Source: an uncultured Neisseriaceae bacterium
GTDB lineage: Bacteria; Pseudomonadota; Gammaproteobacteria; Burkholderiales; Neisseriaceae
Direction of reading: 5' to 3'
NCBI GenBank assembly: GCA_946481965.1
Contig: CAMLPN010000001.1
Coordinates: 56,480 to 120,479, forward strand
Length of the DNA stretch: 64,000 nt
Positions 1-64,000 of this stretch are shown here, piece by piece (position 1 is the first letter of the stretch; every line of letters starts with the position of its first letter). Below the pieces are notes generated by a model. That model ran no database searches, had not been told where the DNA came from, and worked only from the letters and a program-made list of their open reading frames with translations. Position numbers and translations under genes: made by a program.

Positions 1-52
1 ATAGCGACTTTGTTTATTTTGCATAGATATTAGTAGAAAAGTTGAGAGGATA

Positions 53-232
53 ATGATTGGACGGTTATGGCGATTACTGTTGATATTTTTACTGGCAGGA
101 TGGTTGTTAAATTTTTTATTAGGTAAGCGTCAGAAACAGGTAATTAATAGCTGGTTTAACAGGCTGGCAATCATTTTAATTTTGTTCGCACTAGCTGTGA
201 TTATTGTTTATAGTTTTGGTCTAGCAATTTAG
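53..232 (+). CDS. Small two-helix membrane protein, unknown function
   Basis: A 59-residue reading frame begins at an ATG preceded by a GAGAGGA ribosome site (about position 45). It encodes two hydrophobic stretches, roughly residues 6-22 and 39-57, separated by a basic loop (GKRQKQ). That is the layout of a small inner-membrane protein with two transmembrane helices. I do not recognise a family. Bases 1-52 upstream may hold the end of an earlier gene: forward frames end at stops at 24-26 and 31-33, but too little is present to identify it. It converges with mdh, with a hairpin between them. The ribosome site and hydrophobic pattern make a real gene likely; the role is unknown. Confidence 0.6.
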   Translation: MIGRLWRLLLIFLLAGWLLNFLLGKRQKQVINSWFNRLAIILILFALAVIIVYSFGLAI

Positions 233-274
233 AAGTCAGAAAATCAGTTTAGGGAAAATATAATGATAAAATAC

Positions 275-303
275 ACCCAGCCATTATATTCATATAGCTG
301 GGT
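275..303 (-). terminator. Terminator after mdh (possibly bidirectional)
   Basis: ACCCAGC at 275-281 pairs with GCTGGGT at 297-303 around a 15-base AT-rich loop. On the minus strand the stem is followed by a short T-rich run (TATTTTAT). It lies between the convergent small membrane gene and mdh, 41 bases past the mdh stop. Confidence 0.55.
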
Positions 304-344
304 TTGACGAATAACATTCAGTTCTAATTATGACTAATTAGCAA

Positions 345-1322
345 TTAAAGAAGATGGCTGATTTCAGCTTTTTCTTCTTCCAGTTCCTGTAAGGTTATGT
401 TAATTCGAGATTGGCTAAATTCATCTACTGGCAGATCCTTGACAATAGTGTATTCGCCATTTTCACAGATCAATGGGAAACCAAAGATGATGCCTTCAGG
501 GATACCATATGATCCATCAGATGGGATACCCATTGTTACCCATTCACCATTACTGCCGAGAATCCAGTCATGAATTTGATCGACAATAGCATTGGCTGCA
601 CTGGCTGCAGAAGATAATTTACGCGCTTCAATTATGGCCGCACCGCGTTTGCCGACACAAGGAAGAAATTCGTTAACATACCAATTTTGATCATTGATTA
701 AGCCAGCAATGCTATGACCATCAACATTGGCGAAACGGTAATCAGCATACATGGTTGGGCTGTGGTTGCCCCAGACAAACATTTTTTTTATGCTGCTAAC
801 AGGTTTTCCTGTTTTGGCTGCAAGCTGATGTAAGGCACGATTATGATCTAAACGCATCAGCGCTGTGAAGTTTTTAGCTGGCAAATCAGGAGCAGATTTC
901 ATAGCAATATAGGCATTGGTATTAGCAGGATTACCTACTACCAATACTTTTACATTACGACTAGCAACTTTATTCAGAGCAGCGCCTTGTTTAGTGAAAA
1001 TTTCCGCATTAGCCTGCAGTAAATCGCTGCGCTCCATACCTTGGCTACGCGGTCTTGAACCAACGAGAATAGCTATATCAGCATCTTTGAAAGCCTCTTC
1101 TGCTTCGGAACTACCAAATACATCAACCAATAATGGAAACGCGCAGTCCTGTAATTCCATGATAATACCGTGAATAGCAGTTTGAGCCTGCGGTAAATCC
1201 AGAAGTTGCAGAATGACCGGAGTATCTTTACCCAGCATTTCACCACTAGCAATACGAAACAATAGAGCATAACCGATTTGTCCAGCAGCTCCAGTTACTG
1301 CAATACGTACAGGTTTTTTCAT
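345..1322 (-). CDS. mdh: Malate dehydrogenase (NAD-dependent)
   Basis: The 325-residue protein interconverts malate and oxaloacetate with NAD in the cytoplasmic TCA cycle. The nucleotide-binding motif GAAGQIG is at residues 11-17. The substrate arginines are in the SRPR loop (R90, R92), and NPANTN follows at 131-136. The catalytic pair is Asp159 in LDHNR and His187 in WGNHSPT. Length and start match the betaproteobacterial 325-330 residue form of the LDH/MDH family. It is transcribed alone: a hairpin terminator follows and a 2 kb spacer lies upstream. In this window it sits near sucAB-lpdA, so the region gathers TCA genes on opposite strands. Identification is firm. Confidence 0.97.
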
Positions 1323-3365
1323 ATGTATGTCCCTTTATTAGGCAGTAAACGACTATTGATGTCTTTTTATACTTACAAGAAGATAATTATGAACAACAAT
1401 ACCCAAAAAAATTGTGGGAGAATGATAGCAAATAAAACTCAAAAATTAAATTATAAAGAATAATTAAATAAAATATTTTGCCAATTTTATTTTACTTATT
1501 TTTGATTAAAATTAAACAAACTTAGTTTCGATACTTTTGATAAAGTAAACTAATTTAATAATAACATTAACTTACTAAAATATTCATTAATGAATTACCT
1601 AATCAATTTATATGTAACCATCATTAAGTAAATTTTTATATTTGAAAAATAAAATTTTTAAATAAGTAGTTACATTAGGATTGATATTTAAATATTAATT
1701 CCAAGATATATTTTCATTAAAAAATAATAACAGTATGAGTCACTATAAATATTCTCATGTTTTATTAAATATAAAATTAAATGTTGCTTTATAAATATCG
1801 AATTGATATTAGCCTTATTTTCACTCTCAGAATTTGGTCTCCATCCTGATACTTCACATTCAATTTATATTGTGGATCCTTGAAAAGGAGATTCAAGCTT
1901 TTAAACAAAATTTAATTAATGATTATTTGTCATAATAGATTATATTATCAGTAGATAATTAAATATTTTGGTATGCACTGTTGCGCATAGATCATGATCA
2001 TAATTGAATTGAGCAATGAGTAAATACTGTAGTCGAGTAATAATTTATTAACAGAATGAAATTAATAAAACTATATTGATTTATTTGAGTAATGAAAAAT
2101 TACAAATTATCAAATCTACATTGTAATCTTGGATGAAAATAATGAAGATATAAATGATTTAGCTATAAATCAGCATTTAGTTATATTTTTCTTACCAAAT
2201 ATGTCTGGATTAATGATCGGACAGAGGTAATTATGCTCTTAGAAACGAGTATTAATTCTTAAATAATTTTGAGATAAAGAATATTTCTATTTTTTCATTA
2301 TAGTGTTATAATATGTTCAATTTATAAAATAATTGTTATTGGATTATGGATTTTAAAGAGTAAGAGTGCCGTGATTTTTTCATAGATTTTTTTTGTTAAT
2401 TTAATCTTAAATTGTATTTCTTCGCCAAGCTAATCTTTGCTTGTAGGTCTAATTTTCCAATTTGGTCGCAAAATGAAACATCCTTTACTTAGGCTGCGAA
2501 TAAATTTTTTTAATAAATGTCTATCTTATATAGATAATTTTTTTTATTTATTATTCGCAATACCTATTAAAAAATTCTTTTTAAATTCAAATTTAAAATG
2601 TCTATTATTTTGTTTTTCCTCAATTATTTCTAATGTTATCAACCTGCTTTTATTTATTTTTTTTCAACTGACTAAAAGTAATGATGTACCTAGTCATAAT
2701 AAAGCATCACCATATGTTCGTTTGCATGCCACTAATATGATTTTTCTTACCTTGAAGAATAAAGAGAAAATTTGCTCTGCATTCAAACACAATATTCATT
2801 TTGTTAATAGTAGCTAAGTGCTAATCGAATTGGATCAATATTTATCATTGCAATTAATGGCAAAATTAATTCAGTTAAAAAAATCCGTCTTTCACTTTGA
2901 TAATTTTTTAAAGAAGATTTCTTTTAAAAACAATATTTGCTTAAATTAAGAAGCGATTCAACGCTGCAATGATCGATGAGTGTAGTAATATCTGCCCCGC
3001 AGAATTTAGTTTAGAAAGTTTATCACATGTTTAAATTGTCTATAATCGGTAAATTAATTTCATGCTGTCGTGCTAGAATAACTGATTTTTATCAAAAAAA
3101 ATTTTCACCTACCGTAGTTGGATAGGGCACGCCAATTAGTAGTCATAGTTAAATTTATTGCTACAGAAATTGTAGTTTTAATCTTTATTTATTTTTATCT
3201 AAATTTATGCATGCTGATGCTTCATCTCTATGCCCAAGCGTGGCGATCTGGGATCGGTATGTTGATATGCGGTGAATGTGAGTCGGCAATCGATTCTTAA
3301 GTTTCATATTGGTAGGGAATAGATATATTCCTGTTTTAATAGTTTAAGGTAAAAGGGTTGTTACC
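1323..3365. other. 2 kb AT-rich spacer between mdh and sucA
   Basis: No gene with a ribosome site and recognisable protein was found on either strand. The stretch is very AT-rich, with many stop codons in all frames. It must carry the divergent mdh promoter (right of 1322) and the sucA promoter (left of 3366). A patch at about 3225-3300 is clearly richer in G and C than its surroundings. A 126-codon frame at 2437-2817 begins at TTG, lacks a ribosome site and resembles no known protein. The spacer may hold decayed genes. Confidence 0.6.
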
Positions 3366-6191
3366 ATGATGGATGAACAAACCAATCTTTCATACTTGTA
3401 TGGCGCAAATGCTCCCTATATTGAGGAGTTGTATGAAAATTATTTGAGAGATCGTAATTCTGTTGATGATTACTGGAAAAGTTATTTTGATAAAGTTGCA
3501 GCCCTGCCGGGCTATGTAGCCAAGGATATACCGCAGATACCGATTCAGGCTTCATTTACCAACATATCAACACAACCTCATGGTAGCGATAGTGGTGATG
3601 TGAATGTATTGCAAAAACAGGTAGCTGTTTTAAATCTAATGAATGCTTATCGTACCCTAGGTACATATAATGCTGATTTGGATCCATTAAAACGTCGTCA
3701 AAAAGAATATATTCCTGAGCTGGATCCTGCTTATTATGGCCTAACTCAGGCTGATATGAATACAAAATTCTATGTCAGCAGTGATTTTGCCCACAGCCCA
3801 AAACTGGCTTTATCTGAGATTATTAACAAACTGGATCAGACATATTGCGGTAGTGTTGGTGTCGAATATATGCATATCATCAATCCGCAGGAACGTAAAT
3901 GGGTTCAGGAACGAGTTGAAAATAATCTTTCCACTGGCAAATACACCGCAGATCAGAAACGTCGCATGTTGACGCAATTGACTGCTGCAGAAACCTTAGA
4001 GCGTTATCTGCATACTCGGTATGTTGGGCAGAAGCGCTTTTCTTTAGAAGGTGGAGAAAGCTCAATTGTTGCTTTGGATTATCTGATGCAAAACTGTGGT
4101 AGCCAGGGCGTGGAAGAAGTTGCAATCGGTATGGCACACCGTGGTCGTCTGAATGTTCTGGTTAATATTCTAGGTAAAGAACCACAACTTCTGTTTGATG
4201 AATTTGAAGGTAAGCATGCACCTAATTTATCCGGTGCAAGTGGTGATGTTAAATATCACATGGGCTTTACTTCAGATCTGGCTACTCAAAATGGTCCTTT
4301 GCATGTGTCTTTGGCCTTCAACCCATCACACCTGGAAATAGTTAATCCGGTTGTAGAAGGTGCTGTGCGCGCTCGCCAGAAACGTCGTGAAAAAGACGGT
4401 CATAAATCAGTATTACCCGTATTGATTCATGGCGATTCAGCTTTTCTGGGACTAGGTGTTAATCAGGCCAATTTCAATTTATCCAAAACTCGTGGCTATT
4501 CAACTGGCGGTACATTGCATATTGTAGTCAATAATCAGATTGGTTTTACTACTTCTGATATGCGTGATATTCGTTCAGCTGTTTATTGTACCGATCTGGC
4601 TAAAATGATTAATGCACCGATTTTCCACGTCAACGGTGATGATCCTGAAGCTGTCAGCTTTGTTACTGCTTTAGCGTTGGAATATCGTCAGAAATACGAA
4701 AAAGATGTAGTCGTTGATATTGTCTGCTTCCGTAAGCTTGGTCACAACGAAGGTGATGATCCAATGCTGACCCAGCCAATGATGTACAAAAAAGTACATC
4801 AGCACCCTGGAACTCGTGCAGTTTATGCTCAACGTCTTGCCGCTGAAAATGTCGTTACTGCTGAGCAGGCTGATGCGTTGATCAAAGCATATCGTGAGGC
4901 ATTAGATCAAGGTAAGCATGTAGAGCAATTTACTTTACCTGATCACAAAAATAAATATGCTGCCGATTGGACTATTTATGCTGGTACCAGCTGGAAAGAT
5001 TCGGTTGCAACCGGTATTTCCGAAGCAGAAATTAAGCGTTTGACTGCTAAATTCACTACTTTGCCTGAGGGGTTCACTCCACATAATACCGTGCAAAAAA
5101 TGCTGGCTAATCGTATCGCCATGGCTGAGGGCAATACTGCTGTAGATTGGGGTATGGCTGAAACTCTAGCTTATGCCAGTCTGGTAACCAGTGGTCATGA
5201 TGTTCGTATTTCTGGTGAAGATTCTGGTCGCGGTACATTCTCTCATCGTCATGCGGTATTGCACGATCAGAAACGCGAAAAATGTGACGAAGGTGCTTAT
5301 GTACCGTTGAATAATCTAACTGATGATCAGGCCTCTTTCCTAGCTATCGACTCTATTCTAAATGAAGAAGCTGTGTTGGCTTACGAATATGGCTATGCAT
5401 CTAGTGCGCCAAATCAGTTAGTAATCTGGGAAGGACAATTTGGTGACTTCGCCAATGGTGCGCAAGTAGCAATCGACCAGTTCATTACTTCTGGCGAGAC
5501 TAAATGGGGTCGTCTGTGTGGTCTGACTGTAATTATGCCACATGGTTTTGACGGACAAGGACCTGAGCATTCTTCTGGACGTCCAGAACGCTGGTTGCAG
5601 TTATGTGCTGAAGAAAATATTCAGGTGGTAATGCCTTCTGAAGCGTCACAGATGTTCCATTTGTTACGTCGTCAGGTATTGCGTCCTTATCGTAAACCAC
5701 TGGTAATCTTCATGTCTAAGCGTCTGTTGCGCTTTAACGATTCAATGAGCCCGTTGGCTAACTTCACCGAAGGTACTTCTTTCCGTCCGGTTATTGGTGA
5801 TGTCGTTAAAGGCAATGAGAATAGTGCAAAACGAGTTATTCTGTGTGCTGGTCAGGTATATTACGACATTAATAAAGCTCGTCTGGAACGTGGTTTGGAT
5901 AAAGATATTGCTATGATTCGTGTAGAGCAGCTATATCCATTCCCATATGAAGAAGTTGCTGCTGAATTAAGTCGTTATCCGAATGCCGCTGAAATTATGT
6001 GGGCTCAGGAAGAACCTAAAAATCAGGGTGCATGGTATCAGATTCTCCACCGGATTCAGTCTGTAGCCAAGGATAATCAGAAAGTGGTATATGCTGGTCG
6101 TCCTGCTAGCGCTTCTCCAGCAGTGGGTTACATGAGTAAACATACTGCACAGCTGAAACAGCTGGTTGAAGATGCTCTAGAATTGAAATAA
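3366..6191 (+). CDS. sucA: 2-oxoglutarate dehydrogenase E1 component
   Basis: This 941-residue thiamine-diphosphate enzyme decarboxylates 2-oxoglutarate and passes the succinyl group to the lipoyl arm of SucB. The N-terminus (SYLYGANAPYIEELY) is the typical E1o segment that docks on E2. GMAHRGRLN near residue 255, HGDSAFLG near 355 and the diphosphate/Mg motif in VNGDDPEAV near 420 mark the cofactor site. The C-terminal half carries the transketolase-like pyrimidine and C domains. Length is standard (E. coli 933). Two adjacent ATGs (3366 and 3369) leave the start uncertain by one residue. It heads a sucA-sucB-lpdA series. No sucC or sucD follows. Confidence 0.98.
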   Translation: MMDEQTNLSYLYGANAPYIEELYENYLRDRNSVDDYWKSYFDKVAALPGYVAKDIPQIPIQASFTNISTQPHGSDSGDVNVLQKQVAVLNLMNAYRTLGTYNADLDPLKRRQKEYIPELDPAYYGLTQADMNTKFYVSSDFAHSPKLALSEIINKLDQTYCGSVGVEYMHIINPQERKWVQERVENNLSTGKYTADQKRRMLTQLTAAETLERYLHTRYVGQKRFSLEGGESSIVALDYLMQNCGSQGVEEVAIGMAHRGRLNVLVNILGKEPQLLFDEFEGKHAPNLSGASGDVKYHMGFTSDLATQNGPLHVSLAFNPSHLEIVNPVVEGAVRARQKRREKDGHKSVLPVLIHGDSAFLGLGVNQANFNLSKTRGYSTGGTLHIVVNNQIGFTTSDMRDIRSAVYCTDLAKMINAPIFHVNGDDPEAVSFVTALALEYRQKYEKDVVVDIVCFRKLGHNEGDDPMLTQPMMYKKVHQHPGTRAVYAQRLAAENVVTAEQADALIKAYREALDQGKHVEQFTLPDHKNKYAADWTIYAGTSWKDSVATGISEAEIKRLTAKFTTLPEGFTPHNTVQKMLANRIAMAEGNTAVDWGMAETLAYASLVTSGHDVRISGEDSGRGTFSHRHAVLHDQKREKCDEGAYVPLNNLTDDQASFLAIDSILNEEAVLAYEYGYASSAPNQLVIWEGQFGDFANGAQVAIDQFITSGETKWGRLCGLTVIMPHGFDGQGPEHSSGRPERWLQLCAEENIQVVMPSEASQMFHLLRRQVLRPYRKPLVIFMSKRLLRFNDSMSPLANFTEGTSFRPVIGDVVKGNENSAKRVILCAGQVYYDINKARLERGLDKDIAMIRVEQLYPFPYEEVAAELSRYPNAAEIMWAQEEPKNQGAWYQILHRIQSVAKDNQKVVYAGRPASASPAVGYMSKHTAQLKQLVEDALELK

Positions 6192-6212
6192 TTTTTAATA
6201 TTTATCGAATAA

Positions 6213-6235
6213 TGGCCACCATGCGGTGGTGGCCA
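6213..6235 (+). promoter_or_regulatory. Intercistronic hairpin between sucA and sucB
   Basis: TGGCCACC at 6213-6220 is a perfect inverted repeat of GGTGGCCA at 6228-6235 with a 7-base loop. It lies in the 64-base gap between sucA and sucB, just before the AGGAG ribosome site of sucB. No long T run follows, so mRNA processing or stabilisation fits better than full termination. Confidence 0.55.
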
Positions 6236-6255
6236 ATAGTTTTTAGGAGTAATCC

Positions 6256-7461
6256 ATGATTATTGATGTAGTTGTTCCCATGCTTCCGGAAAGTGTTACT
6301 GAAGCAACTTTGATGACCTGGAATAAAAAAGTTGGTGATTTTGTTCAACGCGATGAAAATCTGATTGATCTGGAAACAGATAAAGTGGTACTGGAATTGC
6401 CGGCACAGCAAGCAGGTAAATTGGTAGAAATTATTGAAGCTGATGGAAGTACCGTTACTTCTGGACAGTTACTGGCTAAAATTGATACTGCTGCTACTGC
6501 CGAAGCTGGTGCATCTGCTCCTGCAGCACCTGCTGCTGCGCCTGCAGCACCTGCTGCTGCGCCTGCAGCTGCTAGTAGTAATGCGCAGGCTGGTGTGGCT
6601 ATGCCAGCTGCAGCGAAACTGGCTGCTGAAAAAGGGGTAGATACCTCTAATATTCAGGGTTCTGGTCGCGATGGTCGTGTGCTGAAGGAAGATGTTGCTG
6701 CAGCTTTGGCTAAAGCTCCAGTAATGACTGCAAGTAAATCTACACCTTCTACCGCTGGTGAACGCATTGAACAGCGTGTGCCTATGTCTCGTCTGCGTTC
6801 ACGCGTAGCTGAGCGCCTGTTGCAGTCACAGCATGAAAATGCCATTCTGACTACCTTTAATGAAGTGAATATGCAGCCTGTTATGGATCTGCGCAATCGC
6901 TATAAAGATCAGTTCCAGAAAGAACATGGTGTGAAACTGGGCTTTATGTCTTTCTTTGTTAAAGCAGCTGTAGCAGCTTTGAAAAAATATCCAGTGATTA
7001 ACGCCTCTATTGATGGTTCTGATATTGTTTATCATGGTTATTTTGATATTGGTATCGCAATTGGTAGTCCACGTGGTCTGGTTGTACCTATTTTGCGTGA
7101 TGCTGATCAGATGAGTATTGCCGACATTGAACAAGCTATTGCAGATTATGCAGTTAAAGCTAAAGATGGCAAACTGGCATTGGAAGATCTGACTGGTGGT
7201 ACTTTCAGTATTACTAATGGTGGTACTTTCGGTTCTATGATGTCAACACCGATTATCAATCCACCTCAATCTGCTATTCTGGGTATGCATGCTACTAAAG
7301 AGCGTGCTGTCGTTGAAAACGGACAAGTTGTGGTTCGCCCAATGATGTATCTGGCTTTGTCATATGACCATCGACTGATTGATGGCCGTGAAGCTGTACT
7401 GACTTTGGTAGCAATTAAAGACGCTTTGGAAGATCCAGCTCGCTTGCTGTTGAATGTTTAA
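6256..7461 (+). CDS. sucB: Dihydrolipoyllysine succinyltransferase (E2 of 2-oxoglutarate dehydrogenase)
   Basis: The 401-residue E2 core of the complex transfers succinyl from lipoyllysine to CoA. The lipoyl domain spans about residues 1-78, with the modified Lys43 in ETDKVVLE. An Ala/Pro-rich linker with a DNA tandem repeat follows at about 85-115. The peripheral subunit-binding domain is at about 115-155 ([13 protein letters not shown]). The acyltransferase domain ends with the active-site motif HRLIDG (His then Asp-Gly) near residue 374. The start is set by AGGAG eight bases upstream. It is cotranscribed with sucA, separated by a hairpin-bearing 64-base gap. Confidence 0.98.
6520..6561 (+). 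repeat. 21-bp tandem repeat in the sucB linker
   Basis: Two perfect copies of a 21-base unit (6520-6540 and 6541-6561), followed by a partial third, encode PAAPAAA units in the flexible interdomain linker of SucB. In-frame gain or loss of a unit would lengthen or shorten the linker without breaking the protein. Confidence 0.85.
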
Positions 7462-7511
7462 TTTTTAAATAACTGCCTGATCATATTTTAATCCGGTAGT
7501 TTGCTAATCAT

Positions 7512-7571
7512 AACAGCTATGATGACAATAACACTGGTTAATAATGGCTTTTGTGTTACATCATGGCTGTT
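7512..7571 (+). promoter_or_regulatory. Long stem-loop between sucB and lpdA
   Basis: AACAGCTATGATG (7512-7524) pairs with CATCATGGCTGTT (7559-7571) over 13 positions, with one G-U pair. Inside it TAACAC (7529-7534) pairs with GTGTTA (7553-7558), giving a two-part stem with a 4-base bulge and an 18-base loop. A shorter AATCAT/ATGATT hairpin follows at 7573-7599. The 151-base sucB-lpdA gap is otherwise empty. It could separate lpdA expression from sucAB. Confidence 0.6.
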
Positions 7572-7612
7572 TAATCATATTAATTCATAAATTATGATTG
7601 AAAGGAAATTCG

Positions 7613-9025
7613 ATGTCTCAATTTGACGTAGTAGTCATTGGTGCCGGCCCGGGTGGATATGTGGCTGCTATTCGTGCTGCTGAGCTGGGTTTTAAAACAG
7701 CCTGTATTGATGCTGGTCTGAATAAAAAGGGTGATGCACCAGCATTAGGTGGTACTTGTCTGAATGTAGGTTGTATCCCATCTAAAGCATTATTGCAGAC
7801 CAGTGAAAATTATCACGCAGCTAAAACTGAGTTTGCTGAACACGGTATTGAAGTAAAAGTAAAAAACTTTGATGCCAAGAAGATGATTGAACGCAAAGAT
7901 GCTATTGTTAGTAAATTAACCAATGGTATTGGTTTTTTATTTAAAAAAGATAAAGTAGAAAGTATCTTTGGTCGCGGTTCATTGCAGGGACAGGTTGATG
8001 GTCTATGGCAGATTGAAGTTGATGCTAATGGTACAAAACAAACTGTCTCAGCTAAACATGTAATTTTGGCTACTGGTTCAGTACCGCGCCCATTACCTTT
8101 AATTGAAATTGATAATGATAAGATACTGGATAATGAAGGTGCTTTAAATCTGGAAGAAGTACCAGGTAAGCTTGGTATGATTGGTTCTGGTGTAATCGGT
8201 CTGGAAATGGGTTCGGTTTGGAATCGACTGGGCGCTGAAGTGACTATTTTAGAAGCATTGCCAACATTTTTAGCCGCTGTTGATCAGCAAGTAGCTAAAG
8301 AAGCCTATAAAATTTTCACTAAAGAACAGAATTTAAATATTCATTTGGGCGTAACTATTGAAGAAATAGTTAAGACTAAAAATCATGTAAATGTTACCTA
8401 TAGTGTTGATGGTGAAAAGAAATCAGCTTCTTTTGATAAATTGATCATTGCTATTGGTCGCGTACCGAACACAAATGGCTTGAATGCTGAAGGTGTAGGC
8501 TTACAAAAAGACGAACGTGGCTTTATCGTAGTTGATGAGGAATGTCGAACCAACTTGCCTAATGTCTGGGCAATCGGTGACGTAGTTCGTGGACCAATGC
8601 TGGCACATAAAGCTTCTGCTGAAGGTGTTGCTGTGGCAGAGCGTATTGCCGGTCAAAAACCTTTTGTCAATATGAGTACCATCCCAGCTGCAATGTATAC
8701 TCATCCTGAAATTGCATGGGTGGGACAAACTGAAGAGCAATTAAAAGCTGCTGGCATTAAATACAAAAAAGGTCAATCCAGCTTTGCTGCCAATGGTCGT
8801 GCTTTAGGTATGGGGCAGGGTAAAGGTTTCGTAAAAATCTTAGCTGATGCTGAGACAGACCGTGTTTTAGGGGTACATATTATTGGACCTGTTGCTTCTG
8901 AATTGATTTCCGAAGCGGTAATGGCGATGGAATTCAAAGCTTCCAGCGAAGACATTCGCCGTATTATCCATGGCCATCCTACTTTGTCTGAAGCAACTCA
9001 CGAAGCTGCTTGTGCCATCAAATAA
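7613..9025 (+). CDS. lpdA: Dihydrolipoyl dehydrogenase (E3)
   Basis: This 470-residue FAD flavoprotein reoxidises dihydrolipoamide and reduces NAD for 2-oxoacid dehydrogenase complexes. The FAD motif GAGPGG is near the N-terminus. The redox disulfide is in [13 protein letters not shown] (two Cys five residues apart), and the NAD motif GSGVIGLE lies mid-protein. The C-terminal interface carries [10 protein letters not shown] with the catalytic His. The start is the ATG after GAAAGGAAATTC. An in-frame TTG 15 bases earlier falls in the ribosome site and was not used. It is third in the sucA-sucB-lpdA series and ends at a strong terminator. Confidence 0.97.
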
Positions 9026-9042
9026 TATTGATTGTTTTAAAG

Positions 9043-9070
9043 AAAACCCACACTAGGTGTGGGTTTTTTT
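9043..9070 (+). terminator. Rho-independent terminator after lpdA
   Basis: CCCACAC (9047-9053) pairs with GTGTGGG (9057-9063), with flanking A/T pairs extending the stem, and seven T residues follow. It closes the sucAB-lpdA unit. Confidence 0.92.
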
Positions 9071-9941
9071 AATAGAAGTAAAATTAATTGTTTAAAATAT
9101 TATTTTTTGAGCTTAAGTATTATCTGCTAAAATTTTAGTTTAGTTAGGGTTAAAAAAATATGAAAAAATTGAGTAATAATCTCAATAAACAATTTAAAAT
9201 AATCTGATCGATTATTGTGAAATGTCTCATAGATAAAATGTTTTATTCATATATATTACAAAAAATACAATACAACAAATTAAAAATTAGGAAATATCTA
9301 TGAAATTTATTAAATTCAAAGTAGATAGACAATTAATCTAATCATTTAACTATTGACGATATTTGAGAAAAATTTAACTATAATTCCCAGTCCCTATAAT
9401 TCTACAATCTAATAATGGCATCATTTTTTAAAATGAGAATTTAGTCTAATGATATTACTTAATATGCTGAATGCTGAATCTTAAATTTAGATAAAAAATT
9501 TATGAATTCAATTATGCAAAGAATATCAAGCTATTATTCATATATTTCTGAAAATATGATTAAGTAAATTGCTTTTGTCTCAGAAAAAGAAAATTACGAA
9601 AAATTAATAAGTTATTAAATTAACGCATTACCAGCTTTTTTGATTTACTTTCTATTAGTAGTATAAGTTTTGTTTAACAACGAATTGCTATAGATTTATA
9701 TATTGTTACCAAGACAGAAGAATTTGCAGATATAGATAACCGACCAATAATGTGGTCATTTATATATTAATATAATTTATTGGGGCTTGATGAATTTTAT
9801 TGATTCAAAATTTTAAATTATTAATTCTGTATAGAATTATTTTAAAATAAAAACAGTCATCTGGGGTTTATAGGTTGATGGAAGTTAACCTATTAGACAA
9901 GCAGTCATAATCAGCAAAAAATATTCTGATTTTAAATCCAT
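9071..9941. other. AT-rich spacer between lpdA and citX
   Basis: I see no supportable gene. Near the right end ATAGGTT (9870-9876) and AACCTAT (9887-9893) form a 7-bp hairpin downstream of the minus-strand citX stop, a possible weak end signal for the cit cluster. Confidence 0.55.
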
Positions 9942-10505
9942 TTATTTGTCAGCAATAGTATGGATATGACGATAATTTGCTATCTTATCGTGAATAACTT
10001 TAAGTAGCTGTTGCAAGGTATGCTGTTGAGAGCGGGCACAAGCTTTGGCAGAGCTATCACAAATCAGACATGTTCTGGGTTCAATCGACAGCATTTTACG
10101 ACTGATAGCGATACCAGTATGCGGATCAAATACATCTATATCCCATAATCTGCCCAGTTGATGCTGTTGTTCAAGTTCAATTAATGAACGTTTAATTTCT
10201 ATTGCTTCGTGATCGGCTATTACCCAGAATCCCTCGCATCCGGTAATAGGAGCATGTAAATATTGATGAAGTATTGACCATTTTTCTTTCCTAATTAAGG
10301 TTTCAATAGCGCTTACAGCTTCATTAAATAGCAGATAGCTATCCTGAGTCAGTTTATACTTACCAGGCATATTGATGGTTAAAGAAATCAGTGTGCAATG
10401 ATATTGCTGCAATAACTGATTTTGTCGTTCTTGTCGATGTTCACGGGCTGTTAGTAGTTGTTCAAGCGTAATCGGTGTTGGATTGGTCATTTGTAAGTTT
10501 TGCAT
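9942..10505 (-). CDS. citX: Holo-citrate lyase synthase (apo-citrate lyase phosphoribosyl-dephospho-CoA transferase)
   Basis: CitX moves the 2'-(5''-triphosphoribosyl)-3'-dephospho-CoA group made by CitG onto Ser14 of the CitD acyl carrier. The 187-residue length fits the family, and the conserved core is visible: GCEGFWVI and, about 40 residues later, DIDVFDP. It is last in the cit series, 98 bases after citF, with a large hairpin in the gap. No strong ribosome site precedes the first ATG, and a second in-frame ATG lies five codons in, so the start is uncertain by a few residues. Weak initiation suits an enzyme needed in small amounts. Confidence 0.9.
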   Translation of the reverse strand: MQNLQMTNPTPITLEQLLTAREHRQERQNQLLQQYHCTLISLTINMPGKYKLTQDSYLLFNEAVSAIETLIRKEKWSILHQYLHAPITGCEGFWVIADHEAIEIKRSLIELEQQHQLGRLWDIDVFDPHTGIAISRKMLSIEPRTCLICDSSAKACARSQQHTLQQLLKVIHDKIANYRHIHTIADK

Positions 10506-10541
10506 GGATAAATAGTCGGGCAGGTGATAGAAAGCGAAACA

Positions 10542-10584
10542 GGCTGCATACCATAACTTAATAATAAGTTAAGTGTATACAGCC
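10542..10584 (-). promoter_or_regulatory. Intercistronic hairpin between citF and citX
   Basis: Three nested pairings form an imperfect long stem: GGCTG/CAGCC (10542-10546/10580-10584), ATAC/GTAT, and TAACTTA/TAAGTTA (10554-10560/10565-10571). The loop is four bases. There is no T tract in the minus direction, so partial attenuation or mRNA end protection is more likely than full termination. Confidence 0.55.
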
Positions 10585-10603
10585 CGTATAATATCAATTG
10601 ATA

Positions 10604-12124
10604 TTAGTCTTGAACTTCACGTACTACATCAATGATTGAACCATCACGATAATGAACGATACCAACAATTTTATCTTTAAATTTGATTGGTTCTGGTTCT
10701 GTAGTTAAATCTATTGCACGCTGATAGAGCTCTTCGATAGTCAATACTGGCAGACCAGCATCTTTCAATCGTTTTGCTACTTCTGGACGGCTTGGATTAA
10801 CTGCGATACCGTGATCTGTTACCAATACGTCGATGCTTTCGCCCGGAGTAACAATGGTCGTAACTTTAGAAATTACGGTCGGAATACGGCTGCGAATCAA
10901 TGGTGCAACAATGATTGACAGGTTAGCGCCTGCGGCTGTATCACAGTGACCACCTGATGCTCCGCGCATTACACCATCTGAACCAGTCAGAACATTAACA
11001 TTAAAGTTAAGGTCAATTTCCAGTGCACTTAGAATAACGATATCTAAATGATCACAGGCAGCAGCCTTGGCAGCTGGATTGGCGTAATAGTTAGTGGAAA
11101 TTTCAAAATGATTCGGATTTTCACCCAAAGAAATACCTGCTGCATTATCAAAGCTTTGAGTATCCAACAATACTTTGATCAGACCTTTTTGATGAAGATC
11201 AACAATGCTTTGAGTAATACCACCTAAGGCGAAGCCAGCAGTGATATTTTTAGCCCGCATTTTGTCTTCCAAAAAGCGAGTACATGCTGTAGCAGCAGCA
11301 CCGGAACCAGTCTGAATAGAGAAGCCATCTTCAAAGTATCCAGAGTGTTCAATGACTTCAGCAGCGTAACGAGCGATCATGAGTTCACGCGGATTGCTGG
11401 TAATACGTACTGCACCAACGCTGATTTTAGTAGGATCACCCACCTGATCTACTTTAACAATGTAATCTACCTGATCCTGACGAATGCTGGCCGGATGATT
11501 TGGATAAGCAACAATATCTTCAGCCAGTAAAACTACTTTTTTGGCGTATTGTGCATCTACCATGGCGTAGCCAAGAGAACCACAGCGAGATTTGCCGGTT
11601 ACACTGTTAGCGTTACCAAATTCATCTGCTGTTGATACGGCTAAAAAGCTCACGTCTAGATTGATTACACCATCCTGAATGAGTTTAACGCGTCCGCCAT
11701 GAGAGTGAATGTGAACTGGATTATCCATCAAACCGTGTGAAATGGCATCAGCTAGTTTACCACGCATACCAGATGTATAAATCTGAGTGATTACGCCTGA
11801 TTTGATATATTCAATCAGTTTTTCATTACAAGACAGTAATGAGCTGGAAGCCAGAGTCAGGTTTTTGAAACCCATTTTGGCTAATATTCCAACGACCAGA
11901 TTGATAATTTTATCGCCTTCACGAAACGCATGATGAAAGCCGATGGTCATGCCATCTTTTAATCCAACTTTTTTAATGGCGTCTTCAATACTTTCACATA
12001 TTTTACGCTGATATTTAAGTTCTTTATCAGCCAAATAAGGCGTGGTTGTATTGGCACCGCTAAAAGCAGTCAGCCCAGAAATTTGCGGATATTGTTCTGC
12101 AATGGAATCGATTATTTTAGTCAT
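10604..12124 (-). CDS. citF: Citrate lyase alpha subunit (citrate:acetyl-ACP transferase)
   Basis: The alpha subunit swaps acetyl for citrate on the CitD carrier, making citryl-ACP and free acetate. Starting at MTKIIDSIAE gives 506 residues, the usual CitF length. A frame extending 28 residues further upstream would overlap citE and was rejected. Typical elements are the GFHHAFREGD segment, GSGAAATA, and the Gly-rich GASGGHCDTAAG near the C-terminal third, all characteristic of the CoA-transferase fold of CitF. It lies 13 bases after citE and before citX. Identification is firm. Confidence 0.96.
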   Translation of the reverse strand: MTKIIDSIAEQYPQISGLTAFSGANTTTPYLADKELKYQRKICESIEDAIKKVGLKDGMTIGFHHAFREGDKIINLVVGILAKMGFKNLTLASSSLLSCNEKLIEYIKSGVITQIYTSGMRGKLADAISHGLMDNPVHIHSHGGRVKLIQDGVINLDVSFLAVSTADEFGNANSVTGKSRCGSLGYAMVDAQYAKKVVLLAEDIVAYPNHPASIRQDQVDYIVKVDQVGDPTKISVGAVRITSNPRELMIARYAAEVIEHSGYFEDGFSIQTGSGAAATACTRFLEDKMRAKNITAGFALGGITQSIVDLHQKGLIKVLLDTQSFDNAAGISLGENPNHFEISTNYYANPAAKAAACDHLDIVILSALEIDLNFNVNVLTGSDGVMRGASGGHCDTAAGANLSIIVAPLIRSRIPTVISKVTTIVTPGESIDVLVTDHGIAVNPSRPEVAKRLKDAGLPVLTIEELYQRAIDLTTEPEPIKFKDKIVGIVHYRDGSIIDVVREVQD

Positions 12125-12137
12125 AGCTGCTCTGATA

Positions 12138-13019
12138 TTAATGTAAAAGATTATATTGGCTTGCCATTTCCAAAACCATTCTGGCTTGAGTGATGATAGG
12201 TGCATCAATCATTTTGCCATTTAAGGAAACAACACCCAGACCCTGCTGTTCAGCTTCTTCCGCTGCCTGAATAACAGCTTTGGCATTAGAGATTTCTTTA
12301 GCAGTAGGAGCATATACTTTATTTAATAATTCAATCTGACGCGGATTGATCAGGGATTTGCCATCAAAACCTAATTGTTTAGATTTAGTTGCTTCCTGAA
12401 TAAAGCCTTCGTCATTATTTACATCACCAAATACCACGTCGTAAGCCTGAATTTTAGCAACGCGGGCAGCATGTAATACCATGCAACGAGCATAAAATAA
12501 TTCAGTACCATCACCACGGGCACTGCGCATATCTACCAGATAGTCAAATGCAGCCAAAGCAATACCAACCATACGTGGGCTGGATTGAGCAATTGCCTGA
12601 GCATTCACTACCCCTTGGGCAGACTCAATGGCAGCAATAATTTTAGTAGACCCAACCGGGCGAACACCTGTTTGTTCAATTGATTCGATCAATTTTTCCA
12701 GTTCTTGGACATTTTCAGGTGTATGCGTCATTGGTAAACGAACCACATCAACACCTGCACGTACTACTGCTTCGACGTCATCTTTGAAAAAAGGTGTATC
12801 AATAGCATTGACACGCACTACTGTTTCAATGCCATAGCGTTTGTAAACCCCCATTTTTAAGGTTTGGGCAACGAGCAGACGAGCACTGTCTTTTTCAGAA
12901 ACTGCTACAGCATCTTCCAGATCAAACATAACTGAATCCGGACGGTAAACAAATGCAGTTGATAACATTGCTGCATTAGCGCCCGGTAAAAATAGCATAC
13001 TGCGACGAACTTTACTCAT
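12138..13019 (-). CDS. citE: Citrate lyase beta subunit (citryl-ACP lyase)
   Basis: CitE splits citryl-ACP into acetyl-ACP and oxaloacetate. Beginning at [13 protein letters not shown] the protein has 293 residues, standard for the family. The N-terminal [14 protein letters not shown], the metal and substrate region [14 protein letters not shown], the [10 protein letters not shown] strand and the late [12 protein letters not shown] are family hallmarks of the HpcH/HpaI aldolase fold. The start overlaps the citD stop by four bases (ATGA), which sets this Met over an upstream in-frame one and implies translational coupling. Oxaloacetate from this step must be processed by another enzyme; see the neighbouring FAH-family gene. 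Confidence 0.96.
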
Positions 13020-13306
13020 AATACTTGACTCCAGTTCAGGGTCGGATTTTCTAATGATCGTTGTACTGCACTCTGTACGCGGGCTTTGATAATACAATCT
13101 AATGCACCGCGATCTTCAATGATAAACAAACCATCAGATACGCCCAGATCCTGTAGCGTCTGATCTACAACATGTCTGATTTGATGGCCAAATTGTTTAT
13201 GTACATCGCTGTTAATAACAATTTCTAACCCTTGATTGGGTTCCACTTTAACCAGCAAATCGCTGGATTCAAGCGTTCCCGATAGGGCAGGTTTTTCAAT
13301 TTTCAT
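13016..13306 (-). CDS. citD: Citrate lyase acyl carrier protein (gamma subunit)
   Basis: This 96-residue carrier holds the dephospho-CoA-type prosthetic group. The attachment serine is Ser14 in the conserved GTLESSD segment at residues 10-16, exactly where the family has it. A good ribosome site (GAGGTAAACAA) precedes the ATG. The gene starts 25 bases after citC and overlaps citE by four bases. CitC acetylates the bound cofactor, CitX attaches it, and CitF and CitE act on it. Identification is firm. Confidence 0.95.
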
Positions 13307-13331
13307 TTGTTTACCTCATATTAAAGGCTTG

Positions 13332-14366
13332 TTAAGAAATGCTGAAATCATTATTTTTAAGGTACGACCAGGTAGTAGGTGGTACCAGATTTTCAATTGC
13401 TGCATAATTTTTTTCTGCTAAGAGTTTTCGCACTCTTGAAGCAGAAACAGCGTCCCCATCAATAACTAAACGTTCTAATTCGTGTACTGCAATAGGTGGA
13501 GTATTTGACGCAACTGGATTTTCTAACCAATTATGCATAGCCTGATTGTAGGCAGATGTGATCACGCTATAAGGTTCAGTGCCCACAAAACGCTGAGTAA
13601 TATTTAAGGTCGGTGCAAGATAGTTGCGGAACATCAATAAATCTACAGCCAGATAAGCTTGTTCGATTTGCTGGGCTGATTTTAAGAAATAAGTAGGGAA
13701 AGTTGCCCGTGATATTATATATTCAGAACCCAAAATTACCGATACGCGCGATAAATGCTGCACACCCTGACGCACTAAATCATAACGAACTTTTGTCGCA
13801 AATAAGGAAGCATCTTCGCTGACAACAAAAATATACAGCCATGGAACTTGTTTTAATGCCTGTTCAACAAGATAAAGGTGACCACGGGTGAACGGATTGG
13901 CATTCATAACAATAGCACCAGCTTCGTTATGCTGTTTCAGCTTAGATAACTGCTCGCAATAACGTTTGATACCCACAGGTGTATTTTCCATAAATACTAA
14001 TGTATCTGGAATGGTGACCAATGGATAAAAACCACATTGACGAAAGAGAATTTCGTTATGTGGTTTCGTGTAAAGAAAGAGCTTGTTGTATCCTTGATTT
14101 GCGGCAAATTTTTGAATGCGTTCGCTTAATTTAAGTGAAAGCTGACAGCCTTGATAGGCTGGCAGCATCGCTACACATTTAATTACATTGTGATCTAATC
14201 CTGCACAGGCTATAAGCTGATCATTATGCCGACCAACTAATAGTGTTTGAATTTGTTTATCATATTCCAGATCAACCTGTGCTAATAGTTTTCTGGCTTC
14301 AGCAATAATTTCTGGTCTTTTTTCAGGATTGATAAATTCAAAAACAATTTCTGTGTCAGCGAACAT
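13332..14366 (-). CDS. citC: [Citrate (pro-3S)-lyase] ligase
   Basis: CitC activates citrate lyase by ATP-dependent acetylation of the CitD prosthetic group. The 344-residue protein has an N-terminal acetyltransferase-like (GNAT) part (about residues 1-130). A nucleotidyltransferase domain follows with the signature NANPFTRGHLYLVEQA (NPFTxGH, about 155-170) and a C-terminal SASRVRKLL element, the ISSTxVR-type nucleotide motif. It starts five bases after the FAH-family gene stop, so the two are almost certainly cotranscribed. Length and order (citC-citD-citE-citF) match canonical citrate lyase clusters. Confidence 0.95.
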   Translation of the reverse strand: MFADTEIVFEFINPEKRPEIIAEARKLLAQVDLEYDKQIQTLLVGRHNDQLIACAGLDHNVIKCVAMLPAYQGCQLSLKLSERIQKFAANQGYNKLFLYTKPHNEILFRQCGFYPLVTIPDTLVFMENTPVGIKRYCEQLSKLKQHNEAGAIVMNANPFTRGHLYLVEQALKQVPWLYIFVVSEDASLFATKVRYDLVRQGVQHLSRVSVILGSEYIISRATFPTYFLKSAQQIEQAYLAVDLLMFRNYLAPTLNITQRFVGTEPYSVITSAYNQAMHNWLENPVASNTPPIAVHELERLVIDGDAVSASRVRKLLAEKNYAAIENLVPPTTWSYLKNNDFSIS

Positions 14367-14371
14367 ATTGA

Positions 14372-15208
14372 TTACTCGTTGGCAATAGTATTAGTTAAAT
14401 GACCAATGTTATCTATAATAACTTCAAGCTTATCACCAGCTTGCAAAAAGAGCGGCGGATTACGTTTTTTGCCCACACCGCCCGGCGAGCCAGTAATAAT
14501 GACATCACCAGGAGCCAGTGGCGTGAAAGTACTGATGTATTCAATTATATTGGGTACTTTATACACCATATTGCCCAAAAAATCATGCTGAACGCGTTGA
14601 TTATTTAAAATAGTTTGAATAGTCAATCCATCCAGATCGGGTACTTCATCAATTGTGGTCAGACAAGGACCAAAAGCACCGGTTTTAAGCCAGTTTTTCC
14701 CAGCAGTAAACCATTCGTATTGCCAGTCCCGAACGGAACCATCCATATAGCAGCTATAACCGGCAATATAATGAAAAGCATCATCTGCCTTAACACGATA
14801 ACAGGGTTTACCGATGATAATGGCCAGTTCACCTTCGTAATCGAATTGATTCGTATAGGCTGGTTTAATAACGTTCTGCAGATGACCTATCTGAGAGTCA
14901 CTGAAACGGGTAAATAAAGTCATAGCATTTTCTGTGGCAGAAAATTCTTTCCTTTTCTCCTTATAATTCATGCCAACGCATAGAATCTTATTCGGATTGG
15001 GAATGACAGGTAAAAACTCAATTAAGTCAAAAGAAATTAATGAATCTGCTTGTATTTGACTAACGCGAGCTAGTGCAGCTGAATCGTTAAGCAGAGATTT
15101 TAAATCTGGATATTTATTACCAAAACGCGCGCTGAGGTCAATGATACCTTCCTCAAGCATAACACCGTAACCAGGTTTACCAGCAAACAGGTAACTGGCT
15201 AATTTCAT
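14372..15208 (-). CDS. FAH-family protein in the citrate lyase operon, candidate oxaloacetate decarboxylase or tautomerase
   Basis: The 278-residue protein has the fumarylacetoacetate-hydrolase fold signatures: CVGMNY (78-82), DYEGELA with apparent metal ligands Glu125 and Glu127, YMDGSVRDWQ with Asp156 and Gln163, and TGSPGGVG (239-246). Characterised FAH-fold enzymes include acylpyruvases, human FAHD1 and a corynebacterial oxaloacetate decarboxylase (recalled, not searched). The usual NY-x2-H-x2-E lid motif reads NYKEKRKE here, so the His is Lys85 and Glu88 is kept. It has a strong AGGAG site and lies between the citrate transporter and citC. No oad genes are in the window. Decarboxylation or tautomerisation of oxaloacetate from citrate lyase is my inference. 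Confidence 0.85.
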   Translation of the reverse strand: MKLASYLFAGKPGYGVMLEEGIIDLSARFGNKYPDLKSLLNDSAALARVSQIQADSLISFDLIEFLPVIPNPNKILCVGMNYKEKRKEFSATENAMTLFTRFSDSQIGHLQNVIKPAYTNQFDYEGELAIIIGKPCYRVKADDAFHYIAGYSCYMDGSVRDWQYEWFTAGKNWLKTGAFGPCLTTIDEVPDLDGLTIQTILNNQRVQHDFLGNMVYKVPNIIEYISTFTPLAPGDVIITGSPGGVGKKRNPPLFLQAGDKLEVIIDNIGHLTNTIANE

Positions 15209-15247
15209 ACGTACTCCTAGATAGATATAATTTATATCATCTTTCCA

Positions 15248-15281
15248 TAACCTATTCCTTATGAAGTTAAGGAATAGGTTA
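15248..15281 (-). promoter_or_regulatory. 14-bp perfect inverted repeat between transporter and FAH gene
   Basis: TAACCTATTCCTTA (15248-15261) and TAAGGAATAGGTTA (15268-15281) are perfectly complementary around a 6-base loop. It occupies the 107-base gap between the citrate transporter and the FAH-family gene. No T run follows in the direction of transcription. A role in setting different mRNA levels for transporter and enzymes, or a dyad operator, are both possible. Confidence 0.65.
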
Positions 15282-15315
15282 ATTTTACTCTTAATTTGAT
15301 GAGTAGATCAGTCAG

Positions 15316-16689
15316 TTAAGAGAGTGGATTGATATAAGACAAAAAATTTCCTAATATTAATAAAGACAGCGATACATTGATTGCACCACCAATACGGGTA
15401 GCAATCTGAGCAAATGGCATTAACTCCATACGCTCAGCAGCAGTCAGAATGGCTACATCACCAGTTCCGCCTTGACCGCTTTGGCAACAAGAAATAACAG
15501 CAGTATCAATTGGGTACATGCCCATTTTCTTGCTGACAAAGAAACCTGTTGTCACCAGAGATATCACAGTTGATAAGATAACGATGATATTAATAAGCGT
15601 GAATGCATCAACGATTCTTTGCCATGGTGTAATGGCTACGCCAACAGCAAAAAGAATTGGATAGGTTACCGAAGTTTGGAAGAATTTATAAACAACTTGT
15701 GAGCCACTCAATACTTTAGGAGATACTGCGGAAGTCAGTTTGACTAAAATTGCTGCAAACAACATACCAATGGGGGCAGGTAAACCAATCAATTTGTGTA
15801 ATATCATACCCACCATATACAACATCGTAGCGAGTAAAACACCGCTGGCAAAGGTTGTCACGTCATTAGTAGACTCAATTTTGGCATGTAAAGATAGACT
15901 ATCTTCTTCACCTGAAGGTAATATTTTTCCATTACCGGTTAGATGTGGATATTTTTTTCCAAGACGATTAAGTACGCCTGCACAGAGAATACCCGTTAAA
16001 CCACCTAGCATCACAATAGGCAATACTTGACCTAGTGCATCACCTTGCTGAATACCCAGTATTGAAGCATAACCCATTGATAGTGGAATTGCGCCTTCAC
16101 CCACACCACCGGCCATAATAGGCAATACTAAGAAAAAGAAAGTGTGAGATGGAGATAAACCCAATAAGGTACCAACAATCACACCGGTTATCATGCCAAC
16201 AATTTCACCACATAACATGGGTCCAAATATTTTTAAAAAGCCCTTTATCAAAGTAGAGCGATCCATACTCATAATACTGCCGACAATAATGCAGCATATA
16301 TATAGATAAAGAATATGCGTACTTTTATAAAACGTAGTGGTTGCGGTTACAATTGGTTCTGGTAGAAGTTTGTAATGTACCAATGCAGAAGGAATGAATG
16401 TAGCACAAATAGCTGCGGCGCCCATTTTCCCCAGAATGGGAATACGTTTGCCAAATTCACCACAAAGAAAACCGAAAAAGGCGCAAGTAACCACCATTAC
16501 CACAATATCCGAAGGTAATTTGTCGGTCAGGAAAACCTCAATAAATATCAGTAATCCGGCAAATATAAAAAAGGGTAGAGGGATAATACCGATTTTGTAA
16601 TTATCCAGTATGCGCCACCAGCCGGTGGGCCAGAAACTGGTATTTTGCTCAAGAACAGGTTTATCTGAAGTTTTGTTGGATGGATCCAT
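15316..16689 (-). CDS. Citrate/2-hydroxycarboxylate transporter (2HCT family, CitS/CimH type)
   Basis: This is a 457-residue inner-membrane secondary transporter with about 11 hydrophobic segments. The two cytoplasmic-loop signatures of the 2HCT family are present: AGGVGEGAIPLS in the N-terminal half and CQSGQGGTGDVAIL in the C-terminal half. The Arg in ATRIGGA near the end corresponds to the carboxylate-binding Arg of CitS (family knowledge). The start is the ATG after GGGAGAA. A longer frame adds 12 residues that overlap this ribosome site. Position just upstream of the lyase genes makes citrate the likely substrate, but malate- and lactate-using members of the family exist, so specificity is inferred. 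Confidence 0.92.
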   Translation of the reverse strand: MDPSNKTSDKPVLEQNTSFWPTGWWRILDNYKIGIIPLPFFIFAGLLIFIEVFLTDKLPSDIVVMVVTCAFFGFLCGEFGKRIPILGKMGAAAICATFIPSALVHYKLLPEPIVTATTTFYKSTHILYLYICCIIVGSIMSMDRSTLIKGFLKIFGPMLCGEIVGMITGVIVGTLLGLSPSHTFFFLVLPIMAGGVGEGAIPLSMGYASILGIQQGDALGQVLPIVMLGGLTGILCAGVLNRLGKKYPHLTGNGKILPSGEEDSLSLHAKIESTNDVTTFASGVLLATMLYMVGMILHKLIGLPAPIGMLFAAILVKLTSAVSPKVLSGSQVVYKFFQTSVTYPILFAVGVAITPWQRIVDAFTLINIIVILSTVISLVTTGFFVSKKMGMYPIDTAVISCCQSGQGGTGDVAILTAAERMELMPFAQIATRIGGAINVSLSLLILGNFLSYINPLS

Positions 16690-17150
16690 AATACTTTTCT
16701 CCCGTTTAATAAAAAAATTAAACAAAATTGAAAAAGTTAACTACATGATTAACCAAAGCACAGTTAGCCGGCCGTGCTGACGATACAAAGGTTGTCAGGC
16801 AGCAAGAAAAACACTTATTTTTTAAAGCTATGAATGTTCCCAATTGAAAACGGCGAATTCTAACACTGCAATTCGTCACAATTTGTTCAAATTAGTCACT
16901 TAAATAAGTTTTAACGAAAAAAAATTTCAATATGACAAGGTATTTCTCTATTCTCATTGCAGCTATGTCTTGGATTTTAAAATAATATGATATTTAAATA
17001 ATTTAAATTATACAAAATATGAAAATTAAAATGCATAAATGTAAGATTATTTAATTATCTGATAAAACAATAAATTTTATTATTATATAAATTAACTGAT
17101 AATAAGATTTCTTTCAATCAAATTTACTTTTAAATTTTAAAAAAGGATAT
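16690..17150. other. Spacer between citG and the citrate transporter, probable cit operon promoter
   Basis: There is no gene in this 461-base stretch. It separates citG from the transporter and is the likely site of the promoter for the transporter-FAH-citCDEFX run. A GC-rich palindromic core (CGGCCG) lies near 16770. I could not assign a sigma-54 site or a CitB-type operator by eye. Confidence 0.4.
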
Positions 17151-18059
17151 TTAATCGGGGAAATGAGCTAAAAACCACGTGACAGCAATTAAATCTGCAC
17201 TACCGCCAGGGCTCAATCTTTTACTATTCATTACTTGATCAAAAATAATTAATTCTTCTATACCATTAGGTGTCAGTACACCACCTTTTTGTAATAGTAA
17301 TTTGCTTTGATTTTGTACCCAGCTTAATCCTTCTAGTCCTCCTCGATGAACAATATTGGTGTCAGGATTATATGCCATTAGCATTAATAAAGTTTGTAAT
17401 AAACTTTTGGTTTCTGTATGTCCTTGAGAAAGATTTTGCCGATAACAAGGTAAAGCTTTTTCACGAACTATGCGATAACCACTTTCTGCCTCTCCACGAG
17501 CTCCTGTCAGCTGAAATTGGTTGAACAATCTTTCTCCTGCAGTGGCGGCTTTGTTGTTATGAAGATCCTGTGCCACTAACCCCTGACATAAAGCAGCAAC
17601 AATGTTGGTAATTGAAGTCACTGATATTATTTTTGTTTGTTTTTCCAGTCTTCCAATAGCAGCCAGTAGCAATAAAAATGCAAAAATAGCACCTTTATGA
17701 GTATTGATTCCTTGGGTAGCCTGAAACATTTTTTGTTCTGCAGCTTGTCCGATTAAACGCAGTTCGGCAAAGAATGGTTTATCAGACAGGTTATGATGAT
17801 TCTGACCAAATTGATAACTATGCTGAAAAAAAGGCGTGATAGCCTCAATACTGGCTAAAAATGTGTTGATATCCATATCCTGATGAGCGCCAGTATTGGC
17901 CTGATCAACTAAACCGGGCTTTGGAGTAAGATATATTTCTGTTAATAATGCTTGTTGTGCTAGTTTAGGGATTGGAAGAATTTGCGATTGTGATGCAGAA
18001 GAATAATTGTGCAAAGAAGTTGTCATTTTATCAATATTGGCCACTTGAGTAGTGTGCAT
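17151..18059 (-). CDS. citG: Triphosphoribosyl-dephospho-CoA synthase
   Basis: CitG condenses ATP and dephospho-CoA into the citrate lyase prosthetic-group precursor that CitX then attaches. The 302-residue protein shows the family core: TPKPGLVDQANTGAHQDMD (about residues 45-63), GINTHKGAIFAF mid-protein, and a late HRGGLEGL. The N-terminus is about 15-20 residues longer than needed. A second Met at residue 12 is an alternative start, and neither has a strong ribosome site. It is 461 bases upstream of the transporter, so it may have its own promoter. CitG, CitX and CitC together show that the whole activation path is encoded here. Confidence 0.92.
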   Translation of the reverse strand: MHTTQVANIDKMTTSLHNYSSASQSQILPIPKLAQQALLTEIYLTPKPGLVDQANTGAHQDMDINTFLASIEAITPFFQHSYQFGQNHHNLSDKPFFAELRLIGQAAEQKMFQATQGINTHKGAIFAFLLLLAAIGRLEKQTKIISVTSITNIVAALCQGLVAQDLHNNKAATAGERLFNQFQLTGARGEAESGYRIVREKALPCYRQNLSQGHTETKSLLQTLLMLMAYNPDTNIVHRGGLEGLSWVQNQSKLLLQKGGVLTPNGIEELIIFDQVMNSKRLSPGGSADLIAVTWFLAHFPD

Positions 18060-18502
18060 TATAAAATAAAATACTTAGCTCAGCTGAATATGCATTCTGT
18101 ACCTACATGAAAAATTCTAAATAATTTCTATAAAACATTTTTGTTAAATTATTTTTTTTATCGAATTTGTTGAATACTGTACAAAATGTATTTCCAAATT
18201 ACACAAGAGTTTCGTTACTACCGGCATCAATGACATTAACTAAAGTCTTTCTAATCAGAAGCTATCATTAATATTATTTTTATTTGATATGTATCCTCAG
18301 TTTGTATTTTGATGAGTTAAAAATAGAAGTACTTACGCTGGTCGTTCCGTATCGCCTTTTATTAATGATTTGAGCGACAACACTGCATTGGAATTAATCA
18401 CACATGAAAAAGTCGTCACATGCACAATAACAAAGAAGATAGTCCTGCATTTGAGCAAATTTAATATATGTAACAGATGATTATCCAAGACATACAGGTA
18501 CA
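18060..18502. other. Spacer between citG and the LprI-like gene
   Basis: No supportable gene, RNA or clear hairpin was found. It would hold the citG promoter at its left end. The part nearest the LprI-like gene (about 18330-18440) is less AT-rich than the rest. Confidence 0.45.
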
Positions 18503-18904
18503 TTAATGGGCATTAGCGGACGAAATCGGGCAGCTTAGGTCACCATCTTCACACTTTAGTAGAACAGAAAAAAACGCTTCCCGCTCGTTGGTTTTATCTG
18601 TCAAACATAGATTGTGTATCATGGGTCGAACGCTTCCAAGTTCGTTACGGGAACTAAGTAGTTCACAATCAGCATCTCTCGATACCATCCATGCCTGCTG
18701 GGCTTTTTTCAGCAGCTCACGTTGCGGTGATTCTGCCCGTTTCAGTACCGCCTGATATGTCTTGTTCAACTTCTGATCCGCTACAGCATACTGATTCGCG
18801 GTGCATTGATTCATTGCCATCTGGGGACCGGCATTACCGCAATCGTCGGCCAGTGCCAAGTCACTCATTATCAGAGTAATCATTGCCAGTAAAATGCATC
18901 TCAT
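18503..18904 (-). CDS. Secreted LprI-like protein (DUF1311 type)
   Basis: The 133-residue protein starts with a signal peptide (cleavage expected after LALA, about residue 19). The mature part begins DDCGNAGPQMAMNQCTA and continues with a conserved AD-x2-LN-x2-Y helix and later cysteines. This is the N-terminal-domain pattern of LprI, a family including a mycobacterial lysozyme inhibitor (family knowledge). A periplasmic or surface role against lysozyme would suit a gut symbiont, but many members are uncharacterised. Base composition is visibly richer in GC than neighbouring spacers and genes, and it stands alone between two large spacers, which may mean acquisition. Confidence 0.75.
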   Translation of the reverse strand: MRCILLAMITLIMSDLALADDCGNAGPQMAMNQCTANQYAVADQKLNKTYQAVLKRAESPQRELLKKAQQAWMVSRDADCELLSSRNELGSVRPMIHNLCLTDKTNEREAFFSVLLKCEDGDLSCPISSANAH

Positions 18905-19395
18905 TCTTTATACTCCCTTAAAACATGTCATAATATAATATAAACGGTGGTATAGATAAAAGCGTTGTTAATGCTGTGCATCCATCATTTTTTTGACAAC
19001 CAGTATTAACTTTTCTAAATTACCCCGTTGTCGACGGTGTTAATAAACATAATTAAATTTCCGGCACTAATTTAGTGTTAATAATACATATAAGCGCTGC
19101 CAGTAGAGGAAAATATCTTTCGGCTGAAACTTTTAAAACATTAGCTGTGCCAGTATTTATCAAGCTGCTGCAATTGCCAACAAAGTAAGTCAGTATTATG
19201 GAAGATATAATTTTAATGCTCAGTTGTATTTAATTGAAATAAAATATAATATTGGCATATTTATTGATTTACTTATAAAATCAAAATATCAATTCAGTAA
19301 CAATGATTTATTCCCAACAATAATTTGATTCATGTAACAGCAATTAATTTGTGTATTAATTGCTGGAGTAAACAAAGAAATTTAGAAAAAAAAGC
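18905..19395. other. Spacer with a possible short coding relic
   Basis: There is no full gene. A forward frame at 19075-19188 (GTG start, 37 residues) has a protein-like composition (SAASRGKYLSAETF) but no ribosome site, and is most likely a gene relic. A promoter-like pair TTGACA, 17 bases, TAAATT occurs near 18990-19020 on the plus strand. Confidence 0.35.
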
Positions 19396-19806
19396 CTAGT
19401 TTTGCCATTGTTTTTTTACCTTGTCCAATGCACGTCGATCGCGTTTAGTAGGGCGTCCATCTGGATAAGCAGCACTGATCTGACTAGCCTGATTAATGGC
19501 TTTTTGTTCAGCACGTTTTGCAGCAATAGTATCATCTTCGGCATAAAGTAAACGTGCTTCTGGTGCCGGACGACGCATGGCATTAAAGCGTAAAACTTTA
19601 ATACGGTAGGGTAATGAGTTTAATGTCAAATCAATAATGTCACCAAGCTGAATTATTTTGCTGTTTTTCACTTTATTACCATTAACCAACACGCGCCCCA
19701 GTTCAATGTGTTTTTGTGCTAAAGCCCGGGTTTTAAAAAAGCGGGCACACCATAACCATTTATCCAGACGCATGACATTGGCACTATTTAAACTATCTTT
19801 ATTCAT
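19396..19806 (-). CDS. hslR: Heat shock protein 15, S4-domain ribosome rescue factor
   Basis: The 136-residue RNA-binding protein has an S4 domain at about residues 12-75: MRLDKWLWCARFFKTR, then GRVLVNGNKV, then IQLGDIIDLTL. A basic C-terminal tail (GRPTKRDRRALDK) follows. Hsp15 binds 50S subunits carrying stalled nascent chain-tRNA (established for E. coli HslR). A second Met at residue 12, immediately before the S4 domain, is an alternative start. It is a single gene on the minus strand, upstream of a spacer and downstream of pncB. Confidence 0.93.
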   Translation of the reverse strand: MNKDSLNSANVMRLDKWLWCARFFKTRALAQKHIELGRVLVNGNKVKNSKIIQLGDIIDLTLNSLPYRIKVLRFNAMRRPAPEARLLYAEDDTIAAKRAEQKAINQASQISAAYPDGRPTKRDRRALDKVKKQWQN

Positions 19807-19902
19807 GGATTCAATTCTGTTGCTTTAACTGCCTAATACTTTAAACAATATGGAGTAGAAAGTTTATTTTTTTACTTAGCTTGCCATTGGGAATAAAAAT
19901 TA

Positions 19903-21132
19903 CTATTCGAATTTGTTTTCCGGGATCTCGAATACCTGTCGCATGTAAGCTAAGAAAGTATTGTTATCGGTCATGGTTTTCCCGGGAGAATCTGAGATTT
20001 TGGCAACTGATTGTCCGTTACATTCCACTAGTTTTAAAACGATGTTTAACGGTTTCAGGCCCATGTCATTAGTAAGATTGGTGCCAATACCAAAACTGGT
20101 TTTAAAGCGTTGATTAAAATAAAGATATAAATCCCAAGCTCTAGGTAAATCTAATCCGTCACTAAAGGTTAGCATTTTGTTGCGACTATCGATTTTGAGT
20201 TTTTTATAATGGGCATAGGCTTTCTCTCCCCATTCATATGGGTCACCACTATCATGACGTAAGCCGTCAAATAGTTTGGCAAAATATAAATCAAAATCGC
20301 GCAAAAAAGCATTCATACCAACTACATCTGTTAGTGCTATACCCAGATCTCCGCGATATTCATGTACCCATGATTCTAATGCCGCTTTCTGAAAATCTCT
20401 TAATCTGACATCTAAAGCCTGAAATGCCTGAAAAAATTCATGTGCCATGGTACCAATTGGAGTGAGACCCAATTCTTTAGCCAAATGAACATTGCTGGTA
20501 CCCCGTAACACCGAAGGTGCAGCTTCATGGAGGGTTTTAATAACATGTCTATGCCAAGAAAAGCGATAGCGTCTTCTGGTGCCAAAATCACTAACTACAA
20601 AAGGGGAGGGATATTGATGCTGCTGTTGTGCATAGTAACGCAGCAGTTCAGCTTTTTCCTGTAGGCGTCTTTCACCTTCGGCCAATACAGCCGGTGTTTC
20701 CAAAGGGCGGAAATACAATTCATTTACGATGGAAAGGACAAAGATTTCAAAAAACATCGCCTGAATAATCGGCCCTTCAATTCGGATATTAAGATAGCCG
20801 TTTTGATCAACTGAAGTATGGATAAAACGTCTTTTCAGCTGAAATAATTCCATATAATCGACAAAATCGCTTTTAATAAAGCGTAAATTGCGTAGGTATT
20901 GCAAATCATCAGGACTAAATTTGATAGCACAAAGTCGATCAAGTTCCCAGTCGAGCTCTTCTTTAATATTTCCTAATGGGTAAATCGTGTCATGATTATT
21001 GCGACAGCGAAATTCATAGACACCGGTTGCCTGCGGGAATTGATGTAATACGACTTGCAACATGGTGAATTTATATAAGTCAGTATCGAGGAGGGACTGA
21101 ATAATAGGCGGGCGCTCGGTGTCTATCGTCAT
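19903..21132 (-). CDS. pncB: Nicotinate phosphoribosyltransferase
   Basis: PncB converts nicotinate and PRPP to nicotinate mononucleotide in NAD salvage. The 409-residue protein matches the E. coli-type length. Visible motifs are [10 protein letters not shown] (residues about 17-26), [14 protein letters not shown] carrying the phosphorylated His region, [11 protein letters not shown], and GIGTNLTND near the phosphate site. Start is the first ATG, with a weak ribosome site. It lies 96 bases before hslR on the same strand and may be cotranscribed with it. Confidence 0.96.
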
Positions 21133-21206
21133 AGTATGAATTCAGAAGTCAAGTAATGGTTAATTATTTAAATATTTTGCATTTCAGGTTTGAGATAAAG
21201 GGTTAT

Positions 21207-21656
21207 TCATTTATTCTGATTACTCTCAAGAACCGGCATTTGAAAATGCCCTCGTGCAAAAGCTATTGGTTGTTCGGGGTCATCCTGCCACATGCTTACA
21301 GAAACTTGCGAGATTCGACGACCAGCATGCAGAATTTGACATTGTGCATAGCAATCTTGAGGTTTACCCCCGCGTAAATAATCTATAGCAAAATCAATTA
21401 AAGTAATTGGTTCTTCCTGCGCTGTTTGTTCGGTCAAATAAAGATTGATACAACTTTGCAAAAAGCCAGCCAGTAAACCACCATGTAATCTGTATATAAA
21501 TATATTACCTATGTTTTGTTTAGCAAAAGGTAAATGATATACACGATGGCCATGCTGATTATTCCCAATCTGCAAATTGATAGCCCGACAGTAAGGTTTA
21601 AGCTGGTGTATTTGTTCAGTTAATAATTCATCAATCAGGAAATACGAATTACTCAT
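21207..21656 (-). CDS. PaaI/hotdog-fold thioesterase, second of a pair
   Basis: A 149-residue hotdog-type protein. The central segment with HGGLLAGFLQSCIN is a thioesterase active-site helix (HGG then the long helix), followed by FAIDYLRGGKPQDC and a VSVSMWQ strand near the end. Substrate cannot be read from sequence; small acyl-CoA or phenylacetyl-CoA thioesters are usual for the family. Its ATG overlaps the stop of the preceding thioesterase by four bases, so the two proteins are translationally coupled and may form a heteromer. Confidence 0.8.
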   Translation of the reverse strand: MSNSYFLIDELLTEQIHQLKPYCRAINLQIGNNQHGHRVYHLPFAKQNIGNIFIYRLHGGLLAGFLQSCINLYLTEQTAQEEPITLIDFAIDYLRGGKPQDCYAQCQILHAGRRISQVSVSMWQDDPEQPIAFARGHFQMPVLESNQNK

Positions 21657-22132
21657 TTATGTTGCTCCTGTTGCATATAAGCATTTAGGGCCTGTTTTTC
21701 TGCTGCGCTGAGAGGAGTATGGATAAAAGTACACATACCTAATGCAAAGGGTTGATTTTCATCTTCCTGATAACAGTGGCTACGAATAAAAGCGATTTGA
21801 CCTTCTAAACGATAACAATTGCCACGGACATGCACTGCTTTATCTTTAACGGGAGACGATAAGTAATCGACACGCATATCCACAGTTGCTGTATTTTCAA
21901 ACTCATTTAACTGCGCTGCCAATGCTGTCACTGAAGCCATATCTATCAACGTAGTGATAACACCGCCATGAATAGTGCCAGTACGCTTATCAGCAATTAG
22001 ATCTTCACGCCAGGAAGCAGTAATAACTGGCTGGTTAGTACTACAATCGCCAGATATCCCTAACCACCTACAATGGGGCAGATGTAAAATATGTTGAAAA
22101 AAAGCTTGAAACATCTGAGGATTGACAGGCAT
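21653..22132 (-). CDS. PaaI/hotdog-fold thioesterase, first of a pair
   Basis: The 159-residue hotdog protein starts at MPVNPQMFQAF after AGAGAAATAATC. An in-frame TTG 18 bases upstream was rejected. The active-site segment GTIHGGVITTLIDMASVTAL is a textbook PaaI-type motif (HGG, then Asp on the helix), and VDMRVDYLSS is the following core strand. It probably hydrolyses acyl-CoA, with substrate unknown. It overlaps the next thioesterase gene by four bases. The two proteins differ considerably, so an old duplication or a recruited pair is likely. Confidence 0.85.
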   Translation of the reverse strand: MPVNPQMFQAFFQHILHLPHCRWLGISGDCSTNQPVITASWREDLIADKRTGTIHGGVITTLIDMASVTALAAQLNEFENTATVDMRVDYLSSPVKDKAVHVRGNCYRLEGQIAFIRSHCYQEDENQPFALGMCTFIHTPLSAAEKQALNAYMQQEQHK

Positions 22133-22234
22133 GATTATTTCTCTTATCAATATTTTATGCTTGTGCGTATGATAGGGCTTTTGCTTAATTTTGTCATTAC
22201 TTTGTCTTAATTCAAAGTTGCCAGCAATAAAGTG

Positions 22235-23047
22235 TTAATGATTTATTGTCTGAATGAGGATGGGCTCATCGTTACTATTCTGTTGGATTTGAATTAATCC
22301 TTCTTTAGCAAGTTCAAGTAAAGCGATAAAAGTGGTAACAACCAAGGTCAGACTATCATTGCGACTAAATAATTGGGTAAATTTGCATTGTGATTGATTT
22401 TGTAACAAGCGTAAAATATGGGTCATTTGTGCGCGCACAGATATAGGTTCTTTGACCACATGATGACTACGATTGTGTTGAGAACGCGCTAATATAGACA
22501 ACCAAGCACGAGTAAGATCGGCTACTTGAACTTGGGGTGGTTGCGTGATTGCAATTATTTCTACCGGTACCCATGCCCAGGCAAAATCTCTACCGGCACG
22601 GGGCAGCATATCTAAATCAGCAGCTGCCAGCTTCATTTGTTCATAGGCCAGTAATCGGCGAACTAATTCTGCGCGTGGATCAATTTCTTCTTCATCGGCT
22701 GGTGGGGGAGATGGTAAAAGTAAGCGGGTTTTAATTTCTATTAATACCGCAGCCATAAGTAGATATTCTGCAGTAAGATCAAGTTCATGCTTTTGCATTT
22801 GCGCAATATAACCAAGATATTGTTCAGTAATGGTCAGCATGGGAATATCCAGAACATCAATATTTTGTTTACGTATTAAATACAGTAACAGATCAAGTGG
22901 ACCCTCAAAACTTTGTAAAACCACTGTCAAAGCATCAGGAGGAATAAATAAATCTTGTGGAATTTCTGTTACCGGCTGACCAAATAGCCAGGCAATAGTG
23001 CTATTGTCAGTTGTTTTTACTTTAGTGGAATTTATTATGGTCGACAT
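22235..23047 (-). CDS. scpA: Segregation and condensation protein A (kleisin)
   Basis: ScpA bridges the SMC heads of bacterial condensin. The 270-residue form starts at MSTIINSTKVK, inside the last 13 bases of tcdA. A frame running 38 residues further is only tcdA sequence in another frame. The diagnostic kleisin N-terminus FEGPLDLLLYLIRKQNIDVLDIP is split across about residues 47-69, followed by AEYLLMAAVLIEIKTRLLLP. The C-terminal winged helix covers the last 80 residues. scpB, the usual neighbour, is not adjacent. Overlap with tcdA implies coupled translation. Confidence 0.94.
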   Translation of the reverse strand: MSTIINSTKVKTTDNSTIAWLFGQPVTEIPQDLFIPPDALTVVLQSFEGPLDLLLYLIRKQNIDVLDIPMLTITEQYLGYIAQMQKHELDLTAEYLLMAAVLIEIKTRLLLPSPPPADEEEIDPRAELVRRLLAYEQMKLAAADLDMLPRAGRDFAWAWVPVEIIAITQPPQVQVADLTRAWLSILARSQHNRSHHVVKEPISVRAQMTHILRLLQNQSQCKFTQLFSRNDSLTLVVTTFIALLELAKEGLIQIQQNSNDEPILIQTINH

Positions 23048-23811
23048 AAATTTTCCAGACAGCTCTGCGCACATTGCAATCCAAAGCTTGCAGTAACAAC
23101 CATGGATGCTCCATAACCAGCACAAGATAAGCCTTGAGGGGCATTTTTTTCTGAGCTGCAACTATTGGATTGGGGCAAGGTAATATTTTCTGTAGAAAAA
23201 ATACAAGGAATATGCATTTTATCTTTAAGTGAACGACTAAACCCATACTGTTTGCGTAAGACGTAACGCATATTTGCCAGCATACGGTCATGAGTTACCT
23301 TACTCAAATCTGCTTTTTGGATTAAAGCAGCGTTTTTTTGTCCACCAGCGCCACCAGAGACAATGAAAGGCTGTTTTGACTGGATAAAATGTGCAGCCAT
23401 GGCTGCTTTAACTCGTACCTGGTCAATCGCATCAATGACAAAATCAAAAGGCTGACTAAAGATGGCGGCAATATTATCCAATTCAACAAAGTCTTCAATG
23501 CAGTTAATGACACAGTCTGGATTAATATCACTGATTCGTTCGGCTAAAGCATCAACTTTTGGTTTGCCAATCAGACTGATTAAAGCTGGTAGCTGACGAT
23601 TGATATTAGATTCAGCTATATTATCCAGATCAATTAAAGTCAGTTGCCCGATGCCACTACGTGCCAGTGCTTCTACTGCCCAGGAGCCAACTCCGCCGAC
23701 GCCGACGATACATACATGCGCCTGAGCAAAACGCGTTAGATTATCTTGACCATATAAGCGGGCAAGGCCACCAAAGCGGCGTTGATAATGGGTGCTAAAA
23801 AAATCAGACAT
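23035..23811 (-). CDS. tcdA: tRNA threonylcarbamoyladenosine dehydratase
   Basis: This E1-like (ThiF/MoeB) enzyme cyclises t6A37 of tRNA to ct6A using ATP. The 258-residue protein carries the nucleotide motif GVGGVGSWAVEALARSG (about residues 33-49), the DxDxxxxxN(I)NRQ motif in DLDNIAESNINRQ, and GAGGQK later. Start is the ATG in ATATCAATG; the in-frame GTG nine bases upstream is less likely. Near the C-terminus NSCSSEKNAPQGLSC holds cysteines typical of TcdA. It overlaps scpA by 13 bases and is divergent from the universal stress gene. Confidence 0.93.
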   Translation of the reverse strand: MSDFFSTHYQRRFGGLARLYGQDNLTRFAQAHVCIVGVGGVGSWAVEALARSGIGQLTLIDLDNIAESNINRQLPALISLIGKPKVDALAERISDINPDCVINCIEDFVELDNIAAIFSQPFDFVIDAIDQVRVKAAMAAHFIQSKQPFIVSGGAGGQKNAALIQKADLSKVTHDRMLANMRYVLRKQYGFSRSLKDKMHIPCIFSTENITLPQSNSCSSEKNAPQGLSCAGYGASMVVTASFGLQCAQSCLENLCRP

Positions 23812-23912
23812 TGATATCACATTAAATTTTAAGAAAGCGATTTTTGGCTAACCGTAGTATTATACTGTATCTGGATCACATTCGAATTGTTAAGACTAAA
23901 AAGGAGAGCTTC

Positions 23913-24377
23913 ATGTATAAGCATTTATTGGTAGCGGTAGATGGAAGTCATACTTCTGAAAATGCACTTGATCATGCAATTGGTTTGGCACAGGGTGAAA
24001 ATGCTGAACTGACTTTAGTAAACGTTGCCAATCCAACTGAATACATGGCCTTGGCTCCAGAGTTTTTGCAACATGAAAGCTATGAAGCAGCAGCGTTATC
24101 AGATGGTAATAGCGTACTTGATGAGGCTATGAAAAAAGCAATCGCTAAATTACCTGCTGAAAAGGTGCATCGTCATTTGCTGGTGGCTAATAAAGGAGTT
24201 AAAGAAATGGCACAGTTGCTGGTTGACTATGCCGATGAACAAGATACCGATATTATTATTCTGGGTACTCATGGTCGCAGCGGGTTAATGCATTTATTGA
24301 TGGGTAGTTTTGCTGAAACAGTTATGCGTGAGACAAATTTACCATTATTAATCATTCGTAGTGAAAGTGAAGCATAA
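23913..24377 (+). CDS. Universal stress protein (UspA family)
   Basis: A single-domain 154-residue Usp. MYKHLLVAVDGS opens the Rossmann-like fold, and GTHGRSGLMHLLMGSFAE matches the ATP-binding pattern G-x2-G-x9-G(S/T), so it probably binds ATP. The start is fixed by AAGGAGAG seven bases upstream; 23 more upstream codons are open but precede this site. A TATACT element at 23861-23866 may be its -10 box. It is monocistronic, closed by a strong terminator. Confidence 0.93.
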   Translation: MYKHLLVAVDGSHTSENALDHAIGLAQGENAELTLVNVANPTEYMALAPEFLQHESYEAAALSDGNSVLDEAMKKAIAKLPAEKVHRHLLVANKGVKEMAQLLVDYADEQDTDIIILGTHGRSGLMHLLMGSFAETVMRETNLPLLIIRSESEA

Positions 24378-24389
24378 ATAACATAAAAA

Positions 24390-24416
24390 ACTGCTTCGAT
24401 AAGAAGCAGTTTTTTT
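24390..24416 (+). terminator. Rho-independent terminator after the universal stress gene
   Basis: ACTGCTTC (24390-24397) pairs with GAAGCAGT (24403-24410) around five bases, followed by seven T residues. Confidence 0.93.
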
Positions 24417-25041
24417 AATGTATCTGAACACATTAGTTTATGAGAGTTCTATCAATTCAAGTGTTGTGCTGTTCAGATATAAAGCTAAGTGATTTCATAC
24501 AAAATGAAGAATAATGTAAATTGAAAATCAGATGATTTAGTATAAAATTTGAAGTAAAATCAATAATGATATCAATGTGATTCTTGTGTGTTCATGCTAA
24601 TAAAGTAATTAAATATAATTAATACTTTTAAAAGTATTCTCCTATTAAATTAGAAATAGTTTCAATCGACCATTTTAGAAGATTAATTAATAATAATTAT
24701 CAATTACTTTATCATTTAAAGAAAAGTAATACATTTTGACGTATCATTTGTCATTTTGCTGGCTTTGATTGAATAATTTTTTCAATAAAAGTCATATTGT
24801 TATATTATAAAATCAGTTTTATGTAAATTTATTTTTGGTTTTCAATAAATATGAATAATAAATAATAAAGATATGAATTCATTAATAGATTAAATTTATT
24901 AGCCATTTATAATGCTCATTATGACTTTAAATAATAGATTCGGAATTCAGTTTTAGCAAAGCTATATTATTTGTATTTTAAAATCAGACAGTTTAGCTAA
25001 ATTTATTTTTACAATTTAACAACTGTCTGATTTTAAGAATT
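24417..25041. other. AT-rich spacer between the stress protein and the hydrolase
   Basis: No gene was found. The right end holds the long inverted repeat listed separately (24979-25035). The remainder is low-complexity AT-rich DNA with short direct echoes such as AATAATAAAT. Confidence 0.5.
24979..25035 (-). terminator. Long-stem terminator after the isochorismatase-like gene
   Basis: TAAAATCAGACAGTT (24979-24993) and AACTGTCTGATTTTA (25021-25035) form a perfect 15-bp stem with a 27-base AT-rich loop. It starts six bases past the stop of the minus-strand hydrolase. The distal arm ends in TTTTA with more A/T beyond. Stem is certain; termination is inferred. Confidence 0.7.
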
Positions 25042-25584
25042 TCAACGAATATATTTTTTATGAATTTCTTTAAATTGAGGGTGGGTTGCTGCGCCAAGCC
25101 ATTCAAAGGCAATCATTTCACGGCCTACGATTTCACAGCCATGAGCCTGTAAACGTGCAATAGCTAGCTCTACATCTTTGGTTTGACGAGAACCGATTGA
25201 ATCAGCCACCACAAAGACCTCATAGCCATTACTTCGCAGATCCAGTGCAGTTTGTAAAACACAAATATGTGCTTCAATCCCAGTAATCACAATTTGATTG
25301 GCATTATTAAATAGTTGTGGCGTTAACACTCCTGCAGCAAAAACAGAAAAAGCTTGTTTATGCACAATTTTTGCATTCGGAGCAGCCTTTAGAATTTGCT
25401 CTGTGGTTGCTCCAATTTTATCAGCACAATGTTCGCTAATAATAGTTGGGATGGCCAGATCATTGGCTAAAGAAGCCAGCCATAAATTATTAGTCAAAAG
25501 TTGATCATTATCGGTTATGGCTGGTAATAAACGAGTTTGCAGATCAATCATTAATAAAGCGGAGTGTTTGTTGTTTAGTAACAT
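25042..25584 (-). CDS. Isochorismatase-family cysteine hydrolase
   Basis: A 180-residue hydrolase of the isochorismatase/nicotinamidase/YcaC superfamily. The catalytic triad can be read as Asp in LLMIDLQTRL (residue 14), Lys in VHKQAFS (near 76) and Cys in EAHICVLQTALDL (near 107). A short protein with this layout resembles the YcaC-like hydrolases of unknown substrate rather than PncA. It follows slt by about 120 bases on the same strand and may be the last gene of the trkA-trkH-slt run. Substrate is unassigned. Confidence 0.88.
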   Translation of the reverse strand: MLLNNKHSALLMIDLQTRLLPAITDNDQLLTNNLWLASLANDLAIPTIISEHCADKIGATTEQILKAAPNAKIVHKQAFSVFAAGVLTPQLFNNANQIVITGIEAHICVLQTALDLRSNGYEVFVVADSIGSRQTKDVELAIARLQAHGCEIVGREMIAFEWLGAATHPQFKEIHKKYIR

Positions 25585-25703
25585 GATATGACTTTCAATT
25601 TGAGTAAATCACAATTGTGAGCAAGCTAGTGTTGATATCTCTTCTGTCATTTGTGGCAAAAGAGTGGGTTATGCATTCATTTTTTATATAGAATAACGCC
25701 AAT

Positions 25704-27581
25704 TTATCGTGCTGGAATGGTACCCAGACGTTTCGTTAGTGAATTTCTGGATTCACCAAAAATATGAGCATAATAAATAGTATTGGCCATCACATTTTTC
25801 ACATATGTACGGGTTTCATCGAAAGGAATCGTTTCCGCATAAATAGCGCCCTCTAAAGGAAAGTTGGCTTGCCAGCGTCGAGCACGACCTGGCCCGGCAT
25901 TGTACCCAGCGGTAGCTAATACTTCATGTCCCAATTGTCGACGGGCATTGGCCATATACCATGTACCCATACGGATATTGCCTTGCATGGTATTAATTTC
26001 ACTACTATCCATGTTCAGTTTTCGGGCGATTTCACGGGCAGTAGCTGGCATTACCTGCATTAAGCCTGCTGCTCCTACGCTAGATTGTGCTCCGATCATG
26101 AATCGACTTTCCTGTCGTATTAATCCATACACCCACGACGGATCAATACCTACCTCATTGGCATAGCGTACGGTTAATTCTTTAAATGGAGCAGGGTAGC
26201 GCAGGTTATAATTTAATTTATTATCAGCTCTGTCAGCGCTATAAATACCCATTTCATAAAAACCATTACTTTCAGCCAGTGTTGCAGCGGCGATCAAAGT
26301 TTCTTCGTTAAAATCTCGAATAGCATAACGCCATTCTTGTTGTGCCTGTTTACGCATTGGCCAGTTATTTTCGCCTTGTGCTGTCCGGAACAAAACCAAA
26401 GCACGATCAATTTTTCCATCTCCAGCTATTGTATTTTGCAAATGTTTGCTGCTCTTTTCAACAGTATTTCGTGTATCAACTTTTTTGCCTAAAGCTTCTT
26501 GTGCGAGTAATGAGTAAAAATTACGGCCACTTTTAGCAGCGCGCATAAACATTTTTTCAGCATTACTGGTTTGTCCCTGTGCCTGATAACAGCGTCCAAG
26601 CCAGTATTGCCATGTAGCTTGTTGTTGTAATTCTTCTGGCATGCTGTGAATAATTTGGCTCAATTTCTGCCAACGTTGCAAACGTAAAGCAGAGCGAGCA
26701 TACCATTCCCACATTTCTGTATCCATCTGTTGTGGGTCGGCACGATCGAAATAATTAATTGCAGTCTCTGCATTCAAACTATAAGCCTGTGTTAATCCTA
26801 ATTGTGCCCAGCCAAAGCCGATTTGTGCTGGTGTAAGATTGGCTGAGATTTGTTGTAACGTGTATGCTGCATTGGCCTTATTTCGATTCTCCTTACCAGT
26901 AACTTGGTACAACAATGCTTCTTGTGCACCCATGCTGCTACCAGCCGAACTGGTTAAAGGGTTCGGTAAAGGACTTCCTAAAGCCTGAGCTAAATTACGA
27001 GCATTAGAAATCTGATTTTTGGCCAGTAAAACACGAACGCGATGCCAGCCATTTTGCTGACTGATTTGCTGGTTTTTTGCCGTATATTCTAAGAGTCTGT
27101 TACATCCTGTTGATAAACCAGAGCTATATTGACTTAATTGATTGACAAATGCCTGATCATGCTCCATTCCACCCAAATTGGCATAACATCGTGTTTCCTG
27201 ATCTATTGATTTATGGTCGAGCAGAGCATATTGCTCCTGAAATTTGCTCCAGTTTAGCTGTTTACCCAGTTGTTGAAGTAAAGCATTACGCAAACTGTTG
27301 CTCATAGCACTTGCCGGTAAACGCTGTAAAAATTGCGACGCAAGCTCAGTATCACCACTTTTAGTGGCTTTTAATAAAGTTTGATATTGCTGATAATTAT
27401 TAATGATACGATCAGGTGATTCGGTAGCCTGTGTTCCAACAAGTATGCCAGCACTTGAATTAATGGGTTGAATGGGTACTTCCTGTTGATTGCTGCAGGC
27501 AGCTAAAATCAATGCAGTCCCCGAAATTAAAGAATAAGAAAAGTTTAAACTCGATTTCAGCTTTTTTATTTTTTTAATCAA
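25704..27581 (-). CDS. slt: Soluble-type lytic murein transglycosylase, predicted lipoprotein
   Basis: The 625-residue enzyme cleaves peptidoglycan to 1,6-anhydromuropeptides. Start is inferred at a TTG preceded by AAAGGAATCAAA. This gives a basic N-terminus, a hydrophobic stretch and a lipobox LAAC with Cys29. Longer frames would run back into trkH. The middle is an alpha-helical superhelical U-domain-like region. The C-terminal SLT domain has the catalytic Glu in GLIRQESRF, then GAAGLMQVMPATA and AGYNAGPGRARRW. It follows trkH by 37 bases. Lipidation would anchor it in the outer membrane rather than leave it free in the periplasm. Confidence 0.92.
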   Translation of the reverse strand: MIKKIKKLKSSLNFSYSLISGTALILAACSNQQEVPIQPINSSAGILVGTQATESPDRIINNYQQYQTLLKATKSGDTELASQFLQRLPASAMSNSLRNALLQQLGKQLNWSKFQEQYALLDHKSIDQETRCYANLGGMEHDQAFVNQLSQYSSGLSTGCNRLLEYTAKNQQISQQNGWHRVRVLLAKNQISNARNLAQALGSPLPNPLTSSAGSSMGAQEALLYQVTGKENRNKANAAYTLQQISANLTPAQIGFGWAQLGLTQAYSLNAETAINYFDRADPQQMDTEMWEWYARSALRLQRWQKLSQIIHSMPEELQQQATWQYWLGRCYQAQGQTSNAEKMFMRAAKSGRNFYSLLAQEALGKKVDTRNTVEKSSKHLQNTIAGDGKIDRALVLFRTAQGENNWPMRKQAQQEWRYAIRDFNEETLIAAATLAESNGFYEMGIYSADRADNKLNYNLRYPAPFKELTVRYANEVGIDPSWVYGLIRQESRFMIGAQSSVGAAGLMQVMPATAREIARKLNMDSSEINTMQGNIRMGTWYMANARRQLGHEVLATAGYNAGPGRARRWQANFPLEGAIYAETIPFDETRTYVKNVMANTIYYAHIFGESRNSLTKRLGTIPAR

Positions 27582-27618
27582 TTTGATTCCTTTAATTTTG
27601 TCATAATAATTAGAATAC

Positions 27619-29124
27619 TTATTTTTTCCAATAAGCTGGAGTAAAAAGAATAAAAACAGTAAATATTTCCAGTCGACCAAGTAGCATAAGCATAATGCAT
27701 AACCACTTCTGGATGTCAGTGAGCATAGCAAAATTATTTGAAGGACCCACAGCACCTAATCCAGGACCAGTATTGGTAATAGAGCTGATGGCAGCGGTTA
27801 ATGCTGATAAAAAATCCAGCCCACTTATCATAAGGGCAAAACAGAATAATATGATAGTAGTAAAATAGACAAATACAAATGCCATAACAGTAAGCGCACG
27901 GCGATCAGGTATGTTAATACCATTAATTTTTACCACACTGATTGCATTAGGATGCAACATCATAATCATCTCACGCAAACTGAATTTAAATAGTACAATT
28001 GCCCGTATAGTTTTAATACCCCCGCCGGCAGAGCCTCCGTTTGATAGAATATTAGCTAGAAAAAACATCCATAATGAAGCGATAAGAGGCCATTTGCCAA
28101 AATCAGTATTGGCATAGCCGTTTGCCAATCCGATGGAAATGAGATTAAAACCTGTGTAGCGAAAAGCATCTATAAAAGAATAATAACTTTGCCACCATAA
28201 ATAAAGAGAAATAGCAATAAAACTAAAAAAAAGTACACTGATTAGTACTTTTACCTCTTCATCTTGCCAGTAAAAACGCCAGCTTTTTTGACGCAATGCA
28301 TTGTAGTGATTAGTAAAATTGATAGCACCTAAGAGTGTAGCAATACAAAGAATAATTTCTATAGGTACTGAATTGAAATAAGCAATACTATTATCATGAG
28401 TGGAAAATCCACCCAGAGAAAATGCTGACATAGCGTGACAGATGGCATCAAACCAATTCATTCCAGCTAACTTTAAAGCTAACACCGTAATCAGGGTAAA
28501 TAATAAATAAACACCCCACAGTTTTTTAGCAGTTTCAGAAATACGAGGCGCCATTTTATTATCTTTATTTACACCTGGTATTTCAGCTTTAAATAATTGA
28601 GTGCCGCCGGCGCCAAGCATGGGTAAAATGGCTACGGCCAGCACAATAATGCCCATACCACCCAACCAATTGAGCATATGGCGCCAAAAATTCAATGATG
28701 GTGCTAAGGTATCCAGACTGGTTAGAATGGTTGCACCTGTCGTTGTTAATCCAGAAATAGCTTCAAAATAGGCATTAGTAAAACTAAGTCCGGGCAAATA
28801 AATATAGAATGGCAGACAGGCAATCAGTGCGAATCCGATCCATAACATAAAAACTAATGTATACCCATCTCGTGGTCGTAATTCACGGTTATAGCGCATG
28901 GTCAGTAACCATGTAATGGCACAAGCACCAATACTGATACCTGCAGTAAAGGCGAATGCTGGGAATACATGATCCATGTACATTAAAGAAACTATGGTTG
29001 GAATCAGTAATAATAATGAAAATAAAAAACCAGTTTTAGCTACAAGATGAGCTGTTGGGGCAATTTTGTTAATAAACCCCAATTCTTTATGGTGCAGAGC
29101 AAATCGAATGTGAAAATGGTTCAT
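27619..29124 (-). CDS. trkH: Potassium uptake channel protein TrkH
   Basis: A 501-residue inner-membrane K+ transporter with many hydrophobic helices. The four P-loop filter regions are recognisable by their glycines: SGLTTTGATI, SAFSLGGFSTH, GSAGGGIKT and SITNTGPGLG. It works with the cytoplasmic NAD-binding regulator TrkA, whose gene is immediately upstream (11-base gap) on the same strand. A longer-than-minimal N-terminus precedes the first helix. Family assignment is firm; TrkH versus TrkG cannot matter here as only one copy is seen. Confidence 0.95.
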   Translation of the reverse strand: MNHFHIRFALHHKELGFINKIAPTAHLVAKTGFLFSLLLLIPTIVSLMYMDHVFPAFAFTAGISIGACAITWLLTMRYNRELRPRDGYTLVFMLWIGFALIACLPFYIYLPGLSFTNAYFEAISGLTTTGATILTSLDTLAPSLNFWRHMLNWLGGMGIIVLAVAILPMLGAGGTQLFKAEIPGVNKDNKMAPRISETAKKLWGVYLLFTLITVLALKLAGMNWFDAICHAMSAFSLGGFSTHDNSIAYFNSVPIEIILCIATLLGAINFTNHYNALRQKSWRFYWQDEEVKVLISVLFFSFIAISLYLWWQSYYSFIDAFRYTGFNLISIGLANGYANTDFGKWPLIASLWMFFLANILSNGGSAGGGIKTIRAIVLFKFSLREMIMMLHPNAISVVKINGINIPDRRALTVMAFVFVYFTTIILFCFALMISGLDFLSALTAAISSITNTGPGLGAVGPSNNFAMLTDIQKWLCIMLMLLGRLEIFTVFILFTPAYWKK

Positions 29125-29135
29125 AAAGATCTGCC

Positions 29136-30533
29136 TTATGCAAAAAATCCCAATTTAACCTGAATCAATTTCTCCAGATGAGGCATTGCCTGACGATTAG
29201 ACACAAAAAATATGACGTGATCACCTTCTTTTAATTCAATATCGTTATGTGCCATAAAGATTTCATCATTGCGTACAATTGCAGAAAAATAACAGTCATT
29301 TGGTAGCCGAACACGTGACATTTTTCGCCCAACCAGTTTGGATGTGTGTTTGTCGCCATGTAGCACGACTTCGATTGCCTCGGCGTTATCCCGGCGTAAG
29401 GGATGAAAAGCCACCACGTCACCCATATGAACATGAGTTAATATAGAACCAATGGTGATCAAATGAGGAGAAATCACAATATTGATGGTATTACCCTGTA
29501 GTAAATCGACATAACTGCGACGATTGATTATCGACATTACTCTTTTGGCGCCCAGGTTTTTCGCTAGGATAGATGACATAATATTATTTTCATCATCGTC
29601 AGTCAGTGCGCAGAAAATATCAATTTCATCTATATATTCATTTTCCAATAAGCTTTCATCCGAAGCATTACCATTTAACACCAAAGTGTTATTTAAATTT
29701 TCTGCCAGCCATTCCGCTCGTTCTGCTTTACGTTCAATAATTTTAATATCCAGAATATTTTCTAGTTTTTTGGCTACCCGAAAACCCACATTGCCACCAC
29801 CGGCAATCATGATGCGTCTGGTACGCTGTATAACTGGTCTCAATTCACGCATCACTTCTTCAATATGTGCCGTAGGTATGAGCACAAATACTTCGTCATC
29901 TTCCTCTAAAATTGTACTGCCGGTAGGTATGATTAATCTATCGTGACGATAAATAGCACATATTTGACAATCGACATCAACTTTAAGATGTTCTTTTAAT
30001 TTGCTGATTGACTGGTTAACTAATAAACCGCCTCGTCTGGTTCTAAGCACGACAAGTCGTACTTTATTTTGGGCAAAACTAACAATCTGTAAAGCACCCG
30101 GATAGATTAGCAAATTAACAATCTGATCAGTCACTAATTGTTCTGGACTAATCGTTTCGGTAATATTAAAAAAATCTAGAGTCGTTTTGTTTGTTTCATT
30201 ATCAGTTTCGAATTCGACAAAATCACTATAGCGCACTCGTGCTATGCGGTTAGGTATATTAAATAGAGAATAAGCTATTCGGCACGCGGCCATATTGGTT
30301 TCATCATTTTGGGTTAATGCTAAAAGCATATCAGTATCTGTCGCTCCTGCTGCAGACATAACAGAAGGCCAGGCACCATTACCAAGAATAGTTTGCACAT
30401 CCAAACGCTGACTAATTGTTTGCAAGGCTTTTTCGTTTGTATCAATAATGGTGACATCATTCTGACTCATTTTGGCCAGATTACTGGCTATGGTTGAACC
30501 AATCTGCCCACATCCCAGAATCAAAATTTTCAC
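29136..30533 (-). CDS. trkA: Trk system potassium uptake regulator TrkA
   Basis: The 465-residue protein has two tandem RCK units. Each begins with an NAD-binding glycine motif, GCGQIGSTIA (residues 7-16) and GGGNVGFRVA (about 235-244), and each is followed by a TrkA-C domain. It gates TrkH in response to nucleotides. The start is GTG, preceded by GAGGAG at 11 bases. It heads trkA-trkH-slt on the minus strand and is divergent from the M48 protease. Confidence 0.96.
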   Translation of the reverse strand: MKILILGCGQIGSTIASNLAKMSQNDVTIIDTNEKALQTISQRLDVQTILGNGAWPSVMSAAGATDTDMLLALTQNDETNMAACRIAYSLFNIPNRIARVRYSDFVEFETDNETNKTTLDFFNITETISPEQLVTDQIVNLLIYPGALQIVSFAQNKVRLVVLRTRRGGLLVNQSISKLKEHLKVDVDCQICAIYRHDRLIIPTGSTILEEDDEVFVLIPTAHIEEVMRELRPVIQRTRRIMIAGGGNVGFRVAKKLENILDIKIIERKAERAEWLAENLNNTLVLNGNASDESLLENEYIDEIDIFCALTDDDENNIMSSILAKNLGAKRVMSIINRRSYVDLLQGNTINIVISPHLITIGSILTHVHMGDVVAFHPLRRDNAEAIEVVLHGDKHTSKLVGRKMSRVRLPNDCYFSAIVRNDEIFMAHNDIELKEGDHVIFFVSNRQAMPHLEKLIQVKLGFFA

Positions 30534-30870
30534 GATAACCCATTCTCCTCTATTAATAATATTTCTATTGTATCCTTAGCATCCGTTTCTGCAAATATTG
30601 GTTGATTTACAACACAATGAAATAAATCTGCAAAATAATTTAACATAAATAAATTTTCGCAGAATATTGACTTAACAATATTATTAATAAACAAAAAAAA
30701 TTGTATGCATTTTAAATTATATTCTAATTTACTAAATTTTGATAAACTTATTGATAAACGTCATTAAATTACCATATTATTAATAATACAAAACATAATA
30801 TAGCATTATGTAAATTATGTTCTTATTAATTTTTTACTCCATTAATTTCACTCACAAAACGGAAAAATCA
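30534..30870. other. Divergent promoter region between trkA and the M48 protease gene
   Basis: This 337-base, very AT-rich region has no gene. Promoters for trkA (minus) and the M48 protease (plus) must lie here. I cannot pick out a single convincing -35/-10 pair among many AT-rich candidates. Confidence 0.4.
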
Positions 30871-31716
30871 ATGCAACGCCAAAAAATTAAATGCAAATTG
30901 CTTGCAATCGCTACATCCCTTTTCGTATTTAGTGGTTGTACCCAAGTAGCCGATTTGGCAGGGTATGATTCGAAGACATTAAATGAGGATTCAGCTAAAA
31001 GTTATGCTCAATTAATTAATAAATCTCGCGCAGCTGGAGCCGTTGATAATAATAGTGCTGTAGCAAAAAGAGTTAAGACTATTTTTAATCGTATGCGTCC
31101 TTATGCAGATGCTGCTAACAAAACTGGAGAAGTATTTAACTGGCAGATGAATGTTATTCGTAGCAATGACGTTAATGCTTTTGCTATGCCAGGTGGCAAA
31201 ATGGTGGTATTTACAGGCATAGTAAATAGACTGAAATTGAATGATAATGAAATAGCTGCAATCATTGGTCATGAAATGACTCATGCTTTGGAAGAACACA
31301 GTAAAAAAGCAGCTGGGCAGCAAATTATTACTAATACCGCTTTAAAAGCTGGTGGTTCAATTATCCAATCTAAAACCGGATTGAATAGTAGTACTGTAGA
31401 TTTGTACAAAAATACTTTAGGTAAATATGGATTAACATTGCCATTTTCACGTCGTCAAGAAAATCAGGCTGATATAGGTGGTCTGCGTTTGATGGCACAG
31501 GCCGGATATAATCCTGAAGCAGCGGTGACTGTATGGCAAAAAATGAACAATGTAATGGGTAATAACAGTTCTACAAGTTTATTGTCTACCCATCCAAGCA
31601 ACGATTCTCGAATCGCTTCTATTCAGAAAATGTTGCCTGAGGTTATGCCTCTGTACGAACAGTCTAAATATAGAACAAGTAAATCTAGTGTAATAAAAAC
31701 CAAAAGAAAACGTTAA
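30871..31716 (+). CDS. M48-family zinc metalloprotease lipoprotein (LoiP/YggG type)
   Basis: A 281-residue protein with a lipoprotein signal (lipobox FSGC, Cys23) and a zinc protease motif HEMTH (His134, His138) within IIGHEMTHALEEHS. A downstream Glu in RRQENQADIGGLRLM is the third ligand. MPGGKMVVFTG precedes it, as in LoiP/BepA-like periplasmic proteases that clear misassembled outer-membrane proteins. Start is the ATG after CGGAAAAATCA; 18 further upstream codons are unlikely. The C-terminus is basic. The exact orthologue is not certain. Confidence 0.9.
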   Translation: MQRQKIKCKLLAIATSLFVFSGCTQVADLAGYDSKTLNEDSAKSYAQLINKSRAAGAVDNNSAVAKRVKTIFNRMRPYADAANKTGEVFNWQMNVIRSNDVNAFAMPGGKMVVFTGIVNRLKLNDNEIAAIIGHEMTHALEEHSKKAAGQQIITNTALKAGGSIIQSKTGLNSSTVDLYKNTLGKYGLTLPFSRRQENQADIGGLRLMAQAGYNPEAAVTVWQKMNNVMGNNSSTSLLSTHPSNDSRIASIQKMLPEVMPLYEQSKYRTSKSSVIKTKRKR

Positions 31717-31784
31717 TAAAATATTTCAATCTAACCTGCGAATAAAATATTGAAATAGTCTTAAATGTATTGAATCAATACTTC

Positions 31785-31850
31785 ACCCGTAACTATTAAA
31801 TACCATAATGAATATCCACTTATTGCAACTTCTGATGGTAAGTTACGGGT
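31785..31850 (+). promoter_or_regulatory. Two-part inverted repeat upstream of the MFS gene
   Basis: ACCCGTAACT (31785-31794) is the inverse of AGTTACGGGT (31841-31850), and inside them TACCAT (31801-31806) pairs with ATGGTA (31835-31840). Together they can form a 16-bp two-segment stem with a 6-base bulge. It ends 62 bases before the MFS start. It could be a leader RNA structure, a terminator for the M48 gene (no T run), or a regulator site. Confidence 0.5.
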
Positions 31851-31912
31851 AAAACACTTGCTACTTTAGGCTGTCTGCTAATAGCGTAATTATATCTAAA
31901 TGAGGCCTACAA

Positions 31913-33274
31913 ATGACTAAAGTAGCAGATGGTTCTAAACCAATATACGCTATTTATATTACCTGTTGTTTAGGATTGTTCTTATCAACACTAGATAGCG
32001 GTATTATCAATTTAGCGCTAAATACATTTTCCATCAATTTTAATGTTTCTTTGGAATATATTGGATTATCTGTAACTTTATATTTACTATTTTTGATTAT
32101 TTTTCTTGTTCCTAGCGGTTGGTTTGGTGATTTTATAGGACAAAAAATAGCTTTAATAATAGGTTTCTTGCTTTTTGGTCTAACCTCGTTGATTGCAGGT
32201 TTTTCTGAGTCTGCGAATCAGCTTATTATATCAAGATGTGGACAAGGAATCGGTGCCGCACTATTGCAGGCAAATTGTTTGGGGTTGGCTGGTTTACAAT
32301 CACCGAAACAAAAAATTAAATTAAATTCTTTCATAATGTTGGCTATAAGTTTAGGACCAATTCTAGGTCCTTCTTTTGGCGGTGTTATTTTAAAAATATG
32401 GGGATGGCAATTCTTGTTTTTAATTAATGTTCCATTATGTATTATGGGATGTTTTTTTTCTTTGCAAGTCACCAAAACATTTGACATACTAAAAAAAGAG
32501 GCCTTTGATTTAAAAGGAATGATACTATTTTTCATGATGTTAGTCGGTTGTGTTGCTCTTATTTATTCTAATAGTATAAATTTGTCATTGATTGAAAAAT
32601 ATTTTATTGGTATTTCTACATTAATCATATCTTTATTTTTTTGGAGAATGGAATTTAAGTGCCTCAATCCTTTTTTTCCTGTCAAACTATTATTAACCTC
32701 GTCAATTAGATACATTTCAATTGGCAGTTTGATATTTGGGTTGACAGCGGGTATGATTTTTTCAGCATCACCCCTCATATTTATTAGAGAAACTAGTTAT
32801 CCTATTGACTATATAGGACTAATTTGTACTGCTTCACCCATTGGCGTTATATTAAGTGTGTTTGTAAAAAAAGTAATAAATTCAAATTGTAATAAAATTA
32901 TACTAATTTATGCATTACCACTTATGCTAGTGGCTTTTGCCTTACTTTTTTTTGTAAGCTTTAATATCTCAGTCTTTAATTATGTTATAGCAGCTTTGTA
33001 CTACGGTTTAGGTGGCGGACTGTTTCAAAGTTCATTACTTCAGATAGCAATGGATAAAAATAAAGATAAACAATCAACGATTGGCGGCTTGCTAAGGCTT
33101 TTTCAAAATGGAGGAATTATTATTGGGGTAGCTTGTTCTTTAACCCTATTAGAAACAAATATTTCTCCTTTAGAGAATATTTCCACTTATCAAAAATTAT
33201 GGGGCATCACTTTTAGCGTACTCATAATCATGTTTGTTTATTCATATGTTTCTTTATTAAAGATAAAAAAATGA
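31913..33274 (+). CDS. MFS transporter, drug:H+ antiporter-2 like
   Basis: The 453-residue protein has about 13-14 hydrophobic segments. An opening of LFLSTLDSGIINLALNTF (motif like motif D1 of EmrB/QacA exporters), GWFGDFIGQK (motif A) and GPILGPSFGG (motif C, antiporter) indicate drug or metabolite export. A ribosome site GAGG lies seven bases upstream of the ATG. Base composition is clearly poorer in GC than the neighbouring protease and acnB. No partner membrane-fusion gene or regulator is adjacent. The substrate cannot be inferred. Low GC plus a decayed flank suggests acquisition. Confidence 0.9.
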   Translation: MTKVADGSKPIYAIYITCCLGLFLSTLDSGIINLALNTFSINFNVSLEYIGLSVTLYLLFLIIFLVPSGWFGDFIGQKIALIIGFLLFGLTSLIAGFSESANQLIISRCGQGIGAALLQANCLGLAGLQSPKQKIKLNSFIMLAISLGPILGPSFGGVILKIWGWQFLFLINVPLCIMGCFFSLQVTKTFDILKKEAFDLKGMILFFMMLVGCVALIYSNSINLSLIEKYFIGISTLIISLFFWRMEFKCLNPFFPVKLLLTSSIRYISIGSLIFGLTAGMIFSASPLIFIRETSYPIDYIGLICTASPIGVILSVFVKKVINSNCNKIILIYALPLMLVAFALLFFVSFNISVFNYVIAALYYGLGGGLFQSSLLQIAMDKNKDKQSTIGGLLRLFQNGGIIIGVACSLTLLETNISPLENISTYQKLWGITFSVLIIMFVYSYVSLLKIKK

Positions 33275-33545
33275 ATTGAAAAATCATTTTGCTCAGGGAA
33301 TTAACAATTCAAATAAATTCTTATTCAAAGTAAACCATCATATACAAAAGTGCTCGAAGAACCCGAACAATCACGTTCAATTAAGCCAAATAAACCATTA
33401 TAAATAACTGATAAAATTGCTAAAATAATGAAGAGACTAGACTGGTTTTAAACATTGAACAGGTAAATTATTTCTTTTTAACGAAACTCCGTTGTGTTCC
33501 AACAAAACGAGGCTTCTGACCACAATATTATGAAAGTACCTCTTG

Positions 33546-33758
33546 TTAGTTTAAAGGTATATCATTACGTAACACAATTGTCGATTTAAACATAATTTTA
33601 TTAAATATTTTTCGTAAATGAATAAATATATTTTTTGATAAATTTTTCTGTGTGATATAAATTACGCCGAATTCTTCCAAAGAATCACTGTAAACATGAT
33701 CCTTTCTTATATTGGAATAGATATCCTGAATACTTTTATCTAATCTGTAAAGATACAT
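33546..33758 (-). CDS. Doubtful 70-residue open frame
   Basis: A 70-residue frame with a balanced, charged composition (SIQDIYSNIRKDHVYSDSLEEF) that looks more protein-like than the surrounding DNA. No ribosome site precedes its ATG and I recognise no family. It may be a fragment of a larger decayed gene, or chance. Confidence 0.2.
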   Translation of the reverse strand: MYLYRLDKSIQDIYSNIRKDHVYSDSLEEFGVIYITQKNLSKNIFIHLRKIFNKIMFKSTIVLRNDIPLN

Positions 33759-34584
33759 ATTTTGGCAAATTAGTTTTTCGGCTTCACTGCAGGAATAATT
33801 AGGTTTAACACTCTTTTTTTTATGATTTTAACTCTAAGATTAAATTAAAGATATATACTAATTATTATTCTTTTTTTTTGCAAAAAGTGTCTTAGTTTCA
33901 TCGATATTAGAACAAAAAATATCTATTAAGTTTACTCATTGCTCTATTTTAATATTAAAAGATTGCACTGTTAGCGTTTTATCTTTATTTATTCCTATAT
34001 TATTATTGAGGAATTCATCAAAATTAATCTTAAATTTATTAATCTTGTAATTTAAGCGAGTTTCTATCACTCATATACTTTCGATACAGTGTGAATTTGA
34101 GTATGTTCGGTTTTTGTTAAATTAATATGATCAGTTTTGTTAAAAACGGATGAATGATAAAAAAAATAATAATTTAAAATAACGAAACCTTTTTTTCCTA
34201 ATAAATTTAAGCTGGACATATGCATATTTGTCTTTGTATGTTGATTTGTTTTTAATTTCAATTTGTTATCCATTATCGACTAGATAATATTTAAAATATT
34301 CTTCATCATTTATCTAAATAAGCACAACCTGCAAAAATTCAACATTTATTATAGTTACTAAAAATTTCATATATTGAATAAGGTTATTAATAATAATATG
34401 GCAACGCATCTGCATACAGTATCTTTTTTTCACAAATACCATTTTAAATTATTTACTTCAAAGACAATAAAATCATGAACGATATAGCCAATTATACTAA
34501 CAAAGAACTAAATGAATTTATCATACAATGATAATGAGGATTTTTGTGCGGTTCTTTTTTCCAAATATGCTTGTAAGGTATGAG

Positions 34585-34980
34585 TCAATTCATGATATTA
34601 ACAGCTGTAATTTCGTCATTTCTCAAATTCAAATTTTTGATTATGGCGGTATAGACCACGATTCTCATGCGCATAGTTAAGACACTTGTTTCATCTACAT
34701 CAATTAATGATAGTAGTTAATCAAGCTTTACCCCGGTTATAAATGCTTCATCCGCATAAGGATTAAAAGCATAAAACTTGATTGACACGTTAAGCCAGAG
34801 TTATTGTGGCCTCGATTTTATTTTATAAGCGAGTTTGACTGATCAATTTAGTATAGCTTTGCGCAGCTGATAATTCATATGTTATGTATTTTAACTAACC
34901 GTATCTACGATTTGAATATAAACTTTCAAAAGTCTATCTGGATTTCTCACTATAAGTACTTCATAAATTATTCGTGTCAT
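34585..34980 (-). pseudogene. Possible decayed gene, unidentified
   Basis: Reading the minus strand from an ATG at 34980 gives a 29-residue protein-like stretch (MTRIIYEVLIVRNPDRLL) ending at a stop at 34891. Further protein-like segments follow, including FYAFNPYADEAFITGVKL and, after one in-frame stop, LIDVDETSVLTMRMRIVVY, ending at 34585. Several stops break it, so it cannot make one product. The family is not recognised. Chance open frames in AT-rich DNA remain possible. Confidence 0.3.
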
Positions 34981-35227
34981 GATTGTTTTCTATTCCATTT
35001 AACTAAGTTATTTGAAATAATATGTATAGGCATAAACATTAAATAATGAAAATATAGATTAATGACAAAATACCGTAATTTTAATATATTAACTATATTT
35101 AACTTTAACAATGATAGAGAAATAATTTTATCCGGAGTTATTTTGGAGTATGATAATTAACGTCAAAATTTAGTTTTTAAGTAGTTACCATAATAATTTC
35201 AGGAACATAACACTAAGGAAGTTCACG

Positions 35228-37813
35228 ATGTTAGACGCTTATCGAACAGCAGCAGCTGAACGCGAGGCAAAGGGAATCCCACCTTTACCTTTAACTGCCC
35301 AACAAACAGAAGAACTAGTGGAATTACTACAACACCCGCCAGCAGGTGAAGAAGAATTTCTTGTTTATTTGTTGTCTTATCGGGTTCCGCCAGGTGTAGA
35401 TGATGCTTCCAAAGTCAAAGCAAATTTTTTAACGGCCATTGCTGAGGGTTCACTTAGCAGTCCGTTAATCGATCCAAAAATGGCAGTAGAGTTATTAGGC
35501 ACTATGCAGGGTGGGTACAATGTCCATCCATTAATCAAGTTTTTAGACTCAGCTGAACTGGCACCTATTGCCGCTAATGCCCTCAAACATACGCTGCTGA
35601 TCTTTGATGCTTATCATGATGTCGAAGAGAAAATGCATGCTGGCAATAGCTATGCAAAAGAAGTTATTCAATCGTGGGCTGATGCAGAATGGTTCACTTC
35701 GCGAGCTAAAGTTCCAGAAAAAATCACCGTTAGTGTTTTTAAAGTGCTGGGTGAAACTAATACAGACGATCTTTCTCCAGCTACTGAAGCATGGAGTCGC
35801 CCAGATATTCCATTGCATGCTTTAGCTATGCTTAAAAACCCTCGTGAAGGTATTCAACCCGACAAAGAGGGTGAAATTGGACCGATTAAACAACTGGAAA
35901 GTTTAAAAGCTAAAGGTCATCCCGTTGCTTATGTTGGTGATGTGGTTGGAACGGGGTCTTCGCGCAAATCAGCTACTAATTCACTCATTTGGCTGACTGG
36001 ACAAGATATTCCTTTTGCTCCTAATAAACGATTTGGTGGTATATGTCTGGGTGGCAAAATAGCGCCCATTTTTTTCAATACTCAGGAAGACTCCGGCGCA
36101 TTACCGATTGAAGTTGATGTAACTAATCTGAATATGGGTGATGTAGTTGATATTTTACCTTATGCAGGCAGAATTGAAAGAAATGGCAAAACAGTTACTG
36201 AATTTCAATTAAAATCGCCTGTAATTTTAGATGAAGTTCAAGCTGGCGGGCGCATCAATTTAATCATCGGCCGTGGCCTGACAACCAAGGCGAGAGAAAC
36301 ATTAGGGTTGGGCGAAACCGATATATTCCGTTTACCACATGCGCCTGAACCGAGTACTGCAGGTTTCACGCTGGCACAAAAAATGGTTGGACGTGCCTGT
36401 GGCTTACCAGAAGGTCAGGGCATTAGACCGGGTACATACTGTGAACCACGTATGACAACTGTAGGGTCTCAGGACACAACCGGACCAATGACGCGCGACG
36501 AGCTAAAAGATCTTGCTTGTTTGGGTTTCTCTTCTGATTTAGTAATGCAATCTTTTTGTCATACCTCGGCTTATCCGAAGACCGTTGATGTACAGATGCA
36601 TAAGGATTTACCAGAATTTATTTCATCTCGTGGCGGAATTGCTTTACGTCCCGGTGATGGCATTATCCATTCTTGGTTGAACCGGATGTTATTGCCAGAT
36701 ATGGTAGGAACAGGTGGCGATTCACATACACGTTTTCCTCTAGGTATTTCCTTTCCAGCCGGATCTGGTTTAGTGGCTTTTGCAGCCGCTACCGGTGTGA
36801 TGCCTTTAGATATGCCGGAATCTGTACTGGTGCGTTTCACAGGGCAGATGCAGCCGGGAATTACTTTGCGTGATTTGGTTAATGCTATTCCGTTGCAGGC
36901 TATTAAAGATGGATTACTGACTGTTGCAAAAGCTGGCAAAAAGAATATATTCTCAGGTCGTATTCTGGAAATAGAAGGTTTACCAGATTTAAAAGTTGAA
37001 CAAGCGTTTGAATTAACTGATGCATCAGCAGAACGTTCCGCAGCTGCTTGTACAGTAAAACTGAATGAACAACCGATTAAAGAATATTTGCAATCAAATA
37101 TTGTTCTTCTGAAAAATATGATTGCAGATGGTTATCAGGATGCACAAACCTTAAAACGTCGTATTCAGAAAATGGAGGAGTGGCTAGCAGCACCACAGTT
37201 ACTGGAAGCAGATGCAGATGCTGAATATGCAGCGGTAATTAATATTAATATGAATGAAATTACTGAGCCTATTCTCGCTTGTCCTAATGATCCGGATGAT
37301 GTTAAACCATTGTCAGAAGTGGCTGGAACCAAAATTGATGAAGTCTTTATTGGTTCATGTATGACTAATATAGGTCATTATCGTGCTGCTTCTACTTTAC
37401 TGGCGGGGAAAACCGATTTGCCGGTACGTTTATGGATTGCACCACCTACCAGAATGGATGCTAAAGAACTTTCTGAAGAAGGTTGTTACAACGTTTTAGG
37501 CCGAGCCGGAGCCAGAGTGGAAACTCCCGGATGTTCACTATGTATGGGAAATCAAGCTCATGCAAGAGATGGTTCAACCGTGGTATCCACTTCGACACGT
37601 AATTTCCCTAATCGTCTGGGTAAAAATACACAGGTGTTTTTAAGTTCAGCAGAATTAGCTGCTATATGTTCTAAATTGGGGCATATTCCTGATTTAAACG
37701 AATATCAGCAAAATATTGCTATCATTAAGGATAAAGGATTGGAGATTTATCGTTATATGAATTTTGATCAAATTCACGATTATGTTAATGTGGCTGCATC
37801 TGTAGAAGCATAA
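35228..37813 (+). CDS. acnB: Aconitate hydratase B
   Basis: The 861-residue bifunctional aconitase / 2-methylisocitrate dehydratase interconverts citrate and isocitrate. The AcnB-specific N-terminal HEAT-like domain (starting [19 protein letters not shown]) precedes the swivel and catalytic domains. The [4Fe-4S] cysteines are in FIGSCMTN (near residue 711) and PGCSLCMGN (near 770), as in E. coli AcnB. The ribosome site is AAGGAAG. A strong terminator follows, so it is monocistronic. It competes with citrate lyase for citrate, which makes the relative expression of the two meaningful in this organism. Confidence 0.98.
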
Positions 37814-37835
37814 GATCTATCTATCGCAATTTTCA

Positions 37836-37868
37836 AGGGACTGTTTTAGGCAGTCCCTAATTTATTTT
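37836..37868 (+). terminator. Rho-independent terminator after acnB
   Basis: AGGGACTG (37836-37843) pairs with CAGTCCCT (37851-37858) around seven bases, followed by a T-rich tail (AATTTATTTTT). Confidence 0.88.
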
Positions 37869-38331
37869 TGGTATTTAAGTTTTGGAATTTTCTATCCATT
37901 TTCTTTAGCTAAAAAAATTGGTATTGAAATCAAATTATCAAAACATTAAATGGAATAAGATGATGTTATTCGCACTATTATTACAGCGTAAGCAAAAGAA
38001 ACAGAAATTACCAAACAGATGCTAATTTATATTTTGTTTTAAATTAATTCATTAGTTAAATGATCATTAATGTTTAAATTTATGCAAAATAGTTTTATAA
38101 CGCAATGAAGTTTAACCTAGTAATAAATTGTATTTGTGGACCTTATCCATTAAATTTTTAAGAGATTTATTTAGATCATAAATCTGTTTAAGTTAAAGGA
38201 AGATATGTTTGAATATCTATTAGCATCTAATAAACAAATCTGTTAAGATCAATTAAGGTAAATGATAATTTTAATATTATGATTTAACAAATTTTTTTAA
38301 ATAATTTAAGATTTGCAAAAGAGGAGCAGAA
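37869..38331. other. Spacer between acnB and cysK
   Basis: This AT-rich region has no supportable gene. The cysK ribosome site AGAGGAG lies at its right end. No clear regulator site was seen. Confidence 0.45.
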
Positions 38332-39264
38332 ATGAATATTGCATCTAGTATAACGGATTTGATTGGTCATACACCGTTAGTTCAATTAAATAGACTTGGG
38401 GCGGGACTACCAGGCAAGCTTGTGGTTAAGCTTGAGTTTTTTAATCCCGGTAGTAGCGTTAAAGACCGTATTGCTGTCAATATGATAGATGCTGCGGAAA
38501 AGGCCGGTAAAATTAATTCCAATACTGTTATCGTGGAACCCACTAGTGGAAACACTGGTATTGGATTAGCGATGGTGTGCGCAGCCCGAGGTTATAAATT
38601 AATAATTACTATGCCCGATACTATGAGTAAAGAGCGTAGAATGCTATTACGCGCTTATGGCGCAGAATTAGTTTTAACCCCTGGAGCGGAAGGGATGTCA
38701 GGTGCGATTGCGCGTGCTCAGGCTTTTGTGGATGCGGAGCCAGACAAATATTTTATGCCTCAGCAATTTGAAAATCCCGCCAATCCTGAAATACACCGTC
38801 AGACTACAGCTCAAGAGATATGGCAGGATACTGATGGAAAGGTCGATATTTTTGTGGCCGGAGTAGGCACCGGTGGAACAATAACCGGTGTCGGTGAAGC
38901 TTTAAAGAACAAAAAACCACAATTGCAAGTTTATGCTGTAGAACCGCAAGCTTCACCTGTATTATCAGGAGGAGCAAAAGGACCACATCCTATTCAGGGT
39001 ATCGGCGCAGGTTTTGTACCAAAAATTTTAAATACTGATATTTATGATGATGTTATTTTGGCACCAAACGATGAATCATTTGCAACAGCTCGCGAAATGG
39101 CATCAAAAGAAGGCATTCTGGTCGGTATTTCCTCAGGCGCTGCTGTCTGGGCTGGGCTACAACTAGCGGCTAAACCTGAAAATGCCGATAAACTTATCGT
39201 GGTATTGATACCGTCATATGGAGAACGTTATTTGTCAACACCATTGTTTGCTGATTTAGCTTAA
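38332..39264 (+). CDS. cysK: Cysteine synthase (O-acetylserine sulfhydrylase)
   Basis: A 310-residue PLP enzyme making cysteine from O-acetylserine and sulfide. The PLP Lys is K44 in PGSSVKDRI, the substrate loop is [11 protein letters not shown] (about 69-79), and the phosphate-binding GTGGTITG lies near 176-183. SSGAA follows toward the C-terminus. Sequence and length favour CysK over CysM, although the two are close. A strong ribosome site (AGAGGAGCAGAA) sets the start. It is not in an operon with other sulfur genes. Confidence 0.93.
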
Positions 39265-39320
39265 AAATGTTAATTATGTGAAATTAAACCACATATTTAA
39301 ATTGGTTTTATTTTCCTATG

Positions 39321-39388
39321 ATGGCTGTGATACAATTAATATTAACAATTGTACAGCCATACGCTGAAGCTAGCTGGCTTTTTATTTT
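39321..39388 (+). promoter_or_regulatory. Overlapping hairpins between cysK and the lipoprotein gene
   Basis: ATGGCTGT (39321-39328) pairs with ACAGCCAT (39353-39360), with an inner CAATT/AATTG. The second arm also overlaps AGCCA (39355-39359), which can pair with TGGCT (39375-39379) just before TTTTTATTTT. The two structures exclude one another, an attenuator-like layout. It may simply be the cysK terminator. Confidence 0.5.
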
Positions 39389-39415
39389 GTTTTAAGCAAT
39401 TTATTGAGTAAACAA

Positions 39416-39922
39416 ATGATGAAAAATATATTAGCATTAAGTGTTATTGCAGTATTGATGAGTGCTTGTACTACCTTTGATGTACCAACTTTTGGTAAGA
39501 ATCCAAATAACAAACCTGGCTCGCAGCCAGGGAAAGTTGAATATGGAACGGTGAAAGGAAATTCATATCAATTGGCAGGCAGTCATTGGTCTGATGTATC
39601 CAGGATTAGAGATGAAGCTACGCGTTTAAGCTATCGTGTAGCACAAGGTTCGATGACTAAGGTTCAAGCTGCTCAGATGTTGAATCAATTTCGTATTGCA
39701 CAGGTAGGCCATAATATCATCGATGATGATATGTATGATATATATCTGCGTAGTGCGGTAGAAAGCCAGCAAGGTTCTATTGATACAGCACAATCCAAAG
39801 GCTATATCAAGAATGCTTTATCCGGTTGGCAACAACGTTGGCCAAATATGAAAGAAAAACCCTCCAATCCAGCTTTCACCAATTTTCTGATGGAAGTCAT
39901 GAATATGAAACCATTACAATAA
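39416..39922 (+). CDS. Predicted lipoprotein, unknown function
   Basis: A 168-residue protein starting at tandem ATGs (39416/39419); an in-frame TTG 12 bases earlier is less likely. The N-terminal signal ends in the lipobox MSAC (Cys18), so it is probably lipid-anchored. The mature part has a short Pro/Asn-rich linker (NPNNKPGSQPGK) and then a helical domain with many Gln and conserved-looking LSYRVAQGSMTKVQAAQ. I recognise no named family. It is expressed alone between an attenuator-like structure and a strong terminator. Confidence 0.8.
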   Translation: MMKNILALSVIAVLMSACTTFDVPTFGKNPNNKPGSQPGKVEYGTVKGNSYQLAGSHWSDVSRIRDEATRLSYRVAQGSMTKVQAAQMLNQFRIAQVGHNIIDDDMYDIYLRSAVESQQGSIDTAQSKGYIKNALSGWQQRWPNMKEKPSNPAFTNFLMEVMNMKPLQ

Positions 39923-39942
39923 AATGTTTGTAAGATATATTA

Positions 39943-39978
39943 CCCCGTCAATGGTTCAATACTGACGGGGTTTTATTT
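39943..39978 (+). terminator. Rho-independent terminator after the lipoprotein gene
   Basis: CCCCGTCA (39943-39950) pairs with TGACGGGG (39963-39970), followed by TTTTATTTT. Confidence 0.93.
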
Positions 39979-40293
39979 TGTAATAAATATTTTCATAAGA
40001 TAAGCTAAAAGTATTATCTAGTTTACAATTTAGAATTAAATATTGATGTTAACTTGGAGAATATTTGTTTTGCAATAGATAATTATCAAAATGTTGTTGC
40101 CGATTATTAGGCAAACTAATGTTTATTATTCTGCTTATTCAATACTATAAATTTCTGCTGCATATAACAAGGTAGAAATTACATTATTATGTATATTTCG
40201 TATTTATGAAATTTTTATGCTTTAGAATTAATTAATCTGCTCAGACTACTGATGGCTATTATGCTGTGCATAAATGAAACCTAAATTTATCAT
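39979..40293. other. Spacer between lipoprotein gene and ppiB
   Basis: About 315 bases of AT-rich DNA between two convergent transcription units. No gene or further structure was found. Confidence 0.5.
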
Positions 40294-40327
40294 AAAAAAA
40301 GACAGATAATTGATTTATCTGTCTTTT
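40294..40327 (-). terminator. Terminator after ppiB
   Basis: AAAAGACAGATAA (40297-40309) and TTATCTGTCTTTT (40315-40327) form a 13-bp stem with a 5-base loop. In the minus direction the stem runs into a seven-T tract. Confidence 0.92.
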
Positions 40328-40334
40328 GAACTTT

Positions 40335-40826
40335 TTAAACGATTTCAGCTTTTTCTATGATGACATTTTCAACTGGTACATCCTGATGGCCGGCACGATT
40401 ACCCGTTTTAACGGTCTTAATTTTATCGACTACATCCTGTCCTTCTACAACTTTTCCAAAAACTGCATAGCCCCAGCCATGCATATCAGGTGCAGTATGA
40501 TTGAGAAAGTCATTATCCTTTACATTGATAAAAAATTGAGAGCTGGCAGAATGAGGTTGCATAGTTCGTGCCATAGCAATGGTATAACGATCGTTTTTCA
40601 ATCCATTTTTAGCTTCATTTTCAATCGGCTCATGAGTAGGTTTTTGCTGCATATTTTGGTCAAAACCACCACCTTGAATCATAAAATTGTCAATAACTCG
40701 GTGAAATATGGTGCCATTGTAGAAGCCTTCTTTGACATATTGCTCAAAATTAGCTGCCGTTTTGGGCGCTTTATCGTGATCCAGTTCTATACTGATAACA
40801 CCAAAATTGGTGGTTAATTTAATCAT
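40335..40826 (-). CDS. ppiB: Peptidyl-prolyl cis-trans isomerase B (cyclophilin)
   Basis: A 163-residue cytoplasmic cyclophilin. [19 protein letters not shown] holds the active-site Arg-Phe-Met-Gln elements, and [11 protein letters not shown] and [11 protein letters not shown] follow as in all PpiB proteins. The start is the second of two close ATGs: AGGAG sits six bases upstream of it and abuts the first. No signal peptide is present, so it is the cytoplasmic form. It follows fbp by 47 bases on the same strand and may be cotranscribed. Confidence 0.95.
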
Positions 40827-40873
40827 GTTCATCTCCTGATGATTGAATGGATAAGGGTTAGTACCCGATAAGG

Positions 40874-41854
40874 TTAATAATTCTGATGCTTGGCCGTAAT
40901 GTAATCCACTTCTTCCTTACTTCCAAGTACAACGGCAACGCGTTGGTGTAATTGATTAGGTTGTATATCAAGAATATTGTCTTTGGTATTGGTGGCGACG
41001 CCACCAGCTTGCTCTATCAGTAAACTCATGGGATTTGCTTCATACATCAGCCGCAATTTACCTGGTTTGGAAGGATCACGTTGGTCTTGCGGGTATGTGA
41101 ATATGCCTCCGCGTATTAATATACGATGTACTTCTGCAACCATGGATGCGACCCAACGCATATTGTAGTCTTTACCACGTGTTCCAGTTTTTCCGGCTAA
41201 TAATTCAGCAACATATTGTTGCATCGGTACCTGCCAATGGCGTTGATTAGACATATTAATGGCAAATTCGGCAGTCTGAACAGGAATTTGGGTATTTTCC
41301 TGAGTTAGTTGAAACTGGTTATTTTTATTCAGAGTAAACATGGCTATTCCATGTTTCACAGTCAGAACAAGAATAGTTTGCGGACCATAAAGGACGTAAC
41401 CGCTTGCCAACTGTTGGCGACCAGATTGTAAAAAGCTTGTTGTGTTTAATTCACCATCAGGTTTTGGCAGAACAGAAAAAATCGTGCCAATAGATATATT
41501 TACGTCAATATTAGAACTACCATCTAAAGGATCAAATAATACCAAGTATTGTCCGTTATTATCGGTACTGACAAATGTGTCTTCTTCTTCACTGGCCAGT
41601 CCGGCAACAGCAGATTGTGCACTCAGGGTATTGATTAAAATTTGGTTGGAAATGACATCCAGTTTTTTTTGCTCTTCACCTTGTATATTGCCAGTACGAG
41701 CACTGCCTAGAATATTATCTAGTGCTCCTAAGCGCACTGCTTGATTGATTTGTAGACACGCTTCACTGATACTGAGCAGGGTAGCCGTCAGTTTGGGCGG
41801 TAAGCTGTGAATGTGTTGCTGTTGCTGGAGGTAGTCATTCAATAGTACGGACAC
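40874..41854 (-). CDS. fbp: Fructose-1,6-bisphosphatase class 1
   Basis: The 326-residue gluconeogenic enzyme hydrolyses fructose 1,6-bisphosphate. The metal-binding motif DPLDGSSN is at residues 108-115, preceded by the Glu pair in [16 protein letters not shown] and the late [12 protein letters not shown] are class 1 signatures. The start is a GTG with GGGAG seven bases upstream. Gluconeogenesis fits an organism living on carboxylic acids such as citrate, as the cit cluster suggests. Confidence 0.95.
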
Positions 41855-41956
41855 GCTAATGCTCCCATATTAGAAGAGGTGTGATTATAACTTGACGATG
41901 AAAAGTTGGTTATTTGTTTAATAATTTTATCGAAGATAAAGTAGATGAACATTTAT

Positions 41957-42805
41957 TCAAGCGATTGCAAATTGCAAATTAAAATGCGCATTTTTGTCTT
42001 GTCCTAACAGTTGAACTAAAGCTGGTAAGGCTTCAGATAGTATTTGTGGCAATGTATAAGGTGGATTTATGATAAATATCCCACTGCCATGCATGCCAAA
42101 TCCATCTGCGCGGGGAGCCTGTACAAATAATTCGGCCTGAAGATAATTTTGTGGTGAGAGTTTCTGTAAATTATGTGGAAGCTGTTGGCTTTCAGTTCTA
42201 CTTAGACAGGGATACCAGATGATATAACAACCAGCAGCAAATTTTTTCAATGCAGACTTCAGAGTGTCGATTACCTGCTGATAGTCCTGTTTCAGTTCAT
42301 AGGGCGGATCAATTAATACAACAGCTCGTCGACTGGGCGGTGGTAGCATGGATAATAATCCTTTGAAACCATTATCACAAAATACCTGTGCGCGATTAGA
42401 TGATTTTATTTGACGCATATTCTGACGCAATAATTCGGCATCAGTTGGATGAAGCTCAAAAAGCCGTAAGCGATCTTGCTCTCGCGATAATGCTTGTGCC
42501 AGCCATGGAGACCCACAATACAGATTACTGTTTTGCGGGAAAGATTCAGAGACAAAGTGACGGAAATGTTGTAAGCAAGGTGGTAAATTGTTGCCGTTGA
42601 GGATTTTTTGGATACCATTTTGGTATTCACCAACTTTTTGCGCTTCATCACTACTAAGATCGTATAATCCTGCCCCGGCATGGGTATCAATATAACAATA
42701 TGCTTTATCTTTGTGCTGGAAATATTCCAATACACTCATCAAGCAATAATGTTTAAGAATGTCGGCATGATTGCCGGAGTGAAAGGCGTGACGATAACTT
42801 AGCAT
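41957..42805 (-). CDS. rlmJ: 23S rRNA (adenine2030-N6)-methyltransferase
   Basis: The 282-residue SAM-dependent methyltransferase starts at MLSYRHAFHSGNHADILKH, the invariant N-terminus of RlmJ/YhiR proteins. Eleven additional upstream codons are open but not conserved. IDTHAGAGLYDL is the SAM motif (about residues 38-49), and VLIDPPYELKQDY the catalytic DPPY element. It modifies A2030 of 23S rRNA. It is monocistronic with no recognisable terminator nearby. Confidence 0.94.
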   Translation of the reverse strand: MLSYRHAFHSGNHADILKHYCLMSVLEYFQHKDKAYCYIDTHAGAGLYDLSSDEAQKVGEYQNGIQKILNGNNLPPCLQHFRHFVSESFPQNSNLYCGSPWLAQALSREQDRLRLFELHPTDAELLRQNMRQIKSSNRAQVFCDNGFKGLLSMLPPPSRRAVVLIDPPYELKQDYQQVIDTLKSALKKFAAGCYIIWYPCLSRTESQQLPHNLQKLSPQNYLQAELFVQAPRADGFGMHGSGIFIINPPYTLPQILSEALPALVQLLGQDKNAHFNLQFAIA

Positions 42806-43427
42806 GTGAACTAAAGTGCTGTGTTTATTTAAGAGCAATGTGGTTTAATTGTACCGAATTTGACCGAATTATCGAAGTCTTAGCTGCAGTTTTATATGAT
42901 TACAGAACCAAATAGTAAAAAATTTAATATGAAGATAGGTTAAGACATTACGTATGTCTTTGTTAGTTTTAATTAAAATGTAAAGTTACTCTGCTACACA
43001 TATGAACAGTATCGAAATTGACGAATAGTCTTGATTTTGTTAAACAACAAAAATGTGACTTTATTTAAATTGATCATTTTATATTAGTTGCTTAAATGAC
43101 AGAGTGAATTTAATAACGATATTGATGAATGTATATGAAACTTGCCATACGATATAGATGTTTAGCATTAAGGATAATAAAGCAAAAAGGGTGGGTATTT
43201 TATTTAAAGATTGATGCGATAATCATGAAGAAAAATTATTTTGGTTCATTGTTGGATTATTTTGCTTAATGAATCAGATAATTTTACAAACGAGAATCCG
43301 CCTTCATATTAATTTAAAAGAAAAATTAATTTGCGTGAAATAACAGAATCCACTATAAAGAATCACATCAATTGGAATGTTCAAAACCGCGCTAATCTAG
43401 GCGCGGTTTAATCAAGTAAAGGTTAAA
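42806..43427. other. AT-rich spacer between rlmJ and the dihydroorotate dehydrogenase gene
   Basis: No gene was found. Two direct ACCGAATT copies, ten bases apart (42853-42860, 42863-42870), lie just upstream of rlmJ. An inverted repeat AAGACAT/ATGTCTT is at 42942-42960. The right end carries the terminator listed separately. Confidence 0.5.
43384..43409 (-). terminator. Terminator after the dihydroorotate dehydrogenase gene
   Basis: AAACCGCGC (43384-43392) and GCGCGGTTT (43401-43409) form a perfect 9-bp GC-rich stem with an 8-base loop. In the minus direction it ends in a TTTT run. Confidence 0.88.
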
Positions 43428-44489
43428 TCAGACGTTTAGCGCTCGTTTTATTTCAAAAGCTAAATTTGGATCCCACATTGCACCGGTAGCGCTCATAACC
43501 GCATCCGCTCCAGCAGCACGGTATTGCTGATAATGTTCTGCTGAACTCACGCCACCTACACCAATAATGGTGAAATGGTGGTTTAATTGCTCCCTTAATC
43601 TGGACAGTCTTTGCACCATATCCAAGCCCGCCCAGCGAATAGCATCTCCACAAATACCACCACTAGGTCTGTCTTTCCCCAGTGCAGGCTGACCAAGTTC
43701 GTCAACTGGGTATGCGGATAAAGTGTTAATGGTGCTGTAACCATCTACGACACCGTCCAATTTTTTCAATAATGGTAAAATGTCTTCGTCATTAGCAAAA
43801 TAAGCCAGTTTTAACAGTAATGGTTTATCAGGTACGGCTATTTTGATTTCATTAGCCAGACGTTCCACTTTAGCAAAATCAAAACATAACAATTTGTTGG
43901 CACCTTCATTTGGACAGCTAAGGTTGGCTTCCAGAATTGGGGCACCGGTTTCGGTAACCATTATGGCAGCTAGAGCATAATCTTTTTCAATAGTGCTGCT
44001 GTTACCGGGTGTGCCTTGAAAACTACCAATAACATACTGTCCCTGCTTGGCTGCTGTTACCGCTTCGGCCATATCTGGTTGCCAGATATTAGGATCGAAA
44101 GAAGGTACGCCAAAGGAATTGGTAATGGAAATGGGCATATTGTAGTTTTTATCCGCTAGTACGGTATCGAGATTAGCTGATAATTTGCCTTTGGGGTGAA
44201 TAGATAGAACATTAGGTAAAGGGTGGCTTTTATGTGCTTTAGTACGAACAGTTTTGTAAACACACAAATCAAAACCATAGGTAAATGCTGCTTTAACGAA
44301 GTTGGCATTTAATAATGGTCCTGCCGGTATTCCGAAAGGAAGATTAACTTCTAAATTTAAAAATTTACTGGTGTAGGGGGCATTAATTGGAGATTCTGGA
44401 CGATGGCTGAAAGCACCAAATGGTCCCTGTTCGTAGTTATCTTCGTAACTTAACATCGGGTCATAAAATGGAGCACTAGTATTTTGCAT
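43428..44489 (-). CDS. Dihydroorotate dehydrogenase-like FMN enzyme, class 1 type
   Basis: A 353-residue FMN TIM-barrel protein. ANLSCPNEG (188-196) carries the class 1 Cys base (Cys192) rather than the Ser of class 2 PyrD. LLKLAY holds the FMN Lys, and IGVGGVSSAEHYQQYRAAGAD the phosphate-binding end. The N-terminus (FYDPMLSYEDNYEQGPFGAF) lacks the membrane helix region of class 2. Conversion of dihydroorotate to orotate is the likely role, but the divergent N-terminus leaves room for a related oxidoreductase. It stands alone between two terminators; pyrF is 6.6 kb away. Confidence 0.8.
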   Translation of the reverse strand: MQNTSAPFYDPMLSYEDNYEQGPFGAFSHRPESPINAPYTSKFLNLEVNLPFGIPAGPLLNANFVKAAFTYGFDLCVYKTVRTKAHKSHPLPNVLSIHPKGKLSANLDTVLADKNYNMPISITNSFGVPSFDPNIWQPDMAEAVTAAKQGQYVIGSFQGTPGNSSTIEKDYALAAIMVTETGAPILEANLSCPNEGANKLLCFDFAKVERLANEIKIAVPDKPLLLKLAYFANDEDILPLLKKLDGVVDGYSTINTLSAYPVDELGQPALGKDRPSGGICGDAIRWAGLDMVQRLSRLREQLNHHFTIIGVGGVSSAEHYQQYRAAGADAVMSATGAMWDPNLAFEIKRALNV

Positions 44490-44845
44490 AACAAATCCTG
44501 ATAAGTTGATGGCAACTTGCCAGAAGTTAATTATACGAGCTTAATAGGTTGGTGATCTATTAATTACTAATTTATTCGTTAATGTTAAAAAAATGAATGG
44601 GCTATTATTAACTAATTTGTCATATATATTTAGATAAGTCATTGTCTGTTAGTATGTTAATTTATGTGTTGCAAGCTGTGTAATTAGATAAATATGTTGG
44701 CAATTAACTTTATTTATGACTTTGTTCAACAAAAATGGTGGAAGTTGGTAGGCAAATATTGATGGCAGTAATGAATTTATTTTAGTCAACAGGGCTGTTA
44801 ATTCTGGTAGCCCTGTTGATTTTTATTGATTAAATAACTTTTGAC
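44490..44845. other. Spacer between mscL and the dihydroorotate dehydrogenase gene
   Basis: This AT-rich spacer contains the mscL-side hairpin at 44787-44818 and the promoter region of the dihydroorotate dehydrogenase gene. Nothing else was recognised. Confidence 0.5.
44787..44818 (-). terminator. Terminator-like hairpin after mscL
   Basis: CAACAGGGCT (44787-44796) pairs with AGCCCTGTTG (44809-44818) over ten bases with a 12-base loop. It lies 27 bases past the mscL stop. The T run on the minus side is weak; on the plus side ATTTTTATT follows. Confidence 0.75.
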
Positions 44846-45295
44846 TTAATTCAGCTCAGAAGTGCAGTTTGGACAGCGTTTCGCTGCAATTGGAATTTGA
44901 GTGCAGCATTCAGGACACTGTTTAGTGGTTGCTTTCGGGGCTGGAGCTTTGTGCAGTTTATTGATGGCTTTTACTAACATAAATATCGCAAACCCGATAA
45001 TTACTAAACTTATGAGTGTATTAACAAATAATCCAATATTCAGCGTCACAGCTCCGGCAGCCTGAGCAGCGCCAAGGGTTTCATATGGACCGGGCGCTTT
45101 TGGACCATGGCGTAAGGTAATAAAGAGGTTTGAAAAATCAACGCCGCCTATCAATAAACCGATAGGTGGCATAATTATATTATCAACTAATGATTTAACC
45201 ATATTGCTAAAAGCAGTACCCACTACCATACCAATTGCTAAATCAATGACGTTGCCACGTAACAAAAAGGCTTTGAATTCTTCGAAAAATTTCAT
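44846..45295 (-). CDS. mscL: Large-conductance mechanosensitive channel with C-terminal zinc ribbon
   Basis: A 149-residue emergency release channel. FFEEFKAFLLRGNVIDLAIG is the N-terminal helix and start of TM1, the pore-lining GTAF follows, and TM2 is near residues 88-108. The C-terminal bundle is replaced by a zinc ribbon: two CxxC knuckles (Cys127/130 and 141/144, QCPEC and RCPNC). Such tails occur in some other MscL proteins. The start is the ATG five bases after GGAG; an in-frame GTG two codons earlier overlaps that site. Confidence 0.94.
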   Translation of the reverse strand: MKFFEEFKAFLLRGNVIDLAIGMVVGTAFSNMVKSLVDNIIMPPIGLLIGGVDFSNLFITLRHGPKAPGPYETLGAAQAAGAVTLNIGLFVNTLISLVIIGFAIFMLVKAINKLHKAPAPKATTKQCPECCTQIPIAAKRCPNCTSELN

Positions 45296-45398
45296 ATTCA
45301 CTCCATGTCTGTAATTAGTTTAATTATTTTGCCTTTTTATAGTAGCGCGATTGGTTTCTTACACGGAATCAATTGCTTATTTTTGCAATGTAAAAAAA

Positions 45399-45420
45399 TT
45401 GCCGGAAATTCATCCGGCAA
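45399..45420 (-). terminator. Rho-independent terminator after fabI
   Basis: TTGCCGGA (45399-45406) pairs with TCCGGCAA (45413-45420) around six bases. On the minus strand the stem is followed by seven T residues. Confidence 0.93.
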
Positions 45421-45455
45421 CTTTAGTATTTTTAACGAAATTGAATTATTTATAT

Positions 45456-46250
45456 TTAATCTAAATCTTCAGGCACACCTAAGGCATTGATGCTGTAGCC
45501 ACCATCGACGTAAGTAATTTCACCGGTTATGCCAGAAGCCAGATCAGAAAGCAGGAACGCTGCGGTATTACCGACTTCATCAATAGAAATATTACGACGA
45601 ATAGGATTCTGAGCTGACACATGTGCCAGTAGGCGACTAAAATTGGCTATACCAGACGCGGCCAATGTTTTAATCGGACCAGCAGAAATACCATTGCAAC
45701 GTATACCTTCTTGTCCCAGACAGGCGGCAGTAAAGCGAATACCCGCTTCCAGAGAAGCTTTTGCCATACCCATTACATTGTAATTAGGAATAGCGCGAAC
45801 AGCACCCAGATAGGTCAAGGCAACAATAGCACTATTATGTCCAGTCATTAATGGGCGGGCAGCTTTAGCCAGAGCAGGTAAGCTATAAGCAGAAATTTCA
45901 TGTGCTGTCATAAATGCTTCACGCGTCATGCTATCAAGAAAATCACCAGATAATGCTTCTTTTGGGGCAAAAGCGATCGCATGAACTAAGCCATCCAGTT
46001 GTGACCAGTGTTTACCAAGATCTGTAAATAACTGGCTGATTTCTTCATCGTTTTGAACATCACAGCGAAATACCAGTTCAGAATTGAAATCTGCTGCCAT
46101 TTTACGAACGCGATCGGCAAGTTTATCTACCACATAGGTAAATGCCAGCTCTGCTCCCTGATCATGACAGGCTTTAGCAATGCCATAAGCGATAGAACGG
46201 TCGGAGATCATGCCAGTAATAAGGATTTTTTTGCCTTGCAAAAAGCCCAT
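45456..46250 (-). CDS. fabI: Enoyl-[acyl-carrier-protein] reductase (NADH)
   Basis: A 264-residue short-chain dehydrogenase-fold enzyme catalysing the last step of each fatty-acid elongation cycle. The start is MGFLQGKKILITG, preceded by AAGGATAT; an 11-residue longer frame is not conserved. ITGMISDRSIAYGIAKA is the cofactor-binding N-terminus. The Tyr-x6-Lys catalytic pair sits in NYNVMGMAKASLEAG, and SAGPIKTLAASGI is the FabI substrate loop. It is a possible target of triclosan-type inhibitors by family. Monocistronic. Confidence 0.96.
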   Translation of the reverse strand: MGFLQGKKILITGMISDRSIAYGIAKACHDQGAELAFTYVVDKLADRVRKMAADFNSELVFRCDVQNDEEISQLFTDLGKHWSQLDGLVHAIAFAPKEALSGDFLDSMTREAFMTAHEISAYSLPALAKAARPLMTGHNSAIVALTYLGAVRAIPNYNVMGMAKASLEAGIRFTAACLGQEGIRCNGISAGPIKTLAASGIANFSRLLAHVSAQNPIRRNISIDEVGNTAAFLLSDLASGITGEITYVDGGYSINALGVPEDLD

Positions 46251-46401
46251 AGTTATATCCTTGCAGTGGTTTGCTTTTATCATAAAACGTGCATTATAAC
46301 CGTAATTTACTTTACGCGAAATGTTAAGCTAGAGTAGATGCTTTAAAAAAAGTTGATTAATGCTCGATTTATGCGGTTATTTAAAAACATAATAATTGGC
46401 T

Positions 46402-47370
<969 letters not shown>

Positions 47371-47494
47371 TTACTTTAATCAATCTGAATTCAGCTAAAT
47401 GCTCCATACTGTAGCATAATACGCGCAGCTGCTTAAACAATACTTCAAATGAAATTATGAATAAAAATGAGTTATTAATTTAGTCACAACAGAA

Positions 47495-47686
47495 TTAATG
47501 ATGTTCTACCAATATCCCTTTAAAATGGTATTGGGTACTGCAATATGGACACTGAATATTGCTGTTGGACTTAATGGGTAAAAACACGCGGGGATGACCA
47601 TTCCAGGTTTCATGTTCGGGGCCTGTGCAGATTAAAGGTAAATCCTGTGCTGTGATCGTGATAACAGATGGTTTGTGTGTTGTCAT
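47495..47686 (-). CDS. Small CHCC-type zinc-finger protein
   Basis: A 63-residue protein with one Cys-His-Cys-Cys motif: Cys in PLICTGPEHETWNGHP, then QCPYCSTQYHF. This matches the bacterial zf-CHCC family (related to the NDUFS6 zinc protein of complex I), widespread in betaproteobacteria. The role of the free-standing bacterial form is not well defined. The DNA is compositionally like neighbours. It could be cotranscribed with trxB, whose start is 137 bases downstream. Confidence 0.85.
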   Translation of the reverse strand: MTTHKPSVITITAQDLPLICTGPEHETWNGHPRVFLPIKSNSNIQCPYCSTQYHFKGILVEHH

Positions 47687-48230
47687 GATATATTCCCGTA
47701 AACTTAAATTATTGGTTAAACAGTGGACTGTATAACGTTTGTTGTTTTAATTACATAATACTCGCGTATTGATGATTTTTATATCTTTGGCTAAAAGAAA
47801 TCCCGGTTTTTAATTTACCTTTAGCTAATCACTTTCACGCATCATTTCAGGTAGAATGAGTAGTTAAAAATTCAGATTGAAGACCTCATTTATCATTTGA
47901 ACGTTATAATTCAAATTATATGACGGTTAATAATTTCTGCAAATTGATGAAATTAGCCAGATTAAGCAGTTATTGAACAGTATTTTGATTGTTTACAGTG
48001 ATTATACGACAATAATTTTTGAATGTATGTCTAAAAATTGTTGTGAAAAAATGGAATTTATATAATATCAAGTTATTAGGTTAGATAAACCATTTAGTCA
48101 AATATAATGCTTCAACTAAAATCAGTCTGACAACAAAAAATAATCAGTGAATTAAATCAAAATATGTTGTGTTGTCAGACTTTTAAATACCATTAAATCT
48201 AGTTGTTTCTCTTTTTTGGCAGCAGTAGAT
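47687..48230. other. Spacer between ilvE and the zinc-finger gene
   Basis: No gene was found. The right end carries a 12-bp long-loop inverted repeat (48124-48181) listed separately. The remainder is AT-rich without clear structure. Confidence 0.5.
48124..48181 (-). terminator. Long-loop terminator-like repeat after ilvE
   Basis: AGTCTGACAACA (48124-48135) and TGTTGTCAGACT (48170-48181) form a perfect 12-bp stem with a 34-base loop, 50 bases past the ilvE stop on the minus strand. It resembles in design the 15-bp repeat at 24979-25035; both contain GTCTGA/TCAGAC. Confidence 0.6.
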
Positions 48231-49154
48231 TTAATCGACGTAGGTTAGCCATGATTCGTACTTGGCGTTTTTACCATGTACTATGTCGAAATAGCGCTGT
48301 TGAATCTCAGTGGTTATTTCGCCACGAGTACCACAGCCAATAGTGCGACCATCAATTTCCCTAATTGGAGTAACTTCGGCTGCTGTACCAGTGAAGAAAA
48401 CTTCATCAGCGGTATAAAGTTCATCACGAGTAATATGTTTTTCAATTACCGGTAAATTCATATCTGCGGCAATCGCAATAATGCTGCGACGGGTAATACC
48501 ATCAAGTGCAGCATCTAAGGATGGTGTATAAATTTTGCCATCTACAATAATAAATACGTTTTCTCCAGATCCTTCTGCTACAAAACCCTGTGAATCAAGC
48601 ATAATAGCTTCATCATAGCCATTACGGGTGGCTTCATTATTGGCCATGATGGAATTCATGTAGTTACCATTAGCTTTGGCTTTAATCATGGTGATGTTGG
48701 GGTGATGACGAGTAAATGAACTAACTTGTACCCGAATGCCTTGCTTGATTCCTTCTTCACCTAGATAAGCACCCCACGGCCAAGAGGCTACAATTACATT
48801 AACATCATGTTGATCAGGGGCTACGCCGAGTTTATTGGAACCATAAAATGCCATCGGGCGGAAATAACAAGAAACCAGTTTATTTGCCTTAACAACATCA
48901 ATATGTGCCTGATTGATTTCTTCAGGTGTAAAAGGTAAGTGCATACCGGTAATTTTTGCTGAATTAAACAGGCGTTTGGTATGATCATGCAAACGAAAAA
49001 TTGCAGTGCCGTTTTGCGCTTCATAGGCACGTACACCCTCAAATATACCCAACCCATAATGTAAGGTGTGAGTTAAAACATGAGTCTGTGCTTTGCGCCA
49101 TTCAACCATTTTACCGTTGTACCAGATAAATCCGTCTTGGTCGGCCATAGACAT
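48231..49154 (-). CDS. ilvE: Branched-chain amino acid aminotransferase
   Basis: A 307-residue class IV PLP aminotransferase for valine, leucine and isoleucine. Start is MSMADQDGFIWYNG with GGAGA about ten bases upstream; a second Met two codons in is an alternative. LHYGLGIFEGVRAYE and the PLP Lys in TMIKAKANGNYMNS are typical, and TGTAAEVTPIREIDGR is the C-terminal signature. Single gene. No leader peptide or T-box-like structure was seen in its 5' region. Confidence 0.95.
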   Translation of the reverse strand: MSMADQDGFIWYNGKMVEWRKAQTHVLTHTLHYGLGIFEGVRAYEAQNGTAIFRLHDHTKRLFNSAKITGMHLPFTPEEINQAHIDVVKANKLVSCYFRPMAFYGSNKLGVAPDQHDVNVIVASWPWGAYLGEEGIKQGIRVQVSSFTRHHPNITMIKAKANGNYMNSIMANNEATRNGYDEAIMLDSQGFVAEGSGENVFIIVDGKIYTPSLDAALDGITRRSIIAIAADMNLPVIEKHITRDELYTADEVFFTGTAAEVTPIREIDGRTIGCGTRGEITTEIQQRYFDIVHGKNAKYESWLTYVD

Positions 49155-49486
49155 AAACAAAATTCTCCAAAAAATGACATTAAGCTGCAACGATAGAAAT
49201 ACTGCTTTGCATAGGGTAAAGCAAAGTAAGAATTTTGACTTAAGCAGTTATGAAATGTATAGATAATGATGGTTTTTGGTCTTAATTTTAGCCATAAAGC
49301 ACCATTTCCATAACTAATATTAAATTATTATACACTTCATAATAGATGGGTTGGCAATGATTATAGTTGCCGCTTTTTGCTATAAGGGGACTAAATCGTT
49401 TAAACTGTGAGCAATCTGTATTTTGTTGTCGATATCTTTACATATGATTGTTTTGAACTAAAACAATGCATTCAGGATGGGAAGTC
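49155..49486. other. Divergent promoter region between ilvE and lapA
   Basis: A 332-base region with promoters for both directions. A small hairpin GGCAA/TTGCC (49353-49371) is followed by GCTTTTTGC. No gene is present. Confidence 0.45.
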
Positions 49487-49825
49487 ATGAAGATTATTTA
49501 TACTTTGATCAAACTGGTGGTGTTAATAGCATTGTTATTATTGGCAATTAGTAATACTCAAACCGTAACGTTTAGTTATTTACCTGGTCAATCTGTTGAT
49601 CTGTCTTTAATTATTTTATTGCTGGTTTTTTTTGTTATAGGCGCTGTAGCCGGTGTTATGGCATTGTTTGGACGGTTATTGCAATTGCGCAATCATGTTA
49701 ATCAGCTTCAGGCGAAAATCAAAAAAGAGCAGGAGCAAAATGCCCAATTGCTGTTGCAATCCAGTTCGGCACAGAATGCTCATCAGCCAGTATTGACGAA
49801 TACCAAATTTTCAGACCAAAAGTAG
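49487..49825 (+). CDS. lapA: Lipopolysaccharide assembly protein A
   Basis: A 112-residue inner-membrane protein with two transmembrane helices (about residues 4-22 and 40-63) and a cytoplasmic coiled tail (LQLRNHVNQLQAKIKKEQEQ). NTQTVTFSYLPGQSVDLSLIILLLVFF is split across the periplasmic turn and TM2, typical of the DUF1049/LapA family. Start is the ATG after GGGAAG. It is followed 21 bases later by lapB. In E. coli LapA and LapB control LpxC levels and LPS assembly (established). Confidence 0.92.
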   Translation: MKIIYTLIKLVVLIALLLLAISNTQTVTFSYLPGQSVDLSLIILLLVFFVIGAVAGVMALFGRLLQLRNHVNQLQAKIKKEQEQNAQLLLQSSSAQNAHQPVLTNTKFSDQK

Positions 49826-49846
49826 TCGAGAAAGTTAGCAGCTAGT

Positions 49847-51031
49847 ATGGATAGTAATGATTTTTGGATGTGGCTAGCACCGGTAATTCTTTTACCGGTA
49901 TTTTTTGCCATGGGCTGGTTTGCTGCTCGAGTGGATATGCGCACTGTTTTAAAGCAAGCCAAAGCAATTCCAGAGGGATTTTATAAAAGTCTGGATGCTT
50001 TGGTTGAGCATAAAAGCGGAGTGGCTGTGCGGGCATTGGCAGAAGTGGTAGATCAGCAAAATGATGCCCAACAAAGTACTTATGAATTGCACTTGACATT
50101 AGGTAAATTATATCGCCAGCGAGGCGAAAATGATAAAGCCATTAATTTACATAAACGATTACTAGATTCTCCGGATACAATTGATGAGAGGCGGGATAAT
50201 GTCACATTTGAGCTGGGACAAGATTTTCAGGCAGCCGGACTTGTCGATCGGGCTGAGCAGATTTTTGTTGGTTTAGAACAGGGCAGTAAGGCTAGAGCTG
50301 CACGGGAAATACTATTAAATATTTATCAGCAGGATCGCGACTGGGAAAAGGCGATCCAACTGGCGAAAGAATTAAGTGGTGGTGATCAGACATATCAGTT
50401 TGAAATTGCACAGTTTTACTGTGAACTAGCACAGCTGGCTTTTTACCAATCTGAATATCAGAAAGCACGGGAATATGCTTTTCAGGCTTTAGCTATTAAT
50501 CGTAAATGCAGCAGAGCCAACATGATTCTAGGAGATGTTGAGCTTAAACAAAAAAATTATCAGGCAGCGATTGATGCTTATAGTGCCATAGAAAAACAAA
50601 ACTATGAATACTTGAGTATGATAGGTGATCGCTTGTACGATGCTTACGATGGTTTGAATAAAGCTGCAGATGGTCTGGCCGTATTAATTGGCTATGCGCA
50701 GACATTTCCACAACTTGATTTGACTAGTGTTATTTATGAAAAATCATTACCTATCTATGGTGAGGAAATAGCTACGGAAACCGCTATAGATCTGGTGCGA
50801 CGTAAGCCGACATTAACAGGAGCTTATCGTCTGCTAGGGGTATTGCAAAATAATATAGAACCAAAGTGGCGTGTTGATGTCGATATGATGCGCTCAGTTG
50901 TGGGTTTGCAGATGCAAAAATCGGTGATGTATCGTTGTCGTCATTGTCATTTTAAATCTCAGGTTTTCTTCTGGCATTGCCCGGCCTGTAATAAATGGGA
51001 GACCTTTACCCCTAATAGAATTGATATTTAA
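49847..51031 (+). CDS. lapB: Lipopolysaccharide assembly protein B (TPR, rubredoxin-like)
   Basis: A 394-residue protein anchored by an N-terminal helix (WLAPVILLPVFFAMGWFAA). It has about nine TPR-like helical pairs and a C-terminal rubredoxin-type zinc ribbon with two CxxC pairs (RCRHCHF and HCPACNKW). LapB/YciM adapts LpxC for FtsH degradation in enterobacteria (established). The gene follows lapA by 21 bases, and the start near TTAGCAGCTAGT lacks a strong ribosome site, suggesting coupling. Neisseriaceae make LOS, so the role should carry over. Confidence 0.94.
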   Translation: MDSNDFWMWLAPVILLPVFFAMGWFAARVDMRTVLKQAKAIPEGFYKSLDALVEHKSGVAVRALAEVVDQQNDAQQSTYELHLTLGKLYRQRGENDKAINLHKRLLDSPDTIDERRDNVTFELGQDFQAAGLVDRAEQIFVGLEQGSKARAAREILLNIYQQDRDWEKAIQLAKELSGGDQTYQFEIAQFYCELAQLAFYQSEYQKAREYAFQALAINRKCSRANMILGDVELKQKNYQAAIDAYSAIEKQNYEYLSMIGDRLYDAYDGLNKAADGLAVLIGYAQTFPQLDLTSVIYEKSLPIYGEEIATETAIDLVRRKPTLTGAYRLLGVLQNNIEPKWRVDVDMMRSVVGLQMQKSVMYRCRHCHFKSQVFFWHCPACNKWETFTPNRIDI

Positions 51032-51110
51032 ACGTACTGAAAAACTGACCAACGATAATACTCATTTAAATTATTTTTATTGCGAAAACACTAATAACTG
51101 CCTCAGTCCA

Positions 51111-51839
51111 ATGAATCCTTTAATAATTGATACTCAGAACATGACTAACCATCTCAGTCCAGTGATTGTTGCACTGGATTTTGCTGATGAAAAACAGACT
51201 TTACAATTTGTGCGCCAATTATCTCCAGAATTATGCCAGATAAAAATTGGTAAGGAATTATTCACTGCGACAGGACGACATCTAGTTGAGCAGCTAGTTA
51301 ATCAGGGTTTTAAGGTTTTTCTAGATTTGAAATATCATGACATTCCTAACACTGTTGCATCTGCTTGTAAAATTGCTGCGCAGATGGGCGTTTGGATGGT
51401 AGACATGCATGCCAGTGGAGGGCAGCGCATGATGGAGGCAGCTGCTGAAGCGGTTAGTCAGTTTCAACAGCGCCCGTACCTTATTGGCGTCACTGTATTA
51501 ACCAGTCTGACCCAGACTGATCTGGCTCAGACTGGTGTTGATCGATCAATAGACGAGCAGGTAATGCATCTAGCGAGACTATCGCAGCAGTCGGGATTAG
51601 ATGGAGTGGTATGTTCGGCACAGGAGGCGGTCATATTGCGCGACCAACTTGGTAAAGAATTTTTGCTGGTTACACCTGGTATTCGCCTAAACAGCAAATC
51701 TGAAGATGATCAACGTCGTATTATGACACCGAAGGATGCTTTAGCTGCCGGTAGCAGTTATCTGGTCATGGGCCGACCGATTACCCGAAGTGCGGACCCA
51801 GTTTTATTATTGCAACAGATTAATCTGGGAATGATATAA
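51111..51839 (+). CDS. pyrF: Orotidine 5'-phosphate decarboxylase
   Basis: A 242-residue TIM-barrel enzyme making UMP. I chose MNPLIIDTQ because Neisseria PyrF begins MNPLI; the open frame extends 30 codons upstream, and MTNHLSPV ten codons downstream is an alternative. VALDFADE, then IKIGKELF, and the catalytic Asp-Lys-x-x-Asp in FLDLKYHDIPNT, are diagnostic. VTPGIR and LVMGRPITRS form the phosphate site. It is 79 bases after lapB, likely the same transcript, and ends at a bidirectional terminator. Confidence 0.96.
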   Translation: MNPLIIDTQNMTNHLSPVIVALDFADEKQTLQFVRQLSPELCQIKIGKELFTATGRHLVEQLVNQGFKVFLDLKYHDIPNTVASACKIAAQMGVWMVDMHASGGQRMMEAAAEAVSQFQQRPYLIGVTVLTSLTQTDLAQTGVDRSIDEQVMHLARLSQQSGLDGVVCSAQEAVILRDQLGKEFLLVTPGIRLNSKSEDDQRRIMTPKDALAAGSSYLVMGRPITRSADPVLLLQQINLGMI

Positions 51840-51855
51840 ATTTTGCCATATATAA

Positions 51856-51886
51856 AAAGACCTGAAATTTTATCTTTCAGGTCTTT
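51856..51886 (+). terminator. Bidirectional terminator between pyrF and ubiM-like gene
   Basis: AAAGACCTGAAA (51856-51867) and TTTCAGGTCTTT (51875-51886) form a 12-bp stem with a 7-base loop, A-rich on one side and T-rich on the other. It serves the two convergent genes. Confidence 0.9.
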
Positions 51887-51905
51887 ATTATTCCAGCATA
51901 TCGTT

Positions 51906-53120
51906 TTAGCCTGTTAATTGTAAACTGATTAATTTCTTCAGTGGTGGTAGATTATTGCTTACCCGCAGAACCAGAGATCGTACTAGTCGCGCTGGTGGAG
52001 TATCGTTAGTAAATAATGAAATCATAGCATTGGTACCATGATACAACGCTCGCGTATGAGGCATATGGTGTCTCTGATAACTGGCCAGCAAGTTTTTACT
52101 ACCAATATCTCGGCCTTGTTGAGCTGCTTCATTGATTAACCTTGCCAATATACCTACACTATTTAATCCTAAATTAAAGCCATGAGCAGTGACCGGATGC
52201 ATGCCTACAGCAGCATCGCCAATAACTGCGCTACGCTGAGCATAAAAAGCATTGGCATGAACACCTACTAACGGATAACTATGAATTGTGCTTGCTAAAG
52301 TCATTTCTCCTAGTTTGCCACGTAATTGTTGTTTAATATCTTCTTCCAGCTGGGCTGGTGTCATAGATAAAATTTGATTCACATGTTCGTTATTAATGGT
52401 AATGACACAATTAGTCAGATTTTCTTCTAACGGTAGCAGCGCCAGTGTACGACCATAATGAAAGCACTCGAAAGCGGTGTGCTGATTAGTTAAAGTATGA
52501 CGCATTCTAAAGACAATGACGGTACGACCGAAATCGTGCATTTGTGCCGCGATCCCCAACTGACGACGTACGCTGGAAAAGCGACTGTCTGCTGCTATTA
52601 AAAGCTTGCTCTTTAATATCTGACCGTTATCCATTACTGCTTCGATAGTATCCGGCTGTGTATTATTTACTTCGGTAATACTATGATCATAAATAAAGCG
52701 CACGTTTTCATAGGCTAAAACAGCTTCATAAGCAGCACGACGAATATTATGATTACTAATTAGAAATCCCAGAGAATTAGCAGGTTTGCCCCGAGCCATT
52801 GAAGGCTGTTCGAAATGTAACTGATAACTCGAAGAACCATTGATTACTTTCGCATCTCTTAATGGATAGATTTCTTCTGGTGAAATTTTTGACCAAATTT
52901 GCAATTTTTGCATCAGTTCTTTGGAATAATGAGTCAAGGCGATTTCCCGTCCGTCAAATGGCGGATCGACTAAAGTAGCTTGATCATTTTTTTCTACCAC
53001 AGTAATAGTCATACCTGATGGAGCCAATGCACGTGCCATACTCAGTCCGGCAGGACCCGCTCCGACAATCACAACATCACATTCTTCGATTAATGCAGCT
53101 GGTTGTTTTTTTGTAGTCAT
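51906..53120 (-). CDS. ubiM: FAD-dependent ubiquinone-biosynthesis hydroxylase, UbiM-like
   Basis: The 404-residue flavin monooxygenase belongs to the UbiH/UbiF/Coq6 family. The FAD motif GAGPAGLSMARAL is at about 20-32, and the second FAD motif reads GDAAVGMHPVTAHGFNLGL. In UbiH and UbiF that last part is usually HPIAGQGFN. The HPVTAHGFN form is what I recall for UbiM, the Neisseria hydroxylase of 5-demethoxyubiquinol, hence the symbol. A family-level call is firm, but the UbiM assignment rests on memory of that motif. Confidence 0.75.
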   Translation of the reverse strand: MTTKKQPAALIEECDVVIVGAGPAGLSMARALAPSGMTITVVEKNDQATLVDPPFDGREIALTHYSKELMQKLQIWSKISPEEIYPLRDAKVINGSSSYQLHFEQPSMARGKPANSLGFLISNHNIRRAAYEAVLAYENVRFIYDHSITEVNNTQPDTIEAVMDNGQILKSKLLIAADSRFSSVRRQLGIAAQMHDFGRTVIVFRMRHTLTNQHTAFECFHYGRTLALLPLEENLTNCVITINNEHVNQILSMTPAQLEEDIKQQLRGKLGEMTLASTIHSYPLVGVHANAFYAQRSAVIGDAAVGMHPVTAHGFNLGLNSVGILARLINEAAQQGRDIGSKNLLASYQRHHMPHTRALYHGTNAMISLFTNDTPPARLVRSLVLRVSNNLPPLKKLISLQLTG

Positions 53121-53283
53121 AAAAACTTATTCCGAATTCTGGTTCAGTATTATCATTTCTGCGCAGGTATAAAATTAGTGCTGCTACAGGAGCATTTAAA
53201 GCTGTTAACTAAGCAGATTTGCCAGTATTAACTCAGGCTCTGCTAGAATATCCTTATCATTAGATGATTTCAAGATTAATTTT

Positions 53284-53910
53284 ATGACAAAAATTTCTTT
53301 TCAGGATAAATTAAAGCAATTAGGCAAACAGGCTAAAGCGCAACGTCAGCTTAAGCAACAGGAAACGATCCGAATACAGCAACAAAGTTTAACTGATGAT
53401 GTGGATTTTGCCAAAGCGATGGGATCTCAGGTCATCCCTTTAAAACCGCGCAATCAATTTCAACATCCACGGGAAAAATCGTTTATTAAACCCAGACCAA
53501 AACAAACTGAATATACTGATGATAGCAGTTATTTTTACATTGGTGACAGTCAGTATGACACCATACCAGCATATTTTAGCAAAAATGGCAGAGGAAAGCA
53601 GGATATACAACGTTTACAGAACAAACACTGGCCAATTGTCGCTTATGTGGATTTGCATGGTTATCGTCAAGATGAGGCACAAGAAGTGCTGAATGAGTTT
53701 ATTGATTACGTTCAGCAGCATGGTGTTGTTGGAGAGATTGTGCATGGCAGTGGACTAGGCTCGAAAGATTATCAGCCTGTTTTAAAAAATATTGTGCGAC
53801 GCTGGCTAATGGAACATCCACAGGTTCTGGCCTATGCACAGCCTAATGAACGTAATGATGGTGCAGTTTATGTTCTGGTAAAAAGAAAACAACATAAACA
53901 TGAAGAGTGA
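53284..53910 (+). CDS. Smr-domain endonuclease-like protein
   Basis: A 208-residue protein with a charged, glutamine-rich N-terminal helix and a C-terminal Smr (MutS-related) domain from about residue 115. The DLHGY motif (VDLHGYRQDEAQ) and the HGSGLGSKD loop are the DxHG and GxG hallmarks of Smr nickases. Equivalent to SmrA/SmrB-type proteins; SmrB of E. coli cleaves mRNA at collided ribosomes (established). Which paralogue this is cannot be decided here. The ATG has no clear ribosome site. Confidence 0.88.
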   Translation: MTKISFQDKLKQLGKQAKAQRQLKQQETIRIQQQSLTDDVDFAKAMGSQVIPLKPRNQFQHPREKSFIKPRPKQTEYTDDSSYFYIGDSQYDTIPAYFSKNGRGKQDIQRLQNKHWPIVAYVDLHGYRQDEAQEVLNEFIDYVQQHGVVGEIVHGSGLGSKDYQPVLKNIVRRWLMEHPQVLAYAQPNERNDGAVYVLVKRKQHKHEE

Positions 53911-54077
53911 GTATCGACTAGATTTTTTATTTATTTTTTGCCAGTCTGAAGATTCAATATTTTGTCGGCAAATATCAACAACATTTAATATCCTGATGGT
54001 TTTGGGTTAATTGTGAAAGAACATACTTATAAAATCATCTATAATACAAAGTATATAGTTTTCTTTTATTAGTTTTA

Positions 54078-54605
54078 ATGTCAGAATCCACTCCACGCAA
54101 ACGCCTGCTGACTCAACAAGAAATCAAACTAGCACGAAATACCATAGGCAACGCCATGGATTGGTCTAAAGTGCAAATAGCCAACGGAAAATGGTGGTTA
54201 ATACATCCGCATGCCGCGATGACTTGTGGTAACACCATAGTGTTTCCCAAAAATTATTATCAATCTGATTTTAGTCGCTCTTCGAATTATAATCAGGCAT
54301 GGTTAGTGCATGAATTAATTCATGTCTGGCAGTACCAACATGGCTTTCCTATTTTGTTTGCCGGCATCATACTGGCGGCAAAAGGTGGTTACTATAAAAC
54401 GCGTGCGTATCGTTATGGCGAGTTAAGTAAAATTAAAACATTTGGTCAGCTCAATATGGAACAACAGGCGCGACTGATAGAACACTATTTTCTCGCTAAG
54501 CACGGTGATAAAAGATATGCTCCCTTACTTCCTCAATATAGGCGACTGTTAATCCCATTCTTTCAGCAACCGCATAATCGTCAACTGTTACCAATTTATT
54601 CATAA
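54078..54605 (+). CDS. Orphan zinc-protease-like protein with HELIH motif
   Basis: A 175-residue protein. WLVHELIHVWQYQHG contains an HExxH zinc motif (His78, Glu79, His82). A similar AHELTHVWQ pattern occurs in proteins annotated as Vgr-related or DUF4157-like. The N-terminal half has two Trp-rich segments (DWSKVQIANGKWWLIHPHAA). There is no signal peptide or membrane helix except a short hydrophobic run (ILFAGIILAAKGG). No T6SS, phage or toxin genes are adjacent. Whether it is an active peptidase is unknown. Confidence 0.7.
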   Translation: MSESTPRKRLLTQQEIKLARNTIGNAMDWSKVQIANGKWWLIHPHAAMTCGNTIVFPKNYYQSDFSRSSNYNQAWLVHELIHVWQYQHGFPILFAGIILAAKGGYYKTRAYRYGELSKIKTFGQLNMEQQARLIEHYFLAKHGDKRYAPLLPQYRRLLIPFFQQPHNRQLLPIYS

Positions 54606-54706
54606 AGTTGAATTAATTCGACTTCAATACCTTCACTTCATATTGTTAAAAAGACCGTAGACGAACTGGTATAATTCACGTTTTAATTCATCTTGGAAAA
54701 CAGACT

Positions 54707-55609
54707 ATGTCTAAATATGATGAAGTCTTAGCCTCTCTGAAAACTATACGTGATTTTTTACGCTATGCTGTCAGTCAATTTAATGAGGCGGAACTATTTT
54801 TTGGGCATGGCAACGATAATGCCTATGATGAGGCAGCTTATCTTATCCTGCATACATTAAATTTACCTTTAGATACCCTGACGCCTTTTTTAGATGCACG
54901 TTTGTTGCAAAATGAAAAGGCATTACTACTACAATTGATTAATCGACGTGTAAATGAGCGCATTCCTCTGGCGTATCTGACCAGGCAGGCATGGCAGGGC
55001 GAGTATGAGTTTTATGTTGATGAGCGTGTAATTGTACCCCGGTCGTTTATCTATGAACTTCTCGGTGAACCTTTACGCCCATGGATAGAATATGATGAAC
55101 TAATACATCATACCTTAGATCTTTGTACTGGTAGTGGAGCTTTAGCCATTCAACTAGCACACCACTACCCCGAAGCCAGTATTGATGCTATCGATATCAG
55201 CATTGATGCTTTAGAAGTGGCCAGTGTCAATGTACAGGCTTATGGACTTGAAAATCGCATTAATTTGATACACACAGATTTATTTACCGGTATTGACGGT
55301 ACCTATGATTTGATTGTATCCAATCCTCCGTATGTTGATGCAGAATCGGTAGCAGAACTTCCTGATGAGTATTTACATGAACCAGAATTGGCTTTAGGTA
55401 GTGGTATTGATGGACTGGATGCAACTCGGATAATTCTTCAGCAGGCAGCAAAATATCTTAATCCTCAGGGCGTGCTGTTGGTGGAGATAGGGCATAATCG
55501 TGACGTGCTAGAAGCAACTTTTCCCGAATTACCATTTACTTGGCTCAATACCAGCGGCGGCGATGGTTTTGTTTTTTTACTGACGCGCGAAGATTTATTG
55601 GCAGCATAG
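54707..55609 (+). CDS. prmB: Ribosomal protein L3 N5-glutamine methyltransferase
   Basis: A 300-residue SAM methyltransferase. The N-terminal helical domain precedes the SAM motif LDLCTGSGALAIQLA and the catalytic NPPYVDAESV (Asn-Pro-Pro-Tyr). The long N-terminal extension and ELPDEYLHEPELAL distinguish PrmB from PrmC, which methylates release factors. TATAAT at 54670-54675 is a good -10 box, and GGAAA lies nine bases before the ATG. No cotranscribed prmC/aroC neighbours are seen here. Confidence 0.93.
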   Translation: MSKYDEVLASLKTIRDFLRYAVSQFNEAELFFGHGNDNAYDEAAYLILHTLNLPLDTLTPFLDARLLQNEKALLLQLINRRVNERIPLAYLTRQAWQGEYEFYVDERVIVPRSFIYELLGEPLRPWIEYDELIHHTLDLCTGSGALAIQLAHHYPEASIDAIDISIDALEVASVNVQAYGLENRINLIHTDLFTGIDGTYDLIVSNPPYVDAESVAELPDEYLHEPELALGSGIDGLDATRIILQQAAKYLNPQGVLLVEIGHNRDVLEATFPELPFTWLNTSGGDGFVFLLTREDLLAA

Positions 55610-55650
55610 TAACAGCATCAGTGTAAAGCTTTTGTTTCATACAATCATTG

Positions 55651-56115
55651 TTACCATTCTGTAAAGGGCTTTTTGACCAAGTTATTATTATAGTAACGGG
55701 GGTCTGCCGACACTTCTTGTCCTATCCAGTCTGGTAAGCGAAAAATCTGATCAGGGGATTGTAACTCCAGTTCGGCAATAATCAATCCCTGATTGGCACA
55801 CAGAAATTCATCAATTTCCCAAACAACATCATCCACCGGTATGCGATATCGATATTTTTTAATGATTGGTTGTACAGCCAGCTGTTTTAGCATGATTTCG
55901 GCATCGGCCAAAGGTATACAATATTCAAATTCGCTGCGGCTGATACCTTTAGTAATACTTTTGATGGTTAGTGTCGCTTCATTATTTTGAATGCGAATGC
56001 GGACAGTTCGTTCTTTCACAGTTGATAGATATCCTTGCGAATAGAGTACGCCACTGGCCAGTTTACGCCAGCCATCACCTTTGACCAAAAATTTTCTTTC
56101 TATTTCCTGTGCCAT
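55651..56115 (-). CDS. CYTH-domain triphosphate tunnel protein
   Basis: A 154-residue protein beginning MAQEIERKFLV, the ExExK signature of CYTH/TTM enzymes that bind triphosphates and divalent metals in a beta-tunnel. RIRIQNNEATLTIKS and YRYRIPVDDVVWEIDEF supply further basic and acidic tunnel residues. Small bacterial CYTH proteins include inorganic triphosphatases and class IV-like adenylate cyclases; a short form like this most likely hydrolyses triphosphate. It is convergent with prmB, 41 bases apart. Confidence 0.9.
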   Translation of the reverse strand: MAQEIERKFLVKGDGWRKLASGVLYSQGYLSTVKERTVRIRIQNNEATLTIKSITKGISRSEFEYCIPLADAEIMLKQLAVQPIIKKYRYRIPVDDVVWEIDEFLCANQGLIIAELELQSPDQIFRLPDWIGQEVSADPRYYNNNLVKKPFTEW

Positions 56116-56558
56116 ATGTTTTCCAGCTTTAAAGTTAAAAATAGCACCAGTAGAAAAATGTTCGGGCGCTATATTATTTTACCTGTTGCTTTTCAGAATG
56201 AATAGCGAAAACAATATGAGTTTTAACAGAGTATGCTTATGCTATTAATTAATGATGGTGGCTGATAATTGTAAGTTATCCAAATACAATTGATACATTT
56301 TGCCATCATAGCTTATTCAGTTTATCCAGATATGTACTAATAAAATAGATATGAAATGGCTTAAATCAGTATCCTCATTATGATTAGAATTTTCACTAAG
56401 GTATATCCAATTCCGTATTCAGACAGATCAGTTTAGCGGTAAAAAATCATCGGAAAAATAGGTCTCTTGTCTCTAATCTCTGGATGCAGAAGTTGGCCAA
56501 AAGGTAAAAAAAACGGACAGCTCAATCACTGTCCGTTTAATATCTACAGCATACCTTG
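56116..56558. other. Spacer between the CYTH gene and clpB
   Basis: This contains the CYTH gene promoter side and the clpB terminator (56511-56538). No gene was recognised in the rest. Confidence 0.5.
56511..56538 (-). terminator. Rho-independent terminator after clpB
   Basis: AAACGGACAG (56511-56520) and CTGTCCGTTT (56529-56538) make a 10-bp stem with an 8-base loop, running into eight T residues on the minus strand. Confidence 0.94.
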
Positions 56559-59132
56559 TTATGCAAATGTCAGAATACCATCTTGAGCTGTCAGCATAAT
56601 GGTGCTACCCGGTGCATAATCTCCGGCCAATAATTCTTTGGCCAAAGGATTTTCAATTTCAGTTTGAATAGCACGTTTCAATGGTCGTGCACCATAAACC
56701 GGATCAAAACCAACTTCAGCCAGAGCATCTAGCGCAGCATCATCAACCTGTAAATGCAAATCCATATTTTCCAAACGTTTACGCAGTCCGGCCAGTTGAA
56801 TATTAGCAATTGAACGAATGTTGGATTTATTCAGACTGTGAAATACCACTACTTCATCAATACGATTGATCAGTTCCGGTCGGAAATATTGTTTAACATC
56901 TTCCATTACCACTGCCTTAATGGCTGCATAGTCATCAGTATCCATTTTCTGAATTTCCTGACTACCGATATTAGAAGTCATTACAATCACAGTATTTTTA
57001 AAATCTACGGTACGTCCCTGACCATCTGTTAAGCGACCATCATCCAATACCTGTAACAGAATATTAAACACATCTGGATGCGCCTTTTCAACTTCATCCA
57101 ACAGCACTACGCTGTATGGATTGCGTCTGACCTGTTCAGTCAAATACCCACCTTCTTCGTAGCCAACATAGCCCGGAGGAGCACCTATCAGTCTGGCAAT
57201 AGAGTGTTTTTCCATATACTCAGACATGTCCACACGTATTAAATGTGTTTCACTGTCAAATAAAAAGCTCGCTAGCGTTTTACATAACTCAGTTTTACCT
57301 ACACCAGTTGGGCCTAGAAAAAGGAAACTGCCGTAGGGTTTATTAGGATCAGACAATCCGGAACGCGAACGACGAATCGCATCTGCTACCGCCCGTACAG
57401 CCTCATCTTGACCAACCACACGTTCATGCAGCACATTTTCAATTTTCAGTAATTTTTCACGTTCGCCGGCCATCATTTTCGATACTGGAATACCAGTCAT
57501 GCGCGAAACAATTTCCGCAATTTCTTCAGAACCGACTTTCGTACGCAACAGCTTATTTGGCTGGTCATTGTTCTGTCCACTATCAGCTGCCTGTAGCTGT
57601 GCTTCCAGTTTAGGAAGTTCCTCATATTGTAATTTGGCAACATCTTCCCACTTACCGGCGCGTTTAAGTGCATCCATCTTAATTTTCAAATGATCAATCT
57701 GTTCTTTAATGGTCACACTGCCTTGAGCCTTTGCACGTTCTGCTTTCCATACTTCATCCAGATCGGCGAATTCACGTTTTACATTATCCAGTTCTTCATC
57801 CAGCAATGCCAAACGCTTTATACTGGCTTCATCAGTTTCTTTAGCCAAAGATGCCCGTTCAATTTCCAGTTGAATTTCTCGTCGTTTCAGTTTATCCATG
57901 CTTTCAGGCATCGACTGGCTTTCAACTTTAATCAATGAAGCAGCTTCGTCAATCAGATCAATAGCTTTATCGGGTAAAAAGCGATCAGTAATATATCGAT
58001 TCGATAATTCAGCAGCAGCTACGATAGCCGGATCAGTAATTTCTACGCCGTGATAAATTTCATATCGTTCCTGCAAACCACGCAGAATGGCTATGGTATC
58101 TTCTACAGTTGGCTCCTTCACTAGCACTTTCTGAAAACGTCGTTCGAGAGCCGGATCTTTTTCAATATACTGGCGATATTCATCCAGCGTGGTAGCACCA
58201 ATGCAATGTAGTTCACCGCGTGCCAAGGCAGGCTTAAGCATATTACCAGCATCCATGGCACCATCTGCTTTACCGGCTCCAACCAAAGTATGAATCTCAT
58301 CGATAAAAATAATAGTATTACCTTCATCTTTAGCCAGATCATTGAGTACTGCTTTAAGGCGTTCCTCAAATTCACCACGGAATTTAGCTCCGGCGATTAA
58401 ACTGGCTAAATCCAGCATCAGTAAGCGTTTATTGCGCAAAGAATCAGGCACTTCACTATTGACAATACGCTGAGCAAGACCTTCCACAATAGCTGTTTTA
58501 CCTACACCCGGTTCACCGATTAGTACCGGATTATTTTTAGTGCGTCGTTCTAAAACTAAAATCGTGCGTCGAATTTCATCGTCGCGTCCAATTACTGGGT
58601 CAAGCTTACCCGCACGTGCCCGTTCAGTTAAATCAGTAGTATATTTCTTTAAAGCATCACGCTGATCTTCAGCATTGGGATTATCCACACTTGCTCCTCC
58701 CCGTACCGCATCAATAGCTGCATTCAATGCACTTTCAGAAGCACCAGCTTGTTTGAGAATACGGCCACATTGTCCATTTTCCTGCACTGCAGCCAGTAAA
58801 AACAATTCACTGGCAATGTAGGCATCATTGCGTTTAGCTGCAGCTTTGTCCATTAAATTCAAAATGTGCTGTAATTCAGTACTGGGTAAAATCTCACCGC
58901 CCTGACCAGACACTTTGGGCAGACCACTTATAGTAGCTTCAATTTGTTGTTTAACTTGTGCAACATTTACATTGGCTTGTGCCAGTAAAGCACTGCTACC
59001 GCTATCTTGATCATCTAATAATGCCTTTAAAACAAATACTGCCTCAAGATAGCCCGCATCCTGAGCTAATGCCATGCTTTGGGCATCCTGTAAAGCTTCC
59101 TGAAATTTGGCAGTCAATTTATCAAATCGCAT
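56559..59132 (-). CDS. clpB: ATP-dependent disaggregase ClpB (Hsp104 family)
   Basis: The 857-residue hexameric chaperone dissolves aggregates with DnaK. An N-terminal Clp domain (about 1-145) is followed by AAA+ domain 1 with Walker [10 protein letters not shown]. The long coiled middle domain is at about 405-520, and AAA+ domain 2 has GPTGVGKTE and the pore loop GYVGYEEGG. The middle domain separates it from ClpA and ClpC. GAGGAAAA precedes the ATG. A sigma-32-like promoter lies 36 bases further upstream, fitting heat-shock control. Confidence 0.98.
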
Positions 59133-59167
59133 AATATTTTCCTCTACATAATTTTTAATTAGTACTT

Positions 59168-59195
59168 ATATGGGTATAGGAAAATCAATGTCAAG
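59168..59195 (-). promoter_or_regulatory. clpB: Heat-shock (sigma-32-like) promoter of clpB
   Basis: On the minus strand CTTGAC (59195-59190) and ACCCATAT (59175-59168) are separated by 14 bases. This is close to the sigma-32 consensus CTTGAAA, 13-15 bases, CCCCATNT. A TTGACA / TATAAG pair with an 18-base spacer overlaps it, so housekeeping sigma could also act here. Confidence 0.65.
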
Positions 59196-59533
59196 AGAGA
59201 GGATTGAAAAACTTTTAATCAATTAACATGTTAATTTAAATGATAAATGTTTACTAGATATGGGATGTATGTAACCTTTTTCAAACTAAACTGGCAGGAA
59301 GAAATACTTTTAAGCAATGGGAATGAAAATTATGATTTTATAAAAACTTTGCTGAGTAATAGATGAAATCCAGAATATTTATTAGCTAGCTTCGTTTAGC
59401 AAGATTTTATCATATTGAAATAATGAATGAAAAAAATATTCTGTTACTAAAAATTCTTATTATTGGTTTATATTAGTTATTATTTAATATTAAATATCTT
59501 TTAAAATTTCACTTGATTATGGCTATTTTCGAG

Positions 59534-59604
59534 TGCATTAGCACAGAATGATTGTGCATTAAATTTACACAAGTTGATAAGTAATGCATCATTTATTTAA
59601 TGCA
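59534..59604. repeat. Four-copy TGCATTA/TAATGCA cluster
   Basis: TGCATTA occurs at 59534 and 59555, and its inverse TAATGCA at 59582 and 59598. The outer inner-facing pair extends to TGCATTAAAT / ATTTAATGCA (59555-59564 and 59595-59604). This looks like a multi-site operator or an iteron-like array. Confidence 0.5.
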
Positions 59605-59762
59605 AACGTAAATTTAAATTTTGTGAAAAGTCAATATATCAGGTTAAAATTTCAGATGATATTCTAATAAAATATTGAAAAAAATAAGATAAAGTTTATA
59701 TAGTTTTTTTTCAGCTAAATTTTGAAAGTAAATGCTGGCTCGGCAGAATTTCACAAAAAATG

Positions 59763-59781
59763 TGTGTATATCTGTGGATAA
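59763..59781 (-). promoter_or_regulatory. Tandem DnaA-box-like sites
   Basis: The minus strand reads TTATCCACA (59781-59773, a perfect consensus DnaA box) and ATATACACA (59771-59763, one mismatch to TTATNCACA). They lie ten bases apart in the same orientation, one helical turn. Too few for a replication origin by themselves. Confidence 0.4.
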
Positions 59782-60021
59782 CTGCAAAAAATATAGGCGA
59801 ATCAACCCAATCATTAGTTGCATAAAAATTAAGCAATTTATGCATAAAACATAAATAATCGCATGTACTAATCAATGAATCATATAGATAGTTTATTTGA
59901 TAATACCTAATAATTAATACTGCTTATTGTAAGGCTTTATTGAGTAGCAACTGAAAAGATTCAGCCACTGTCTGAACAGATGTGGTGAAATTCGTATTAT
60001 CCGATAGACAATAGAAAGCCA

Positions 60022-60045
60022 CCTAACTTAGCATGCTAAGTTAGG
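60022..60045. repeat. 24-bp perfect palindrome
   Basis: CCTAACTTAGCA (60022-60033) is immediately followed by its exact reverse complement TGCTAAGTTAGG (60034-60045), with no loop. No T tract flanks it. The absence of a loop favours a dimeric protein site or a recombination target over a terminator. Confidence 0.75.
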
Positions 60046-60139
60046 GCGAATATCAATAGAACTAAACCTAATCATGCAGAAACAGAGTGCATACTGAGAA
60101 TTGATTTTTACCTGTCAGCAAAGAATAAGGTATCAAAGA

Positions 60140-60397
60140 TTAATTATTATTGCTCAGATCATCCAAAGCCATCTTACAACCCTGATTCTGATCATCGTTA
60201 GATAGTTGAGCTGTTTTATTTTTAACATCTGTTAAAGCCTGTAGCATTTGCACCTTCTGTTCTTCAGGAGCCGTTTTTGCAGGTAAACTATTGATTTTGT
60301 TTTCTACCTGTTCAAAATAGCTTTTACATAAAGAAGTTAATTCAGCCATGGCACTGCTTGTAAAGCATAATAAAGAGATGATTAGTAATTTTTTCAT
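60140..60397 (-). CDS. Small secreted protein, unknown function
   Basis: An 85-residue protein with a clear signal peptide (MKKLLIISLLCFTSSAMA, cleavage before Glu19). The mature part is helical and rich in Lys, Gln, Asn and Asp. It has two cysteines, in LCKSYFEQVE and QGCKMALDD, probably forming a disulfide across a helical pair. Start is the Met at 60397; an upstream Met at 60415 would add six residues. Small two-Cys periplasmic helical proteins of this kind (DUF5339-like, from memory) have no assigned role. Monocistronic. Confidence 0.75.
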   Translation of the reverse strand: MKKLLIISLLCFTSSAMAELTSLCKSYFEQVENKINSLPAKTAPEEQKVQMLQALTDVKNKTAQLSNDDQNQGCKMALDDLSNNN

Positions 60398-60797
60398 TAT
60401 ATTTTTACACTTCATTTCGAGTAGATAATAAAACCAAAATTAACAATAGCGCAGATATTAGCATGGTTATTGATCAAACTCAATTTGTATAATTTATTGA
60501 TTCATTGTCTCAAATTGGCTTATCTAAACAGTCTATGTCGCAGATTTGTTCTAGTATTTAATAAAACTAAAGTAATTCAGATAATCTAGTACTCCAAGAG
60601 TTTTAAGTCATTAATATTCCAAAATTTTAATATCCATATTACAGAAACAGAAATCAAGCCATCAAATATTTTTTGATTATATGAACCTGCATATCATTAA
60701 AAATAAGAATATAATTGACTTTGATTCAAATTACATACGATATTGAACAAAATCAATTATAACAATATCCTATCTGCTATTCTATTTACTATTAAAT
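60398..60797. other. Spacer between small secreted protein and MBL hydrolase genes
   Basis: About 400 bases of AT-rich DNA. It holds the promoter of the secreted-protein gene and the end of the MBL transcript. No gene or strong hairpin was seen. Confidence 0.45.
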
Positions 60798-61637
60798 TCA
60801 AACCTTGTAGAATATTTTATAGCTTGTACCACTGTGCTCAATATAAGCAAAGCCAAGATCGTTAAGATGCATGCCAGCTACAAGAAGTTTTTCGGTACTG
60901 ACTATATCGAGAAGTTTATTTCGTATTTGTGCCGAAAGAATCGGATCTTGGTCAAATGCAATTGATACGTTGGGATGAGCGATCTGAATGAAGGGAAAAT
61001 GCACCATATCTCCCCAAATTATTAAACTTGAATTACCGGTTTCAATTTGATATCCACAATGCCCTGGAGTATGGCCCGGCAAATGAACAGAACTAATACC
61101 CGGAAGAATATCATTATTAATAAACGTACGTATTCTCTCTCTGTATTTAGCAAATACATTTTTAACAAATAAAAAGTTCGCCTGAACATGCTTACTTGCT
61201 CTAATCATATTGTTTTCGTTTTCCCAGAAAGATAGTTCATGTTCGTGGATGAATAATTCTGCATTAGGAAAAGCTGCTTCCCCAAACGTGTTAACCAGCC
61301 CGCCAATATGATCAGCATGTGCATGAGTCAGAAGAATGGTGTCAATATCCTCTGGCATAACACCAGTTAGAGCAAGATTGGTTTGCAGATCGCCTCCCCA
61401 TTGGTTATATCCTCCTGCGCCAGTATCAATCAATATTGTACGACCTCGTCCACGTATCAGATAGGTATTAATATGAATAGAAGTTGGATCGTTAACGCCA
61501 GCAGATTTCTGTAAATTAATCGCATCCATTTGATTTATATTGGTTAGAAAATCAAGGCTTGCAGAAGCGTAACCATCACCGATCGCAGTAATCGAGAAAT
61601 CTCCGATTTGTTGGGTTGGCAGTGTTATTCTATTCAT
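60798..61637 (-). CDS. MBL-fold metallohydrolase
   Basis: A 279-residue dinuclear zinc hydrolase. The HxHxDH motif is LTHAHADHIGG (His105, His107, Asp109, His110). Further ligands are in HLPGHTPGHCG (His), WGDMVH (bridging Asp) and AGMHLND (His). Spacing is of the methyl-parathion-hydrolase/AHL-lactonase-like group, broad-acting hydrolases of lactones and esters. The start has AAGGA seven bases upstream. It is the distal gene of a minus-strand set divergent from a LysR regulator, so induction by its substrate is likely. Confidence 0.9.
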   Translation of the reverse strand: MNRITLPTQQIGDFSITAIGDGYASASLDFLTNINQMDAINLQKSAGVNDPTSIHINTYLIRGRGRTILIDTGAGGYNQWGGDLQTNLALTGVMPEDIDTILLTHAHADHIGGLVNTFGEAAFPNAELFIHEHELSFWENENNMIRASKHVQANFLFVKNVFAKYRERIRTFINNDILPGISSVHLPGHTPGHCGYQIETGNSSLIIWGDMVHFPFIQIAHPNVSIAFDQDPILSAQIRNKLLDIVSTEKLLVAGMHLNDLGFAYIEHSGTSYKIFYKV

Positions 61638-61848
61638 CACTCAGTTCCTTATAAATATAAATTGTGTGCATAAATTGCAAATTATGTATTAAGAGAAATA
61701 ACGAATGTGCATATAAAAACCAGTATTTAGCTATATTATTTATTGACTTTATCATGTAGAAAGGGCAAGCTAAGGCATTTTCCTTTAGGAAAAAAATGGT
61801 GAGATTGGTCATGACAGTATTATTAATTTTTTGAGAGTATCTTTTCAT
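61630..61848 (-). CDS. Doubtful 72-residue frame linking two genes
   Basis: The frame starts at an ATG overlapping the stop of the upstream gene (TGATG) and ends inside the MBL gene start, so both ends overlap neighbours as in a coupled operon. The protein is hydrophobic and Ile/Asn-rich with no recognised family, and the DNA is as AT-rich as a spacer. It could equally be a chance frame filling a 210-base gap. Confidence 0.25.
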   Translation of the reverse strand: MKRYSQKINNTVMTNLTIFFLKENALACPFYMIKSINNIAKYWFLYAHSLFLLIHNLQFMHTIYIYKELSDE

Positions 61849-62366
61849 CAGATACTTGTCAATTGCATTGTTAATGGCGCGTAAAGACGAACTCCTTTCG
61901 GAAAATTATCTATGAAAAAGCTTGTTGAGTTAGTCAGCTTTGCCAGATAGCAATGTTCAGGGTATTTATCTAATGCCACAGCATTCAATTGATAATATTC
62001 CAAACCCATTTCAATAAGCGGCTTGTAACCAATTATACTGATAACCAACCATTCGTCTTTACTGATAGCAGGAGCCCAACTCAGACCTTCATAAAGATTT
62101 CGGCGCCAGTCAGTAATATACTGCTGCCAGTATGAAAAATTACCACCACCTTTTTGACGATATTCATCACTTTGAAGAATATTAATATTTTCTATTGAGT
62201 GAATGGCAAGATAGAGTGGGTGGCCGGTACTTAATGCCTTGAAACGTTGCGAATTAAGAAAACCACTTACTGAAATAAGAGCTGGTAATTTTTCAAGTGT
62301 ATAAAAATTATTCCATTCAGCTTCACTAGCAGAGTTAGTGAAATTGCATTCTACAGTATAAATCAT
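61848..62366 (-). CDS. Conserved protein, possible ferredoxin-like alpha+beta barrel
   Basis: A 172-residue protein. The opening MIYTVECNFTNSASEAEWNNFY, with LEKLPALISVSGFLNSQRF following, resembles DUF4286/EthD-type dimeric alpha+beta barrel proteins (W-x-Y, then P-x-L-x3-G-F). No catalytic motif is obvious. It is the first gene on the minus strand from the intergenic region shared with the LysR regulator, and the MBL hydrolase lies 210 bases downstream. A GGGGT/ACCCC hairpin sits in its leader at about 62384-62397. Family assignment is tentative. Confidence 0.65.
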   Translation of the reverse strand: MIYTVECNFTNSASEAEWNNFYTLEKLPALISVSGFLNSQRFKALSTGHPLYLAIHSIENINILQSDEYRQKGGGNFSYWQQYITDWRRNLYEGLSWAPAISKDEWLVISIIGYKPLIEMGLEYYQLNAVALDKYPEHCYLAKLTNSTSFFIDNFPKGVRLYAPLTMQLTSI

Positions 62367-62536
62367 GAGATCACTCGATACCGTAAGGGGTTACCCCGCA
62401 GACGCCTTATATTGACATATGATCATGATATAATGTTAAAAATGGGCGATAAATCGATATTTAAGTATACTTCAATGATAAAAAATCAAGCTGAGTCTTT
62501 ATATTCGCTGCAATAAGGGGAGGGGGAGAGTAATAC
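62367..62536. promoter_or_regulatory. Divergent regulatory region of the LysR regulator and its neighbour genes
   Basis: 170 bases between divergent starts, the usual place for LysR binding. It holds the dyads ATGATCAT (near 62419) and ATCGAT (near 62454), and a GGGGTTACCCC hairpin. A T-N11-A LysR box could not be assigned uniquely by eye. Confidence 0.55.
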
Positions 62537-63424
62537 ATGCGTCGTCGAATACCCAGTAATACTTCACTAATCGCATTCGAGGCAGCCGCTCGCCATGGAA
62601 GCTTCGCACGTGCAGCTGAGGAATTATTTCTGACAGAAGGCGCGATAAGCCGACAGATTGGGCGTTTGGAAGCATTTCTTGGTGTTATTTTGTTCGAACG
62701 AATCGGCAATCGTGTCCGTCTTCTTCCGAATGGAGAGCGCTACGCTGAACAAATTCGAGAAGTTCTTGAAAGATTAGCTCGTGATAGCTTGTATCTGATG
62801 GGGCAGCCTTCCGATGGCGCAAGTTTAGACATTGCTACTATTCCGACGTTTGTGATGAAGTGGCTCATCCCTCGCATGCCGCGATTTGAACAGAAATATC
62901 CGAATATTACAGTGCATTTTACCCAACGGATGGAACCATTTGCTTTAGCTGGAAGCGGTTTCGATGCAGCTATTCATTTCGAACATGCAGGTTGGGCTGG
63001 CATGCGAACCTATTCGCTGATGAATGAGATTTTGATTCCGGTGTGCCATCCTAGTTTTCTAAAAAATAGTGGTGATCCTTTTATTCTGGATCGCCTTCCA
63101 CGGCTTCACCGAAAACAAAACCCCGATGCATGGCAACGTTATGCGCAAGAGAATGATATTAAACTGAGTAATCCAGCATTTGGTGCACGCTACGATCTTC
63201 ATGCAATGTTGATTGAAGCAGCATTGGCAGGAATTGGCGTTGCTCTAGTACCGCGTTTTTATGTTGAAAACGAACTTGCACAAGGTAGATTAGTCTCTCC
63301 TTGGCCGGAGGGGAAAACAATTTCTAAAACCTTTTGTATAATTCTTCCAGAGCCCATCGAATTAAGCAGAGAACCAGTACAAGCCTTTGTTAAATGGATT
63401 CTAGAAGAAGCTAGGAGCAGTTAA
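62537..63424 (+). CDS. LysR-family transcriptional regulator (GcvA-like)
   Basis: A 295-residue regulator. The winged helix-turn-helix spans about residues 5-65 (FEAAARHGSFARAAEELFL, then AISRQIGRLE). The N-terminal MRRRIPSNTSLIAFE is like GcvA-group members. The C-terminal effector domain follows with FDAAIHFEHAG and a late GIGVALVPR. It probably controls the divergent minus-strand genes. The gene is noticeably richer in GC than the region to its left, with codon use unlike its neighbours, suggesting acquisition. A Ser/Arg tail (EEARSS) ends the protein. Confidence 0.92.
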   Translation: MRRRIPSNTSLIAFEAAARHGSFARAAEELFLTEGAISRQIGRLEAFLGVILFERIGNRVRLLPNGERYAEQIREVLERLARDSLYLMGQPSDGASLDIATIPTFVMKWLIPRMPRFEQKYPNITVHFTQRMEPFALAGSGFDAAIHFEHAGWAGMRTYSLMNEILIPVCHPSFLKNSGDPFILDRLPRLHRKQNPDAWQRYAQENDIKLSNPAFGARYDLHAMLIEAALAGIGVALVPRFYVENELAQGRLVSPWPEGKTISKTFCIILPEPIELSREPVQAFVKWILEEARSS

Positions 63425-63715
63425 CCATGAACCGATTATGTGGTTAGTCCATATAGGAAAACCATAGCTATCATTTTTTATTAATGCATTTTTTGTTGGA
63501 TATTTTAAGGCTTTAAGTGCTTTATCAATTCAAATTCTGCCTGCTAGAACCCTTGCCTTTCTACTAGACATAGAATTTTTAATATATTCAATATCAATAA
63601 AAGTTGGAGGATTTAAAAAGTAATCATGAAAACATTAAATATCAAATATACATTGATACAAAATTATTGGTACAAATCTATCTTTCTTGAATTGAAAATC
63701 TTCAACTCTATACAT
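63425..63715. other. Spacer between the LysR gene and the partial nitrilase gene
   Basis: About 290 bases between convergent genes. I see no clear terminator hairpin or gene. Confidence 0.45.
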
Positions 63716-64000
63716 TCACATTTCCTGATATGATATTATCTTTGTTTTCCATATATTGTTTTCTCTAGTGCCAACAACAATAGAATCAACATTTTCAGTG
63801 GCTTTAGCGAGCAAGTCTCCATTCGAATTCCAAATAGCACTCTTCCCCGTAGCCTTCCATCCACCGGTATCCTCAGAAAAGTTTGCCATAGCTACAACCA
63901 ACTTATGCTTTATCGCATAATCACGCAAAATTTTTGTATCTTCATCATGTAAATATCCCATAGTTAGTACACAAACCAAGTAGAAAATCATGCTATTTGT
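63716..64000 (-). CDS. Carbon-nitrogen hydrolase family protein, C-terminal part (cut by window end)
   Basis: The frame stays open to the last base (95 codons), so the N-terminal part lies beyond the window; an internal Met at 63991 is not taken as the start. The visible part, DYAIKHKLVVAMANFSEDTGG then GKSAIWNSNGDLLA, is the nitrilase-superfamily segment just after the catalytic Cys region (A-x2-N, then S-x-I-x3-G-x-L-L-A). The catalytic Glu-Lys-Cys triad is not in this piece. A small-amide or carbamoyl hydrolase is likely. Substrate cannot be judged. Confidence 0.75.
   Translation of the reverse strand, partial: TNSMIFYLVCVLTMGYLHDEDTKILRDYAIKHKLVVAMANFSEDTGGWKATGKSAIWNSNGDLLAKATENVDSIVVGTRENNIWKTKIISYQEM

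Follow-up and report, generated by a model that had tools for sequence, protein, structure and literature searches.

In lactic acid bacteria, to which the citP/citM scheme belongs, the gene for the oxaloacetate decarboxylase CitM adjoins that for a 2HCT-family carrier. CitM is the soluble, malic-type decarboxylase of their citrate fermentation (PMC8100219), but it has a malic-enzyme fold and is unrelated to the FAH-fold protein described here. OadGAB, which fills the same operon niche as the FAH gene, is a biotin-dependent, sodium-pumping membrane complex and is likewise unrelated to it in sequence.

Cg1458, human FAHD1 and YisK of Bacillus subtilis (8sky, 8sut) are among the closest known systems. 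FAHD1 is mitochondrial and shorter than the protein studied here, and its lid, NYADHVRE, carries a dyad of His30 and Glu33. According to the mechanism set out in PMC8398924, the His-Glu dyad activates water for hydrolysis, whereas decarboxylation relies on the metal, a Gln and a Lys; the dyad-held water possibly joins in quenching the enolate. The Gln and Lys mechanism is also given in PMC12176266, where tautomerisation is argued to serve decarboxylation. YisK has the lid His as well and is described in PMC10825186 as mainly a tautomerase.

The citY gene of the Pectobacterium citYCDEFXG operon (PMC7843439) is, by its position, probably the same gene as ours. On its function, the passages of PMC7843439 that deal with the operon offer nothing beyond "subunits of citrate lyase". 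The name differs in Klebsiella, where citYZ is described as a two-component system. Our search of the literature on citrate lyase or tartrate dehydratase together with FAH proteins, mostly in papers outside subscription, found no functional study of a gene of this kind.

A FAH-fold gene with a lysine lid in a citrate lyase operon

The window analysed here is a 64 kb stretch of DNA (64,000 nucleotides) from an uncultured Neisseriaceae bacterium. Its minus strand carries a citrate lyase operon in the order citG (17151..18059), 2HCT-family carrier (15316..16725 as listed), FAH-fold gene (14372..15208), citC (ligase, 13332..14366), citD (acyl carrier protein, 13016..13306), citE (12138..13097), citF (10604..12208) and citX (9942..10505). 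Five of the six cit genes exceed their NCBIfam cut-offs (citG, TIGR03125; citC, TIGR00124; citD, TIGR01608; citF, TIGR01584; citX, TIGR03124), and citE falls just under its own (TIGR01588, 434.0 bits against 443.4). The true starts of citE and citF probably lie further in than the listed reading frames. The carrier matches PF03390 with 475 bits without reaching the NCBIfam cut-offs for CCS and CitS; an ATG at 16689, preceded by GGGAGAA, is a likelier start than that of the listed frame. Reading frames and profile matches bear out the position first assigned to the FAH gene, which follows the carrier and ends five bases before citC. The plus strand opposite the gene (14372-15208) contains 12 stops. 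By base composition the operon does not stand out as foreign, its GC content being 39.7% against 37.0% for the window without the operon and citG. Neither the 64 kb window nor the stretches around the sister operons L106 and L107 showed any two-component genes of the citAB type, which adjoin most FAH-containing cit operons of the other order sampled below.

The FAH gene encodes 278 amino acids, and its product is likely a soluble oxaloacetate decarboxylase. It belongs to the FAH superfamily by its match to PF01557 (182.6 bits, cut-off 23.9), and the top fold matches of its predicted model (pLDDT 96) are all FAH-fold. The original prediction had placed putative metal ligands at Glu125, Glu127 (codons 125-127, 14828..14836) and Asp156, together with Gln163. 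All four residues are present and are invariant among 121 sequences, namely the query and the best 120 of 7551 homologues. They form the E-x-E...D pattern from which metal binding is predicted. Codons 156-163 (14720..14743) supply Asp156, Arg160 and Gln163, equivalent to D102, R106 and Q109 of FAHD1, and the codon at 14696..14698 supplies Lys171, aligned with FAHD1 K123. The protein thus retains both the Gln163 and Lys171 of Cg1458/YisK-type decarboxylases and the Asp156 and Arg160 of YcgM/FAHD-type tautomerases.

The lid reads N81-Y82-K83-E84-K85-R86-K87-E88. Five alignments with solved relatives show His in the lid column, and these together with FAHD1 confirm that Lys85 (codon 14954..14956) stands where the fold has His. 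A displaced lid His can be ruled out, as none of the alignments, including that with FAHD1, puts a His at another position. The His-Glu dyad of FAHD1-type acylpyruvate hydrolases is therefore incomplete, with Glu88 kept. A mutation confined to one genome is equally rejected: Lys85, Glu88, Arg160 and Lys171 are, like the four residues above, found in 121/121 of the same set.

Candidate identities from profile models failed, with no NCBIfam model exceeding its own cut-off for this gene. HpaG/HpcE isomerase-decarboxylase models score 132.4 bits against 276.4 and 83.9 against 228.65, and 2,4-didehydro-3-deoxy-L-rhamnonate hydrolase 137.3 against 500. Public annotation of Lys-lid genes is generic or misleading, naming hydrolases or an aromatic-pathway decarboxylase, sometimes HpaG/HpcE. 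Nor is the gene the housekeeping YcgM, since the same genome has a separate YcgM-like gene. The product of this second FAH gene and E. coli YcgM are about 30% identical to the window protein and keep the lid His.

Judged by sequence, the His-to-Lys change is a mark of the whole subfamily. Among 80 named loci, 56 have a Lys lid and 24 a His lid. For a tree we used 137 sequences, 111 with Lys and 26 with His. As the very long YcgM branch places its root within the Lys sequences, the free quick tree requires the lid to change twice; constraining the Lys sequences to one clade gave a likelihood above that of the free search (p-AU 0.599). A single origin of the Lys lid is thus compatible with the tree, though not proven by it. 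Arg101, near the lid in sequence and corresponding to Lys47 of FAHD1, is common to 25 of the 26 His sequences, and the change to Arg101 therefore predates that from His to Lys. One Lys-lid branch (L030, L034, L041, L190) lies among peptide-transport-like, D-aminopeptidase and beta-lactamase-fold genes, and its three named loci read FMDATVRDMQ where cit-linked proteins have YMDGSVRDWQ.

Neighbours of Lys-lid genes and exchange with Oad

At 30 of the 80 named loci the FAH gene is followed by citrate lyase genes, and in 25 of these a 2HCT carrier precedes it. To avoid the bias of a FAH query, we drew a second sample by citF from 394 genomes of the order to which Raoultella planticola belongs, examining each locus with 9 kb per side where the contig allowed. 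Strong citF genes numbered 72 in 66 genomes; the sample is dominated by small Orbaceae-like genomes, so that the counts are not independent. A FAH gene lies directly before citC in 44 operons and is missing from 28. The suggested survey of FAH genes beside cit genes for the same lid change gave a uniform answer, all 44 citC-linked copies having Lys.

The presence of the FAH gene follows the carrier. A 2HCT carrier occurs in 41 operons, of which 38 have the FAH gene and three have OadAB; no operon has both and none lacks both. The other six FAH operons carry MFS (four) or Mem_trans (two) carriers. The 28 FAH-less operons comprise 23 whose stretch includes a DASS carrier gene, four with OadAB and one cut by a contig end. 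A DASS gene also occurs in the stretch of two FAH operons (L185, L186).

At the genome level, 15 of the 66 genomes with citF gave an OadB match, comprising 3 of 39 with a FAH-containing cit operon versus 12 of 27 without. The three positives are G512 (a weaker match), G678 and G701, and G701 has both kinds of operon, one with OadAB (L132) and one with FAH (L182). In the 12 FAH-less genomes, OadAB lies within the cit locus in three (G867, G693, G633) and elsewhere in nine, whose operons are of the DASS type. Only one of 17 named genomes with a FAH-containing cit operon was positive for OadB (Phytobacter). The window's own draft genome (94% complete, 79 contigs) gave no match to the OAD_beta profile, which agrees with the expectation that OadGAB would be missing here.

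A reverse search of the 394 genomes with the FAH protein (E <= 1e-60) returned 53 matches, 52 with a Lys lid and one with a His lid. Besides the 44 Lys-lid genes before citC, one precedes a citC remnant (L195), one lies beside ttdAB (L192) and six are elsewhere. L195 is a decaying citrate operon in which CitA, CitB, 2HCT and FAH frames are open, citC is down to a 161-aa piece and citD, citE and citF were not recognised downstream; its genome, G701, has two further citrate lyase operons.

Lys-lid genes also have homes outside citrate lyase operons. L(+)-tartrate dehydratase is a neighbour in 5 of the 111 Lys-lid tree sequences, arising by two changes on the tree; at L054 both subunits exceed their NCBIfam cut-offs, and Raoultella and Pantoea plasmids have the annotated order ttdA, ttdB, FAH. 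The gene shares its locus with oadA and oadB in Tolumonas (L047) and Formivibrio (L043), and a Lys-lid FAH gene of Azospirillum follows a malic enzyme gene and precedes citCDEFXG. A Klebsiella plasmid has its Lys-lid gene near two annotated genes, one for a 4-oxalomesaconate tautomerase and one for a 4-carboxy-4-hydroxy-2-oxoadipate aldolase/oxaloacetate decarboxylase. Twenty-six of the 111 are flanked by neither cit nor ttd nor oad genes. At least three of these (L025, L033, L039) are at contig ends; the neighbours of the remainder include PTS and peptidase genes, LeuCD-like and sugar-acid dehydratase-like genes, and a DHDPS-like aldolase gene together with that for an MFS carrier. Oxaloacetate is a common theme of Lys-lid loci, not a rule.

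Each search matched 66 Klebsiella plasmid records. IS-flanked segments of such plasmids (L197, L201) bear Lys-lid or related FAH genes, next to gallate-type genes in L197 and a LeuCD-like pair, an alpha/beta hydrolase and LysR in L201.

Decarboxylation, tautomerisation or another activity

The original prediction was of a dedicated oxaloacetate decarboxylase or tautomerase that had lost its hydrolase activity. Its choice of oxaloacetate as substrate is well supported by context: genes for citrate lyase, tartrate dehydratase or Oad lie nearby, and OadAB takes the place of the FAH gene in operons that have a carrier of the same kind. As to the reaction, we favour a soluble, metal-dependent oxaloacetate decarboxylase that replaces OadGAB, with a probability of roughly 0.55. 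This preference stems from the Oad exchange, from how the FAH gene follows the carrier type and from the presence in the genome of another FAH gene, the YcgM-like one.

Under this scheme, citrate would enter through the 2HCT carrier while a product, by analogy with CitW acetate, would leave. The CitCDEFXG system would split citrate into acetate and oxaloacetate, which the FAH protein would convert to pyruvate in place of the membrane pump OadGAB. Oxaloacetate would be bound via the metal held by Glu125, Glu127 and Asp156, Gln163 would turn the scissile bond and Lys171 would handle protons as CO2 leaves. We further propose that Lys85 may donate the proton that quenches enolpyruvate. Acylpyruvate hydrolysis is predicted to be lost because the water-activating His-Glu dyad is gone; the natural His-to-Lys change should thus remove hydrolysis and may spare decarboxylation.

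The carriers can be read in the same way. Operons of the E. coli type, which have a citrate/succinate carrier, can do without a decarboxylase because oxaloacetate can be reduced to succinate. CitW was reportedly described as a citrate/acetate antiporter by Kastner in 2002. PMC7843439 also gives CitW this activity, and CitT is a citrate-succinate antiporter (PMC2735749). An acetate-exporting carrier fits a pathway obliged to decarboxylate, and the window carrier may, by analogy, work like CitW. Pairing such an exchanger with a soluble decarboxylase would give Gram-negative bacteria their own version of the citP/citM scheme.

Several observations weigh against decarboxylation. The Lys-lid gene accompanies oadA and oadB in Tolumonas and Formivibrio, OadB coexists in the genomes of G678, G701, Phytobacter and, weakly, G512, and the Klebsiella plasmid copy lies near an annotated aldolase/oxaloacetate decarboxylase. 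OadB is absent from 15 of the 27 FAH-less citF genomes, so that a decarboxylase is not obligatory. The window's genome has one malic enzyme, which might itself act on oxaloacetate, and the 26 sequences lacking cit, ttd and oad neighbours count on the same side.

The main rival, which we consider less likely, is an oxaloacetate tautomerase dedicated to the pathway. The enzyme would turn enol- into keto-oxaloacetate, usable by Oad, malate dehydrogenase and transaminases, and would prevent inhibition of succinate dehydrogenase by the enol form. Tartrate dehydration should yield enol-oxaloacetate first, and Lys-lid genes follow ttdAB. The two loci with OadA and OadB and the one with the oxaloacetate-decarboxylating aldolase would also suit a tautomerase. 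As reported in PMC10825186, YcgM, YisK and FAHD1 act mainly as tautomerases when measured, with tautomerisation exceeding decarboxylation in all FAHD enzymes tested by a mean of about 20,000 to 1, and the D102A R106A exchange abolishes tautomerisation by FAHD1; the matching Asp156 and Arg160 are kept here. However, the window's genome already has a YcgM-like FAH protein, and the gene is absent from the four OadAB citrate operons and the 23 with a DASS carrier, where equal oxaloacetate is expected. A tautomerase also leaves the exchange with Oad unexplained.

We regard as improbable another activity, kept or newly gained, on a 2-oxo or 2,4-dioxo acid, a hydrolysis or isomerisation that clears a by-product in citrate operons. 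2,4-Dioxo acids are substrates of many enzymes of the FAH fold, and some Lys-lid relatives adjoin the sugar-acid dehydratase-like and DHDPS-like genes. Yet the water-activating His is missing from every Lys-lid sequence, the NCBIfam hydrolase and isomerase models stay far under their cut-offs, and we know of no citrate lyase by-product that requires such an enzyme. That the protein is a partner of citrate lyase or of the ligase, regulatory or without catalytic activity, would match the constant site directly before citC in 44/44 operons, but is highly improbable given that all metal and catalytic residues except the lid His are kept, 28 of 72 operons have no FAH gene and relatives occur away from citrate lyase.

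If the protein is the decarboxylase that we favour, it would supply the decarboxylation step that a large number of citrate lyase bacteria without Oad, including insect-gut and plant-associated ones, otherwise lack. A broader proposal, which we hold tentatively and at slightly less than even odds, is that the oxaloacetate decarboxylases of citrate fermentation include a third kind besides OadGAB and CitM. This would be a soluble enzyme of the FAH fold that arose a single time, when the water-activating lid His gave way to a Lys that quenches enolpyruvate, and that is used in citrate, tartrate and other oxaloacetate-yielding pathways without the sodium-pumping decarboxylase. The dispute over decarboxylase and tautomerase roles of FAH enzymes would gain a family in which the operon determines the natural substrate, and the naturally occurring change from His to Lys, which could go back to one origin, would make a clean structure-function case.

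Distribution and origin of the operon

Within the genus, the YcgM-like gene is matched in 14/14 genomes, whereas the Lys-lid gene is found in 3/14, the same three that have citF. Across the family, 6 of 83 genomes have citF, and the three outside the genus have FAH-less operons with a DASS gene in the stretch. A class-wide sample yielded strong citF in only 2 of 369 genomes, one being the window's own, and the order of genome G119 had citF in 1 of 47.

Outside the genus, the operon's nearest relatives among the matches listed are Orbaceae-like, with proteins named Orbus, Utexia, Gilliamella and Frischella, which suggests that the operon was transferred between insect gut bacteria. The closest named relative of the host's dihydrolipoyl dehydrogenase is from Neisseriaceae bacterium ESL0693 (84%). 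CitX (64-70%) and CitG (66-71%) diverge far more within the genus than CitD, CitE and CitF (95-98%), reflecting either fast evolution or different histories. In another genome of the family, citF (L101, G400:C1:649642-651039) has an in-frame TAA and is perhaps a pseudogene.
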